Positions 1-46,267 of a stretch of 46,267 nt of DNA are shown here, in pieces. The notes under the pieces are model-generated. The model worked only from the letters and a program-made list of their open reading frames with translations. It did no database searches and was not told the origin of the DNA. The translations under genes were made by a program, and so were the position numbers. Source of the DNA: Bacteroidales bacterium (GTDB lineage: Bacteria > Bacteroidota > Bacteroidia > Bacteroidales > GWA2-32-17); assembly GCA_026416095.1 (NCBI GenBank), contig JAOAFV010000033.1, positions 1 to 46,267 on the forward strand. The letters are read 5' to 3'. Position 1 is the first letter of the stretch, and every line of letters starts with the position of its first letter.

Positions 1-3000
1 AAGTATTACTGCCTCGTATACTCTGCCAAAGTAAACATTAACTGAGTCGTATCCATAACAAACACCGTTAAATTCGGTCCAGTACATTGTAATAGTATCG
101 TTTTCAGATGGCCATCGTATCCATACGCATGGCGAATCGGCATACTGAGGGCTACAATTGTTATCGTCAGGGGTAAGGCAGAATGCTACTCCGGAGGGTC
201 CACTCCATTTACCATTGGATCCACCACCAGGTGTAGCACATATGTAAGCATACATACTACAAACACCAAAATCAAGCCCTGCATCGGGCATAGGTATAAC
301 TTTAAATTCAATTGTTATTGTGTCGGTAGAAAAGCATTGTGGAGCAGCAGCATTCATTTCTTTCCAAACAAATTTGTAAGTTCCATATTGCGTAACTGTA
401 ACAAGTGTTTGATTAGAGGTTGGTGAAGCAAAATTAGCAGTACCTGGGCCTGATATTTGATACCATAAGCCTGTACGATTTGCAATGCTCCATGTAGCGT
501 TAAGATTATATGATTTTCCACATATACTAGTATCTTTACCAGCATAAGCAGTTGGTATTTCATAAAAATTTACTTTAACCGAGTCATAATTATGACATAT
601 TCCATTAAACACAACCCAATATAGCCAATATTCACCTACTGAATAATGATATGCAGAAGGTCCCATATTTGAAATGTCAACAGTTGCGTTAAAAGGGATA
701 TTTCCTTGCTGATTGATTATAGGTCCAGTAGGACTAGAATACCAATAAGCAGAAATTATTCCACTTCCTATTGTGTCGGCATTTAATTGGGCAAAGGTTC
801 CACATACCGATATTTGTTGGCCAGCTTCGGCATGAGGAGGTCTTATAAAAGTAATAACTACTGTATCGGTACCCCAACATGCATTGTTGTGAGCATGCCA
901 TACAAATTGAGCTTGATAAGAGCTACCAGGATAATTAGGAATAATGATAGGTGTGTATGTGGTATCGTGGCCGTTTACATATATTACGTTATTTGGACCA
1001 GTCCAATATCCAGGAAATACTGATGTTGCAGAGAGTACACCTTTAACACCACAAGCTATGGTGTCGTTTCCAGCATTTGGTTGTGGTACTGTAAGAAAAG
1101 TAATTATTACTGTATCTTTTGCAGAGCAACCGCTATTTGTTTCGGTCCATACATAAGTATAGGAACCATAAGTAGGAACATTTACTTGCGTAGTAGGACT
1201 CGATGGGTTAACTATTCCTGTACCACTCCATTGACCCGTAGCAGTTGGTATGCTTAATGAGGCTTGCATAGTATAAGACAAACCACAGATTGAAGCATCT
1301 GGACCAGCATTAGGAACAGGCATTTGAATAAAGGTAATGGTAACATAATCGGTTGAATCGCAAGGGCCATTTATTTCTTTCCATTCAAACACATAGGTTC
1401 CTTGTTGAGAAACGGTAACAGCACTTGCAAAATACCCTTGATTTGAAAAAGAAGAAACTCCTGGTCCACTGATTTGTGTCCATAACCCAACATAAGCAGG
1501 GTTATCTGGTGGGTCGGCTTGTAATTGATAGGTTAAACCACAAACGGTAGCATCTGGGCCAGCATAAGGGGTTGGAAATTGGCAACAGTTAGGAGTGCCT
1601 GCTCCATATACAACAACATATAATGTTTCGGGTTGCGAAACACAACCAACACTTGAAGTAGTTTGCAAGATAACAGGGTATGTACCTGCTTGTGTCCATG
1701 TTATTTGAAAGGGTTGTCCACTTGATGGATTGCCACTTAAAATTGTTGCTCCAGATAAATTCCATTGGAAAGAGGAAGCTCCAGTTCCAGTATAAGCTAC
1801 AGTACTTGGCTGACCCGCGCATATTGGTGATTGAACAGTAAATGTTGCCGTTGGTAATGGGTTTACTGTTACTTGTACATTAGCAGTTGCAGTTTGCCCA
1901 CATTGATCGGCAACAGTAACAATGTAATTATAATTGCCAACAGGTGGACTTGTTGTTACATTTGCACTATTTCCAAGATTATTACTCCAATTATATGTGT
2001 ATGTACCATAACCGCCAGAGGCATTTGCTGAAAAGCTTATTGGTTGTTGGCCATTACAAATAGTAATATTGTTTGGTGTGGTTGACACAGTAAGTGGTGA
2101 ATTATCATAAACAGTAATTGTTAAAGTATCCCATCCACATGGAGATGTTTGAATGTAAAGAATAATGGTTTCGGGCCCTTCTGCAACACCATCCATAGCA
2201 AAGTTAAATATTAATCCTGCCGAATCCTGACCAGCAGGAATAACAACCTGACTTGGAACTGTAGCATAGTCGACACCGTTTGTAGCTGTACCAGAAATTG
2301 TATAATTAACAGTAACTGGCTGATTAGAAGGTTGTGGTAAAGTAAAAGAAACTATCGCATTTGAACATCCTTCTATTGCAAATTGATTGAAGATAGCATT
2401 TGTAAAGTATAAACCTGGGTTTATTGCATTTGCTGTAAAACTATTAGCTTCCAAAAATACGCCCGAATCGTAAATTCCATCGCCTATATCAGATATTGCA
2501 ATTTTTATGTGATAAGTTTGACAGGGTACAACAGCTATTGTAGCGCTTAAAACAGTAGTAAATCCATCGAAACATATTGTTGAACCAGAATTGCTTACGT
2601 AGTATTGAGAATAATTTAAAGAAACGCAATTACTTGAGCTTCCATATGAGCCTGGAACACCTGGATTAACTGAGTTAATCATAACTGGAGTTGTTGTTCC
2701 TGGAATTAGTGCTACATTTGTATTATTGTAGTTTCCGCCCTGAGGGTTTGGTCCGGAAACAAAAAAACCAAAAACATCGTTGAAAGATGAACAAACATAT
2801 TCAGGATATTCTTCTGAACCAAAAACATAACGGAAAGTAACAGGCGACGATAATGGAACAAAATTAAATTGTAAAACAACAGCATCGTAAGAAGTATTAC
2901 CAGCCATTTGTTGAAGTGTGGGATCGCCAGAACCACCCATGTTATTACTTAAAAAGTAAGAAGCAGGATTAGGTACATTAGAAATTCCTCCTGTAGAAAG

Positions 3001-3222
3001 TAATATTCCGCTTGCTAACCCTAAGTTGGTTGTTTGTCCGTTACTAAAACCACCAATACAACCCGATGGTCCTGAATAAGTAGCATTCGAAAAAGAAACA
3101 CCACTTCCCACTAATATGTTTACTAATTGATTAGCATTTAAACCTCCCTGTACTTGTAATTGGGAATATATGAAATTCCAGCATAAAAAAAATACAACTA
3201 TCAAAAACATTTTGGTTTTCAT
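1..3222 (-). CDS. Giant secreted adhesin-like protein, C-terminus outside window (choice-of-anchor L, Calx-beta, PKD-like repeats)
   Basis: The frame is open from an ATG at 3222 to the left edge, giving 1074 codons with no stop, so the C-terminus is missing. It begins with a signal peptide (MKTKMFLIVVFFLCWNFIYS). Residues about 20-265 match the choice-of-anchor L domain of Bacteroidota surface proteins, with FGSEEYPEYV and ISDIGDGIYDSGVFLEA as landmarks. Residues about 275-370 look like a Calx-beta domain (TATNGVDYATVPSQVVIPAG, then EGPETI). PKD/Ig-like modules follow, then six units each opening with a pattern like PNAGPDASICG. No enzymatic motif is visible, so a structural or adhesive role on the cell surface is inferred. 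A T9SS or gliding-type sorting domain would be expected beyond the edge. The gene starts 11 bases after the small gene upstream and is probably cotranscribed with it. Confidence 0.85.
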   Translation of the reverse strand, partial: MKTKMFLIVVFFLCWNFIYSQLQVQGGLNANQLVNILVGSGVSFSNATYSGPSGCIGGFSNGQTTNLGLASGILLSTGGISNVPNPASYFLSNNMGGSGDPTLQQMAGNTSYDAVVLQFNFVPLSSPVTFRYVFGSEEYPEYVCSSFNDVFGFFVSGPNPQGGNYNNTNVALIPGTTTPVMINSVNPGVPGSYGSSSNCVSLNYSQYYVSNSGSTICFDGFTTVLSATIAVVPCQTYHIKIAISDIGDGIYDSGVFLEANSFTANAINPGLYFTNAIFNQFAIEGCSNAIVSFTLPQPSNQPVTVNYTISGTATNGVDYATVPSQVVIPAGQDSAGLIFNFAMDGVAEGPETIILYIQTSPCGWDTLTITVYDNSPLTVSTTPNNITICNGQQPISFSANASGGYGTYTYNWSNNLGNSANVTTSPPVGNYNYIVTVADQCGQTATANVQVTVNPLPTATFTVQSPICAGQPSTVAYTGTGASSFQWNLSGATILSGNPSSGQPFQITWTQAGTYPVILQTTSSVGCVSQPETLYVVVYGAGTPNCCQFPTPYAGPDATVCGLTYQLQADPPDNPAYVGLWTQISGPGVSSFSNQGYFASAVTVSQQGTYVFEWKEINGPCDSTDYVTITFIQMPVPNAGPDASICGLSYTMQASLSIPTATGQWSGTGIVNPSSPTTQVNVPTYGSYTYVWTETNSGCSAKDTVIITFLTVPQPNAGNDTIACGVKGVLSATSVFPGYWTGPNNVIYVNGHDTTYTPIIIPNYPGSSYQAQFVWHAHNNACWGTDTVVITFIRPPHAEAGQQISVCGTFAQLNADTIGSGIISAYWYSSPTGPIINQQGNIPFNATVDISNMGPSAYHYSVGEYWLYWVVFNGICHNYDSVKVNFYEIPTAYAGKDTSICGKSYNLNATWSIANRTGLWYQISGPGTANFASPTSNQTLVTVTQYGTYKFVWKEMNAAAPQCFSTDTITIEFKVIPMPDAGLDFGVCSMYAYICATPGGGSNGKWSGPSGVAFCLTPDDNNCSPQYADSPCVWIRWPSENDTITMYWTEFNGVCYGYDSVNVYFGRVYEAVIL
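250..1580 (-). repeat. Six tandem PKD-like units in the adhesin
   Basis: Within the adhesin frame, six units of about 80-95 residues (240-285 bases) each begin with a variant of xxAGxDxxxCG. Their openings lie near 1577, 1320, 1083, 836, 555 and 290. Most units end in a strand like DTVIITF just before the next opening. The units differ too much in DNA sequence to be a recent duplication. This spacing is typical of repeat stalks in Bacteroidota surface proteins. Confidence 0.7.
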
Positions 3223-3233
3223 AATCAAATATT

Positions 3234-3614
3234 TTATTTATTTAAAAAATTAAATTCATCGATATTAATGAAAGTATTGTTATGTTTAATTTTATTTATA
3301 TTCATTATTTTGAATAAGTTTTTAAAATATAAATTATTTGCATACATATAAAAAGTCCCATGTACTTTATATAGCCCGTTTTCTTTTGTTATTGTAAAGT
3401 TTTCAACACCTCTGTAACCTTTAATAAAATTTTCTATATTGACAGCTTGTTTTTCAGACTCAATACCATAAAGGTAACATTCAAAAGTTTTACTACCATT
3501 AGTAAGCTCTGTAACAAAAGGTTGAGTTTTAAACTCAGCAATTAAGGTTTGCGATTTCACAAAACTTATTGTAATAATAGATAAAATAATAATTAATATG
3601 AAAAACCTTTTCAT
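3234..3614 (-). CDS. Small secreted protein of unknown function
   Basis: It encodes 126 residues with a clear signal peptide (MKRFFILIIILSIITISFVKS, cleavage near SQT). The mature part of about 105 residues has alternating strands and a helix (SEKQAVNIENFIKGYRGVEN then FTITKENGLYKVHG). That order resembles a ferredoxin-like, heavy-metal-associated fold, but the metal-binding CxxC is absent, so no metal role is claimed. The gene has a strong promoter just upstream and ends 11 bases before the giant adhesin, so it is probably the first gene of that operon. It may be a periplasmic helper of the adhesin, but that is only inferred from position. Confidence 0.6.
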   Translation of the reverse strand: MKRFFILIIILSIITISFVKSQTLIAEFKTQPFVTELTNGSKTFECYLYGIESEKQAVNIENFIKGYRGVENFTITKENGLYKVHGTFYMYANNLYFKNLFKIMNINKIKHNNTFINIDEFNFLNK

Positions 3615-3634
3615 AATTTATTTTTTTTAATAGA

Positions 3635-3665
3635 CAAAGATAAAAACAAAAAGTTGTCTGACAAA
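3635..3665 (-). promoter_or_regulatory. Bacteroidota-type promoter for the small secreted protein/adhesin operon
   Basis: On the minus strand a TTTG -33 element (3662-3665) is followed after exactly 19 bases by TATCTTTG (3635-3642). This fits the Bacteroidota consensus TTTG-N19-TAnnTTTG at every defined position. Transcription would start near 3629, about 15 bases before the ATG at 3614. Confidence 0.75.
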
Positions 3666-3693
3666 ATATTTTTTTTAAGATAAAAAAATTTAT

Positions 3694-3701
3694 TACTTTT
3701 G
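3694..3701 (+). promoter_or_regulatory. -7 element of the tRNA-His gene
   Basis: TACTTTTG matches the Bacteroidota -7 consensus TAnnTTTG and ends 10 bases before the tRNA. No clean TTTG -33 box lies at the right distance; the sequence there is a T-run. It is back to back with the promoter serving the minus strand. Confidence 0.55.
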
Positions 3702-3711
3702 CATACAAAAT

Positions 3712-3787
3712 GGTGGATGTAGCTCAGTTTGGTTAGAGCACCAGATTGTGGCTCTGGTGGTCGCCGGTTCGAGTCCGGTCATCCACC
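3712..3787 (+). tRNA. tRNA-His (GTG)
   Basis: A 76-base cloverleaf including the extra 5' G (G-1) diagnostic of histidine tRNA, which faces C73. The acceptor stem pairs GTGGATG with CATCCAC. The anticodon loop TTGTGGC carries GTG, and the T arm has GGTTCGAGTCC. The 3' CCA is not encoded. Confidence 0.95.
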
Positions 3788-3842
3788 CCTGGATAAGTAA
3801 GATTTTATTACATTTTTTATTACAATAAAGGTGGTTGGGATT

Positions 3843-5306
3843 TTAAGGAAGAATATCAATATTAAATGTTTTTGTCGATATTTTAAGAATTGGTGGCAAG
3901 TAAAGTAACTTAAAAGCATTATTTTGCATCAATAATAATGTTTTTTCGATAGTAACTTCGTCGAAATCTTCTTTTAATATTTCTTCTTTGCTTTTTTCGT
4001 TTTCTATTACTTCATGTAATATTTTGTCGAGTATGTCATAAGGTGGTAATGAATCGGAGTCTTTTTGATTTTCTTTTAATTCGGCGCTTGGTTCTTTATT
4101 AATTATGTTAGATGGAATTACTTTCATTTTAGAATTTATATAATTTGCAAGTTCATAAACTTGGGTTTTATAAAGGTCGCCAATAACCGATAAAGCACCA
4201 CTTATGTCACCATAAATTGTACCGTAACCAGTTGCTATTTCACTTTTGTTTGAAGTATTAATAACAGTATAACCAAATTTATTTGAAAACCACATAAGTA
4301 TTATCATTCTGATTCTTGCTTGTAAGTTTTCTTCGCTTGTGTCGAAATTTTCATCTTTAAAGTAAATTGATAATTCATCAAGAAATTTTTTATATATTGT
4401 TGTAATTGGTACAATGTGGTATTTTATACCTATTTTTTTACAAAAATCAATAGCATCTATAATAGATTGATTTGGAGTGAATTGAGAAGGCATAATGATT
4501 CCTAAAATGTTTTCATTGCCTAATGCTTTTACAGTTAACGAAGTAGCAACAGCACTGTCTATTCCTCCTGATATTCCAATTATTGCCCTTTTTAAGCCAT
4601 TTAGTTTGAAATACTCTTTTATTCCATATACTAAGATATCGTGAATTATTGATATATCACTTATATTATCTATATTTATTTCCTTTTGTTTGTAAAAAGA
4701 AAATGAGGGATTTAGAAAAGATTTTCCTATTATGTTACCATTTTCGTAGATTTCTACATTGCCATCAAAAATTTGGGTTTTATGTATACCTAACGGATTA
4801 ACTAAAATAGAGACTAACTTACAATTGTTTGAAATATTTTTGGCAAAGAACGATGATAATTTGCTATTTGTAATGTCAAAGGGTTTATGATTAAATATAA
4901 CTATAACTGATATATGAAATTCTTTACTAATGTCCGATATGTTAATTTTTTGAATAGTATCACTTAATGAAATGAGAAATTTTCCAGAATAATTTTCTGC
5001 AATTACGTATTCGCTTGTTCTTTTTACTTCTTTCAGATTTGTAAGAATTCTACACTTATAATTATTATTTAAACTATCGAAATATGGTGCAGTTGCAATG
5101 TATTCTATATGTGAAATGCAATTTAAAATATTGTTAATGCTGTTTTCAATATAATTGCATTTTTTTAAATATAAATTACTCAATGAATTTTTTAATGTGT
5201 AATAAAAAGGTAAAATTGCAACAGTATCGTAACTTACAAGGTCAACATAATTTTTAAAATTTTCGAAAGAAAATTCAATAGTTTCAAGGTAAAAAGAAAG
5301 TGTCAT
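3843..5306 (-). CDS. nadE: NAD+ synthetase with a degenerate glutaminase domain
   Basis: It makes NAD+ from deamido-NAD+, ATP and a nitrogen donor. The C-terminal half (from about residue 220) is a normal synthetase: the ATP-pyrophosphatase loop SGGIDSA at 246-252, then TSNKSEIATGYGTIYGDISG and KEPSAELKENQKDSDSLPPY. The N-terminal 210 residues align in outline with the nitrilase-type glutaminase domain, but the three catalytic positions look lost. FPEL with the Glu has become ILPF, the Lys segment (KxxLPTYxVFDE) is unrecognisable, and the Cys of CEDIW is replaced in LISLSDTI. The enzyme therefore probably uses free ammonia or another amidotransferase. At about 487 residues it is shorter than the usual 540-plus. 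The ATG at 5306 is chosen because the frame further upstream offers only TTG at 5318. Confidence 0.88.
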   Translation of the reverse strand: MTLSFYLETIEFSFENFKNYVDLVSYDTVAILPFYYTLKNSLSNLYLKKCNYIENSINNILNCISHIEYIATAPYFDSLNNNYKCRILTNLKEVKRTSEYVIAENYSGKFLISLSDTIQKINISDISKEFHISVIVIFNHKPFDITNSKLSSFFAKNISNNCKLVSILVNPLGIHKTQIFDGNVEIYENGNIIGKSFLNPSFSFYKQKEINIDNISDISIIHDILVYGIKEYFKLNGLKRAIIGISGGIDSAVATSLTVKALGNENILGIIMPSQFTPNQSIIDAIDFCKKIGIKYHIVPITTIYKKFLDELSIYFKDENFDTSEENLQARIRMIILMWFSNKFGYTVINTSNKSEIATGYGTIYGDISGALSVIGDLYKTQVYELANYINSKMKVIPSNIINKEPSAELKENQKDSDSLPPYDILDKILHEVIENEKSKEEILKEDFDEVTIEKTLLLMQNNAFKLLYLPPILKISTKTFNIDILP

Positions 5307-5334
5307 AAAGTAAAACAATTTTTTGTTTAATGTA

Positions 5335-5342
5335 CAAATTTA
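5335..5342 (-). promoter_or_regulatory. -7 element for nadE
   Basis: The minus strand reads TAAATTTG, a full match to TAnnTTTG, 29 bases before the ATG at 5306. No clear TTTG box is seen at the -33 position. The 133-base divergent region is shared with the M64 peptidase gene. Confidence 0.5.
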
Positions 5343-5375
5343 TAGGATAGTATTTTTTTAAAAAAGTATTTTGAG

Positions 5376-5383
5376 TATATTTG
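5376..5383 (+). promoter_or_regulatory. -7 element for the M64 peptidase gene
   Basis: TATATTTG matches TAnnTTTG. It implies a start near 5390 and a leader of about 50 bases before the ATG at 5440. The -33 region is a T-run without a clear TTTG. Confidence 0.5.
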
Positions 5384-5439
5384 AAAAATTTATAGCAATG
5401 ACGTGTTTTTGTTTAATTTTAAACCGAAACGAATAATTT

Positions 5440-6720
5440 ATGTTATATGTTTCAAAGCTTTTATTAAAATGTTTTTTAGTTATTTTTTTTAAAGATGTTT
5501 TTTCACAAATTGATTATAATAAATATTTCACAAGCAGCCGCTTAAGAATAGAATACACCTTAACTGGCAATAAAGATACAACAATTGTTACTATTAATGA
5601 TTGGTATAAAGAAGACCACTGGAGTGGACCATATAAAAATTTAGTAGATACTTTACTTTGGGGAAACTATTATATTCAGATTTTTGATTCAATTGAAAAT
5701 AGACTTATATATTCGAGAGGTTTTAGTAACTTATTTTACGAATGGAAGTTTTCGTCGGAAGCCAAAAATACAACAAAAAGTTTTAGTCAGTTTTTTTGTA
5801 TTCCTTATCCTAGAAGTACAGTTTTTATTAAGTTTTTTGAAAGAAATTATAATCAAAGTCTTGTATTATTAAAATCGCAATATATAAATCCTAATTACAG
5901 CAAAATTGCTATACCTATAAAAGATAAATTTTACTTTCCGTATCAGGTTAAAAATACAACAAATAAAGCAATTGATATTGTTATAATTTCCGAAGGGTAT
6001 ACTAGAAGCGACTCGTTAAAGTTTTTCGAAGATGCAAAAAATATGACGGAAAAACTTTTAAAAATGAATTCGTTAAAAAAATTCTCAAGCAAAATAAATA
6101 TAGGGTTTGTTTTTCAGAGTTCTAACGAAAAAGGAGCAAGCTTGCAAGACGGTAAAACTTTTAAAAATACAAATCTAAAATCATATTTTTATGCTCTTGG
6201 AGTAGAGCGTTATATTGCAATTGATGATTATAATTATATAGGAAGATTACTATCGAATATTGATTATGATTATTTTATAGTGCTTGTTAATACTTTAAAA
6301 TATTGTGGAGCAGGGATATTTAATTATTACAGTATTGTGCCATCAGATGCATTATTTAAGGATTATATTTTGTATCATGAATTTGGTCATCAATTTGCAG
6401 GCCTAGCAGATGAGTATGAAGAGGCAGATGAGTATACTCAGAATTTTTATAATCTTAATGCTGAGCCATGGGAGTATAACATTACTACTCTTGTGCAATT
6501 TTCAAAGAAGTGGAAAAAATATATGAAAAAAACTAAAAATGGTACCTATTATTACAATAAGAAATTAAATGTTGGCTTATATAAGGGGGCAGGGTATCGA
6601 AGCGAAAAAATTTATCGTAGCTCTTTATTATGTATAATGCGAAGCTTTGAAACTCTCGATTTTTGCTTTGTTTGTTCCGAAGCATTTAAGTTAATGTTAA
6701 ACTTAAACATAGATAAATAA
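5440..6720 (+). CDS. Secreted M64-family (IgA-peptidase-type) zinc metallopeptidase
   Basis: A 426-residue protein with a signal peptide ending near FSQ (residue 23). Residues about 28-145 correspond to the beta-rich N-terminal domain usual in M64 proteins. The catalytic domain follows, with ISEGYTRSD near 184-191 and the zinc motif HEFGHQFAGLADEY at 313-326. H313 and H317 are ligands and E314 the general base; D324 is a possible third ligand. The length is typical of the family. There is no C-terminal sorting domain, so it is probably periplasmic or surface-attached by other means. Substrates of most M64 members are unknown, and the IgA label comes from a distant founding member, so no immunoglobulin activity is claimed. 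A Fur-type regulator starts 6 bases downstream, so the two may be cotranscribed. Confidence 0.85.
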   Translation: MLYVSKLLLKCFLVIFFKDVFSQIDYNKYFTSSRLRIEYTLTGNKDTTIVTINDWYKEDHWSGPYKNLVDTLLWGNYYIQIFDSIENRLIYSRGFSNLFYEWKFSSEAKNTTKSFSQFFCIPYPRSTVFIKFFERNYNQSLVLLKSQYINPNYSKIAIPIKDKFYFPYQVKNTTNKAIDIVIISEGYTRSDSLKFFEDAKNMTEKLLKMNSLKKFSSKINIGFVFQSSNEKGASLQDGKTFKNTNLKSYFYALGVERYIAIDDYNYIGRLLSNIDYDYFIVLVNTLKYCGAGIFNYYSIVPSDALFKDYILYHEFGHQFAGLADEYEEADEYTQNFYNLNAEPWEYNITTLVQFSKKWKKYMKKTKNGTYYYNKKLNVGLYKGAGYRSEKIYRSSLLCIMRSFETLDFCFVCSEAFKLMLNLNIDK

Positions 6721-6726
6721 TGCAAA

Positions 6727-7179
6727 ATGAATACTGAAAATAAAAATGCTAATATTGTTTTAAAAAAATTTGAAAATTTCATAAGAAAAAAAAAGTTACG
6801 TAATACTAACGAAAGAAATATTATTTTAAAAGAAATATATAAAAATGAAGGGCATTTTAATCCTGACGATTTGTATATAAGGCTAAAATTAGCGGGTTAT
6901 AATATAAGTAGAGCAACTGTTTATAATACACTTCAATTACTTGAAGAAGCTAATCTAATAATAAAACATTATTTTAAGGAAAATTCCGCAATATATGAAA
7001 AAGTTAATTTCAGTAGTCCTCATTATCATTTAATCTGTATTAAGTGCGGGAAAGTTACAGAATTTGAGGAAAAAGAAATTAAACAACTTGTAAAACGAAT
7101 TGTTGGAAAATATGGGCATAAACATTTAAATCATTCTATGTATATTTATGGGCTTTGCAAATTGTGTAATAGTTTTTAG
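6727..7179 (+). CDS. Fur/PerR/Zur-family metal-dependent repressor
   Basis: A 150-residue transcription factor that would bind DNA when loaded with a metal. Residues about 20-85 form the winged helix, with the family recognition helix ISRATVYNTLQLLEEANLI. The dimerisation domain carries SPHYHLICIKCGKVTEF, and two CxxC pairs (C104/C107 and C144/C147) form the structural zinc site. H99 and H101 are candidate regulatory ligands. Whether it senses iron, zinc or peroxide cannot be told from the sequence. It starts 6 bases after the M64 peptidase and ends convergently with the next gene, overlapping it by 4 bases. Confidence 0.88.
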   Translation: MNTENKNANIVLKKFENFIRKKKLRNTNERNIILKEIYKNEGHFNPDDLYIRLKLAGYNISRATVYNTLQLLEEANLIIKHYFKENSAIYEKVNFSSPHYHLICIKCGKVTEFEEKEIKQLVKRIVGKYGHKHLNHSMYIYGLCKLCNSF

Positions 7180-7556
7180 TGTTTTATTTTCTTAAAATCT
7201 TTTATATTAAAGCAAATAGAAAGAAACAAAGATATGAAAAATATAATTGCAGTAGATATATCAACGACTAAGGCATTAATATTAACTTTAAAGAGTCTAA
7301 ATATTATATAAGCGATATATGAATTTTGTTGAGGCATTTCGTTTAATTTGCGTAAGACATCCCAATGCCAATCGGTTAAAAAACAATAACCCCAGCCGTA
7401 AAATATACCTAAAACAAACCACGAAAAAGCTGTTATTAATAGCGACAATAAATTATATTTTCTAGTAACTTTAAACATCCATCCAAATACATTAAATATA
7501 ATTAACAAAGAATGAAAGATTACAAAAAATACATCAAGAAATTTTAAAATAAACAT
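7176..7556 (-). CDS. DUF2784-like small membrane protein
   Basis: A 126-residue protein with about four hydrophobic segments, near residues 5-25, 37-57, 84-98 and 100-118. The signature GWGYCFLTDWHWDVLRKL between segments two and three resembles the conserved CPLTxWE-type motif of DUF2784. The family has no established function. It is convergent with the Fur gene and divergent, 37 bases away, from the glycosyltransferase. Confidence 0.6.
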   Translation of the reverse strand: MFILKFLDVFFVIFHSLLIIFNVFGWMFKVTRKYNLLSLLITAFSWFVLGIFYGWGYCFLTDWHWDVLRKLNEMPQQNSYIAYIIFRLFKVNINALVVDISTAIIFFISLFLSICFNIKDFKKIKH

Positions 7557-7593
7557 TTTATTTTTTTATTTTGCATAAAATTATAAATTTTCG

Positions 7594-8718
7594 ATGAATA
7601 TTTTGGTAAACACAAGATTATTGCAACCAGGAAAAATAGAGGGAATTGGTGCATTTATTCATAACTTATTTAAATATGTTACTAAGAAAAATCCAGAACA
7701 TACATTTTATTTTTTATTTGATAGAAAATACGATGAAAAATTTATATATTCAAAAAATGTAATTCCTTTAAAATATGCACCTCCAACAAGACATCCTTTA
7801 TTAAACATTTATTGGTTTGAATTCGTAGTGCCTTTAGTAGCAAAGAAATATAAGATAGATTTATTTTTTTCGCCCGACAATCTTATGTCGTTAAATTTAA
7901 AAATACCAACTGTTTTAGTAATTCATGATATAAATTACAAAAAAATGCCAGAAAATCTTCCGTTAATTACACGTCATTATTATAATTTTTTTGTACCAAA
8001 ATATTTAAAAAAGGCAAAACATATTATTACTGTATCTGAATTTACTAAAAAAGAAATTATTGAATCGTACAAAGTTCCAGCCGAAAAAATAAGTGTAATA
8101 TATAACGCACCAAATATTATTGAAAATTACATTCCTGATAATATAATAGATGAAACTAGGAAGAAATATACCTATGGCAAGCCTTATTTTTTATACATAG
8201 GCTCTTTACATCCAAGAAAAAATATAGGAAGAATGTTAATTGCATTCGATGAATTTATAGAAAGAACTAAGAAAGATTTTTATTTTATAATTATAGGTCG
8301 TCATTTGTGGCGTAGCTATAGAATTGAAGAGTATAATAAAATAAAAAATAAAGAAAGAATAATATTTACAGGTTACTTACCAAACGAAGAAGCTAGGAAT
8401 ATTCTAGTTTCAGCTTACTGCTTAGTTTTAGTTTCGTTATATGAAGGGTTTGGTATTCCTATAATTGAAGCTATGCAAGCAGGAGTTCCAGTAATCTGTT
8501 CTAATGTTACTGCTCTTCCAGAAATTGCAGGCGATGCAGCTTTGTTTGTTAATCCTTTGTCAATAGAAGAAATAACTAGCTCTATGATTAAAATTACCGA
8601 CGATAAAAACCTTTACAATTTTTTGAAACAAAAAGGAATAGAAAGAAGCCATAATTTTTCGTGGGAAAAATCGTCAGAAAACTTGATGAAAATAATAAAA
8701 AATGCTGTTATGCATTAA
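7594..8718 (+). CDS. GT4-type glycosyltransferase
   Basis: A 374-residue GT-B fold enzyme of the GT1/GT4 group, transferring a sugar from a nucleotide donor to a glycan or lipid acceptor at the cytoplasmic membrane. The N-terminal acceptor domain opens with [20 protein letters not shown]. The donor domain has [16 protein letters not shown] near 204-220 and the E-x7-E signature in [19 protein letters not shown]. There is no signal peptide or membrane segment. Donor and acceptor are unknown, and no polysaccharide gene cluster surrounds it. It ends 3 bases from the convergent folE stop. Confidence 0.85.
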
Positions 8719-8721
8719 ATT

Positions 8722-9312
8722 TTAGTGTAATTTATGACTTATTAATCTTAAAAATTCTGAGCGTGTTGGTTCTTTAAGAAAAACACCAGAAAAATCGCTT
8801 GTGGTTGTTACACTGTTTTGCTTTTGAACACCGCGCATCATCATACATAAATGTTGTGCTTCAATAACAACAGCAACACCTAAGGGTCTTAGTGTGTTTT
8901 GAATACAATCTTTAATTTGTCGAGTAAGGCGTTCCTGAACTTGTAATCTGTGTGCAAAAGCATCAACAACACGTACAATTTTGCTTAAACCAGTGATATA
9001 CTCATTGGGAATATATGCTACATGTGCTTTGCCAAAAAAAGGAACTAAATGATGTTCACATAGAGAATATATTTCTATATCTTTTATTATAACCATTTCT
9101 TTATAATCTTCTTTAAACATTGCTTTTTTTATTATTTCTTCTGGATTTATTTTATATCCTTGTGTTAAAAATTGAAGTAACTTGCCAACTCTCTCGGGTG
9201 TTTTTTTTAAACCTTCTCTTTCAGGATTTTCGCCAATTATTGATAAAATTTTGTAATATAAATTTGTTAATTCTTCTGTAATCTCGCTGTTGTATATTTC
9301 ATGTTCGTTCAT
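8722..9312 (-). CDS. folE: GTP cyclohydrolase I
   Basis: It converts GTP to 7,8-dihydroneopterin triphosphate, the entry step to folate and pterins and, in many bacteria, queuosine. The 196-residue length is normal. Zinc ligands are C85 and H88 in [18 protein letters not shown] and C156 in [13 protein letters not shown]. The motif [20 protein letters not shown] near 108-127 is diagnostic. Since the zinc ligands are present, it is the classical zinc-dependent FolE and not FolE2. It is a single gene with its own -7 element upstream. Confidence 0.95.
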
Positions 9313-9326
9313 CTGGAAATTTTTTG

Positions 9327-9334
9327 CAAATGTA
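9327..9334 (-). promoter_or_regulatory. -7 element for folE
   Basis: The minus strand reads TACATTTG, matching TAnnTTTG, 14 bases upstream of the ATG at 9312. The -33 region has no clear TTTG. Confidence 0.5.
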
Positions 9335-9480
9335 GATAATAATTTTGATAATTAACTTTTTTAAAATAGTTAAATTTTTATGTTTATTGTTTTCTTGAAA
9401 AATTGAATTTTTTTATGAAATTAAATTTAACAAATTATTTGAAGATTAAAGAGTGAGATTAAAGATTCCGAAGCTTTTAG

Positions 9481-9554
9481 CTCCCCAGCCAGGACTTGAA
9501 CCTGGAACCCTCTGATTAACAGTCAGATGCTCTAACCAATTGAGCTACTGAGGA
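9481..9554 (-). tRNA. tRNA-Asn (GTT)
   Basis: A 74-base cloverleaf on the minus strand. The acceptor stem is TCCTCAG with CTGGGGA and contains one G-U pair. The anticodon loop CTGTTAA carries GTT, and the T arm has GGTTCAAGTCC. The discriminator is G and the CCA is not encoded. Confidence 0.95.
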
Positions 9555-9570
9555 GTAATTTTTTCATTTG

Positions 9571-9602
9571 CAATTATACTAAAAAAATTTTTTTTATACA
9601 AA
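9571..9602 (-). promoter_or_regulatory. Promoter of tRNA-Asn
   Basis: On the minus strand TTTG (9599-9602) is followed after 20 bases by TATAATTG (9571-9578), one mismatch from TAnnTTTG. The predicted start lies about 10 bases before the tRNA. Confidence 0.6.
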
Positions 9603-9680
9603 TATTTTTATCAATTTTTTTTTTATTTTTAAGAGAATGTTTAAAATACTTTTTTTTAGAATTAAAACATTTGGTTTCTA

Positions 9681-11627
9681 TTACATTTTTGCTATTTTAT
9701 TCTTATATTTTATATTTTTTAAGCTTAGTTTATTGTTAACTATTGCTTCTTCGTAAATTTGTAATATTGATTTTAGTAAACTATCGCACGTATTTTTAAT
9801 AGGTGTGTACTGAGGTAAGTTTATTAAATTATTATTTAACATGCTGTCGTTTTTAAAATTATATAAGCCCATTGATTTATTACCATCGAAAGTGTAAGCA
9901 AAATCGTCTTTCTGAAGTATATAATAATTATTGATGAAATTAACAGTATAATTACATTCGGTGCTATCGAAAACATTTTTACCAAACGTAATAATTGTAT
10001 CGTTTATGTTTATTAGGAAACAGATAGTAGGAAATATGTCGCAGTGTTGAATAAGTCTATGGTAAGTATATTTTGAAAATGCTGATAAATTTATAGAAGG
10101 TGAATAAAAAGCAATTGGTACACTAAAGGCACCTATATTGCTGTAATAGTAAGGATTTTCAGCGCAATATGTGTGGTCGGCAGTAATAATAAAGAGTGTG
10201 TTATTAAACCATCTTGAATTTTTAGCTGAATGAAAAAATTTTCTTAAAGCATAATCGGTGTAAGCAATGCTTTGATGAATTTTTTGGTTGCCTTTGGGTA
10301 AAATTTTTTTATATTTTTCTGGAACAAGAAAAGGATGATGAGAAGTTAGGGTATAAATAACCGAGAAAAAAGGTTGTTTAAAGGTATCTAAAACTTTTTT
10401 TGTAAATTGTAAAAAGGGCTCATCCCATATTCCCCAATAGCCATCGTAGTCTTTTTGAGATGGGTATTGCCATCGGCCATAATAATTATCAATACCTGCC
10501 ATTGATGCAAATACGTCGAAACCCATTGTACCATTAGTGCCACCATGAAAAAAGGCTGTGGTATAGCCATATTTTTTTAAAATTGTAGGTAATGCTTCAA
10601 GATTATTAGAAGCATGCTTAGAAAATATATATGGAGTAACAGTTAACGATGGCAGCCCAGCTAAAATTGATGGAAGAGATTCCATACTTTTTCTGCCATT
10701 TGCATATGAATATTTGAAATTTAATGAATGCTTAAGTAAACTATCAAGAAATGGTGTTAGATTTTTGTTGGTGTTATTGAAAAAACCAATGTGTTCTTTC
10801 GAAAAACTTTCTAAAATAATAATAATAATATTAGGCTTCTGTTTGAAGATAAGAGAATCAGATTTAATTATTTTAATGTAATTGAATTTTAAATCTTTAC
10901 TTATAAAATATTTATGTTTTAATTCTTCTTCTTTGTTAAATGTTTTTGCCATCGAAAATACAGTATTTAAAGTAAGTGCAGTTAAGTTGTGAGGTGCATG
11001 TAACGAGGCACTCATTAGGTTTACAGGTCGTAGCTTAGTGCCGCGAATTATAATAAAAAATATTCCACTAATTATAATAAAGGTTATTATTAAATAAATT
11101 AAATTCAGAAAATTATTTGTGGCATTAGTACACAGATTTATTTTTTGTATTAGTTGTTTATATAAAAAGTTTAAAAACATAATGATTAAAATAAAGCCGA
11201 GTGGTATATACCAGAAATCTAAAATAAACCTTGGTAATAAAACCCATGTATCGTTACCAGTGAAAATTAAATTGAATAAATCGAAAGTTGAGCGTTTTAA
11301 AGTAAATTTGTAATATTCAATATCTATTAAATTGAATAAAACTAAAATGGAGTTGACTGTTATTATGTATAATTTTTCGAATTTACTATAAAATGAAACT
11401 TTTTGAATATTGTAGATGTACGGGATTAGTAAGATAGGGGCATTAAAAAAAATTATTACCCATAAGTCGAAACGCGTTCCCCATAAAAACGATTTTAAAA
11501 TTGAACTGGAATGGCTAAAAAAATTTATGTTAAACAAGAAAAATAAAACCCTACATATTTGAAAAATAACAACTAAAATTAATATTTTGATTAAGAGATA
11601 ATAAATTCTTGATAACAAAAATTTCAT
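9681..11627 (-). CDS. Membrane sulfatase / LTA-synthase-like phospho- or sulfo-transferase
   Basis: A 648-residue protein with about five membrane segments in the first 200 residues and a large extracytoplasmic alkaline-phosphatase-fold domain. Metal and catalytic landmarks are IILESFSKEHIG (E273), ANGRKSMESLPSIL, where S314 sits at the nucleophile position usually held by Thr in LtaS, and FIITADHT near the C-terminal metal site. Family members hydrolyse or transfer phosphoglycerol, phosphoethanolamine or sulfate on envelope lipids and glycans. Since Gram-negative Bacteroidota lack lipoteichoic acid, LTA synthesis is unlikely, and modification of an envelope lipid or glycan is more plausible. 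It lies 19 bases downstream of the lipoprotein gene and may share its transcript. Confidence 0.8.
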   Translation of the reverse strand: MKFLLSRIYYLLIKILILVVIFQICRVLFFLFNINFFSHSSSILKSFLWGTRFDLWVIIFFNAPILLIPYIYNIQKVSFYSKFEKLYIITVNSILVLFNLIDIEYYKFTLKRSTFDLFNLIFTGNDTWVLLPRFILDFWYIPLGFILIIMFLNFLYKQLIQKINLCTNATNNFLNLIYLIITFIIISGIFFIIIRGTKLRPVNLMSASLHAPHNLTALTLNTVFSMAKTFNKEEELKHKYFISKDLKFNYIKIIKSDSLIFKQKPNIIIIILESFSKEHIGFFNNTNKNLTPFLDSLLKHSLNFKYSYANGRKSMESLPSILAGLPSLTVTPYIFSKHASNNLEALPTILKKYGYTTAFFHGGTNGTMGFDVFASMAGIDNYYGRWQYPSQKDYDGYWGIWDEPFLQFTKKVLDTFKQPFFSVIYTLTSHHPFLVPEKYKKILPKGNQKIHQSIAYTDYALRKFFHSAKNSRWFNNTLFIITADHTYCAENPYYYSNIGAFSVPIAFYSPSINLSAFSKYTYHRLIQHCDIFPTICFLININDTIITFGKNVFDSTECNYTVNFINNYYILQKDDFAYTFDGNKSMGLYNFKNDSMLNNNLINLPQYTPIKNTCDSLLKSILQIYEEAIVNNKLSLKNIKYKNKIAKM

Positions 11628-11646
11628 TCACATGTAAAAGTAAGTT

Positions 11647-12477
11647 TTAATATGTATAATCCCATATTTCAGTTATCACATCCTGATTTTTTACGTCCCA
11701 CAATGAATCGTTCCATTGATGAGTACCAATGTTATTGTTGTAGTAGTATCTGTAAATGTAATATTTTATAACAAAGTATGGACTTATAGAATCAACAATG
11801 TAAGAATTTTCTAAAATTCCTTTTACTTCGTATAAGTACCTTACAGTGTTAGATCCAACTTTTTCGTTAAAGGCTTTTTCCTGCGAAGGAATATCGATAT
11901 GGTAGCGTTTTTCGTTATTATTCCATTTTAGGTCGGCATAAACTCTGAAACCATTTTTTAATGCAAATTTATTAAACCAAAATCTTCTATTCTTTTTTCT
12001 ATCAAGCGATAAATCTAAAATAACACCAGTTGTATCTTTTAATATTGGTTGATTTGTGCTTTGAGCGTCGATTGTAACTTCGTATTTATACTTTAGTGAA
12101 GTGTTAACTGGGCTATTTACTAAGAATTCTGCATCGTTTCTTACATAAACAGTTCTTTCGGCTTTGCCTTCATTGCCTGCATTATCTTTTACAGTATAAG
12201 TAACCGTAAAGTCGCCAATATCTTTTGTTGGGCCTTCTCCATTAGCAGGACCATTAATGGGTACATTATGTGTCATTACTAATTTAGAAGTAATTGAAGG
12301 GCCATCTACATTATCATCAGCTTCGGCTCCCGGATCTTTAAACCACCCTTCTAAACTAACTCGCATAGGATTATCGCCTTTTAAGTATATTTTTGGAGGA
12401 TACTCATCTTTCTTTTTGCACGAAAGTAATCCCATTAAAACTATAATTAAAAAAGAGAAAGAAAATTTACTTTTCAT
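11647..12477 (-). CDS. Lipoprotein with a DUF5011-type Ig-like domain
   Basis: A 276-residue lipoprotein whose signal ends in the lipobox GLLSC (Cys at 20), followed by KKKDE. Residues about 27-112 form an Ig-like module of the DUF5011/HYR kind, with PPKIYLKGDNPMRVSLEGW, PGAEADDNVDG and FTVTYTVKDNAGNEGKAERT. Residues 113-276 are a beta-rich tail without a recognised motif. It is presumably anchored in the outer or inner membrane and binds something, but no function can be assigned. It is probably cotranscribed with the downstream sulfatase-like gene. Confidence 0.75.
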   Translation of the reverse strand: MKSKFSFSFLIIVLMGLLSCKKKDEYPPKIYLKGDNPMRVSLEGWFKDPGAEADDNVDGPSITSKLVMTHNVPINGPANGEGPTKDIGDFTVTYTVKDNAGNEGKAERTVYVRNDAEFLVNSPVNTSLKYKYEVTIDAQSTNQPILKDTTGVILDLSLDRKKNRRFWFNKFALKNGFRVYADLKWNNNEKRYHIDIPSQEKAFNEKVGSNTVRYLYEVKGILENSYIVDSISPYFVIKYYIYRYYYNNNIGTHQWNDSLWDVKNQDVITEIWDYTY

Positions 12478-12492
12478 AACTTAAAATTTTTA

Positions 12493-12500
12493 CAAATATA
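12493..12500 (-). promoter_or_regulatory. -7 element for the DUF5011 lipoprotein gene
   Basis: The minus strand reads TATATTTG, a full match to TAnnTTTG, 15 bases before the ATG at 12477. It lies in the 49-base gap behind the HtrA gene. No clear -33 box is seen. Confidence 0.5.
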
Positions 12501-12526
12501 GCAAAAAATTATTTTTAAAAAAAGTA

Positions 12527-13972
12527 TTATTTTTTAATAAAACTGTAATAAGCATACATTCCATTAGGATAAATTCCTTCGATTGTAACATTACCTTTTA
12601 TTTTATTTAATAATAACTCAACTTCTTCAGCTTTTTTTACTGGAGTACCGTTTATACTTGTTATTATAAATCCTTTTTGAATTCCTATTGATTGTAATAA
12701 GCCTGGTTTAATTTCAACTACCTGAACACCTTCTTTTATTTTTAAATTCTTAACATCAGATGGTTCTATCGTTTTTAATTTAGCTCCCAATACATTTGAA
12801 TATTTTGAAATCGATGGGGTAGTATTGTTTTTATAATTTTTTAATATTACATCGAATTTTAGTACTTTTCCTTCTCTTAAAACTTCTACCTTAACAGATT
12901 GCCCGGGTTCAAACTGACCTATTTGCTCTTGTAGTTGTGGAATATCTCTTATTTCTACATCGTTAATTTTAACAATAATATCGCCGGGTTTTATTCCTGC
13001 TTCTTGTGCCGAACCTCCTGGAGTAACATCTTCAACATATACCCCCATTGTTGTTGATAAATTTTTTTGTTTTCTTAGTTCATCGGTTATAGATTGTATT
13101 ATTACGCCTAAATAAGCTCTTTGAACTTCGCCATATTTTATAAAATCAGAAATAGCTTTTTTTACAATATTAGAAGGTATTGCAAAAGCATAACCTATAT
13201 AACTGCCTGTTTGTGATGCTATTGCAGTGTTAATACCAACAAGTTCTCCTTTAATATTAACAAGAGCACCGCCACTGTTGCCCGGATTCACAGCAGCATC
13301 GGTTTGTATAAACGATTCTAACGACATAGGGCTACTTAAACCAATCTTTCTGGCTTTAGCACTTACAATTCCAGCTGTTACTGTACTTGTCAGATTAAAT
13401 GGGTTACCAACTGCCAAAACCCATTCACCAACTCTTAATTCATCGCTATTACCAAAATTTAAGTATGGTAAATTTTCAGCATCAATTTTTAATAAGGCTA
13501 TATCTATCGATGGGTCGGTTGCTATTAATTTTGCTTTAAAAGATCTTTTATCCCATAAAGAAACTTCAATATTGTCGGGGTTAATAATAACGTGGTTGTT
13601 TGTAACAATATAACCATCGGACGACACAATAACACCTGAACCAACTGGTAGTTTTTGAGTATAAGTTTGGGGAGCATAGCCAAAGAAAAAATCAAAAATA
13701 TTACCCGATGTATACGATACTTCGGTCTTTACATGAACAACAGCCGGAACTGCCAATTCGGCAGCATATGTGAAGTCTGGCAATGATTGAGAAAAGTTAT
13801 TTGTATAATTTAATCTTGGAGATAATAAAAATTCGGAAGATGTTTCATTCTTATTTTGACTTTTGTAAATAATTGTGCCAATTACTCCTCCAATAAAAGC
13901 CGAAATTAATACAAAAACTATCTTCTTCATAAAAGATTTTTTTATAAATTTTTTCTTCAAAAATAACGCCAT
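12527..13972 (-). CDS. HtrA/DegP-family periplasmic serine protease with two PDZ domains
   Basis: A protein-quality-control protease of the periplasm, 481 residues. One hydrophobic segment (about 17-36) serves as signal or anchor. The trypsin-like domain has the full triad: H127 in VTNNHVI, D157 in DPSIDIALLKID, and S233 in NPGNSGGAL. PDZ1 lies at about 285-380 (GVYVEDVTPGGSAQEAGIKP) and a shorter PDZ2 at about 395-475. An internal ATG at 13930 gives MKKIVFVLISAF, a more typical signal-peptide start, so the true start may be 42 bases downstream of the one listed. It is divergent from dapF, with only 58 bases between the start codons. Confidence 0.93.
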   Translation of the reverse strand: MALFLKKKFIKKSFMKKIVFVLISAFIGGVIGTIIYKSQNKNETSSEFLLSPRLNYTNNFSQSLPDFTYAAELAVPAVVHVKTEVSYTSGNIFDFFFGYAPQTYTQKLPVGSGVIVSSDGYIVTNNHVIINPDNIEVSLWDKRSFKAKLIATDPSIDIALLKIDAENLPYLNFGNSDELRVGEWVLAVGNPFNLTSTVTAGIVSAKARKIGLSSPMSLESFIQTDAAVNPGNSGGALVNIKGELVGINTAIASQTGSYIGYAFAIPSNIVKKAISDFIKYGEVQRAYLGVIIQSITDELRKQKNLSTTMGVYVEDVTPGGSAQEAGIKPGDIIVKINDVEIRDIPQLQEQIGQFEPGQSVKVEVLREGKVLKFDVILKNYKNNTTPSISKYSNVLGAKLKTIEPSDVKNLKIKEGVQVVEIKPGLLQSIGIQKGFIITSINGTPVKKAEEVELLLNKIKGNVTIEGIYPNGMYAYYSFIKK

Positions 13973-14030
13973 AATGAAAATTTTATGTTATTTTGCACCA
14001 AATTTTATGAATATTTAACACTTTATTTAT

Positions 14031-14816
14031 ATGTTGTTAAATTTTTATAAGTATCATACAAACGGTAATGATTTTATTATAGTAGACAAAATTTTATATC
14101 CAAATATTATTTTGTCAGAAGAATTTATTAAAAAATTATGTAAATGTCATACTGGTGTTGGTGCTGATGGCTTAATTATGGTTCAACATAGTACCAATGG
14201 GTTATTTGAAATGATATATTTCAATGCGAATGGGAAATTATCAACATTTTGTGGTAATGGGGCAAGGTGTTTTGTGGCATATTTACGCGATAGAAGATAC
14301 ATTATAGACAGAGTAACATTTATGGCTTCAGATGGTAAACACGAAGCAAGATTTCTTGGCAATGATGAATACCAGGTTACAATTAATGATGTAGCCGAAA
14401 TAAAAACATTTGATAAAGGATTAATAATTGATACTGGTTCGCCCCATCTTGTTTTTCAAGTAATAAACATAGCAGGATTAGATGCTTATACCGAAGGAAA
14501 AAAATGGCGAAATAATTCGAAATTTAAACCCGATGGTATAAATGTCAACTTTTACGAAGTTGTTGCTGTTAATAAGATTAAGAATGTCACATACGAAAGG
14601 GGAGTGGAAAATGTAACTCTTTCTTGCGGAACAGGCTCAGTTGCAGCGGCTATAGCTTTTCTTATGCAAGCTAAGGATAAAGAATATGAAATAATAGTAG
14701 AAACTCCAGGTGGCGATATTACTGTATTTTTAACTAAAATTGGCAAAACTTTTAGTAATATTAAAATTAAAAGTAAAGTTGAGTTTGTATTTGAAGGAAA
14801 AATAAAATTAGAATGA
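14031..14816 (+). CDS. dapF: Diaminopimelate epimerase
   Basis: It interconverts LL- and meso-diaminopimelate, supplying lysine and peptidoglycan precursors. The 261 residues form the two-lobed fold with the two catalytic cysteines: C74 in STFCGNGARCF and C199 in VTLSCGTGSVAAA. Other matches are TGVGADGLI near 41-49 and GSPHLVF near 136-142. It overlaps the next gene by ATGA, so translation is probably coupled. A meso-DAP supply agrees with the murF gene elsewhere in the window. Confidence 0.95.
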   Translation: MLLNFYKYHTNGNDFIIVDKILYPNIILSEEFIKKLCKCHTGVGADGLIMVQHSTNGLFEMIYFNANGKLSTFCGNGARCFVAYLRDRRYIIDRVTFMASDGKHEARFLGNDEYQVTINDVAEIKTFDKGLIIDTGSPHLVFQVINIAGLDAYTEGKKWRNNSKFKPDGINVNFYEVVAVNKIKNVTYERGVENVTLSCGTGSVAAAIAFLMQAKDKEYEIIVETPGGDITVFLTKIGKTFSNIKIKSKVEFVFEGKIKLE

Positions 14817-15307
14817 AAAAACTTACGTTAGTTAGGCATAGTTTGGCCTGTAAATCATCGGAGGCAATTAACGATAGAGCAAGGTATTTGACTAACGAAG
14901 GTATAGCATTAATAAAAGAACTATCTATTAAAGTTAATAGAAGTTTTATTGAAGACTCATTGTTTATAGCAAGTAATGCAATAAGAGCTTATCAAACAGC
15001 GATTGAATTTATTGTAACTTTAAATGCTTATGATAAAGTATCTTTTAAAATAGAACCCTTTGTATATGAACTGGTTAATTTTAATGAGCTCGTAAGTAAT
15101 ATTTTAGTTAAATTTGAAAGTTATTCTAACATGTGGATTTTTGGTCATAATCCTTCATTATCTAATATTTCTTCGACTTTACTTGGGAAAAAAATATTTA
15201 TGAATAAATGCTCAATAGTTCATTTTGAATTTAATGTAAATAAATGGAATGATATTAGCCCTTCTAATTTGATAAATTATTTTTTTATAGATTCTAAAAT
15301 AGATTAA
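14813..15307 (+). CDS. SixA-like histidine phosphatase
   Basis: A small (164-residue) member of the histidine phosphatase superfamily. The phosphohistidine loop is LTLVRHSLACKS, with H9 as nucleophile and RHS in place of the usual RHG, as in many SixA-type proteins. A second catalytic histidine is in IFGHNPSLSN. SixA removes phosphate from phosphohistidine on relay proteins, but Bacteroidota members are often uncharacterised, so the substrate is unknown. The start overlaps the dapF stop by 4 bases. Confidence 0.8.
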   Translation: MKKLTLVRHSLACKSSEAINDRARYLTNEGIALIKELSIKVNRSFIEDSLFIASNAIRAYQTAIEFIVTLNAYDKVSFKIEPFVYELVNFNELVSNILVKFESYSNMWIFGHNPSLSNISSTLLGKKIFMNKCSIVHFEFNVNKWNDISPSNLINYFFIDSKID

Positions 15308-15345
15308 CTTTAAGTCTTTAAAATTAAGAATATTTTTGTAAGAAA

Positions 15346-16521
15346 ATGATAAGCTTTGAAGAAGCAATAAGTAAAATTTTAGAAAATTGCAGTGTTATAG
15401 AATACTCTGAAGAGGTAAAGTTTTCAGATTCGTTAAATAGAGTATTGTTTGAAGATGTAATTGTTAATGAAGATGTTCCGTCTTTTAATAGAAGTGCTGT
15501 AGATGGTTATGCTACAAAGAGGTCGTTTATTAATAAGCCTCTTAAGATTGTTGGTACTATAAGTGCAGGAAACATTTTAGATTATAACATTAATGAAGGT
15601 GAATGTTTAAAAGTAATGACAGGTAGTTATTTGCCCGAGTGTATCGATTATGTTGCAAAGGTTGAAGATACCGAAATAGATGAAAGAGGTTTTATAATTA
15701 TAAAAAAGGTAGAAGATAAATCTAATATTAGATTTAAAGGCGAAGATATAAAAGCAAATAATATTTTATTGCAAAAGGGCACGTTAATAGAACCTCAACA
15801 TGTAGCTATGTTGGCTTCAATTGGTAAAAATGTGGTAAAAGTATATAAGCCAATTTCGGTTGCTATTATTTCTACAGGCGATGAGATAGTAGAGCCTTAC
15901 ATTACACCTGCATTCGGTAAAATAAGAAATTCAAATGCTTATCAATTGTTAATGCAATGTAAGCAAATATCTATAAATGCAGATTATTTAGGTATTATAC
16001 CAGATAATTTTGACGATGTTTTTCATGCAATAAAGAAAGTGGAAAAACAATTCAATGCAATTATTATTACAGGAGGTGTTTCTAAAGGAGATTATGATTA
16101 TGTACATAGAGTAATTAAAGAGTTAAATTTTGAAATATTATTTCATTATGTTTTAGTTCAACCAGGCCATCCATCGCTTGCTGCAAAAACAGGAAATACA
16201 ATGATTTTTGCTTTGCCAGGAAATCCTGTTTCGAGTTATTTTCAATTTGAATGCTTTGTTAAGCCAGCACTTTTAAAAATGATGGGACATACTTTTAAGC
16301 CTAAAATAATTTATGCAAAACTTGGTTCTGACTTTAGGCGAAAACAAACAAATAGAACAGTATTACACCCTATTAAACTTGTCGATGGTTTTGTATATCC
16401 AATAGAATATCATGGGTCGGCTCATTTGTTTTCGTTAAAAGATGCTGATGGCTTTGTAATAATATCGCCTTATGTTACTACTTTAACCAAAGGAGACGAT
16501 GTGCTTGTACGACTCTTTTAA
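15346..16521 (+). CDS. moeA: Molybdopterin molybdenumtransferase
   Basis: It inserts molybdate (or tungstate) into adenylylated molybdopterin. The 391-residue length is typical. Motifs in order are NRSAVDGYA near 48-56, VMTGSYLP near 90-97, IISTGDEIV near 174-182, RNSNAYQL near 193-200, IITGGVSKGDYDYVHRV near 239-255 and FALPGNPVSSYFQFECFV near 288-305. The last 23 bases overlap the following moaA-like gene. No other Moco gene and no molybdoenzyme appear in the window. Confidence 0.93.
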   Translation: MISFEEAISKILENCSVIEYSEEVKFSDSLNRVLFEDVIVNEDVPSFNRSAVDGYATKRSFINKPLKIVGTISAGNILDYNINEGECLKVMTGSYLPECIDYVAKVEDTEIDERGFIIIKKVEDKSNIRFKGEDIKANNILLQKGTLIEPQHVAMLASIGKNVVKVYKPISVAIISTGDEIVEPYITPAFGKIRNSNAYQLLMQCKQISINADYLGIIPDNFDDVFHAIKKVEKQFNAIIITGGVSKGDYDYVHRVIKELNFEILFHYVLVQPGHPSLAAKTGNTMIFALPGNPVSSYFQFECFVKPALLKMMGHTFKPKIIYAKLGSDFRRKQTNRTVLHPIKLVDGFVYPIEYHGSAHLFSLKDADGFVIISPYVTTLTKGDDVLVRLF

Positions 16522-17308
16522 CAGAAAAATTGATTATCTAAGAATTTCAATTACCGATAGGTGTAATTATAGGTGTAGGTATTGTATTAATACACAAGTT
16601 GTTGAGTTTATTCCTTACGAAAAAATTTTACGCTACGAAGAAATAATTGATTTTGTAAAATTTGTTGTACCTTATGGTATTGAGAAAATAAAAATAACAG
16701 GAGGAGAACCATTGGTAAGAAAAGGTATAATAGATTTTATTAAAAAAATTGCCTTGATAAGAGGAATAAAAGATCTTTCAATGACCACAAATGGCTTTTA
16801 TTTAGAAGAATTTGCTGAAAAATTATATAATGCAGGGTTAAGAAGAATAAATGTAAGTTTAGATACTTTGGATTATGACAAGTATAAGGAAATAACCTTA
16901 AATGGAGACTTAAATAAGGTATTAAAAGGTATAGAGAAGGCTATTAAAGTTGGCTTTAACCCTATAAAGATTAATTCAGTAATTGACGATAAGACAACCA
17001 TATACGAAATAGAAAATTTAGAAAAATATTGCTACAATAATGGTCTACAACTTCGTTTTATAAAAAGGATGGATTTAAAACATGGTTTATTTTCGAAGGT
17101 AATAAATGGAGAAGGTGGAAATTGTGCCACGTGTAATAGACTCCGTTTAACTTCCGATGGTTATTTAATGCCCTGTCTGTTTAATGATATACGAATAAAT
17201 ATAAGAGAACATCCTTATAGTTATTGTTTAGATTTTGTATTGAAAAATAAACCACTAAAAGGAACATTTAATCAGGTTATTAAAAGTTTTAATTCAATAG
17301 GTGGCTAA
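16499..17308 (+). CDS. moaA: MoaA-like GTP 3',8-cyclase, shortened
   Basis: A radical-SAM enzyme starting Moco synthesis from GTP. It shows the SAM cluster C22-x3-C26-x2-C29 (TDRCNYRCRYC), TGGEPLVRK at 68-76, and the second cluster C209-x2-C212-x13-C226 within CATCNRLRLTSDGYLMPC. The protein ends with Gly-Gly (SIGG), which MoaA needs for catalysis. It has only 269 residues against about 325-330 usually: the stretch between LRFIKRMD and CATCNRLRL is about 20 residues instead of about 65. Both ends are intact, so this looks like an internal deletion and not a decayed gene. The ATG at 16499 lies inside moeA with AGGAG just before it, which suggests coupled translation. Confidence 0.85.
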   Translation: MCLYDSFNRKIDYLRISITDRCNYRCRYCINTQVVEFIPYEKILRYEEIIDFVKFVVPYGIEKIKITGGEPLVRKGIIDFIKKIALIRGIKDLSMTTNGFYLEEFAEKLYNAGLRRINVSLDTLDYDKYKEITLNGDLNKVLKGIEKAIKVGFNPIKINSVIDDKTTIYEIENLEKYCYNNGLQLRFIKRMDLKHGLFSKVINGEGGNCATCNRLRLTSDGYLMPCLFNDIRINIREHPYSYCLDFVLKNKPLKGTFNQVIKSFNSIGG

Positions 17309-17564
17309 TTTCAATATATTTAATTGAAAATTACTATAAATAACATTTAATACCATAGGTTATATTGTTTTCTTCTTAAAACGTAGTATTTGAATTTTTT
17401 TCAATTTACTTTTTAAAAAATCATATTTTACGGCATCCAAATTAAATAAATTATTAATTTATTTTTTAACAATAACACTTTTGGGTATCAACAGAATAAA
17501 GTTAATTATTTTCAATTCGTTTTTACTATAGAGATATTTATATAATGTAATTTTAATAAAAAAA

Positions 17565-18797
17565 ATGCTTTTAAATTACATTTGGGTATTTTTTATAATA
17601 GTAGGATTTGTCTTCAGCCTTATACAATTAGTGTTTTTTCATAATTCAAATATTTTTAATTTAATTCTCACTAATATTTTTGAAATGGCTAAGTTAGGTT
17701 TTGATATTTCTATTGGTTTAACTGGTTTACTTTGTTTATGGATGGGTTTAATGAAAATAGCAGAGAAAAATGGTGTAATAACATATTTGGCAAAAATTAT
17801 AAGTCCTTTATTTAGCAAGTTATTTCCGGAAATACCAAAAAATCATCCAGTAAGTGGATCGATTGTTATGAATATAGCGGCTAATATGCTTGGGCTTGAT
17901 AATGCTGCAACACCAATAGGTTTAAAGGCAATGCAACAATTGCAAGAACTAAATCCTACAAAAGAAAAAGCATCTAATGCACAAATTATGTTTATTGTTC
18001 TTAACGCATCTGGCTTAACGATAATACCGATGTCTATAATGTTATATCGTTTTCAACTTGGAGCACAAAATCCGTCGGATGTTTTTATTCCTATTTTTTT
18101 GGCAACAACCTGTTCTACATTAGCAGGCCTAATTTCTGTGGCAATTGTTCAAAAAATTAACATTTTTAACAAAATATTGTTATTTTTTCTTTCTTCTTTG
18201 TTTTTATTAATAGGAATATTTATTTTTCTGTTTACAAAATTACCATCTGAAAAAATTCAGACATATTCTACAATTTTTGCTAACTTTATAATACTTACTT
18301 TAATTACTTTAATAGTGATGATTGCTATAATAAAAAAAATTAATGTTTACGAAACGTTTATAGATGGAGCAAAAGAAGGATTTAATATTGCTATAAAAAT
18401 AATACCTTATCTTGTAGCAATACTTGTAGCAGTAGGAATTTTTCGGACATCGGGGGCAATGGATGTGTTTATAAAATTTATGAAATACTTTTTTGAAATA
18501 ATTGGGCTTAATACAAGTTTTGTTGATGCTTTACCTACGGCAATAATGAAACCATTAAGTGGTAGCGGTGCTCGTGGCTTGATGATCGAAACAATGAAAA
18601 CTTTTGGTCCAGATTCCTTTGCAGGTAGACTTTCCTGTATATTTCAAGGGGCAACGGATACAACGTTTTATATTATATCGGTTTATTTTGGTTCAGTTGG
18701 TATTAAAAATATTCGACATGCTCTTGGTTGTTCTCTAATTGCCGACTTTTTTGGCATTCTCGCTGCTATTGTTGTTGCTTACATGTTTTTTGCTTAG
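17565..18797 (+). CDS. SpmA-SpmB fusion (nucleoside-recognition/Gate domain membrane protein)
   Basis: A 410-residue membrane protein with about ten hydrophobic segments. The N-terminal half matches spore maturation protein A (GLTGLLCLWMGLMKIAEKNG, NMLGLDNAATPIGLKAMQ, FIVLNASGLTIIP). The C-terminal half matches SpmB (GAKEGFNIAIKIIPYLVAIL, LPTAIMKPLSGSGARG, FQGATDTTFYI). In Firmicutes these are separate proteins of spore core dehydration. Here there is no hint of sporulation, and the fused form is common in Bacteroidota, where the substrate is unknown; transport is inferred from the fold. The start ATG follows an AT-rich 256-base gap. Confidence 0.85.
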   Translation: MLLNYIWVFFIIVGFVFSLIQLVFFHNSNIFNLILTNIFEMAKLGFDISIGLTGLLCLWMGLMKIAEKNGVITYLAKIISPLFSKLFPEIPKNHPVSGSIVMNIAANMLGLDNAATPIGLKAMQQLQELNPTKEKASNAQIMFIVLNASGLTIIPMSIMLYRFQLGAQNPSDVFIPIFLATTCSTLAGLISVAIVQKINIFNKILLFFLSSLFLLIGIFIFLFTKLPSEKIQTYSTIFANFIILTLITLIVMIAIIKKINVYETFIDGAKEGFNIAIKIIPYLVAILVAVGIFRTSGAMDVFIKFMKYFFEIIGLNTSFVDALPTAIMKPLSGSGARGLMIETMKTFGPDSFAGRLSCIFQGATDTTFYIISVYFGSVGIKNIRHALGCSLIADFFGILAAIVVAYMFFA

Positions 18798-19673
18798 TTA
18801 AACAATTATTAGATTCTTACTATTTAATGTACTTTCGCCATGCCATCTGTAGCAAGTAAGAAAACCTCCTTTTGCTGCCCCAAAATCTAAGCAACATTTA
18901 GTTGGTGAGGTTAAGTAAGGTACATCTTTAAGATTATAATGCCCAAAAAAAACAATATCGTTGGTAATATATTTTTTAAATGTGAATATATCTATTCTTT
19001 CATCGTAATGGGGAGGCAAATAAGTATATGCTCTCCAAAATAATTCTGATGCTTTGTTTTTTTTATCTAATTCCCACCATCGTAGCCTGTATAGCTTCTC
19101 TTCACTGTCGTCTTCGGTAATTACAACATAAAAACCCATAAGGAATAAATTCACTTGTTCTTTTAAATGCGAATTATTGTCTACACTTTCTATTACCTTA
19201 AAAACTTTGTTGTTTTCTTTAAAATATTCTTGTACACTGTTATTGAACCACATAGCATGTACTGCTTTTGCCTTACCAAAATCATAATATAAAGGCAATT
19301 CCATAAGCCATTCAATGTAATTTTTTAGTTTGTCTATGTTATTAAATTCTATAAACAAAGTATAATAGTTTAGTTTTAAGTAATCGATAAATCGTTGTTG
19401 TTTGTAGTATTTTTTGTAGTTAACGCATAGAAAATATTCGTGGTTACCAGAAATAACATAACATAAATTTTTTTTATACATCTTGTATAAACAATCGAGT
19501 ACTTTAATATTTTGGGTACCTATATTTATAAAATCACCAACAATAACTGGTTTAATGTTAGTAGGTGGAATAAAATAATTTTCTTTTTCGTTATAAACAT
19601 AACCCAGTTGTTTAAAAAGTATTTCTAGTTTATTAAAATTTCCATGTATGTCGCCAACAAAATCGTAAATCAT
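18798..19673 (-). CDS. Calcineurin-like metallophosphoesterase (PrpE/ApaH-like)
   Basis: A 291-residue cytosolic protein with the ordered metal motifs of the family: DFVGDIHGNFNKLEIL at 4-19, VGDFINIG near 45-52 (usually GDxVDRG), ISGNHEYFL near 74-82, HAMWFN near 139-144 and FFGHYNL near 245-251. The changed GD motif lacks the second Asp-Arg pair, but the metal-binding Asp remains. Relatives act on dinucleotide polyphosphates or phosphoproteins; the substrate here is unknown. It lies 6 bases downstream of recR on the same strand. Confidence 0.82.
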   Translation of the reverse strand: MIYDFVGDIHGNFNKLEILFKQLGYVYNEKENYFIPPTNIKPVIVGDFINIGTQNIKVLDCLYKMYKKNLCYVISGNHEYFLCVNYKKYYKQQRFIDYLKLNYYTLFIEFNNIDKLKNYIEWLMELPLYYDFGKAKAVHAMWFNNSVQEYFKENNKVFKVIESVDNNSHLKEQVNLFLMGFYVVITEDDSEEKLYRLRWWELDKKNKASELFWRAYTYLPPHYDERIDIFTFKKYITNDIVFFGHYNLKDVPYLTSPTKCCLDFGAAKGGFLTCYRWHGESTLNSKNLIIV

Positions 19674-19679
19674 AAAATA

Positions 19680-20294
19680 CTATTCAAAAAGAACTCTATT
19701 TTGAATTGATTTAGATAAAGTATATTCATCAGCGTATTCTATTTCAGTGCCCATAGATATGCCACGGGCAATAGTAGTTACCTTAATGTTTAAATTTTTT
19801 AGTTGTCGATAGATATAATGTGCAGTGGTATCGCCTTCAGGAGTAGGGCTTAAAGCAAAAATAATTTCTTTAACTTTTTCGTTAAGTAACCTATTTATTA
19901 AATCACTTATATACAAATTAGCTGGTGTAATACCTTCCATAGGATTTATTAATCCGCCAAGCACATGATATACGCCTTTATAGACATTTGTTCTTTCAAT
20001 AGAAAGAAGATCTTCTATGTCTTCAACAATACATATGGTTTCTTTATCTCTCTCAGGATCGTTACATATTAAACATATATCATCATCGGAAAGAGATTTA
20101 CACACTTTACAAATTTTTATGCTTTCGGCCAAATTAATAAGAGCATTAGATAACTGAAGCATATCGTTTTTACCTCTTCTTATTATATTCATTGTCATTC
20201 GAAAAGCTGTTTTAGGGCCAATACCAGGGAATTTAGAAAGTTCAGCTATTAAAATTTCCAACTGCTTTAAAGGAAAATGTTTTTTATTGCTCAT
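19680..20294 (-). CDS. recR: Recombination mediator protein RecR
   Basis: It helps load RecA at gaps and ends with RecF and RecO. The 204 residues give a helix-hairpin-helix (FPGIGPKTAFRM near 18-29), a C4 zinc finger (CKVCKSLSDDDICLIC near 57-72) and a Toprim domain (ETICIVEDIEDLLSIE, then YHVLGGLINPMEGITP). It starts 2 bases after the upstream nuclease-like gene ends, so it may be read through from it, although the functions are unrelated. Confidence 0.95.
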   Translation of the reverse strand: MSNKKHFPLKQLEILIAELSKFPGIGPKTAFRMTMNIIRRGKNDMLQLSNALINLAESIKICKVCKSLSDDDICLICNDPERDKETICIVEDIEDLLSIERTNVYKGVYHVLGGLINPMEGITPANLYISDLINRLLNEKVKEIIFALSPTPEGDTTAHYIYRQLKNLNIKVTTIARGISMGTEIEYADEYTLSKSIQNRVLFE

Positions 20295-20296
20295 TA

Positions 20297-21568
20297 TTAA
20301 GTTTTTAAAAACTTAGTAATATAACAAAAGCTATTACTTTCAATTTTAATAAGATACATTCCGCTATTGTAGTTAAATGGAATTTTTATTATATTGTTAT
20401 AATTTTGTTCTGTGTTACTTATAACTTTTCCAAGGCAATCGATTATAGAAATTTTTAATTTTTTATCTTTTAAGTGAGTATTTATGAAAATGTGTAAAGT
20501 ATTGTTTTCAGTAGCTACTTTTATAAGAGAGCTGTTAAAGATTTCTTGTATTGCTATGTATGGGGTTTGATGTATTACAATTTTCATTATTACAGGTAAG
20601 TGGTCAGAAATATCATATAAGGCATCTATTATATATGGAGGTTCTGAATTATTAGGAGGAGTTTTAAGGTCACAATCAAAATGATTACCGTCTTGACCAA
20701 TAACCCTATAAGAATTTTGCAAATAACTTACTTTATTAAGATTATTAATAATGTGATAAGAAGTCATAATAAAATCGAACCTATCATCTAGACCGCCTGA
20801 AGCATTACAACCATTAGAGGTTAAATAAACCGATTGAGTATGATATTTAGCAAAGTTTTGATTATTATTCCAATTACCTAGTTTGTTTGGAGGGTCATAA
20901 AAACGAATTATTGGATTTGAGTAATTTATTAAGTTTTGAAAGCATTCTTCTGTACTACTTTGAACATTAAAATCGCCCATTATAATCAAATTTCTTTTAT
21001 CGGGTAGTGTGGAAAGATAATTCATTAATGCCAGTGTTTGTTTTGCTCTTTCTGTTTGGTCGCTTTGTGTAGAACCAGCTTTTAAGTGCATAACTATTGG
21101 TTGAATGTAAACGGTGTCGTATAGGTTGCTAACATCGGGGCTATTATAGTAAAGTTTGGTAATTATTATGTCTCTTACATTTGTTGGTATTGAATTACTT
21201 TGAGTTAAAGTAAATTTCTTGTTATTATAAAATAAGGTGCTTACAATGTCAGCAGATGAGGAGTTGTAAAAAGGTATTCTATTATATGTTTTGCCCTGCA
21301 CATATGATAAAACATCTGTTAAAATAAGATCAATGGTAGCAGAAGTTGCTTTGATTTCGTTAAAACCAATAATGTCGGGCTTAATATAGTTAAGTAATTG
21401 TCGTAAAGCTATAATTTTTTTTTGAGTTGAATTATTATTGTTATTGCAGTAAGGTGTAACATTATCAAAGTTTAAAAGATTGTAAGTTAAAATAGTAATT
21501 GTATCTTGTGAGTTAGTGGGGAATAGCGAAAATAAAAATATAATTATTAGAAAAAATAAATTTGTCAC
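20297..21568 (-). CDS. Secreted endonuclease/exonuclease/phosphatase-family protein with a T9SS sorting domain
   Basis: A 423-residue secreted enzyme of the DNase I-like fold. A signal peptide ends near NSQ (21). Catalytic landmarks are TYNLLNF (N30), FNEIKA (E71), MHLKAG (H161), GDFN (D199, N201), DDRFDFIM near 261-268 and the SDHLP motif with D322/H323. The last 80 or so residues form a T9SS type A sorting domain ending in NSGMYLIKIESNSFCYITKF. It probably cleaves extracellular nucleic acid or phosphoesters; which one is not decidable. The start is GTG at 21568, with no in-frame ATG near it. Confidence 0.85.
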   Translation of the reverse strand: MTNLFFLIIIFLFSLFPTNSQDTITILTYNLLNFDNVTPYCNNNNNSTQKKIIALRQLLNYIKPDIIGFNEIKATSATIDLILTDVLSYVQGKTYNRIPFYNSSSADIVSTLFYNNKKFTLTQSNSIPTNVRDIIITKLYYNSPDVSNLYDTVYIQPIVMHLKAGSTQSDQTERAKQTLALMNYLSTLPDKRNLIIMGDFNVQSSTEECFQNLINYSNPIIRFYDPPNKLGNWNNNQNFAKYHTQSVYLTSNGCNASGGLDDRFDFIMTSYHIINNLNKVSYLQNSYRVIGQDGNHFDCDLKTPPNNSEPPYIIDALYDISDHLPVIMKIVIHQTPYIAIQEIFNSSLIKVATENNTLHIFINTHLKDKKLKISIIDCLGKVISNTEQNYNNIIKIPFNYNSGMYLIKIESNSFCYITKFLKT

Positions 21569-21657
21569 AATAGTTAAACTAAATTGAATTACAAATTTCT
21601 GGAAAAAAATTTTTCAAAAAAAATATTTTATGCAACTAAAATTTTAATAAAAACGTC

Positions 21658-21665
21658 TAACTTTG
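21658..21665 (+). promoter_or_regulatory. -7 element for the T9SS serine protease gene
   Basis: TAACTTTG matches TAnnTTTG and lies 22 bases before the ATG at 21688. No TTTG lies at the expected -33 distance. Confidence 0.55.
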
Positions 21666-21687
21666 TAAATGTAAAAATTTTGGTTGT

Positions 21688-24162
21688 ATGAGAAATTTTA
21701 TTTTAAGTGTGGTAGTTTTCTTTTTGGCAATCAATGCTAATTGCCAGATTAGTAAAGGTGGTATACCACCAAGTATTAAATATGGTTTAGGAGATAATAA
21801 TATAGACAAGATTGAACTTAGACCTTTAAGTCCAAGTAAGCTATTAGAAGAAATTGAAAAATATCCTAAAAACAGGCCTCCAATAGTAGGTTATAGTATT
21901 TTTACAGATGTATCGCTTAACAATGCAGGCGAATGGACAGAACTTCCCGACAAAAGCGGTAGTATTTGGAGGGTTCAGTTTAAAGCCCCAGGTGCTTTAG
22001 CATTAGGTGTCTATTACGACAAATTTCGTTTGCCTTATGGGGTTGAATTGTTTTTATATAACGAAGATAAAACACAAATAATAGGAGCTTTTACTTATGA
22101 AAATAATGATGAATCTGGTCTTTTTGCAACTGAACTAATATACGGTGATGTTGTAAATATAGAAATGTTTGTACCTGCAAGATGTGTTGGTAATATTGAT
22201 TTTCATATTAATGAAATTTCTTATGTTTTTAGAGGTATAAATAATATTAGAAAGAGTATGATGTGGACAGATCCTTCAGATGAATGCGAAGTAAATGTAA
22301 ACTGTTCTCCAGTTGGTGATAATTGGCAAGATGAAAAACGAGGTGTTGCACGAATATATTTAAAAGCTGGTTCATTTTACGGATTTTGTTCGGGCTCATT
22401 GATTAACAATACAAATCAAGATTGTACACCATACTTTTTAAGTGCCTATCATTGTTATGAAGGGGCATCGGCAAATGATTTAAATCAGTGGATATTTTAT
22501 TTTAATTATGAAGCACCGGGATGTACGAATCCTACAACCGAACCATCTTCAAATACTATGACTGGATGTACATTAAAAGCATATGGTAATATGAATGGTG
22601 GTTCAGATTTTCTTCTTGTTCAATTAAAACAAGCGGTGCCAGCTTCATATAATCCATATATGAATGGATGGAACAGAAATAATTCTGTAACAGGACCTGG
22701 AGTAAGTATTCATCATCCTTCTGGGTCGATAAAGAAAATTTCTACCTATAATACTGCAACTTCTTCTACTTATCCGGGAGCAGCAAACAACGCGCATTGG
22801 AGAGTTGTTTGGGTATCAAATCCCAATGGATGGGGAGTAACTGAAGAGGGGTCATCGGGAGCACCATTGTTTGATGCAAATGGCTTAATTGTTGGGACAT
22901 TAACTGGAGGTTCATCGTACTGCACTGCACAAAGCTCTCCTGATTATTTTGGAAAGTTATATTACCATTGGAATTTAAATGGCACATCAAGTTCCAATCA
23001 GTTGAAACCATGGCTCGACCCAACTAATTCTGGGGTGGCAACACTTAACGGTAAGTATTGTAGTGGCGGAAGCTCTACTTTAAATGCTAATTTTACTGCT
23101 TCGGCAACAACAGTAACAGTTGGTCAGCCAGTTACTTTTACAAATACATCGACTGGAACAATTACAAGTTATTTATGGAATTTTGGAGCAGGAGCATCGC
23201 CAGCAACAGCAAATACTGCCGGCCCCCATACAGTAACATACAGCACTACTGGCTATAAAACAGTATCTTTAACTGTAAGCGATGGTACAAATTCTGATAC
23301 AGAGACTAAAACAAATTACATATACGTAACAAGTGGAACTCAAACAACATGCGATACTTTAGGGTGGCCTCCTTCCGATACTTTAGTTTTGTATACTGCA
23401 ACAAATAATGGACAATATGCAGGATATGTTTCCGGTAATAATGTATGGCAAGATAAAGCTAAAGCTAACTATTATAATACTTACGATGTTAACAAAAAAA
23501 TTACCTCTGTAATTCTTTATTTTGGTGTGGCAACAGGCAATAATTCAACAGTAATACCAGTTAGGGTTTGGAATAATGCTGGAACAAATGGTACTCCGGG
23601 TTCAGTTATAGCAACTGTTAATACAACAATAGGTACTATTAAAACAGATGTACAAAATCAAAATCCAACAATAGTAACATATGCACCACCTGTAACTGTT
23701 TCTACCCCATTTTATGTAGGCATTCAATTACCTACAGCAGCAGGCGATACAGTTGCTTTATATGGCATTGATGTAACAACAAATATGGCGTGGGAACAAT
23801 GGAGCAATAACTTATGGTATCCTTATAGCGATGCAAATAATACGTGGGGTATAAATCATCAATTAGCTATATTCCCTATAATGTGTTTACCAGGTACAAT
23901 TGAAGAAATAGGTGCAAATAATCTAGTATCTGTTTATCCTAATCCTGCAACAGATCAAATAACAATAGTTGCTCCTTTATTGAGTAAAAACGTTATGATT
24001 AAAATTAATGATATCTTTGGAAAAAATATAAAAACTATTGAAATAGATAATTTTTCTGGATATTATAATATAAATACTTATGATTTGTTGAGTGGTATTT
24101 ATTTTATTACTGTTCAAAGCGAAAGAGAAAACTATACTTTTAGGATATCAAAAATAAGATAG
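21688..24162 (+). CDS. T9SS-secreted trypsin-fold serine protease with PKD domain
   Basis: An 824-residue extracellular protease. The signal peptide ends near NCQ (20). The peptidase domain resembles lysyl-endopeptidase-type enzymes: His near 255 in LSAYHCYEG, Asp near 307 in NGGSDFLLVQL, and Ser near 390 in EEGSSGAPLFDANG. Several paired cysteines fit an extracellular enzyme. A PKD domain lies at about 465-545 (NFTASATTVTVGQPVTFTNT), then a beta-rich module at about 560-730, and a T9SS type A sorting domain at the end (VSVYPNPATDQITIV, LLSGIYFITVQSE). It would cross the outer membrane by the T9SS. It has its own promoter and a strong terminator. Confidence 0.88.
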   Translation: MRNFILSVVVFFLAINANCQISKGGIPPSIKYGLGDNNIDKIELRPLSPSKLLEEIEKYPKNRPPIVGYSIFTDVSLNNAGEWTELPDKSGSIWRVQFKAPGALALGVYYDKFRLPYGVELFLYNEDKTQIIGAFTYENNDESGLFATELIYGDVVNIEMFVPARCVGNIDFHINEISYVFRGINNIRKSMMWTDPSDECEVNVNCSPVGDNWQDEKRGVARIYLKAGSFYGFCSGSLINNTNQDCTPYFLSAYHCYEGASANDLNQWIFYFNYEAPGCTNPTTEPSSNTMTGCTLKAYGNMNGGSDFLLVQLKQAVPASYNPYMNGWNRNNSVTGPGVSIHHPSGSIKKISTYNTATSSTYPGAANNAHWRVVWVSNPNGWGVTEEGSSGAPLFDANGLIVGTLTGGSSYCTAQSSPDYFGKLYYHWNLNGTSSSNQLKPWLDPTNSGVATLNGKYCSGGSSTLNANFTASATTVTVGQPVTFTNTSTGTITSYLWNFGAGASPATANTAGPHTVTYSTTGYKTVSLTVSDGTNSDTETKTNYIYVTSGTQTTCDTLGWPPSDTLVLYTATNNGQYAGYVSGNNVWQDKAKANYYNTYDVNKKITSVILYFGVATGNNSTVIPVRVWNNAGTNGTPGSVIATVNTTIGTIKTDVQNQNPTIVTYAPPVTVSTPFYVGIQLPTAAGDTVALYGIDVTTNMAWEQWSNNLWYPYSDANNTWGINHQLAIFPIMCLPGTIEEIGANNLVSVYPNPATDQITIVAPLLSKNVMIKINDIFGKNIKTIEIDNFSGYYNINTYDLLSGIYFITVQSERENYTFRISKIR

Positions 24163-24193
24163 GGTACTATAATAGTCTTATTTTAGAGGGGAG

Positions 24194-24215
24194 GGGGCTT
24201 TTGGAGCCCCTTTTT
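24194..24215 (+). terminator. Rho-independent terminator after the serine protease gene
   Basis: A stem GGGGCT/AGCCCC with loop TTTGG is followed by five T (24211-24215). It lies 31 bases after the stop of the protease gene and ahead of the next promoter. Confidence 0.85.
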
Positions 24216-24245
24216 CCATTTTAATAAGGCAACCTAAATTAATAT

Positions 24246-24276
24246 TTTGTCGTCTTTTAAAATTGTAATAACTTTG
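24246..24276 (+). promoter_or_regulatory. Promoter of the pappalysin-type protease gene
   Basis: TTTG (24246-24249) is followed after exactly 19 bases by TAACTTTG (24269-24276), a full match to the Bacteroidota consensus. The predicted start near 24283 lies just before the ATG at 24292. This argues against a longer reading frame opening at a TTG at 24247. Confidence 0.75.
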
Positions 24277-24291
24277 AAAAAAATATATGTT

Positions 24292-27168
24292 ATGAAATTT
24301 ATAGGTCTTTTGTTTTTTATTGGGTTTTTGTATTATGGTAGTAGTTCACAAACTGTTAAAAGAAAATGCGCGACAGACGAAGTACATCGGCAAAAAATGC
24401 TTACCGATCCAGAATATAGAGAAGGTTATTTAAGAGCCGAGAAATTTATTCAAAAATTTGTTGCTGAAAATCCAAATTACAAACCCAAATCTGTAGTTAC
24501 TATTCCTGTAGTATTTCATATTGTTTTATCGCCTTCGCAGCATCAGCAGTTTCCTGATACTAGAGTATACGAACAAATGCAAGTATTGAATCGAGATTAT
24601 GCTGGCCAGAATCCACATTCTATGGGGCCATTTAGTCCTAGTTTGAAAGCAAACACTGAGATTCAATTTTGTCTTGCAACAGTAGATCCTCAAGGAAATC
24701 CAACAACTGGTATAGAAAGGAGAAATTATTCTGGTCCTCCATGGGGAACAAATTCGGGGGTTAAATATTATTCGCAAGGGGGCTTAGATGCATGGGACCC
24801 TAATAGATACCTTAATATATGGGTTTGTGATTTAGGGGGTGGCCTTTGTGGTTATGCTTTATATCCAACAATACCTTTAAGTAACGAATTCGGATTAGTA
24901 CAACATTGGGAATTTACAGGTTTAACCGGTGCGGTGGCTCCTTATAACCTTGGGGGTACGGCAACTCATGAATCTGGGCATTGCTTCAGTTTGAAACATA
25001 TATGGGGCGATTCACCGGGTTGCTCACCCGATGACCAGTGTAACGATACACCATTACAAGATGTTGAAACTTACGGTAATCCTACACCACCTTTAACCGA
25101 TCAATGTTCGCCAAATCCGCCAGGTATAATGTTTATGAATTTTATGGATTATGTAGATGATATTGCATATGCAAATTTTACTCCAGATCAGAAAACAAGA
25201 ATGCATGCATGTTTTGTTCAAGGAGGACCGCTATACCAATTAGCTCAGTCTAACGCATGTGGATCTTCATCAGGTACTGTACATGTCGACTTTGTTGCAA
25301 GTCAAACAAACATTCCAGTAGGAACATCAATTAACTTTACTGATTTATCGACAGGTAATCCAACAAACTGGCAATGGACATTTCAGGGTGGGACGCCAAA
25401 TACTTCAACTGTACAGCATCCTACCAACATTCAATATAATACAATAGGAACCTATTGGGTTAAATTAAAAGCTTGGAATTCAGTGAGCTCAGATAGCTTA
25501 ACGAAATATAATTATATTCATGTCTATGATCCAAATGCAATAGTGGCCGATTTTGTTGGTAATCCTACAACCATTTTAAAAGGTCAAAGTGTGCAATTTA
25601 CCGATTTAAGCTCTAACGGGCCAACAAGTTGGCAATGGCAATTTCCAGGTGGTACACCTCCCTTTTCTACATTACAACATCCTCTTATACAATACAACAC
25701 TCCTGGAGTTTACAGTGTTACTTTAACGGCTTCAAATGCAAATTATACCGATACTGAAACAAAGCAAAATTATATAACTGTTCTTGATTCTACCGATTTA
25801 CCTCAAGCCAATTTTGTTGCCGATTATACAACAATTCTTGTTGGAAATAATGTAAATTTTACAAATCTATCAACTGGTTATTACGATTCTCTTTTATGGA
25901 TTTTTGAAGGAGGAAATCCTGCAACCTCTACCTCTCAAAATCCTGCAAATATAAATTATGCTGCTGTTGGAAATTATGATGTAACTTTAATTTTGTATAG
26001 TTTTCTTGGCAACGATACTCTTGTAAAACAAGATTATATACATGTAATAGATTCAACACAGATTACTCCAATTAAGGCCGATTTTCATGCAATAACACCC
26101 CGGCTAATAACTCAAGGCGGGAGTGTTAGTTTTGAAGATTTGTCGATAGGACCCGTACTAAACTGGAAATGGATATTTGAAGGAGGTAATCCAAATATAT
26201 CAACCATACAAAATCCAGCTAATATAGTTTATTCTACGCCAGGAATCTATGATGTAACGTTAATTGTAAGTAATGGATTGTTTTCAGATACCTTAAAAAA
26301 AGAAGATTATATAGTAGTAACAACTGAACCATGGCCCGATCCTTATGGCTTCTGCGATACTATTACAAACATTAAACAAGGTGAATTTCCACTTATGTTT
26401 ATAAATCTTTATCCCACTAAGTGGGGTTATATACCTGGTCATAATGGTTATCAAATTAAATATTATGCCGATAAATTTGTAAATTATACATTCGATAATA
26501 TAAGAGCTCTTATTGTTCCGCCTGTTAAAGCATACGGCGCAGATAATGATAACAAAGTTAGATTTACAATATGGGAATATGATACAGCTACTGGATTACC
26601 AGGTAACGTACTTGCTTATAAAGATAAAACAATAAATAGTTTTACTCCTTACATTTTTACTCCTGTTGAATTTAATACACCGGTACAAGTGAATGGTAAA
26701 TTTTTTGTTGGTTTTCAATTATGGTATAATAATCCGGTAGATACTTTTGTAGTATACATGGCTCCAAATAGAGGAGCAAATGGGAATAATACTTTGTATC
26801 TGAAAAAAGCAAACAATTGGATTACTTTATCACAGTTTTTTAACGACACTTTAAAATATAATACATCTCTTGCAATAAGAGTGGTTGGTTGTGTTGTTGG
26901 AATAAATGCATTAACTTTAAAAGAACGAATTATTGTTTATCCTAATCCTACAAAAAACTTTTTAATTCTACAATTAGTTGATTTGAAAAGCTCTGTAGAT
27001 AAAATAAAACTTTTCGATATAGTAGGAAAAGATCAACAAGTGAAAGTAATTGATTGTGGAGAGAATTCTTTGTTTTATATCGATATTTCAGAATTACAAA
27101 GTGGTATTTATATCTTGAATACAAATATTAACGGTTATAACTTTACACATAGAATAATAAAACATTAA
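24292..27168 (+). CDS. T9SS-secreted M43 (pappalysin-type) metalloprotease with four PKD domains
   Basis: A 958-residue extracellular zinc protease. A signal peptide (MKFIGLLFFIGFLYYGSSS) is followed by a pro-region. The catalytic domain contains HESGHCFSLKHIWG (zinc ligands near H226, H230 and H236) and a Met-turn in MFMNFMDYVDD near 282. Four PKD domains lie at about 330-415, 420-505, 515-600 and 610-690, each with a variant of GxPxTSTxQxPxxIxY. A beta-rich module and a T9SS type A domain (IIVYPNPTKNFLILQL, SGIYILNTNI) complete it. The ATG at 24292 is chosen because it begins the signal peptide and follows the promoter. Its last base is the first base of the rpe start codon. Confidence 0.9.
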   Translation: MKFIGLLFFIGFLYYGSSSQTVKRKCATDEVHRQKMLTDPEYREGYLRAEKFIQKFVAENPNYKPKSVVTIPVVFHIVLSPSQHQQFPDTRVYEQMQVLNRDYAGQNPHSMGPFSPSLKANTEIQFCLATVDPQGNPTTGIERRNYSGPPWGTNSGVKYYSQGGLDAWDPNRYLNIWVCDLGGGLCGYALYPTIPLSNEFGLVQHWEFTGLTGAVAPYNLGGTATHESGHCFSLKHIWGDSPGCSPDDQCNDTPLQDVETYGNPTPPLTDQCSPNPPGIMFMNFMDYVDDIAYANFTPDQKTRMHACFVQGGPLYQLAQSNACGSSSGTVHVDFVASQTNIPVGTSINFTDLSTGNPTNWQWTFQGGTPNTSTVQHPTNIQYNTIGTYWVKLKAWNSVSSDSLTKYNYIHVYDPNAIVADFVGNPTTILKGQSVQFTDLSSNGPTSWQWQFPGGTPPFSTLQHPLIQYNTPGVYSVTLTASNANYTDTETKQNYITVLDSTDLPQANFVADYTTILVGNNVNFTNLSTGYYDSLLWIFEGGNPATSTSQNPANINYAAVGNYDVTLILYSFLGNDTLVKQDYIHVIDSTQITPIKADFHAITPRLITQGGSVSFEDLSIGPVLNWKWIFEGGNPNISTIQNPANIVYSTPGIYDVTLIVSNGLFSDTLKKEDYIVVTTEPWPDPYGFCDTITNIKQGEFPLMFINLYPTKWGYIPGHNGYQIKYYADKFVNYTFDNIRALIVPPVKAYGADNDNKVRFTIWEYDTATGLPGNVLAYKDKTINSFTPYIFTPVEFNTPVQVNGKFFVGFQLWYNNPVDTFVVYMAPNRGANGNNTLYLKKANNWITLSQFFNDTLKYNTSLAIRVVGCVVGINALTLKERIIVYPNPTKNFLILQLVDLKSSVDKIKLFDIVGKDQQVKVIDCGENSLFYIDISELQSGIYILNTNINGYNFTHRIIKH

Positions 27169-27806
27169 TGATAGCTCCATCTATTTTATCTTGTAATTTT
27201 TTGGAATTAGGAAAAGTTATTGAATTACTTAATCAAAGCGAAGCCGACTTTATACACATTGATGTGATGGATGGAATTTTTGTGCCAAATATTACTATTG
27301 GCTTTGATATAATTTCTCAAATAAAAAAAGTTTCAAAAAAACCATTAGATGTTCATTTGATGATCCATAAGCCAGAAAGGTATATTGATCGTTTTATAGA
27401 CTGTGGAGCAGATATTTTAACTATTCATTACGAAGAAAACACTCATTTACATCGAAGTATTTTGCAAATAAAAAAGAGAAATGTTGTTGCTGGTGTTGCT
27501 ATTAATCCGCATACTCCAGTTGCTTTGTTAAAGGAAATATTTCCTGAATTAGATTTAGTTCTTATAATGTCGGTTAATCCTGGTTTTGGTGGTCAAGAAT
27601 TTATAGAATCAACGGTAAGTAAGATTGTGGAGGCAAAAACAATAATAAAAAAAAATAAATATAAATGCTTAATTGAGATTGATGGAGGAGTAAATCTTAA
27701 AAATTATAAATATTTAATAAAAAAAGGCGTTGATATTTTAGTGGCAGGCAATGCAATTTTTTCTTCAAAGGATATTCTTAAAACTATTACAAAGTTTAAA
27801 AAATAA
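27168..27806 (+). CDS. rpe: Ribulose-phosphate 3-epimerase
   Basis: It interconverts ribulose 5-phosphate and xylulose 5-phosphate in the pentose phosphate pathway. The 212-residue TIM barrel shows MIAPSILSCNFLELG, the metal/catalytic HIDVMDGIFVPN near 34-45, VHLMIHKPERYI near 64-75, MSVNPGFGGQEFI near 137-149 and EIDGGVN near 174-180. It is joined to the preceding protease gene by TAATG (one-base overlap), so it may depend on read-through from that transcript. Confidence 0.95.
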   Translation: MIAPSILSCNFLELGKVIELLNQSEADFIHIDVMDGIFVPNITIGFDIISQIKKVSKKPLDVHLMIHKPERYIDRFIDCGADILTIHYEENTHLHRSILQIKKRNVVAGVAINPHTPVALLKEIFPELDLVLIMSVNPGFGGQEFIESTVSKIVEAKTIIKKNKYKCLIEIDGGVNLKNYKYLIKKGVDILVAGNAIFSSKDILKTITKFKK

Positions 27807-27810
27807 TTTT

Positions 27811-27818
27811 TATTTTTG
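27811..27818 (+). promoter_or_regulatory. -7 element for the beta-barrel-like gene at 27843
   Basis: TATTTTTG matches TAnnTTTG and lies 24 bases before the GTG at 27843. The -33 region lacks a clean TTTG. Confidence 0.45.
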
Positions 27819-27842
27819 TAAAAATGTTAAAAAAAGCATTAA

Positions 27843-28403
27843 GTGCAAAAATTTTTATACAAGATAATACTTTTAATACTATTTTTTTTATGTAATTGTT
27901 CTTCGAGTGCAGTGAGCGATGAAAGTTGTATTAAGCCAAGAAGAATAAAATTTAAGCGAACAAAATTAGGATCGAACTTTATAGGCGTAAAGAGTAGTTT
28001 ATATTTTATAGATATAAAGGGTTACAGCGCTTCGGTTTTTTTTGATTTTTTTGCTGAAAGTGAAGACAAGTTTTTTATTACTCTTAACTTTGGAGGGGGA
28101 TATATAAATGCCAAGAATGAAGATAAAACATTTATTTCGAATGAATATTTTATTCCGGTTTCTGGTCATTTAATTTATGGTGATAATAGTTATTTTGATT
28201 TTGGGATAGGAGCCTCTTATTTTATAACACGCAAGATTATTGATCCTTATTTTTACATAGGATACAGATTTCAACCCTCTATAGGAGGATTGTCTTTTAA
28301 GGCAGGAGCCGAAATGTTAATTGATCGCTTAAAAATTGGCAATTTAGAAGCTCAAAAAATTGGACTAATTGGCATTACCTTTTCAATAGGGTATTCTTTC
28401 TAA
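27843..28403 (+). CDS. Hypothetical outer-membrane beta-barrel-like protein
   Basis: 186 residues, with a hydrophobic N-terminus ending in FFLCNCSSS, either a weak lipobox or a signal peptide. The remainder alternates strands rich in Gly and aromatics (LNFGGGYIN, YFDFGIGASYFITR, PYFYIGYRF) and ends in a terminal aromatic (ITFSIGYSF). These features are typical of small outer-membrane barrels, and no family is recognised. The start is read as GTG at 27843 because the only nearby ATG (27824) is in another frame and soon hits a stop. A bidirectional terminator follows. Confidence 0.6.
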   Translation: MQKFLYKIILLILFFLCNCSSSAVSDESCIKPRRIKFKRTKLGSNFIGVKSSLYFIDIKGYSASVFFDFFAESEDKFFITLNFGGGYINAKNEDKTFISNEYFIPVSGHLIYGDNSYFDFGIGASYFITRKIIDPYFYIGYRFQPSIGGLSFKAGAEMLIDRLKIGNLEAQKIGLIGITFSIGYSF

Positions 28404-28419
28404 CTTATAACTAAAGAGT

Positions 28420-28453
28420 AAAAAGAGAAGGGCAAAAAGCCCTTCTCTTTTTT
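28420..28453. terminator. Bidirectional terminator between the barrel-like gene and ferredoxin
   Basis: A perfect 9-base-pair stem GAGAAGGGC/GCCCTTCTC with an AAAAA loop is flanked by an A-run on the left and a T-run (28448-28453) on the right. It can stop transcription from both sides. Its right edge touches the ferredoxin stop codon. Confidence 0.9.
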
Positions 28454-28619
28454 AAGCAGGATGAATTGCTTCAACTGGGCAAACAGCAGCACAAGCTCCG
28501 CAATCGGTGCAAATTTCAGGATCAATTTTATAAATTTCTCCTGCAGAAATAGCGTTTACCGGACATTCATCAATACATGTTCCACATGCTGTACAATCAC
28601 TTGTAATAACGTATGCCAT
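28452..28619 (-). CDS. 2[4Fe-4S] ferredoxin
   Basis: A 55-residue electron carrier, read from ATG at 28619 to TAA at 28452. Two cluster motifs are present: CTACGTCIDECP near residues 9-20 and CTDCGACAAVCP near 38-49. Each has CxxCxxCxxxCP, the pattern for a [4Fe-4S] cluster, so this is a clostridial-type bacterial ferredoxin. It has its own consensus promoter and a terminator at its end, so it is monocistronic. It may serve pyruvate:ferredoxin oxidoreductase-type enzymes, which would suit an anaerobe, but no such partner is in the window. Confidence 0.95.
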   Translation of the reverse strand: MAYVITSDCTACGTCIDECPVNAISAGEIYKIDPEICTDCGACAAVCPVEAIHPA

Positions 28620-28647
28620 TTTTTTAGGTATTTAAAGTTAACAGCGC

Positions 28648-28678
28648 CAAATTTATTGCGATGAAAATATTATGCAAA
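28648..28678 (-). promoter_or_regulatory. Promoter of the ferredoxin gene
   Basis: On the minus strand TTTG (28675-28678) is followed after 19 bases by TAAATTTG (28648-28655), a full match to the Bacteroidota consensus. The predicted start lies about 22 bases before the ATG at 28619. Confidence 0.75.
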
Positions 28679-28693
28679 TGATTTTTTTCAGAA

Positions 28694-29329
28694 TTATAAA
28701 TTTTTTATTATAAAAGTGCTAACTAACGAAATTAGTCCGAATATTGAAATTAATAAGCCCATTATTTTGTTTAACCACCATAATTGACGAATTTTAAATT
28801 TTTTTCTGAATAGATTTACAACAATAACAAGAATAGTCCACCATAGCGAGGCACCGATAAATACTCCAAAAATCAATTGAATTAACTCAAAATATGTTCT
28901 TTCTTTTACTACAATATTGAAACCAGCAAATACTGCCCCAAAAACAAAAATTGTAAGTGGATTCGAAAGAGTAAGGAAAAATATTTTTAAAATTTCAAGC
29001 GATATTGCTTTTGTTCCACTGTTTTTAGTTCTAATTTGGGTAATAACATTTGAAAAAAAAATTCTTATACCTAAAATTATTAAAATTAATCCTCCAATTA
29101 TTCTAAGAATTTGTTGCTGTTGTTCAATGAAACTATGAATAAAGCTTATACTGAAAGCGGCAATAGATGCAAAAAATGTATCGCCGAGAGCAGCGCCTGT
29201 GCCAGCAATAAATCCGGCTTTATATCCTTTGTTAAGAGTACGTTGCATAATTATAAGCCCAATAGGTCCAATTGGCACCGAAGAAAAAAAGCCTATTAAT
29301 ATTCCTTTAATAAATATTTCAAAATTCAT
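28694..29329 (-). CDS. LysE/RhtB-family exporter
   Basis: A 211-residue membrane protein with about six hydrophobic segments. The N-terminal signature SSVPIGPIGLIIMQRTLNKG (residues 16-35) and AGFIAGTGAALGDTFFA are typical of LysE-type amino-acid and metabolite exporters, as is TLSNPLTIFVFGAVFAG near 115-131. The exported compound is unknown. Its start overlaps the 3' end of mqnA by 11 bases, so the two are probably cotranscribed. Confidence 0.85.
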   Translation of the reverse strand: MNFEIFIKGILIGFFSSVPIGPIGLIIMQRTLNKGYKAGFIAGTGAALGDTFFASIAAFSISFIHSFIEQQQQILRIIGGLILIILGIRIFFSNVITQIRTKNSGTKAISLEILKIFFLTLSNPLTIFVFGAVFAGFNIVVKERTYFELIQLIFGVFIGASLWWTILVIVVNLFRKKFKIRQLWWLNKIMGLLISIFGLISLVSTFIIKNL

Positions 29330-30068
29330 GATTGCTTGATAATCTATAAAATAAATTTAATGAAGTTAAAGAATCCTGTGTAAAATTAAAAATTATTTTA
29401 TTATTAATATAATCCAACCACTTTTCTTTACTAATTATTTCCTTACATAAAACGCTTGCTTCATTTCTGTGTTCGATTCCCCACTTTATTGAGTTTTCGA
29501 ATTTTTGTAATATATTTATATCGATATTATTTTTTTTTATCCAATATGCAAAAACAAATGGTAATTTTGTATAGTTCCACCAAAGTTGAGCTAAATCGTA
29601 TGAATATTTATACATTTGTGAATTCAGCAAGGCTTTATCGCCAATAACAAGAATTCCTTCGTTTTTTGAAATTTTATTGAACAATGAATTAGAAGAATTA
29701 ACAAAATTAAATTTTTTCTTTAGATAATATTTAGAAATTACTTTAAATAATTTAACAGAAGTTACTGATTCACTGTCTGTTATAATTGTATCTATTTCTT
29801 CTAAAAAGTTATTTGAAAGTATTAAAACCGAATCTACTTTTTTGTTTGCAATAATACCATATGGTAGATAATCATTATTTAAGAAAGTATCGACTGTTCC
29901 TGTTGGCATTAAAAGGAAATCGTATCTGTTTTCGTGATAAGCTCTAGCACAAAGGGCTGGCGATACTACCTGAAGGTTAATATCTACGTCTTTCAAATAA
30001 GGCGAATTTTTTATGCTGTATATATATGGTAACGTATTAATATAAGAAACTGCAATAATGTTAACCAT
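29319..30068 (-). CDS. mqnA: Chorismate dehydratase of the futalosine menaquinone pathway
   Basis: A 249-residue MqnA-type protein. The start (VNIIAVSYINTLPYIYSI) is the family hallmark, followed by SPALCARAYHENRYDFLLMP, VDSVLILSN near 78-86, GILVIGDKAL near 137-146 and the late LAQLWWNYTKLPFVFAYW. MqnA dehydrates chorismate to 3-enolpyruvylbenzoate, the first step of futalosine-dependent menaquinone synthesis. The related MqnD has a different start, so MqnA is preferred. No other mqn gene is in the window. It begins one base after the end of yidC. Confidence 0.85.
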   Translation of the reverse strand: MVNIIAVSYINTLPYIYSIKNSPYLKDVDINLQVVSPALCARAYHENRYDFLLMPTGTVDTFLNNDYLPYGIIANKKVDSVLILSNNFLEEIDTIITDSESVTSVKLFKVISKYYLKKKFNFVNSSNSLFNKISKNEGILVIGDKALLNSQMYKYSYDLAQLWWNYTKLPFVFAYWIKKNNIDINILQKFENSIKWGIEHRNEASVLCKEIISKEKWLDYINNKIIFNFTQDSLTSLNLFYRLSSNHEF

Positions 30069-30069
30069 T

Positions 30070-31947
30070 TTATAATTTTCTTCTTTTTGCGTTTGCTTTT
30101 TGTTGTTCTCTAATTATTTTTTCCATTCTTTCTTGCCATGCCGATTTTTTTCGAGGTTTCTTTTTATTCTCTTCTATTTGTTTTAGAAGTTTTTCTTCAT
30201 CAACGAATTTTGAAAATAAAAACATTTGAGCAAAAGAAAATATATTGAATAATAAATAATAATAACTTAATCCTGCAGAATAATTATTAAATATGAATAG
30301 AAACATGATAGGGAAAAGATAAGATAAAAATTTCATGCTTGGCATCGATGTACTTTGAGGGTTTAATCTATTTTGAATGTAAGTATATGCAATTGTACTT
30401 AATGTCATTAATAGACAAAATAAGCTTATATGATTACCCAGAAGTGGAATATTTACTGAAAAAGTAATAATTGAATCGTAGCTTGACAAATCGTCTGCCC
30501 ATAAGAATGATTTATGTCTTAATTCAAAAGATTGTGGAAAAAACCTAAAGAGGGCAAATAATATTGGTAATTGCAATAACATAGGTAGGCAACCGCCCAT
30601 TGGGTTTACTCCGGCTCTTCTGTACAGATTCATTGTAGCTTGTTGTAATTCCAATGGCTTATCTTTGGGTATTTTTTTTTGTAGTTCGGCTATTTGGGGT
30701 TGAAGTATTTTCATTTTAGCTGTTGCAAGGTATGATTTATATGTTAATGGAAATAATATAATTTTAACAAGAATTGTCATTATTAAAATAATTATTCCAT
30801 AATTAGGAATAAAATCATCAAGAAAATTAAAAACAGGAATAACAAAGTATTTGTTAACCCATCCAAAAATTCCCCAACCTAATGGTATAATTTTTTCCAA
30901 TTCAGGTATACCTTGTTTTTTTAAGGTATTAAAATGATTAATGCCAAAATAAAGAGTAAAATTTTGGGTATAATTTTTTATTTCACTATAATTCAATATA
31001 AGTTCGCTAGATAATTCTTTTAAAATTTTAGAATTTTGCAATGGATATTCTTTGGTTTCAAGAATTGCGCTTTCAAAATATTCATGTGCCGAAAACACTA
31101 CAGAGAAAAATTGTTGTTTGTATGCTATCCATTTTAATTTATTTGTAATTTCTTGTTTATCGTTTTTTGTTTCGGAAAGATATTCAACTTCATCGTTTAA
31201 GTACTTATAATATATAGTGGTATTCGATTTTTCGAAATCGTAGTTTTTTTCGCATTGTTCGGGGTATATTTTAATATTGTATGTTACGTAGTCTATTTTT
31301 GTTTTTAAAATTTCATTGAAGTTGTGCCAATTAATGGAATAATTAACTTTATAAGAATCGGGATGTAGATTATAAATAAAGTCGATATAATGTAAAGAAT
31401 CTGCATGTAATCTAAATATTAATTGAGCAGACTTATCTTTTGCATTTATAAATGTGTCTGATGTTAAGGGTTCAAAAAATAAATTTTCAGTACTTATTAA
31501 TTTATTTTCTGTGAAAAAATTTAGTGAAAAGATATTTGAATCATTTGCAAGTAATTGAACATTGTGTCCAGAGTAATTTTTAAACTCTTTGAGTTCAACT
31601 TTTATTGGACGAGCTCCTTTATTGGAAAATGTGATTCTTAATTTATTATTTTCAATAACATAATTTTTTACTTTTCCAATGGCTGCTTTGTAAAGAATAC
31701 CGTAACGTTCTTTAAGTATTTTTAGATAGGTTGTTGTATCATTTTCGTTGTCTGCAATTATATGAGCTTTATTTGAAGAATTGGCAAGAATTTGTTTTCT
31801 AGTTAAGGTATCGTTTTGTAAAGAATATAAAGAATCGGTCTTATTTTTTGCCTTGTTTAATGTTTCCTGCGGAGGTCTGTTTAGAATACCAAACAGAATG
31901 AATAATAAAAATATTAATATTAATCCGATAATAGTATTTTTATCCAT
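30070..31947 (-). CDS. yidC: Membrane protein insertase YidC
   Basis: It inserts and folds inner-membrane proteins, with or without Sec. The 625-residue Gram-negative form has an N-terminal anchor (TIIGLILIFLLFILFGILN), a large periplasmic beta domain at about 75-330, and five core helices from about 370. Landmarks are NYGIIILIMTILVKIILFPL, then QPQIAELQKKIPKDK, and PMGGCLPMLLQLPILFALFR. The C-terminal tail is strongly basic (KKKPRKKSAW, then AKRRKL), as expected for ribosome contact. It has its own -7 element upstream. Confidence 0.95.
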   Translation of the reverse strand: MDKNTIIGLILIFLLFILFGILNRPPQETLNKAKNKTDSLYSLQNDTLTRKQILANSSNKAHIIADNENDTTTYLKILKERYGILYKAAIGKVKNYVIENNKLRITFSNKGARPIKVELKEFKNYSGHNVQLLANDSNIFSLNFFTENKLISTENLFFEPLTSDTFINAKDKSAQLIFRLHADSLHYIDFIYNLHPDSYKVNYSINWHNFNEILKTKIDYVTYNIKIYPEQCEKNYDFEKSNTTIYYKYLNDEVEYLSETKNDKQEITNKLKWIAYKQQFFSVVFSAHEYFESAILETKEYPLQNSKILKELSSELILNYSEIKNYTQNFTLYFGINHFNTLKKQGIPELEKIIPLGWGIFGWVNKYFVIPVFNFLDDFIPNYGIIILIMTILVKIILFPLTYKSYLATAKMKILQPQIAELQKKIPKDKPLELQQATMNLYRRAGVNPMGGCLPMLLQLPILFALFRFFPQSFELRHKSFLWADDLSSYDSIITFSVNIPLLGNHISLFCLLMTLSTIAYTYIQNRLNPQSTSMPSMKFLSYLFPIMFLFIFNNYSAGLSYYYLLFNIFSFAQMFLFSKFVDEEKLLKQIEENKKKPRKKSAWQERMEKIIREQQKANAKRRKL

Positions 31948-31966
31948 TTTTCACTAATTTAAATTG

Positions 31967-31974
31967 CAAAGGTA
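31967..31974 (-). promoter_or_regulatory. -7 element for yidC
   Basis: The minus strand reads TACCTTTG, matching TAnnTTTG, 19 bases before the ATG at 31947. No matching -33 TTTG is evident. Confidence 0.55.
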
Positions 31975-32015
31975 AGTTAATTTTATCAATAATTTTAATG
32001 ATGTTTACAAAAAAA

Positions 32016-34307
32016 CTAATTAAAAAACATAATTTTAGCAACAAATGTTTCTGAACCATCGTTATTAGTTATAAAAACAAGATATATGCCAGTTTGTACT
32101 CTTTTCCCTTCGTGATTTTTACCATTCCATATTGCTTGTCCACCTTGAGCTTTTGTTTCATAGACTAAGTTTCCAGCAATGTCGGTTATTTTAACATAAG
32201 CATTTTCTACTAAACCTCTTATTGCAATTAGTCCATTATATCCACTTTTAACAGGGTTGGGAAATACTACTACGTTGTTGTTATTTTCAGATCCTTCGGT
32301 AGCTGTTCCTCTAAATGAACATAGTCCGGCATCGGTTACAAAGAAAACTTCGCCGGTAAATGGTTCAATAGCAATATCGATAATATAATCGGAAAGAAGA
32401 GGACTATTATCTTTAGTAAAATTATAAATTTGCTTTGAGCAATCTGAATTCATTAGAAATACTCCGCCATTAAGTGTACCAATCCATTTATTATTAGCCC
32501 CATCTACTGCTATGGCAGTTATTGTTTGCGACTCAAAAAGATAATTAGCTTGACCAGGTATTTCATTTGGTAGCTTTATTCGTTGAGCTCTTATATCCTC
32601 TTTAAAAATGTCTTGCTTGGTATCGTAATATACTATGCCATTAGAAGTACCAATCCATAATAATTCGTTTTTATCAAGTGCCATGCAAAAGGCATCGTTC
32701 GAAACCAATTCGCCATTTTGATCAATAATTGTAATTTTTTTTACTTTATCGTCGGCTTCATTGTCTATTGTATTATTTTCGTTAAATACAACTAAGCCTC
32801 CTCCTTTTGGTAATATTATCCATTTTTGACCCGATTTGGTTACAATAAGTTCGCCAGTAATTTTTTTGCTTCCTATTGCCGCAGATAATGAAAAGCTTTT
32901 CCACTTCTTGTCGGATGTGAAAACACTTAGTTGTTTTTCTACTTCAGAATTTGCAATCCAAAGATTATTATTTTCGTCATAATCGATACCTGTAACTCTT
33001 ACATATGGCGACCCAGGAATTGCACTTTGTAAGCTACTATTCTTATCGTTATATAAATTAACTACCTTTTTTTCTTTTGCATTAATGAATATAAGACCAC
33101 CTCCAAAAGAACCACAAACAACCTCATCTTTATTATTTGGATTAATTCGTATAGGGCAAATATCGAAAATTCCTTTTAAAATTGTATCGGAATTAGGGTT
33201 GATGGTATACCATTCACTATTATTTGAGTAATTATAAATTTGAGGGGCTAACCATAAATTATTGTATGCTGAGTTTATACCTCCGTGAGTTAACCATACG
33301 CTGTTTTTTATTGCATCGATTCTAAAAAAGGTATTTGTCGATGGCCCCGAAGGTTTTGTCCAAAAAAAATTACCACTTGAAGTTCTATAACCAAGGCCAC
33401 TCCACATATCGGCAAACCATAAGTACCCATTATTATCTAAAGTAGCATCGGCAGGTGCAAACCATTCATTAGTTATTGTTTCAATCTCAAAATTTTTATT
33501 AATTTTATAAATTTTCTTATCCACTATTGCAAGTAAGTAATTTCCACAATTTTTTAAACCTTTTACGTTTTTTATACTATCGTTAAAGGTTTGCCATACG
33601 TTGTTATGTAAATAATATAGTTGGCTATTATTGAAAATTACAAATATAGAATTTGAGAAATGTGTAATAAATGAATAACTTTCATTTGGATAAGGTAGAT
33701 TAGAAAGTTTTGTCCAATTAGTATAATTTGCTAAGTTTAAAGTAAGATTTGATATGTATAAGCCTCTTTTTGTTGCTGCAATAATTTCATTGTCTTTTAT
33801 GCTAATAGCATATACACATAAATTTTGTCCGTATTCTCCTATAAAGTAGTTTTCTGTGATATTTTTAGTAATCAAGTTTAAAACAACTATCCCAAAACCA
33901 CATGAGAGGTAGAGGTTATTATTATAATAAAAGGCATTGTAAATAGCTTTGTCGCCAAGAATGTTAGACTCTTTTATGTACGAAATGTTATAAATAACAT
34001 TGTTAGTGAGTAAATCAATGTTACCATTTTTATAACCAATAAATAGAGTTTTATGTTCTTTTATATATTTTATACAATTAATGTTTATATCAGATAGTCC
34101 TTCAAGTTTTGATAAAGTGTGCAATGAATTATCGGATTTTTTAATATAGAATATGCCTTTTTCTGTTGCACAATATACAATATCGTTTGCATCTTCGACA
34201 AATTTTCCTTGATAGAAAGAGAGATAGTATTTCCAATGTTCAAGAGGAACCTGAGAATATATAATCTTTACACCAAAAAGTATTAAAAAAATAATGTTGA
34301 TACGCAT
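32016..34307 (-). CDS. porZ: PorZ-like T9SS protein (two beta-propellers plus sorting domain)
   Basis: About 763 residues. A signal peptide (MRINIIFLILFGVKIIYSQ) is followed by two propeller regions built from repeats such as TEKGIFYI, GNYLLAIVDKKIYKI, NGYLWFADMWSGL, NNLWIAN, ELLWIGTSNGIVYYD and NKWIGTLNGGVFLM. The C-terminal 85 residues form a T9SS-type domain (VVVFPNPVKSG, VQTGIYLVFITN). Size and layout agree with PorZ, the sortase-complex component that supplies A-LPS to PorU in Porphyromonas. Generic two-component-propeller proteins are an alternative, but the lack of a kinase and the CTD favour PorZ. The ATG at 34307 is chosen because an upstream in-frame start would overlap ilvE and precede the signal peptide. 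Confidence 0.8.
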   Translation of the reverse strand: MRINIIFLILFGVKIIYSQVPLEHWKYYLSFYQGKFVEDANDIVYCATEKGIFYIKKSDNSLHTLSKLEGLSDININCIKYIKEHKTLFIGYKNGNIDLLTNNVIYNISYIKESNILGDKAIYNAFYYNNNLYLSCGFGIVVLNLITKNITENYFIGEYGQNLCVYAISIKDNEIIAATKRGLYISNLTLNLANYTNWTKLSNLPYPNESYSFITHFSNSIFVIFNNSQLYYLHNNVWQTFNDSIKNVKGLKNCGNYLLAIVDKKIYKINKNFEIETITNEWFAPADATLDNNGYLWFADMWSGLGYRTSSGNFFWTKPSGPSTNTFFRIDAIKNSVWLTHGGINSAYNNLWLAPQIYNYSNNSEWYTINPNSDTILKGIFDICPIRINPNNKDEVVCGSFGGGLIFINAKEKKVVNLYNDKNSSLQSAIPGSPYVRVTGIDYDENNNLWIANSEVEKQLSVFTSDKKWKSFSLSAAIGSKKITGELIVTKSGQKWIILPKGGGLVVFNENNTIDNEADDKVKKITIIDQNGELVSNDAFCMALDKNELLWIGTSNGIVYYDTKQDIFKEDIRAQRIKLPNEIPGQANYLFESQTITAIAVDGANNKWIGTLNGGVFLMNSDCSKQIYNFTKDNSPLLSDYIIDIAIEPFTGEVFFVTDAGLCSFRGTATEGSENNNNVVVFPNPVKSGYNGLIAIRGLVENAYVKITDIAGNLVYETKAQGGQAIWNGKNHEGKRVQTGIYLVFITNNDGSETFVAKIMFFN

Positions 34308-34330
34308 TGTTACTATAAAAAATGAGTTTT

Positions 34331-35347
34331 TTATAAAATTACTTCGGTCCAATTAAATATATCTTCGATTTCGCCATGTTGAATACCTACAAGTGTATTG
34401 TATAATTTTGTTGAAATAGGTCCGGGTTTACCATCTTTGCAGAAATGGTATTTTTTACCAGTATCTAGGTCGATGATTTCGGAAATGGGAGTTATAATTG
34501 CAGCAGTGCCACATGCTCCAACTTCTTCGAATGTTTCAATTTCGTCGAGTGGTAAAGGACGTTTTTCAACTTTCATTCCCATAAATTCGGCAAGCTTCAT
34601 TAAGCTTCTATTAGTTATAGAATCTAATATTGAAGTAGAATAAGGAGTTATGTAAGTATTATTTTTTATACCAAAAAAGTTTGCAGCTCCAATTTCATCG
34701 ATATATTTTTTTTCTTTAGCATCGAGATACATAGGAGATGAATATCCTGCTTTATGGACTTTTACAATACCTCTCAAGCTTGCAGCATAATTACCACCGA
34801 CCTTAAAGGTTCCAGTACCTAGGGGCGCTGCTCTGTCGCTATCTCTCACTATTGCTATTTTAACTGGTTTAAAACCTTCTTTAAAGTACGGACCTACAGG
34901 GGTAACAAAAACAATAAACATGTATTCAGAAGCAGGTTTAACGCCTACTTCTGCTCCTGTTCCAATTAGTAGTGGTCTAATATATAATGTAGCACCAGTT
35001 CCGTATGGTGGTATGTATTTTTTATTTAGTTCAACAGCCTTTATGATAGCTTTATAAAACAACTCTATTGGTACTTCGGGCATATGTAATCCTTTAGCTG
35101 AATGTTGCAGTCGTTCGGCATTATCTTTCCATCTAAACAATCGTACTTTATTGTCTTTTCCACAATATGCTTTTAGGCCTTCGAATGCTTGTTGACCATA
35201 ATGTAAAGCAGTTGCTGCAATATGAATAGGGAAATATTCACTATCGCTTATTTCAATATCAGACCATTGCCCATTTTTATAATAACTCCTAACGTTGTAG
35301 TCGGTTTTTACATAACCAAAAGGCAATTTACTCCACTCTAAGTTCAT
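34331..35347 (-). CDS. ilvE: Branched-chain amino acid aminotransferase
   Basis: A PLP enzyme making Leu, Ile and Val from their keto acids. The 338-residue length fits fold-type IV. Landmarks are HYGQQAFEGLKAY near 50-62, FRWKDNAERLQHSAKGLHMP, YIRPLLIGTGAEVGVKP near 126-142 and FKVGGNYAASL near 181-191. The PLP-lysine and Glu segment follows, with KKYIDEIGAANFFGI and EVGACGTAAIITPI. It sits 2 bases after siaC and 23 bases before the PorZ signal-peptide start, in a tight minus-strand group. Confidence 0.93.
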   Translation of the reverse strand: MNLEWSKLPFGYVKTDYNVRSYYKNGQWSDIEISDSEYFPIHIAATALHYGQQAFEGLKAYCGKDNKVRLFRWKDNAERLQHSAKGLHMPEVPIELFYKAIIKAVELNKKYIPPYGTGATLYIRPLLIGTGAEVGVKPASEYMFIVFVTPVGPYFKEGFKPVKIAIVRDSDRAAPLGTGTFKVGGNYAASLRGIVKVHKAGYSSPMYLDAKEKKYIDEIGAANFFGIKNNTYITPYSTSILDSITNRSLMKLAEFMGMKVEKRPLPLDEIETFEEVGACGTAAIITPISEIIDLDTGKKYHFCKDGKPGPISTKLYNTLVGIQHGEIEDIFNWTEVIL

Positions 35348-35349
35348 AT

Positions 35350-35730
35350 TTATTCGTTTATTTCGATTATTTCTATAGGAATTTTAACAATTTCTGAAAA
35401 CTCTAAACCGCTATCTTTTATATCTTCGTCGTCAACTTGGTAATACCATTTGATTTGTATATCTTTACCTTTTTCTAATTCGCGTTTGAAAATAAGTAAA
35501 AGGTTTATGAGCGATTTTGATGTGGCGGTGTTTATGTAATCAAGTTTAAATTCTATAATTGTTTTTTCATTTGGATTCTTAAAATATTCTTCGAACCATT
35601 GAATTATAGGTTCATAAAATTCAGTAACATTTTCAGGAAAACTTTTACCTTGTATTAAGAAAATATTTTTATTTTTATCTAGGAGCACATAAGGGCTATC
35701 GGCCTTTTCTAATACTTCATACCTTCTCAT
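35350..35730 (-). CDS. siaC: SiaC-family regulatory phosphoprotein (DUF1987)
   Basis: A 126-residue protein of the DUF1987/SiaC family. Known members are phosphorylated by SiaB and, unphosphorylated, activate a diguanylate cyclase. The family core is NIFLIQGKSFPENVTEFYEP and then FKLDYINTATSKSLINLL. With the ATG at 35730, the Thr in YINTATSK falls at residue 68, equal in number to the phosphorylated Thr68 reported in the Pseudomonas protein. That start is chosen because the frame upstream has only TTG at 35754. It overlaps the siaB-like gene by 14 bases. No cyclase is in the window, so the output is unknown. Confidence 0.8.
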   Translation of the reverse strand: MRRYEVLEKADSPYVLLDKNKNIFLIQGKSFPENVTEFYEPIIQWFEEYFKNPNEKTIIEFKLDYINTATSKSLINLLLIFKRELEKGKDIQIKWYYQVDDEDIKDSGLEFSEIVKIPIEIIEINE

Positions 35731-36292
35731 GTACGTTAAATTTTTTAAGTTCAACTTTCAAAATAAAATTATAAAAATTATCTGATAAATCTTCGAAATA
35801 AAATGTTAAATTATTATTGCTCTTTCGTGCTAAATAAAGAAATCCTAACCCTGCACCTCCTTTATTATTAAGTGTTCCATTTTCTAGCTGTTTTAAAAAC
35901 ATTTTGCGTATTTCTTCTTTACTTTTACCTTTTATTTTTTTTTCGTATTCACAAATTGTTAAATACTGCTCTTTGAGTATTTTATTTCCTGTAATAACAA
36001 TAATACTTTCTTTATTATGAATAACAAGAATTGCACCTTTTTTAAAAGATAAATTGTAATAATGTTTTTCAATGTTTTGTATTACTTCTACTATGATACA
36101 AAATACTTTTTTTTGTAATATTCTTGATAAGTTTGTTCTTTTAAGGTTACATTCAAGTGTGTATATTAAAGTTTTTATTATTTCATGATTTACTTCTCCT
36201 TCGTACATGAGAATAACTTCAGATTCGCCTAATCCTTTAATAATATTAATAACATAATTGCTATAAAGTATGTATTTTTCTTTTAAAGTCAT
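35717..36292 (-). CDS. siaB: SiaB-family protein kinase (DUF6272-like)
   Basis: A 191-residue GHKL-type ATPase-fold protein. The N-box is recognisable as FCIIVEVIQNIEKHYYN near 83-99 and the G-box as NNKGGAGLGFLYLARKS near 142-158. The first 60 residues are helical. In Pseudomonas SiaB phosphorylates SiaC, opposed by the phosphatase SiaA. Overlap of its 3' end with siaC supports the assignment. No SiaA-like phosphatase is present here. Confidence 0.75.
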   Translation of the reverse strand: MTLKEKYILYSNYVINIIKGLGESEVILMYEGEVNHEIIKTLIYTLECNLKRTNLSRILQKKVFCIIVEVIQNIEKHYYNLSFKKGAILVIHNKESIIVITGNKILKEQYLTICEYEKKIKGKSKEEIRKMFLKQLENGTLNNKGGAGLGFLYLARKSNNNLTFYFEDLSDNFYNFILKVELKKFNVHEKV

Positions 36293-36617
36293 CTAATAAA
36301 TGAGTGAAATTTTGCTCCAAAATAAGTAAAATAAACAATTTAAAAAAAATTTTTAAGTTAATTTTACAATACTTCAATTTTTAATATATTTAAAATAAAA
36401 TAAGTTTTTTTAACTATTTTGGAAAAATGATTTAATCATTTTTTAAAAGTAATGAAAAAAAATTTACCCTTAAATTTTTGCTTAAGTTGGTAATCTTGCT
36501 TTTATTTTATTATTCAATTAATTCAATTTGTTTTTGCAAATACAAAAAATGCTTCATTGCTAAAAAAATAATTTAATGATTAGTGAAATTTGTTGAACTA
36601 AATATATTTTGTTTACA
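36293..36617. other. 325-base AT-rich intergenic region upstream of siaB
   Basis: The region lies between siaB and the murF stop and should hold the siaB promoter. On the minus strand TATTTTGG near 36320 is an imperfect -7 element. A palindrome with 10-base arms (AAAAATGATT, one T, AATCATTTTT) lies at 36423-36443 and could be a weak terminator for the murF operon or an operator. I see no coding sequence or RNA gene here. Confidence 0.4.
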
Positions 36618-37913
36618 TTATAGGTATTCAACAATTTTATTTAATGCTATTTTGTTAGAACCTTTGACTAAAATTGTGCGGTTTTTGAGAGGGTTGTTTT
36701 TTAAGAATTCGATTAGCTCGTTTACATTTAAGAAAGTTTTAAAATTTGTGCTTCTGTTTAATGCAGAAAAAATATCTCCTACAAGAAAAACTTCAATGTC
36801 TTTTAGATTATAAAGCTTAAGCAATATATTTATATGTTCTTCTTCAGAATGAGAGCCGAGTTCAAGCATATCTCCCAATATTAAAGTTTTGTTTTCGTTC
36901 TTTGCAATTTCAAGAAAATTTTCTATTGCAAGCATCATGCTTGTTGGATTTGCGTTATAAGCATCCATATATATTTTATTGTATGTTGTGGTAATTAACT
37001 GAGAACGGTTATTTGATGGTGTATATGATTCTATTGCACTAATGATATTTTCTGATGGAACGTTGAAGAAGTGTCCAACAGAAATGGCAGCTGCAATATT
37101 TTCCCAGTTATATAAACCTAATAATTTAGAGGATAATTTAAATTTTAGTGAACTATATTTCCATTCAACTTCTACAAAGGGATTAGCAATGGCATTACAA
37201 ATGTAAACGTTGTTATTGGGTGTTTTACCGTAGTAAAAAGTTTTGTAGTTTTTAGCTACATCAACAAGGTATTTATGTTCCGAATTAACAAAGATAACGC
37301 CATTATTTTTGCCAACACTTGAATATAAAGCAATTTTTGTAGTAAAAATATTTTCGAAAGAACCAAAACCTTCAAGATGAGCTTTTCCAACATTGGTAAC
37401 AATTCCATAATCTGGAACAGCAATATTACATAATTCTTGAATTTCACCTGGTCTATTTGCTCCCATTTCTATTACAGCAAAATCAGAGTTTTCGGGTACA
37501 CTTAATAATGTTAGTGGTACACCAATATGATTGTTTAAATTACCTTCGGTTTTTACAGTTTTATATTTTTTTGATAATACAGCTGCCACAAGTTCTTTGG
37601 TTGTAGTTTTTCCATTAGTTCCTGTAATGCCAATAACTTTGAATCTTGATTGTGTTCTATGAAAATGTGCCAACTTTTGTAAGGTTTGGAGAGTATTTTC
37701 TACTATTATAACTTTATCTTTGTAACTGCCATCGTAGTACTCGGCTATCGCATATTCGCAACCGTTTTGTAATGCATCGTTAATGAAGCTATGTCCATCG
37801 AAATTTTGACCTTTTAATGCTAAAAAAATACTACCTTTTTTTATTTTACGACTATCGGTAGTTAAGTTATAATTTTGACTTTTCAATAATTGGTAAATTT
37901 CAACTATATCCAT
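36618..37913 (-). CDS. murF: UDP-MurNAc-tripeptide:D-Ala-D-Ala ligase
   Basis: It adds D-Ala-D-Ala to the peptidoglycan stem peptide using ATP. It has 431 residues. Domain 1 includes LTTDSRKIKKGSIFLALKG, where DSR is family-typical. The P-loop ITGTNGKTTTKELVAAVL is near 96-113, and NLNNHIGVPLTLL and AVIEMGANRPGEI follow. The C-terminal domain has YMDAYNANPTSMMLAIENF and LILGDMLELGSHSEEEH. It is the last gene of the six-gene run from 42.8 kb, 4 bases after the YiiX-like gene. Confidence 0.95.
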   Translation of the reverse strand: MDIVEIYQLLKSQNYNLTTDSRKIKKGSIFLALKGQNFDGHSFINDALQNGCEYAIAEYYDGSYKDKVIIVENTLQTLQKLAHFHRTQSRFKVIGITGTNGKTTTKELVAAVLSKKYKTVKTEGNLNNHIGVPLTLLSVPENSDFAVIEMGANRPGEIQELCNIAVPDYGIVTNVGKAHLEGFGSFENIFTTKIALYSSVGKNNGVIFVNSEHKYLVDVAKNYKTFYYGKTPNNNVYICNAIANPFVEVEWKYSSLKFKLSSKLLGLYNWENIAAAISVGHFFNVPSENIISAIESYTPSNNRSQLITTTYNKIYMDAYNANPTSMMLAIENFLEIAKNENKTLILGDMLELGSHSEEEHINILLKLYNLKDIEVFLVGDIFSALNRSTNFKTFLNVNELIEFLKNNPLKNRTILVKGSNKIALNKIVEYL

Positions 37914-37917
37914 AGTA

Positions 37918-38553
37918 TTAGTATTTTAAATCGTTTAACTTATAAATTATTAGATTAGAAGAGTTGGCAATACTGCCTGGACTTATACCTGGTTCGCCTT
38001 CAGGTATATCGATGTTTAGTTTTTCAAAATAGTTCTTCCAAAATGGAATGATTTGTTTTGATATTGTATCGACGAAAGTCATAGGAGTTAATTCAAATAA
38101 TGGTTTACCTTCTGGAGTTTTGTATAAAGTATATACAATTTCGCTGCAATAATAGAAGTCATTATAAATATCAAAGAAATAATCATATTCTTTTCCAATG
38201 AGTTTTTTAATGTCATTTTCTTTAGGTTCTGAAAAAGCAGTATTTATTTTGCCAACAAATATACTATCGTTAGAAATTTTTTTCAAAAAATCAGTTAATT
38301 TAGTTAATATTACTCCATTAAAAGTTGCTTCTAATACAAACAATGAATCTGATTGTTCTATAATTACTCCAACATGGTTAAAACTAATTCCTTTATAAGA
38401 AGGAGTTACGCTTTTAATTGCTAAAGAAAAGCTATCGTTACCTGCTTCAAGAAAAATTAAGTCCCATTTGCTTAAATTGTAATTTTGCCCTAAAAAGTTA
38501 ATATAATAAAATGTTAAAAAAGATATGAGAGATATAATACTAAATGTTCTCAT
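37918..38553 (-). CDS. YiiX/YebB-like permuted NlpC/P60 hydrolase
   Basis: A 211-residue exported protein (hydrophobic N-terminus MRTFSIISLISFLTFYYINF) of the permuted papain-like NlpC/P60 group. The catalytic His is in FNHVGVII (about H60) and the Cys in FYYCSEIVYTLY (about C136). DLIFLEAGNDSFSLAI, VLEATFNGVI and YDYFFDIYND are also typical. Relatives act on peptidoglycan peptides or as acyl transferases; the substrate is not known. The ATG at 38553 is used because the frame opens upstream only at a TTG (38568). It overlaps the ROK gene by 14 bases, and murF follows closely, which favours a cell-wall role. Confidence 0.78.
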   Translation of the reverse strand: MRTFSIISLISFLTFYYINFLGQNYNLSKWDLIFLEAGNDSFSLAIKSVTPSYKGISFNHVGVIIEQSDSLFVLEATFNGVILTKLTDFLKKISNDSIFVGKINTAFSEPKENDIKKLIGKEYDYFFDIYNDFYYCSEIVYTLYKTPEGKPLFELTPMTFVDTISKQIIPFWKNYFEKLNIDIPEGEPGISPGSIANSSNLIIYKLNDLKY

Positions 38554-39451
38554 ATAAAAAAGGTACAACGCTACCTAGTACACCAGCATAGCCAGTATGG
38601 CTTAAAGACGAAATTATAATTTTATATGTTTTTCTAAGAATTGGAAGTACATTTTCGTTGCATTTTGCTAAAACGTTGTCAAGAAAGTATTTATGGGCCA
38701 TAGCAATTCCTCCTGTAATAAAAATTGCTTGAGGATTAAAAATATTAATAAGATTCGAGATTAATATACCTAAATAATTGCCTGTTAATTGTAACGCTCG
38801 TAATGCAGATAATTCGTTTTTTTCTGCTTTTTTAAAAATCAACTCAGCAGTAAGGTTGTATTTTATCTTTTTATTAAAGTTGAGGTAATTTTTAATTATA
38901 CCACGTTCCGAAATATATTCTTCAACACAACCTATTTTTCCGCATGTGCATTTTCTTTTGCTTTCTATGCTTAAAGCGGTATGTCCAACTTCACCTGCGA
39001 GACCATTAACTCCCAATAATAATTTGTTATTTACAAAAATTCCACTGCCTACGCCTGTTCCAAGTGTTAATACAATGAAATCTGTAAAGTTTTTTGCATC
39101 GCCAAAATATTTTTCTGCTAAAGCAGCAGCATTTGCATCGTTATGTACTACAACAGGTACCGAGAAATGTTTGCTAAATGACTCTCTTAAGTTTATTTTT
39201 TTGCCCCACTTTAAGTTTGGAGCTTCTTCTATTGTTCCAGTATAATAATTTCCATTGGGCGCACCTATACCAATACTTTGTATTTTATCTCTTATATTTT
39301 TTAACGTTAGCCAATTATCTATGTAGCATATAAATTCGTTAAAATCAGAAAACTTATTTGTATTAACTTTTTCGGAAAACACAAGCTTTTCTTTGTCGCA
39401 TACTCCAAGTTTTATATAGGTGCCCCCAATATCAATTCCTAAAAGATACAT
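38540..39451 (-). CDS. ROK-family sugar kinase
   Basis: A 303-residue kinase phosphorylating a hexose or amino sugar. The ATP site is LLGIDIGGTYIKLGVCD at 3-19. NGNYYTGTIEEAPNLKW near 70-86, VVHNDANAAALAEKYFG near 100-116 with the catalytic Asp, and VLTLGTGVGSGIFVN near 127-141 follow. The zinc motif CTCGKIGCVEEYIS is complete. Glucokinase is the commonest activity, but N-acetylated sugars are possible. The neighbours are a Na+ symporter (2 bases upstream) and a LacI-type regulator, so uptake, phosphorylation and control are in one operon. Confidence 0.88.
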   Translation of the reverse strand: MYLLGIDIGGTYIKLGVCDKEKLVFSEKVNTNKFSDFNEFICYIDNWLTLKNIRDKIQSIGIGAPNGNYYTGTIEEAPNLKWGKKINLRESFSKHFSVPVVVHNDANAAALAEKYFGDAKNFTDFIVLTLGTGVGSGIFVNNKLLLGVNGLAGEVGHTALSIESKRKCTCGKIGCVEEYISERGIIKNYLNFNKKIKYNLTAELIFKKAEKNELSALRALQLTGNYLGILISNLINIFNPQAIFITGGIAMAHKYFLDNVLAKCNENVLPILRKTYKIIISSLSHTGYAGVLGSVVPFLYENI

Positions 39452-39453
39452 TT

Positions 39454-41223
39454 TTATTGTTTTATGTAATTATTTAAAATTTTATACAAAGGAATAAATG
39501 TAATAAAAATAATAATTAGTAAAATTAGGGCGTCGAAGTAAAATTTAAAAATTAATTTTCCTATCAAGAATAAAAAGAGCAAAACTATAATAACACTCAA
39601 AAACCAAGCAACCAAAAGAGAAAATATTTCTTTATATTCGTTTTTATAATTTGGGTTAAAATTTTTCCAGCCAGGGCCTAAGGGTCTAACTTTTTCAAAA
39701 AATGATTTTAGTTTCTCGTTTGCGACAGGTGGTGTTAATAATGTTACAACAAGACTTACGATAAAAGATAGCAATAAAATAATTAAAAGTGTGTAAGGGA
39801 AAGAAACATTAAAATGTAGTAAAATGGGATAAATTAGAAAAGGGGTAATTATAGCACTAATTTCGCTATAAGCATTAACTCTCCACCAATACCATCGAAG
39901 AAGCAACCACGGCCCAACCCCTGCACTACATTCAATAACAAACTTCCATGCGTTGCTTATTTTGTCGAGTTTAGAGGTTATAAAAAAGCTTACCAACATT
40001 AAAATGAGCAACAAAAACTTTGATAATCGGAGTAAATATTTTTCAGTTTTTGCAGTTTTATATAATAATTTAAAGAAATCGTTTACGAGGTAAGAAGTGC
40101 CGAGCAAAAGTTGACTCGATATAGTAGACATGTAAGCGCATAAAAAGGCGGCTAATAATAAACCAACGAGTCCACTTGGTAAGGTATGTGTGATCATTAA
40201 AACAAAACCTTCGCCTCTGTTTTTTAGTGGTAAAGAGGGAAATACAATTAAAGAAGCAAGAGCTACAACAATCCAAGGCCATGGTCTTAAAGCATAATGT
40301 GCTATTTGGAACCACATTGTTGCAAAAATACTATGTTTTTCATTTTTAGCAGATAAAATACGTTGCGCAATATATCCACCACCTCCTGGTTCAGCCCCAG
40401 GATACCAACTTGCCCACCATTGTACAAAAAAATAAGTAAACATTAATATTAAAGGAAGTTTTAGTGTTCCTGTTTTATCTATCTCTGATGATATATTAGG
40501 AATAAAAGAAAATAATTCATTAGGTAGTTTTTGTTTTAATCCGTCAATTCCACCTACTAATGGGTGTTTTAATGAATATATAGCAAGAATAATGCAACCA
40601 ATCATAGCTATTGAAAATTGAATGCTGTCGGTTATGGAAGTTCCTTTTAAACCTGCTAAACTTGAGTAAAAAGCTACAAACACCATTATGCAGCCTACAA
40701 ATAGTATATGAGAAGAAAAATTGAATCCTAATAGATTTATAAATTTTAATCCAAAAAATGTTATATCTGGAAAAAATATTTTTGTTATTTTAACCATTGC
40801 TAAGTTGACCCATGCAATTACAATGCTATTCATAAATAAGCCGATATAAAGGGCACGAAACATTCTTAAGAATTTTGCGCTTTTCCCATCGTACCTAAAA
40901 GAAATGAATTCGCAATCGGTTAATATATTTGATTTACGCCAGAGCTTTGCAAAAAAATATACGGTAAGCATACCTCCAAAAATCATATTCCACCATAACC
41001 AATTGCCCGATATGCCATTTTCTGCCACGAGTTCTGTTACGGCAAGTGGGGTGTCGGCAGCAAATGTTGTTGCAACCATACTTGTTCCTGCTATGTACCA
41101 AGGAAGCTTTCGACTACCAACAAAAAATCCAGAAGTATCTTTTACTTTCTTAGATAAGATATAGTTTAATATAAGAAAAAAAGTTATGAATGAAATTACA
41201 ATAAAATAATCTATAAATTTCAT
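39454..41223 (-). CDS. Sodium:solute symporter (SSS family)
   Basis: A 589-residue inner-membrane carrier with about 13-14 hydrophobic segments. The start has FFVGSRKLPWYIAGTSMVAT followed by TFAADTPLAVTEL, the Na+ and substrate region of the LeuT fold. Further on are FISFRYDGKSAKFLRMFRAL, FYSSLAGLKGTSITDSIQF and YPGAEPGGGGYIAQRILSA. Long hydrophilic loops occur late in the protein (from about 480). The substrate is inferred to be a sugar from the ROK kinase and LacI neighbours. The start overlaps the LacI stop by 4 bases (ATGA). Confidence 0.88.
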   Translation of the reverse strand: MKFIDYFIVISFITFFLILNYILSKKVKDTSGFFVGSRKLPWYIAGTSMVATTFAADTPLAVTELVAENGISGNWLWWNMIFGGMLTVYFFAKLWRKSNILTDCEFISFRYDGKSAKFLRMFRALYIGLFMNSIVIAWVNLAMVKITKIFFPDITFFGLKFINLLGFNFSSHILFVGCIMVFVAFYSSLAGLKGTSITDSIQFSIAMIGCIILAIYSLKHPLVGGIDGLKQKLPNELFSFIPNISSEIDKTGTLKLPLILMFTYFFVQWWASWYPGAEPGGGGYIAQRILSAKNEKHSIFATMWFQIAHYALRPWPWIVVALASLIVFPSLPLKNRGEGFVLMITHTLPSGLVGLLLAAFLCAYMSTISSQLLLGTSYLVNDFFKLLYKTAKTEKYLLRLSKFLLLILMLVSFFITSKLDKISNAWKFVIECSAGVGPWLLLRWYWWRVNAYSEISAIITPFLIYPILLHFNVSFPYTLLIILLLSFIVSLVVTLLTPPVANEKLKSFFEKVRPLGPGWKNFNPNYKNEYKEIFSLLVAWFLSVIIVLLFLFLIGKLIFKFYFDALILLIIIFITFIPLYKILNNYIKQ

Positions 41224-42245
41224 TTACTGGTTTGTAAAACAGATGATCTAAGAATTAAATTAGCCTCCATTTTAAGGTTAATATATTCATCTTTTTTTGT
41301 TGTTCTTAGTTCTTTCAAAATGTATTCATAAATCTTATTTGCCATTGTTATTACAGGCATCGAAACACTTGTAATTTGTGGATTTAAATAGTTAAAGATT
41401 TTAGAGTCGAATAAAGAGAAAACAGATAATTGCGAAGGTATTGTTATTTTTAGCTCTTTACAAGCATCGAAAAGTTTTAAAACAGCATTTTCGTCGGGAA
41501 CAATAATGCAAGTTGGCATTACTTTATATGCTTTACATTCTCTTAGAAATTTTAAAATTTCTGCAAAATAATTTTCTTGATCATAACTCCTATAATAATA
41601 TTCATTATAAAGATCTTTTTCTTCTAAAATTTTTTTATATATGATGAAGTTTATCAAGTTCATAGAATTATTGTTAGTATAGTTGATGAAGGCAATTTTC
41701 TTATGGCCTTTATCTATAATATAATTAAGTACTTCATTCATCATTTTTTCGCAATCAATTCCGATGAAAGACACATTGGTATATTTAATTTCGTTTAATA
41801 TCTGAATTGTAATTATATCTTCGCTTTTAAAAAGATCGTATATAGCTTCATCGAAATAATTTATGTCGATAATTACTGCTGAGATTTTAGATTTGAGCAA
41901 AAAAGATATTAATTTTTTTTCGTTATTATTGTTGTCTATAAACTGTATTAAAAAATTTATATTTTCTTTTATAAACTTTTTTCTTAAAAGTTCAAATAAT
42001 TCTAAATAAAAGCAATTTAAATAAGGAGAAGTTAAGAAGGAAACACTTCTAATTTCTGATTTATAATAGAGATATTTTTCTGGATATTCGAAACCTAATT
42101 CTTGAGCTTTTTTTATAATTGTTTCCTGAGTTATTTTACTAATACCAAATTCATCACCTTGTCCAGAAACAACAATTTTAACTAATTGTTTAGATAGATT
42201 GAGTGCTTCTGCAAGTTCCGATAATGTTACATAAGATTTTGCCAT
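41220..42245 (-). CDS. LacI-family transcriptional regulator
   Basis: A 341-residue repressor-type regulator. The helix-turn-helix is VTLSELAEALNLSKQLVKIV at 6-25, continuing into GISKITQETIIKKAQELGFE, a layout common in Bacteroidota LacI proteins. The ligand-binding domain resembles periplasmic sugar-binding proteins (VSFLTSPYLNCFYLELFELL, HKKIAFINYTNNNSMNL, PTCIIVPDENAVLKLFDAC). It is likely to control its own operon in response to a sugar. It starts 5 bases after the barrel-protein gene and overlaps the symporter start. Confidence 0.88.
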   Translation of the reverse strand: MAKSYVTLSELAEALNLSKQLVKIVVSGQGDEFGISKITQETIIKKAQELGFEYPEKYLYYKSEIRSVSFLTSPYLNCFYLELFELLRKKFIKENINFLIQFIDNNNNEKKLISFLLKSKISAVIIDINYFDEAIYDLFKSEDIITIQILNEIKYTNVSFIGIDCEKMMNEVLNYIIDKGHKKIAFINYTNNNSMNLINFIIYKKILEEKDLYNEYYYRSYDQENYFAEILKFLRECKAYKVMPTCIIVPDENAVLKLFDACKELKITIPSQLSVFSLFDSKIFNYLNPQITSVSMPVITMANKIYEYILKELRTTKKDEYINLKMEANLILRSSVLQTSK

Positions 42246-42250
42246 TTTAA

Positions 42251-42832
42251 TTAAATATTAAGTGTTACACCAAATGATGCGTAAGTTACATCGAAACCAA
42301 ATTCGAGAAACATGGCAATTTTTGAAGTAATAAAGTAGTTAGTACCTACAAATATTCCCATAATGGGGAAAGCTTTTGAATTTCTATTTGGTAGTTCGTC
42401 TCCACCTGGACCATTGTAACTTATTGAATATAAATAGTAACCTAATCCAAGCGCAATGCCACCGTAAACGTTCATTTCGGGAATATCTGCTTCTTTTAAG
42501 TTATAATAATAACATCCTCTAAATGCCATTAAAATATGAGTATATGATTCGGAATAGTTGTATTTATGAAAATTTGCATAATAAAAGCTTTTATACCATG
42601 TTTGAAATAAACTTAATTTACCTCCTAATGTTACAACTCCTGGGCCTGCTATTCTATAACCATGATCAATAGATGCTTTTATTGCAGGAGTGCTAGATGA
42701 ATACCATGAAAGCCAATAATGAGCTGGATAGCCAATTCCGATATTTAAAAAATTTTTGCCTATTGTCATTTCTTGACTCTTAGAAAAAGTAAAAAACCAA
42801 CAGAGTGCTATTAAGATAATTAGTTTTTTCAT
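42251..42832 (-). CDS. Hypothetical outer-membrane beta-barrel protein
   Basis: About 193 residues with a signal peptide (MKKLIILIALCWFFTFSKS). The rest consists of aromatic- and Gly-rich strands (NIGIGYPAHYWLSWY, MNVYGGIALGLGYYLYS, GIFVGTNYFITSKIAMFLEF) and ends in VTYASFGVTLNI. These are signs of a small outer-membrane barrel of the outer-membrane-protein-beta-barrel type. Substrate or role is unknown. The ATG at 42832 is preferred to a GTG two codons earlier. It is the first gene of the six-gene run and carries that operon's promoter. Confidence 0.65.
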   Translation of the reverse strand: MKKLIILIALCWFFTFSKSQEMTIGKNFLNIGIGYPAHYWLSWYSSSTPAIKASIDHGYRIAGPGVVTLGGKLSLFQTWYKSFYYANFHKYNYSESYTHILMAFRGCYYYNLKEADIPEMNVYGGIALGLGYYLYSISYNGPGGDELPNRNSKAFPIMGIFVGTNYFITSKIAMFLEFGFDVTYASFGVTLNI

Positions 42833-42848
42833 TTTCACGATTTTTTTG

Positions 42849-42880
42849 CAAAGGTAACATATCTTTTAAGAAATAACAAA
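42849..42880 (-). promoter_or_regulatory. Promoter of the sugar-uptake/murF operon
   Basis: On the minus strand TTTG (42877-42880) is followed after 20 bases by TACCTTTG (42849-42856), matching the Bacteroidota consensus. The predicted start is about 10 bases before the ATG at 42832, giving a short leader. I see no clear LacI-type operator palindrome around it. Confidence 0.65.
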
Positions 42881-42984
42881 AATGAATTTTTTACATTCCA
42901 CATTGAACTTATTAAATAGTTTAAAATTATTATTGAAAGACTAAATTAGCTTAGTAAAAAGATATAATTTATTATTTTATAAGT

Positions 42985-43335
42985 TCATAAATATTTTCTA
43001 AACCTAACGAATTTGAAGATTTTTATTAAATTTCCTTCAACTAATTCGATGGTTCGTTTAGTTGTAGAAGCAATACATGTAATGTTGTTTTGTTTTAATT
43101 TTTGAATCATACAGAAACAAAATGTCATTTCGCCCATAATATGTACTGCATTAGGTTTCATGGCAAGGATTTTATCTAAGTATAGGTTTGTTAATTGATC
43201 AATGTATTGTTCGTCTCCGAATGGATCAACTTCGGGGAATGGCATATCGACAACTTCGCCATAAAAATTAATGGCAGCTTTTTTTTGTTCTTCGCTCCAA
43301 CTCTCGAAGGGGTGGTTTGTTAAATTAATTAACAT
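42985..43335 (-). CDS. Small CRISPR-associated-like Rossmann protein, possible ring nuclease
   Basis: A 116-residue soluble protein at the end of the CARF-effector operon, overlapping the preceding gene by 11 bases. Visible features are MLINLTNHPFESWSEEQ at the start, MPFPEVDPFGDEQYI near 32-46, AVHIMGEMTFCFCMIQ near 63-78, ITCIASTTKRTIEL near 84-97 and a final FVRFRKYL. Alternating strands and helices suggest a small Rossmann-like fold. The start recalls Csx15-type NFSHP proteins, which are predicted cyclic-oligoadenylate ring nucleases, but the similarity is weak and read by eye. Its place beside two CARF nucleases fits a signal-degrading off-switch. This is inference; it could also be an unrelated regulator. 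Confidence 0.55.
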   Translation of the reverse strand: MLINLTNHPFESWSEEQKKAAINFYGEVVDMPFPEVDPFGDEQYIDQLTNLYLDKILAMKPNAVHIMGEMTFCFCMIQKLKQNNITCIASTTKRTIELVEGNLIKIFKFVRFRKYL

Positions 43336-44587
43336 AATTAAGATTTTTTTTGAATTCTATAATAGTTTCTATTAATTTTATTGAATCGGTTGAATTTTCT
43401 CTGAAACCTGCATGCATAAAATCGTTTCGCAAATCAATAATTTTAGAAAGATTTTCGTAGAAATCTCTGTTCTTTTTAATATAATTAATAAGATTTTCTA
43501 CTAACTGTTCATTTTTTTTACATTTTTCGTTCCATTTGTCTTTGTCAATATTTTTTAAAAAAATATTAATAGCCGATGTTGTAAGTTCTCGATTTTCTAA
43601 GTTAAATTCATTAATATTATTATCGACACAAATTTTTGTAATAATGGTTTCAATTAAAAAAGAATACGCTTGTTGATATAATTGATGTTCAATACACCAA
43701 TCTATGATTTTACACATTTCTATTAGCTTTGAATTGTTGGAGATTGTAAATTTTTGTTCGATATGCTCCAGTATAGGCTTTAGTTGAGGCAAAATATAAT
43801 TACTATTCTTTATCTTTTGAATTTTTTGTGAAAGCAACGAAATAGGTTGTTTTTCGTACAAATGTTTTCCACGTGTAGTAGCAATGTTTTCGGCAAACAC
43901 TTTTAATTCTTTTGAAAAATCTCTAATATCTCTAGCAGCTTGGTTATCACCTTTAGTTTCTCTAAGAATAGGGTGTATTTCTTTGTTTGTTAATTCGACA
44001 AGCATTGAAGCATTTCCATATTTAACAAAATTATTAGCTGCTATTGTCCAATCTTGTAATTCGCTAAGTGAAAGCAAATCGATTATTGGAGAAAAATTAT
44101 TATCGTCGCGACCTTCCCAATTCCCATATGTAATGGATTTTATTGAAACGTTTTTTAATACTTTAGCGTAGTTAAGCAATACTATGAGTATCATTGGTAA
44201 AAAACGGAATGAATGAGTGATATCAACATACAATTCGTCGTTGTAGTTTATTTTATTAAAAATTATTTCAAATATTTGCCAGAGCTCATCTTCGTTTTTA
44301 CCGTCTGGAATTGTTGCTTTTTCATATTCTGTATTAATTGACATTTTAGATAACACTGCACTTAACCCTTCGTAGTCTTTTTTTTGAGGCTCATTTTTCC
44401 AGTTTTTAGTTTCAGAATCATTAGTAACGAAAATAATAATACGATCATTTTCAGTAAAATGATTGCAAAGTAGTTTTATTGTCGCTTCTTGAATAAAATG
44501 TGTTTCAACATAATTATCTTTGTTCTTGTAGTAATATTTTGTTTTTGAATAATTTCCTGTACCAAGTATAGAAATAAACTTTTTCAT
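43325..44587 (-). CDS. CARF-HEPN ribonuclease, TM1812/Csx2 family (Csx1/Csm6-like)
   Basis: A 420-residue type III CRISPR accessory effector. The N-terminal CARF domain (about 1-175) begins ISILGTGNYSKTKYYY, has FIQEATIKLL near 31-40, and the DxTHG-family motif VDITHSFRFLPM at 121-132. The C-terminal helical HEPN domain carries RNDFMH at 387-392, the R-x4-H active site of HEPN ribonucleases. In known relatives, cyclic oligoadenylate made by Cas10 binds the CARF domain and switches on RNA cleavage by a HEPN dimer. It begins 13 bases after the Card1-like gene and overlaps the small downstream gene. No Cas10 is in the window, so the activating source is unseen. Confidence 0.85.
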   Translation of the reverse strand: MKKFISILGTGNYSKTKYYYKNKDNYVETHFIQEATIKLLCNHFTENDRIIIFVTNDSETKNWKNEPQKKDYEGLSAVLSKMSINTEYEKATIPDGKNEDELWQIFEIIFNKINYNDELYVDITHSFRFLPMILIVLLNYAKVLKNVSIKSITYGNWEGRDDNNFSPIIDLLSLSELQDWTIAANNFVKYGNASMLVELTNKEIHPILRETKGDNQAARDIRDFSKELKVFAENIATTRGKHLYEKQPISLLSQKIQKIKNSNYILPQLKPILEHIEQKFTISNNSKLIEMCKIIDWCIEHQLYQQAYSFLIETIITKICVDNNINEFNLENRELTTSAINIFLKNIDKDKWNEKCKKNEQLVENLINYIKKNRDFYENLSKIIDLRNDFMHAGFRENSTDSIKLIETIIEFKKNLNYVN

Positions 44588-44600
44588 AGGGAGTTAATTT

Positions 44601-45644
44601 TTATTTTATAAAAGCTTCTAAAAGATCCTTAAAGTTATCGTTAATTATGCAACTTCTATCGAACAATGGATAATGTATGCTTGCAATTTCGCAGCGACGT
44701 TTAAGGTTGTCGATTGCATTTGAAGCTAATGTACTTAAATCGGCAAAAGTAAAAATTGTAGCCCGAGCACTTAAACCAAAACGTTTGTTTATTGACGATA
44801 ATTTATATATGATTTGAGTTAAAGTGGTTGTATTTACTTTTTCTTCACCTAAAGAAAATTTACATTCAATAATAAAAGGACGATTGTTGTATATAAATAT
44901 TACATCAACTTCGTTGTCGTTGTTGTAGTGATCTATGTTTTTTTCTTGTTTAATATCAAAAAGTTTTATTCCTGTATATATTTGATTATTATCTAAGTTT
45001 AGTTGTTTTTTTATTTTATAATAAACAAATTCTTCGAACCATTTAGTATGATATTGTTTATTATTAGGAATAGTGTACTTGAACTTATTTTTAGGGAAAT
45101 TTTTGATATTAAACTGACCAGATATTACATCGTTAAAAATTTCAAAAACTAAATCTTCATCGAAAATTTGTGGTTCTTGTTCGTATCGAATGCCATAGAT
45201 TTGTAAATATTCTTGAACCGATAGTTTGTAGTTAAAATTATGGATGGTAGAAGGTTTTTCATCGAACAATTCATTGTAAACATTACGACCTATTGGAACA
45301 TAAAAGAAACGAGAATTTGGAAATTTGCTAAAAAATCGCCATACAGCAATAGACATCATTTTAGTACCACCGGTAAGATTTACTAAAAAAATGGCATCGT
45401 TAGGTAGGGTTAATTTCGATAATTTGTCGATACTTTGTTTAAGAGCATCGTCGGGAATTAATGTTTTAATGCGATTTGATTTATTAATTTCGGCTGTTTC
45501 GCAAATTATGTTTGTTTTATTTTTTTGCTCCATCTGTTGTGTGCTAATAAAAATAAACTTATCGACCTGTTGTTGAAATTCTTTAATAAACAGATAATTT
45601 GGTACTGGTTGTTCGGAGATTATGGAAATTAGGTAAGTTGTCAT
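44601..45644 (-). CDS. Card1/Can2-like CARF and PD-(D/E)XK nuclease
   Basis: A 347-residue type III CRISPR ancillary nuclease (DUF1887 type). The CARF domain (about 1-145) has the ligand-loop motif VNLTGGTKMMSIAV at 88-101. The C-terminal nuclease domain shows EEFVYYKIKKQL near 204-215, then D247 in NEVDVIF and E260/K262 in FIIECKFS, which is the complete D-(x)n-E-x-K metal site. Known Card1 and Can2 proteins are turned on by cyclic tetra-adenylate and nick single-stranded RNA and DNA or supercoiled DNA. Its ATG overlaps the TGA of the upstream coiled-coil gene as ATGA, indicating translational coupling. Confidence 0.87.
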   Translation of the reverse strand: MTTYLISIISEQPVPNYLFIKEFQQQVDKFIFISTQQMEQKNKTNIICETAEINKSNRIKTLIPDDALKQSIDKLSKLTLPNDAIFLVNLTGGTKMMSIAVWRFFSKFPNSRFFYVPIGRNVYNELFDEKPSTIHNFNYKLSVQEYLQIYGIRYEQEPQIFDEDLVFEIFNDVISGQFNIKNFPKNKFKYTIPNNKQYHTKWFEEFVYYKIKKQLNLDNNQIYTGIKLFDIKQEKNIDHYNNDNEVDVIFIYNNRPFIIECKFSLGEEKVNTTTLTQIIYKLSSINKRFGLSARATIFTFADLSTLASNAIDNLKRRCEIASIHYPLFDRSCIINDNFKDLLEAFIK

Positions 45645-46267
45645 AATTTGATTGTGTTATATAAGAAAACAAAAAGTTGAAAAGCAATTAAAAGAATTAT
45701 TAAAATAAACATTAATTTATTATTTGTTAAGTATTTTGTTTTATATGTTTGAAAGTCATCCATAAGTTTAGCATAGTTTTGTTTTAGATTAGTTAAATTT
45801 GTGTTTATTTGTTCAATATTTTGTGGTAAATTTAAATTATATAATTCATTTAATATTTTTTTCGTTTCAACTTGAGTTTCGTAAAGACTGTTTAGAATTT
45901 TAAGAGTTTCGTTCTTAAGTTGAAGTATGGTTTCTTTATTTTCTTTGATAAAATTATCAATATCATTTTTAGTTTGATTAGTAGTTTGAGTAATTTGATT
46001 TTCAATATTTTTTGATGTTAGTTGTATATTTGATTCAATTTCTTTAAGTTGTTTAATTGTTGACTCAGTAAATTTTTTATAATTATTATTTAAATCTGTA
46101 TTAGTTTGGTTAAAAAAATCATTTACATCACTTTTAATTTCTAAAATCTTTTCTTTTGTAAAATCAATTATATAATTAGATGTTTCTTTGTTAAGTTGTT
46201 TAATTAATTCGTAATTGTTATTTAATTCTTTAATTAAATTCTCAGCACTTTCAACAACAGATTTAAC
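45641..46267 (-). CDS. Coiled-coil protein with C-terminal membrane anchor (5' end outside window)
   Basis: The frame is open from the right edge to TGA at 45641-45643, giving 208 visible residues; the start is missing. The visible part has no Gly, Cys, Trp, His or Arg and one Pro, and is rich in Asn, Lys, Leu, Ile, Thr and Glu in a helical pattern, so a long coiled coil is likely. Codons at about 45659-45715 encode LMFILIILLIAFQLFVFLY, a single membrane helix followed by NTIKL, a tail-anchor arrangement. The stop overlaps the Card1-like start by 4 bases. No family is recognised. It may place the CARF effectors at the membrane or be a membrane-acting effector itself; its N-terminus would decide. 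Confidence 0.8.
   Translation of the reverse strand, partial: VKSVVESAENLIKELNNNYELIKQLNKETSNYIIDFTKEKILEIKSDVNDFFNQTNTDLNNNYKKFTESTIKQLKEIESNIQLTSKNIENQITQTTNQTKNDIDNFIKENKETILQLKNETLKILNSLYETQVETKKILNELYNLNLPQNIEQINTNLTNLKQNYAKLMDDFQTYKTKYLTNNKLMFILIILLIAFQLFVFLYNTIKL

Follow-up and report, generated by a model that had tools for sequence, protein, structure and literature searches.

A Fused NAD Synthetase with a Degenerate Glutaminase Half, Probably Fed by Ammonia and One of Many in the Order Bacteroidales

Introduction

The window analyzed here, a 46,267-nucleotide stretch of a Bacteroidales draft genome (assembly GCA_026416095.1, contig JAOAFV010000033.1), encodes a fused NAD synthetase (NadE) in which the synthetase half is intact and the glutaminase half has lost the Glu, Lys, and Cys of its catalytic triad. 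It is likely that a fused, glutamine-type enzyme has here turned ammonia-dependent with its dead half retained. The initial annotation of this DNA made the right observation but understated it, describing as a single enzyme a case with many counterparts in the order. On the best reading of the sequences it is a NAD synthetase that takes ammonia and carries a pseudo-glutaminase half, of a kind that arose several times in the order, and the searches made of the open-access literature turned up no natural NAD synthetase described as having its glutaminase half inactivated. Two earlier papers take fused NAD synthetases to be glutamine users (PMC3376133; PMC7196632); given that assumption and the census described below, annotating such enzymes in this way is probably wrong in a sizeable part of the order. 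Intact, Cys-dead, eroded, and half-less NadE occur side by side, in family f4 within a single family, and this natural series offers a way to study the change of an amidotransferase from glutamine to ammonia and the reasons for which selection retains an inactive domain.

The nadE Gene and Its Synthetase Half

The gene lies where the initial annotation placed it, as a minus-strand open reading frame of 487 aa at 3843-5306. Its main features outside the glutaminase half are as follows.

3843..5306, minus strand: coding sequence of nadE for 487 aa, running from ATG at 5306 to the stop at 3843, with no other NAD synthetase gene in the genome
3906..4634, minus strand: NAD synthetase domain, intact, PF02540 (residues 225-467, E 1.2e-74)
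4554..4571, minus strand: SGGIDS PP-loop, residues 246-251
3846..3905, minus strand: C-terminal tail, shortened, with the FG.GRR.P loop of intact enzymes lost

The genome (2.46 Mb, 96.9% complete) carries one copy of NadE. A second, intact nadE was not found in it; the other PF02540 matches read were GuaA, two AsnB-like proteins, and one further PP-loop protein. That the synthetase half is intact, as first proposed, is borne out by the PF02540 match and by the retention of its conserved positions. Twenty such positions were checked, and 18 are identical across all 28 triad-less enzymes of the census; at the remaining two, Thr is kept in 24 of the 28 dead enzymes and Ser in 22 (Ser is found in 168 of 177 intact ones). 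Section 15 of PMC3376133 describes an extended C-terminal loop as a mark of glutamine-using NAD synthetases. The FG.GRR.P stretch, which we read as this loop, is gone from the window NadE save for its Pro. The first Arg of the loop is present in 176 of 177 intact enzymes, 16 of 28 dead ones, and none of eight single-domain ones, so that the loop relaxes together with loss of the triad.

Degeneration of the Glutaminase Half

Residues 1-214 match no Pfam family, and the nitrilase family PF00795 has no match anywhere in the window NadE at E<=1. The features of this half are listed below.

4665..5306, minus strand: degenerate nitrilase-like (glutaminase) half, residues 1-214, lacking a PF00795 match and 18-19% identical to same-genus halves
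5223..5225, minus strand: Thr28 codon at the catalytic Glu column, from alignments
5034..5039, minus strand: deletion junction, residues 90/91, with the catalytic Lys and following loop removed, as placed by the 28-row alignment
4962..4964, minus strand: Ser115 codon at the catalytic Cys column, from alignments, with ISLSDTI for TICEDLW

The 28-row alignment comprises the window NadE and 27 full-length relatives of the same order, two truncated ones having been dropped. The Glu-Lys-Cys (E-K-C) triad is present in 26 of the 27 relatives, the exception being L016 (genome G057), with Gly for Cys. The enzymes of three genomes of the same genus (G001, G002, and G003) read FSEL, KALLPTYDVFDE, and TICEDLW and keep all three catalytic residues. 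In the window NadE, Thr28 stands at the Glu column and Ser115 at the Cys column, and the Lys column falls within a deletion of 27 residues that follows residue 90; a larger alignment gave the same assignments. In a further alignment (A1) Tyr100 occupies the Lys column and the loop columns that follow are gaps, so the position of the gap is uncertain, and Lys is absent in both. The corresponding residues of the human and Mycobacterium tuberculosis enzymes are given in PMC6946656 as Cys175/176, Glu45/52, and Lys114/121. The same source describes a YRE loop coupling the two active sites in M. tuberculosis (Tyr127-Glu132, six residues starting six after Lys), and by that spacing the YRE loop of the window NadE lies inside the deletion, that is, it is absent. 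Loss of the triad, the core of the initial annotation, is thus confirmed, as is its placing of LISLSDTI opposite the Cys motif TICEDLW. Its choice of ILPF as counterpart of the Glu motif was mistaken, the stretch opposite FPEL/FSEL being Y26-D-T-V29. To the extent that sequence alone can decide, an active site rebuilt from other residues would be excluded.

The dead half is probably a decayed relative of the intact glutaminase domain, to judge from sequence comparison and a predicted structure. A phmmer search with it against a set of 275 halves found an intact glutaminase half at E 3.3e-6, and a pattern search of genome contigs for relatives of the dead half gave 71 pattern matches and no relative. 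Identity to same-genus halves is 18-19%, and the siblings are 55-63% identical among themselves. With 20 other window genes as reference, the dead half gives log-odds of 0.23 per codon when read in frame and of -0.93 and -1.16 in the other two frames of the same strand. The AlphaFold2 model of the window NadE (pLDDT 79.6, pTM 0.84) shows a nitrilase-like arrangement, and in VIA the predicted model aligned with 3n05_A (Z 34.3, 434 residues, rmsd 2.8) and with the nitrilase 6mg6_B (Z 16.9, 200 residues, rmsd 3.1). The input alignment included 36 intact relatives and residues 10-49 of the model fall under pLDDT 50, so the predicted fold of the dead half leans on those relatives.

Relation to Known Enzymes

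With the fused, type F NAD synthetases (NF010588/PRK13981; structures 5kha, 4f4h, and 3n05) the window NadE has in common ancestry, domain order, the synthetase active site, and the predicted nitrilase fold of the first half. Unlike them it lacks the triad, the loop after Lys, and the extended C-terminal loop, and is about 60 residues shorter; its NF010588 score is 345.7 bits against a cut-off of 479. Among solved enzymes it scores 222.6 bits with 5kha, 214.0 with 4f4h, and 168.6 with 3n05, all fused, and 133.1 with the single-domain 1xng. The ammonia-dependent, single-domain type N enzymes (1xng and others) resemble it in the probable nitrogen donor, in the apparent lack of glutaminase activity, and in having no C-terminal loop, whereas the window NadE keeps a first half of 214 residues. 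Its synthetase half falls among the fused enzymes of the order (on a tree without type N enzymes) and scores higher with 5kha than with 1xng. By its sequence, then, the window NadE is type F in ancestry and fails the features of glutamine dependence (triad, YRE loop, and C-terminal loop); its mode of action is probably that of the type N enzymes, to which it does not belong.

The nearest counterpart known is carbamoyl phosphate synthetase 1 (CPS1), an amidotransferase with an inactive glutaminase-like domain that takes free ammonia. In the human enzyme the catalytic Cys is replaced by Ser and free ammonia is used, as stated in PMC4655335. The glutaminase class and the enzyme are unrelated to NadE, and CPS1 requires N-acetylglutamate as an activator. 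The PDB structures of M. tuberculosis NadE C176A represent a laboratory version of the Cys loss.

Recurrence of Triad Loss across the Order

A search of 393 genomes of the order with an intact sibling enzyme matched 376. A further 130 of the listed matches were fetched, and low-scoring genomes were followed on purpose, so the sample is a selected one, and three of those scored (G007, G008, and G009) came solely from the search for relatives. Dropped before counting were 19 rows (fragments, duplicates, and remnants) and six rows of a long NadE type. The scoring leaves aside weakly matching genomes, whose NadE is presumably of another type, and at least G336 and G396 are among those not followed. 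The 213 scorable genomes, from 74 families, comprise 177 with E-K-C, 28 without the triad (one ambiguous), and eight without a glutaminase half, the 36 non-intact genomes being spread over 17 families. The check proposed at the outset, for the same loss in related genomes, thus returned 27 genomes besides that of the window, one of them ambiguous.

The Cys column of the 28 triad-less enzymes holds Gly in 14, Asp in four, Leu in three, and Ser in two, with single cases of Tyr, Phe, Pro, a gap, and a chance Cys in a row lacking both Glu and Lys. Glu and Lys are both still present in 17 of the 28, and Cys therefore seems the first to go. The triad is absent from all scored members of f81, f113, f106, and f79 (four each) and of f71 (three). 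Seven families (f1, f4, f5, f25, f49, f73, and f115) mix intact and non-intact members; within f73, G184 reads TIGEDLW and its genus mate G341 is intact. The minimum number of changes is nine on a synthetase tree of 127 rows and ten on one of 79 rows, counts that are estimates because good support is limited to 18 of the 124 inner branches of the 127-row tree. On that tree rows named as Bacteroidales stand next to rows of the order scored here, which is taken on this basis to be Bacteroidales. The best reading of these sequences is that triad loss arose several times in the order. Among rows not labelled Bacteroidota, found with patterns from the window protein and so not a random sample, 46 of 47 keep E-K-C.

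Several individual sequences deserve mention. The exception just noted, L049 (Omnitrophota contig JAMWDD010000001.1), is a fused NadE with a four-residue deletion at TICE that could be real or an assembly fault. L094, from genome G227 of f4, is likewise fused; it has FPED, lacks a clear Lys, and reads GVVCGDALL at the Cys site. It is the ambiguous case among the Gly-type triad-less rows, with a Cys one position away, and may be half-way through triad loss or have kept a shifted Cys. Its family also holds an intact genus mate and single-domain relatives. Genome G392 has a second NadE copy, of the long type, with Gly at the Cys column (NLGNEI; L122), its other copy (L116) being E-K-C.

Apparent Loss of the Whole Glutaminase Half

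Single-domain NadE is found in three genomes of f4, three of f9, and one of f35. These enzymes are 50-60% identical to their best fused partners of the same order and 44-51% identical to fused enzymes of other phyla. In a PDB search with two of them (L102 and L107), the lead of a solved fused enzyme over the best single-domain structure was 98 and 90 bits. On a more careful tree, which held no type N enzymes, the f4 and f9 rows (two each) fall inside the clade of the order, adjoining the dead fused enzyme L110. Identity, tree position, and bit scores together make the f4, f9, and f35 enzymes look derived from fused ancestors. If so, they would speak against the scenario set out in 2012 in section 17 of PMC3376133, in which the patchwork of fused and single forms arose without further fusion or fission. 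No remnant of a glutaminase half was found beside the single-domain genes, in a search that detected the eroded half of the window only at E 9e-4 and missed L104 and L110, so a far-decayed remnant could be missed. The eighth single-domain row, G294, has a very long branch, is too divergent to place, and may belong to another class. In genome G339 of f71, a 272-aa open frame (L151/L318) weakly resembles a NadE glutaminase half (E 1e-6); searches of that genome with P0001 and P0004 gave no fused NadE.

Selection on the Dead Half

In all four species of f81 the Cys is replaced by Gly, and six pairs among them give dN/dS values of 0.074-0.157 for the dead half, with all upper bounds <=0.24. Intact halves in genus g2 of f1 give 0.089-0.232 (ten pairs). 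A single pair from f79 gives 0.11 for the dead half, and the one usable pair of three from f113 gives 0.15, with dS saturated. The low values in f81 indicate that strong constraint can act on a half that no longer catalyses. The ratio of dN/dS in the glutaminase half to that in the synthetase half is 3.7 to 5.4 in f81 vs. 1.3 to 3.8 in g2 of f1, which points to some relaxation in f81 too. A structural role for the dead half, as suggested in the initial annotation, gains from this purifying selection for other families that have a dead half. At 18-19% identity to its siblings, the window half looks more like decay than constraint, which counts against the explanation preferred here.

Proposed Mechanism and the Supply of Ammonia

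In the proposed mechanism the synthetase half would adenylate deamido-NAD, and free ammonia, which we infer to be the nitrogen donor used in the cell, would reach the site from solution and attack the adenylated intermediate. Having lost Glu, Lys, Cys, and the loop that follows Lys, the glutaminase half would be unable to hydrolyse glutamine; most of its nitrilase fold has probably been retained. In constrained related lineages it would probably serve as a scaffold, contributing to subunit contacts and stabilizing the synthetase half, and for the window's species either the same role or a late stage of decay may apply. The most likely overall picture is of a dead half that acts as a scaffold in certain lineages and is vestigial in others. 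Fused NAD synthetases accept ammonia in vitro too, according to section 11 of PMC3376133 and to PMC6946656. Direct use of ammonia is the best supported of the possibilities first raised, indirectly, by an intact synthetase site, a sole NadE, and the lack of an extra nitrilase gene.

Glutaminase loss looks specific to NadE, at the level of motifs. In the window genome GuaA keeps GICYG and FHPE and the two AsnB-like proteins keep MCG, so glutamine use probably continues elsewhere. A genome-wide loss of glutaminases was not seen, the motifs being intact in all three proteins looked at.

The ammonium transporter family PF00909 (AmtB) has no match in the window genome and is present in 14 of 14 control genomes; it is also absent from the three same-genus genomes with intact NadE. 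Among 80 genomes it occurs in three of 36 with non-intact NadE and 27 of 44 with intact NadE (Fisher p 7e-7), a comparison for which the 44 intact genomes were chosen by us (sister genomes and others) and genome sizes were transcribed manually. The non-intact group includes G070, a fragment whose Cys column holds Gly, and G294 is omitted. With log genome size included in the model, the association of PF00909 with NadE state has p 0.018. Among genomes of up to 2.9 Mb no clear difference is seen (3/29 non-intact vs. 2/10 intact, p 0.59), and on independent tree pairs the median p is 0.125. Much of the AmtB association tracks genome size. KdpA, taken as a control trait, was over the cut-off in 2/36 vs. 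4/44 and was too rare for use. There is a hint in these data that triad losses occur in cells rarely short of ammonium. We read the absence of AmtB as life with ample ammonium; it could alternatively mean no ammonium uptake.

Alternative Explanations

Among other accounts of the dead half, the one to be taken most seriously, as a real if lesser possibility, is that in the window's species it is a pure vestige nearing loss with no scaffold role. It is far more eroded there (27-residue deletion, 18-19% identity) than the constrained half of f81, and the half is already gone in f4 (genus g6), f9, and f35. Against this, its 214 residues are still open, in frame, and with coding-style codons, and the predicted fold appears ordered from about residue 50 on. 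An unlikely alternative is that the pseudo-glutaminase was taken over as a regulatory or sensing domain, kept by selection in some lineages and discarded in others. It might then still bind a nitrogen metabolite or shape the oligomer, tuning an ammonia-fed NAD synthetase, and would have been retained in f81, and probably in f79 and f113, much as CPS1 retains its inactive domain. How the gene came to its present host is a separate matter. It is rather doubtful that it arrived already dead, by horizontal transfer from an f71-like lineage, instead of decaying within the genus. On the careful tree the window synthetase half joins not its own genus but the dead f71 row L101 (98/91) and then L104 (93/91), a BLAST match with L101 extends back to residue 66, into the dead half, and the siblings' nadE flanks (1.7 to 8.7 kb on each side) hold no relative of any other window ORF of at least 100 aa. 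However, descent with its own genus is not rejected by the AU test (p 0.182), the joined rows are long branches, and neither L101 nor L104 is among the phmmer matches of the dead half alone.

The preferred reading, of direct ammonia use, also competes with the proposal that a separate glutaminase supplies ammonia in trans, which is quite improbable. The search for such an enzyme covered nitrilase-family homologues and found two PF00795 matches in the window genome, a 543-aa protein that from its look is taken for Lnt and a 253-aa protein with Glu, Lys, and Cys motifs of its own. The best NCBIfam model of the latter is PRK10438, presumably YafV-type, at 214 bits under a cut-off of 249, and the C-terminal interface loop of the window NadE is lost. 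Genes of matching lengths (matched by length only) occur among the PF00795 genes of each of the nine other genomes of the family, so the 253-aa protein need not have arisen as compensation. The independent glutaminase that the initial annotation raised as an option therefore finds no support. Least credible of all, to the point of being nearly negligible, is an assembly error or pseudogene. A single draft genome is the source, but all 487 codons are open and most carry a coding-phase signal, which is weak only over the final 26, the protein is the sole NadE of a nearly complete genome, the losses are substitutions and an in-frame deletion, and other genomes of the order have lost the triad as well.

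Other Features of the Window

A promoter scan gave 18 sites vs. 14.3 expected, and a terminator scan gave none. The 3' ends of nadE and of a tRNA-His gene (3713-3789, plus strand) face each other across 53 bases. No CRISPR array was found by repeat search in 42800-46267. That region holds, at 42985-45644 on the minus strand, a run of type III CRISPR accessory genes: a Card1-type CARF nuclease (44601-45644, minus strand; PF23400, E 1.5e-34), a Csx1/Csm6 CARF-HEPN protein (43325-44587, minus strand), and Csx20 (42985-43335, minus strand).
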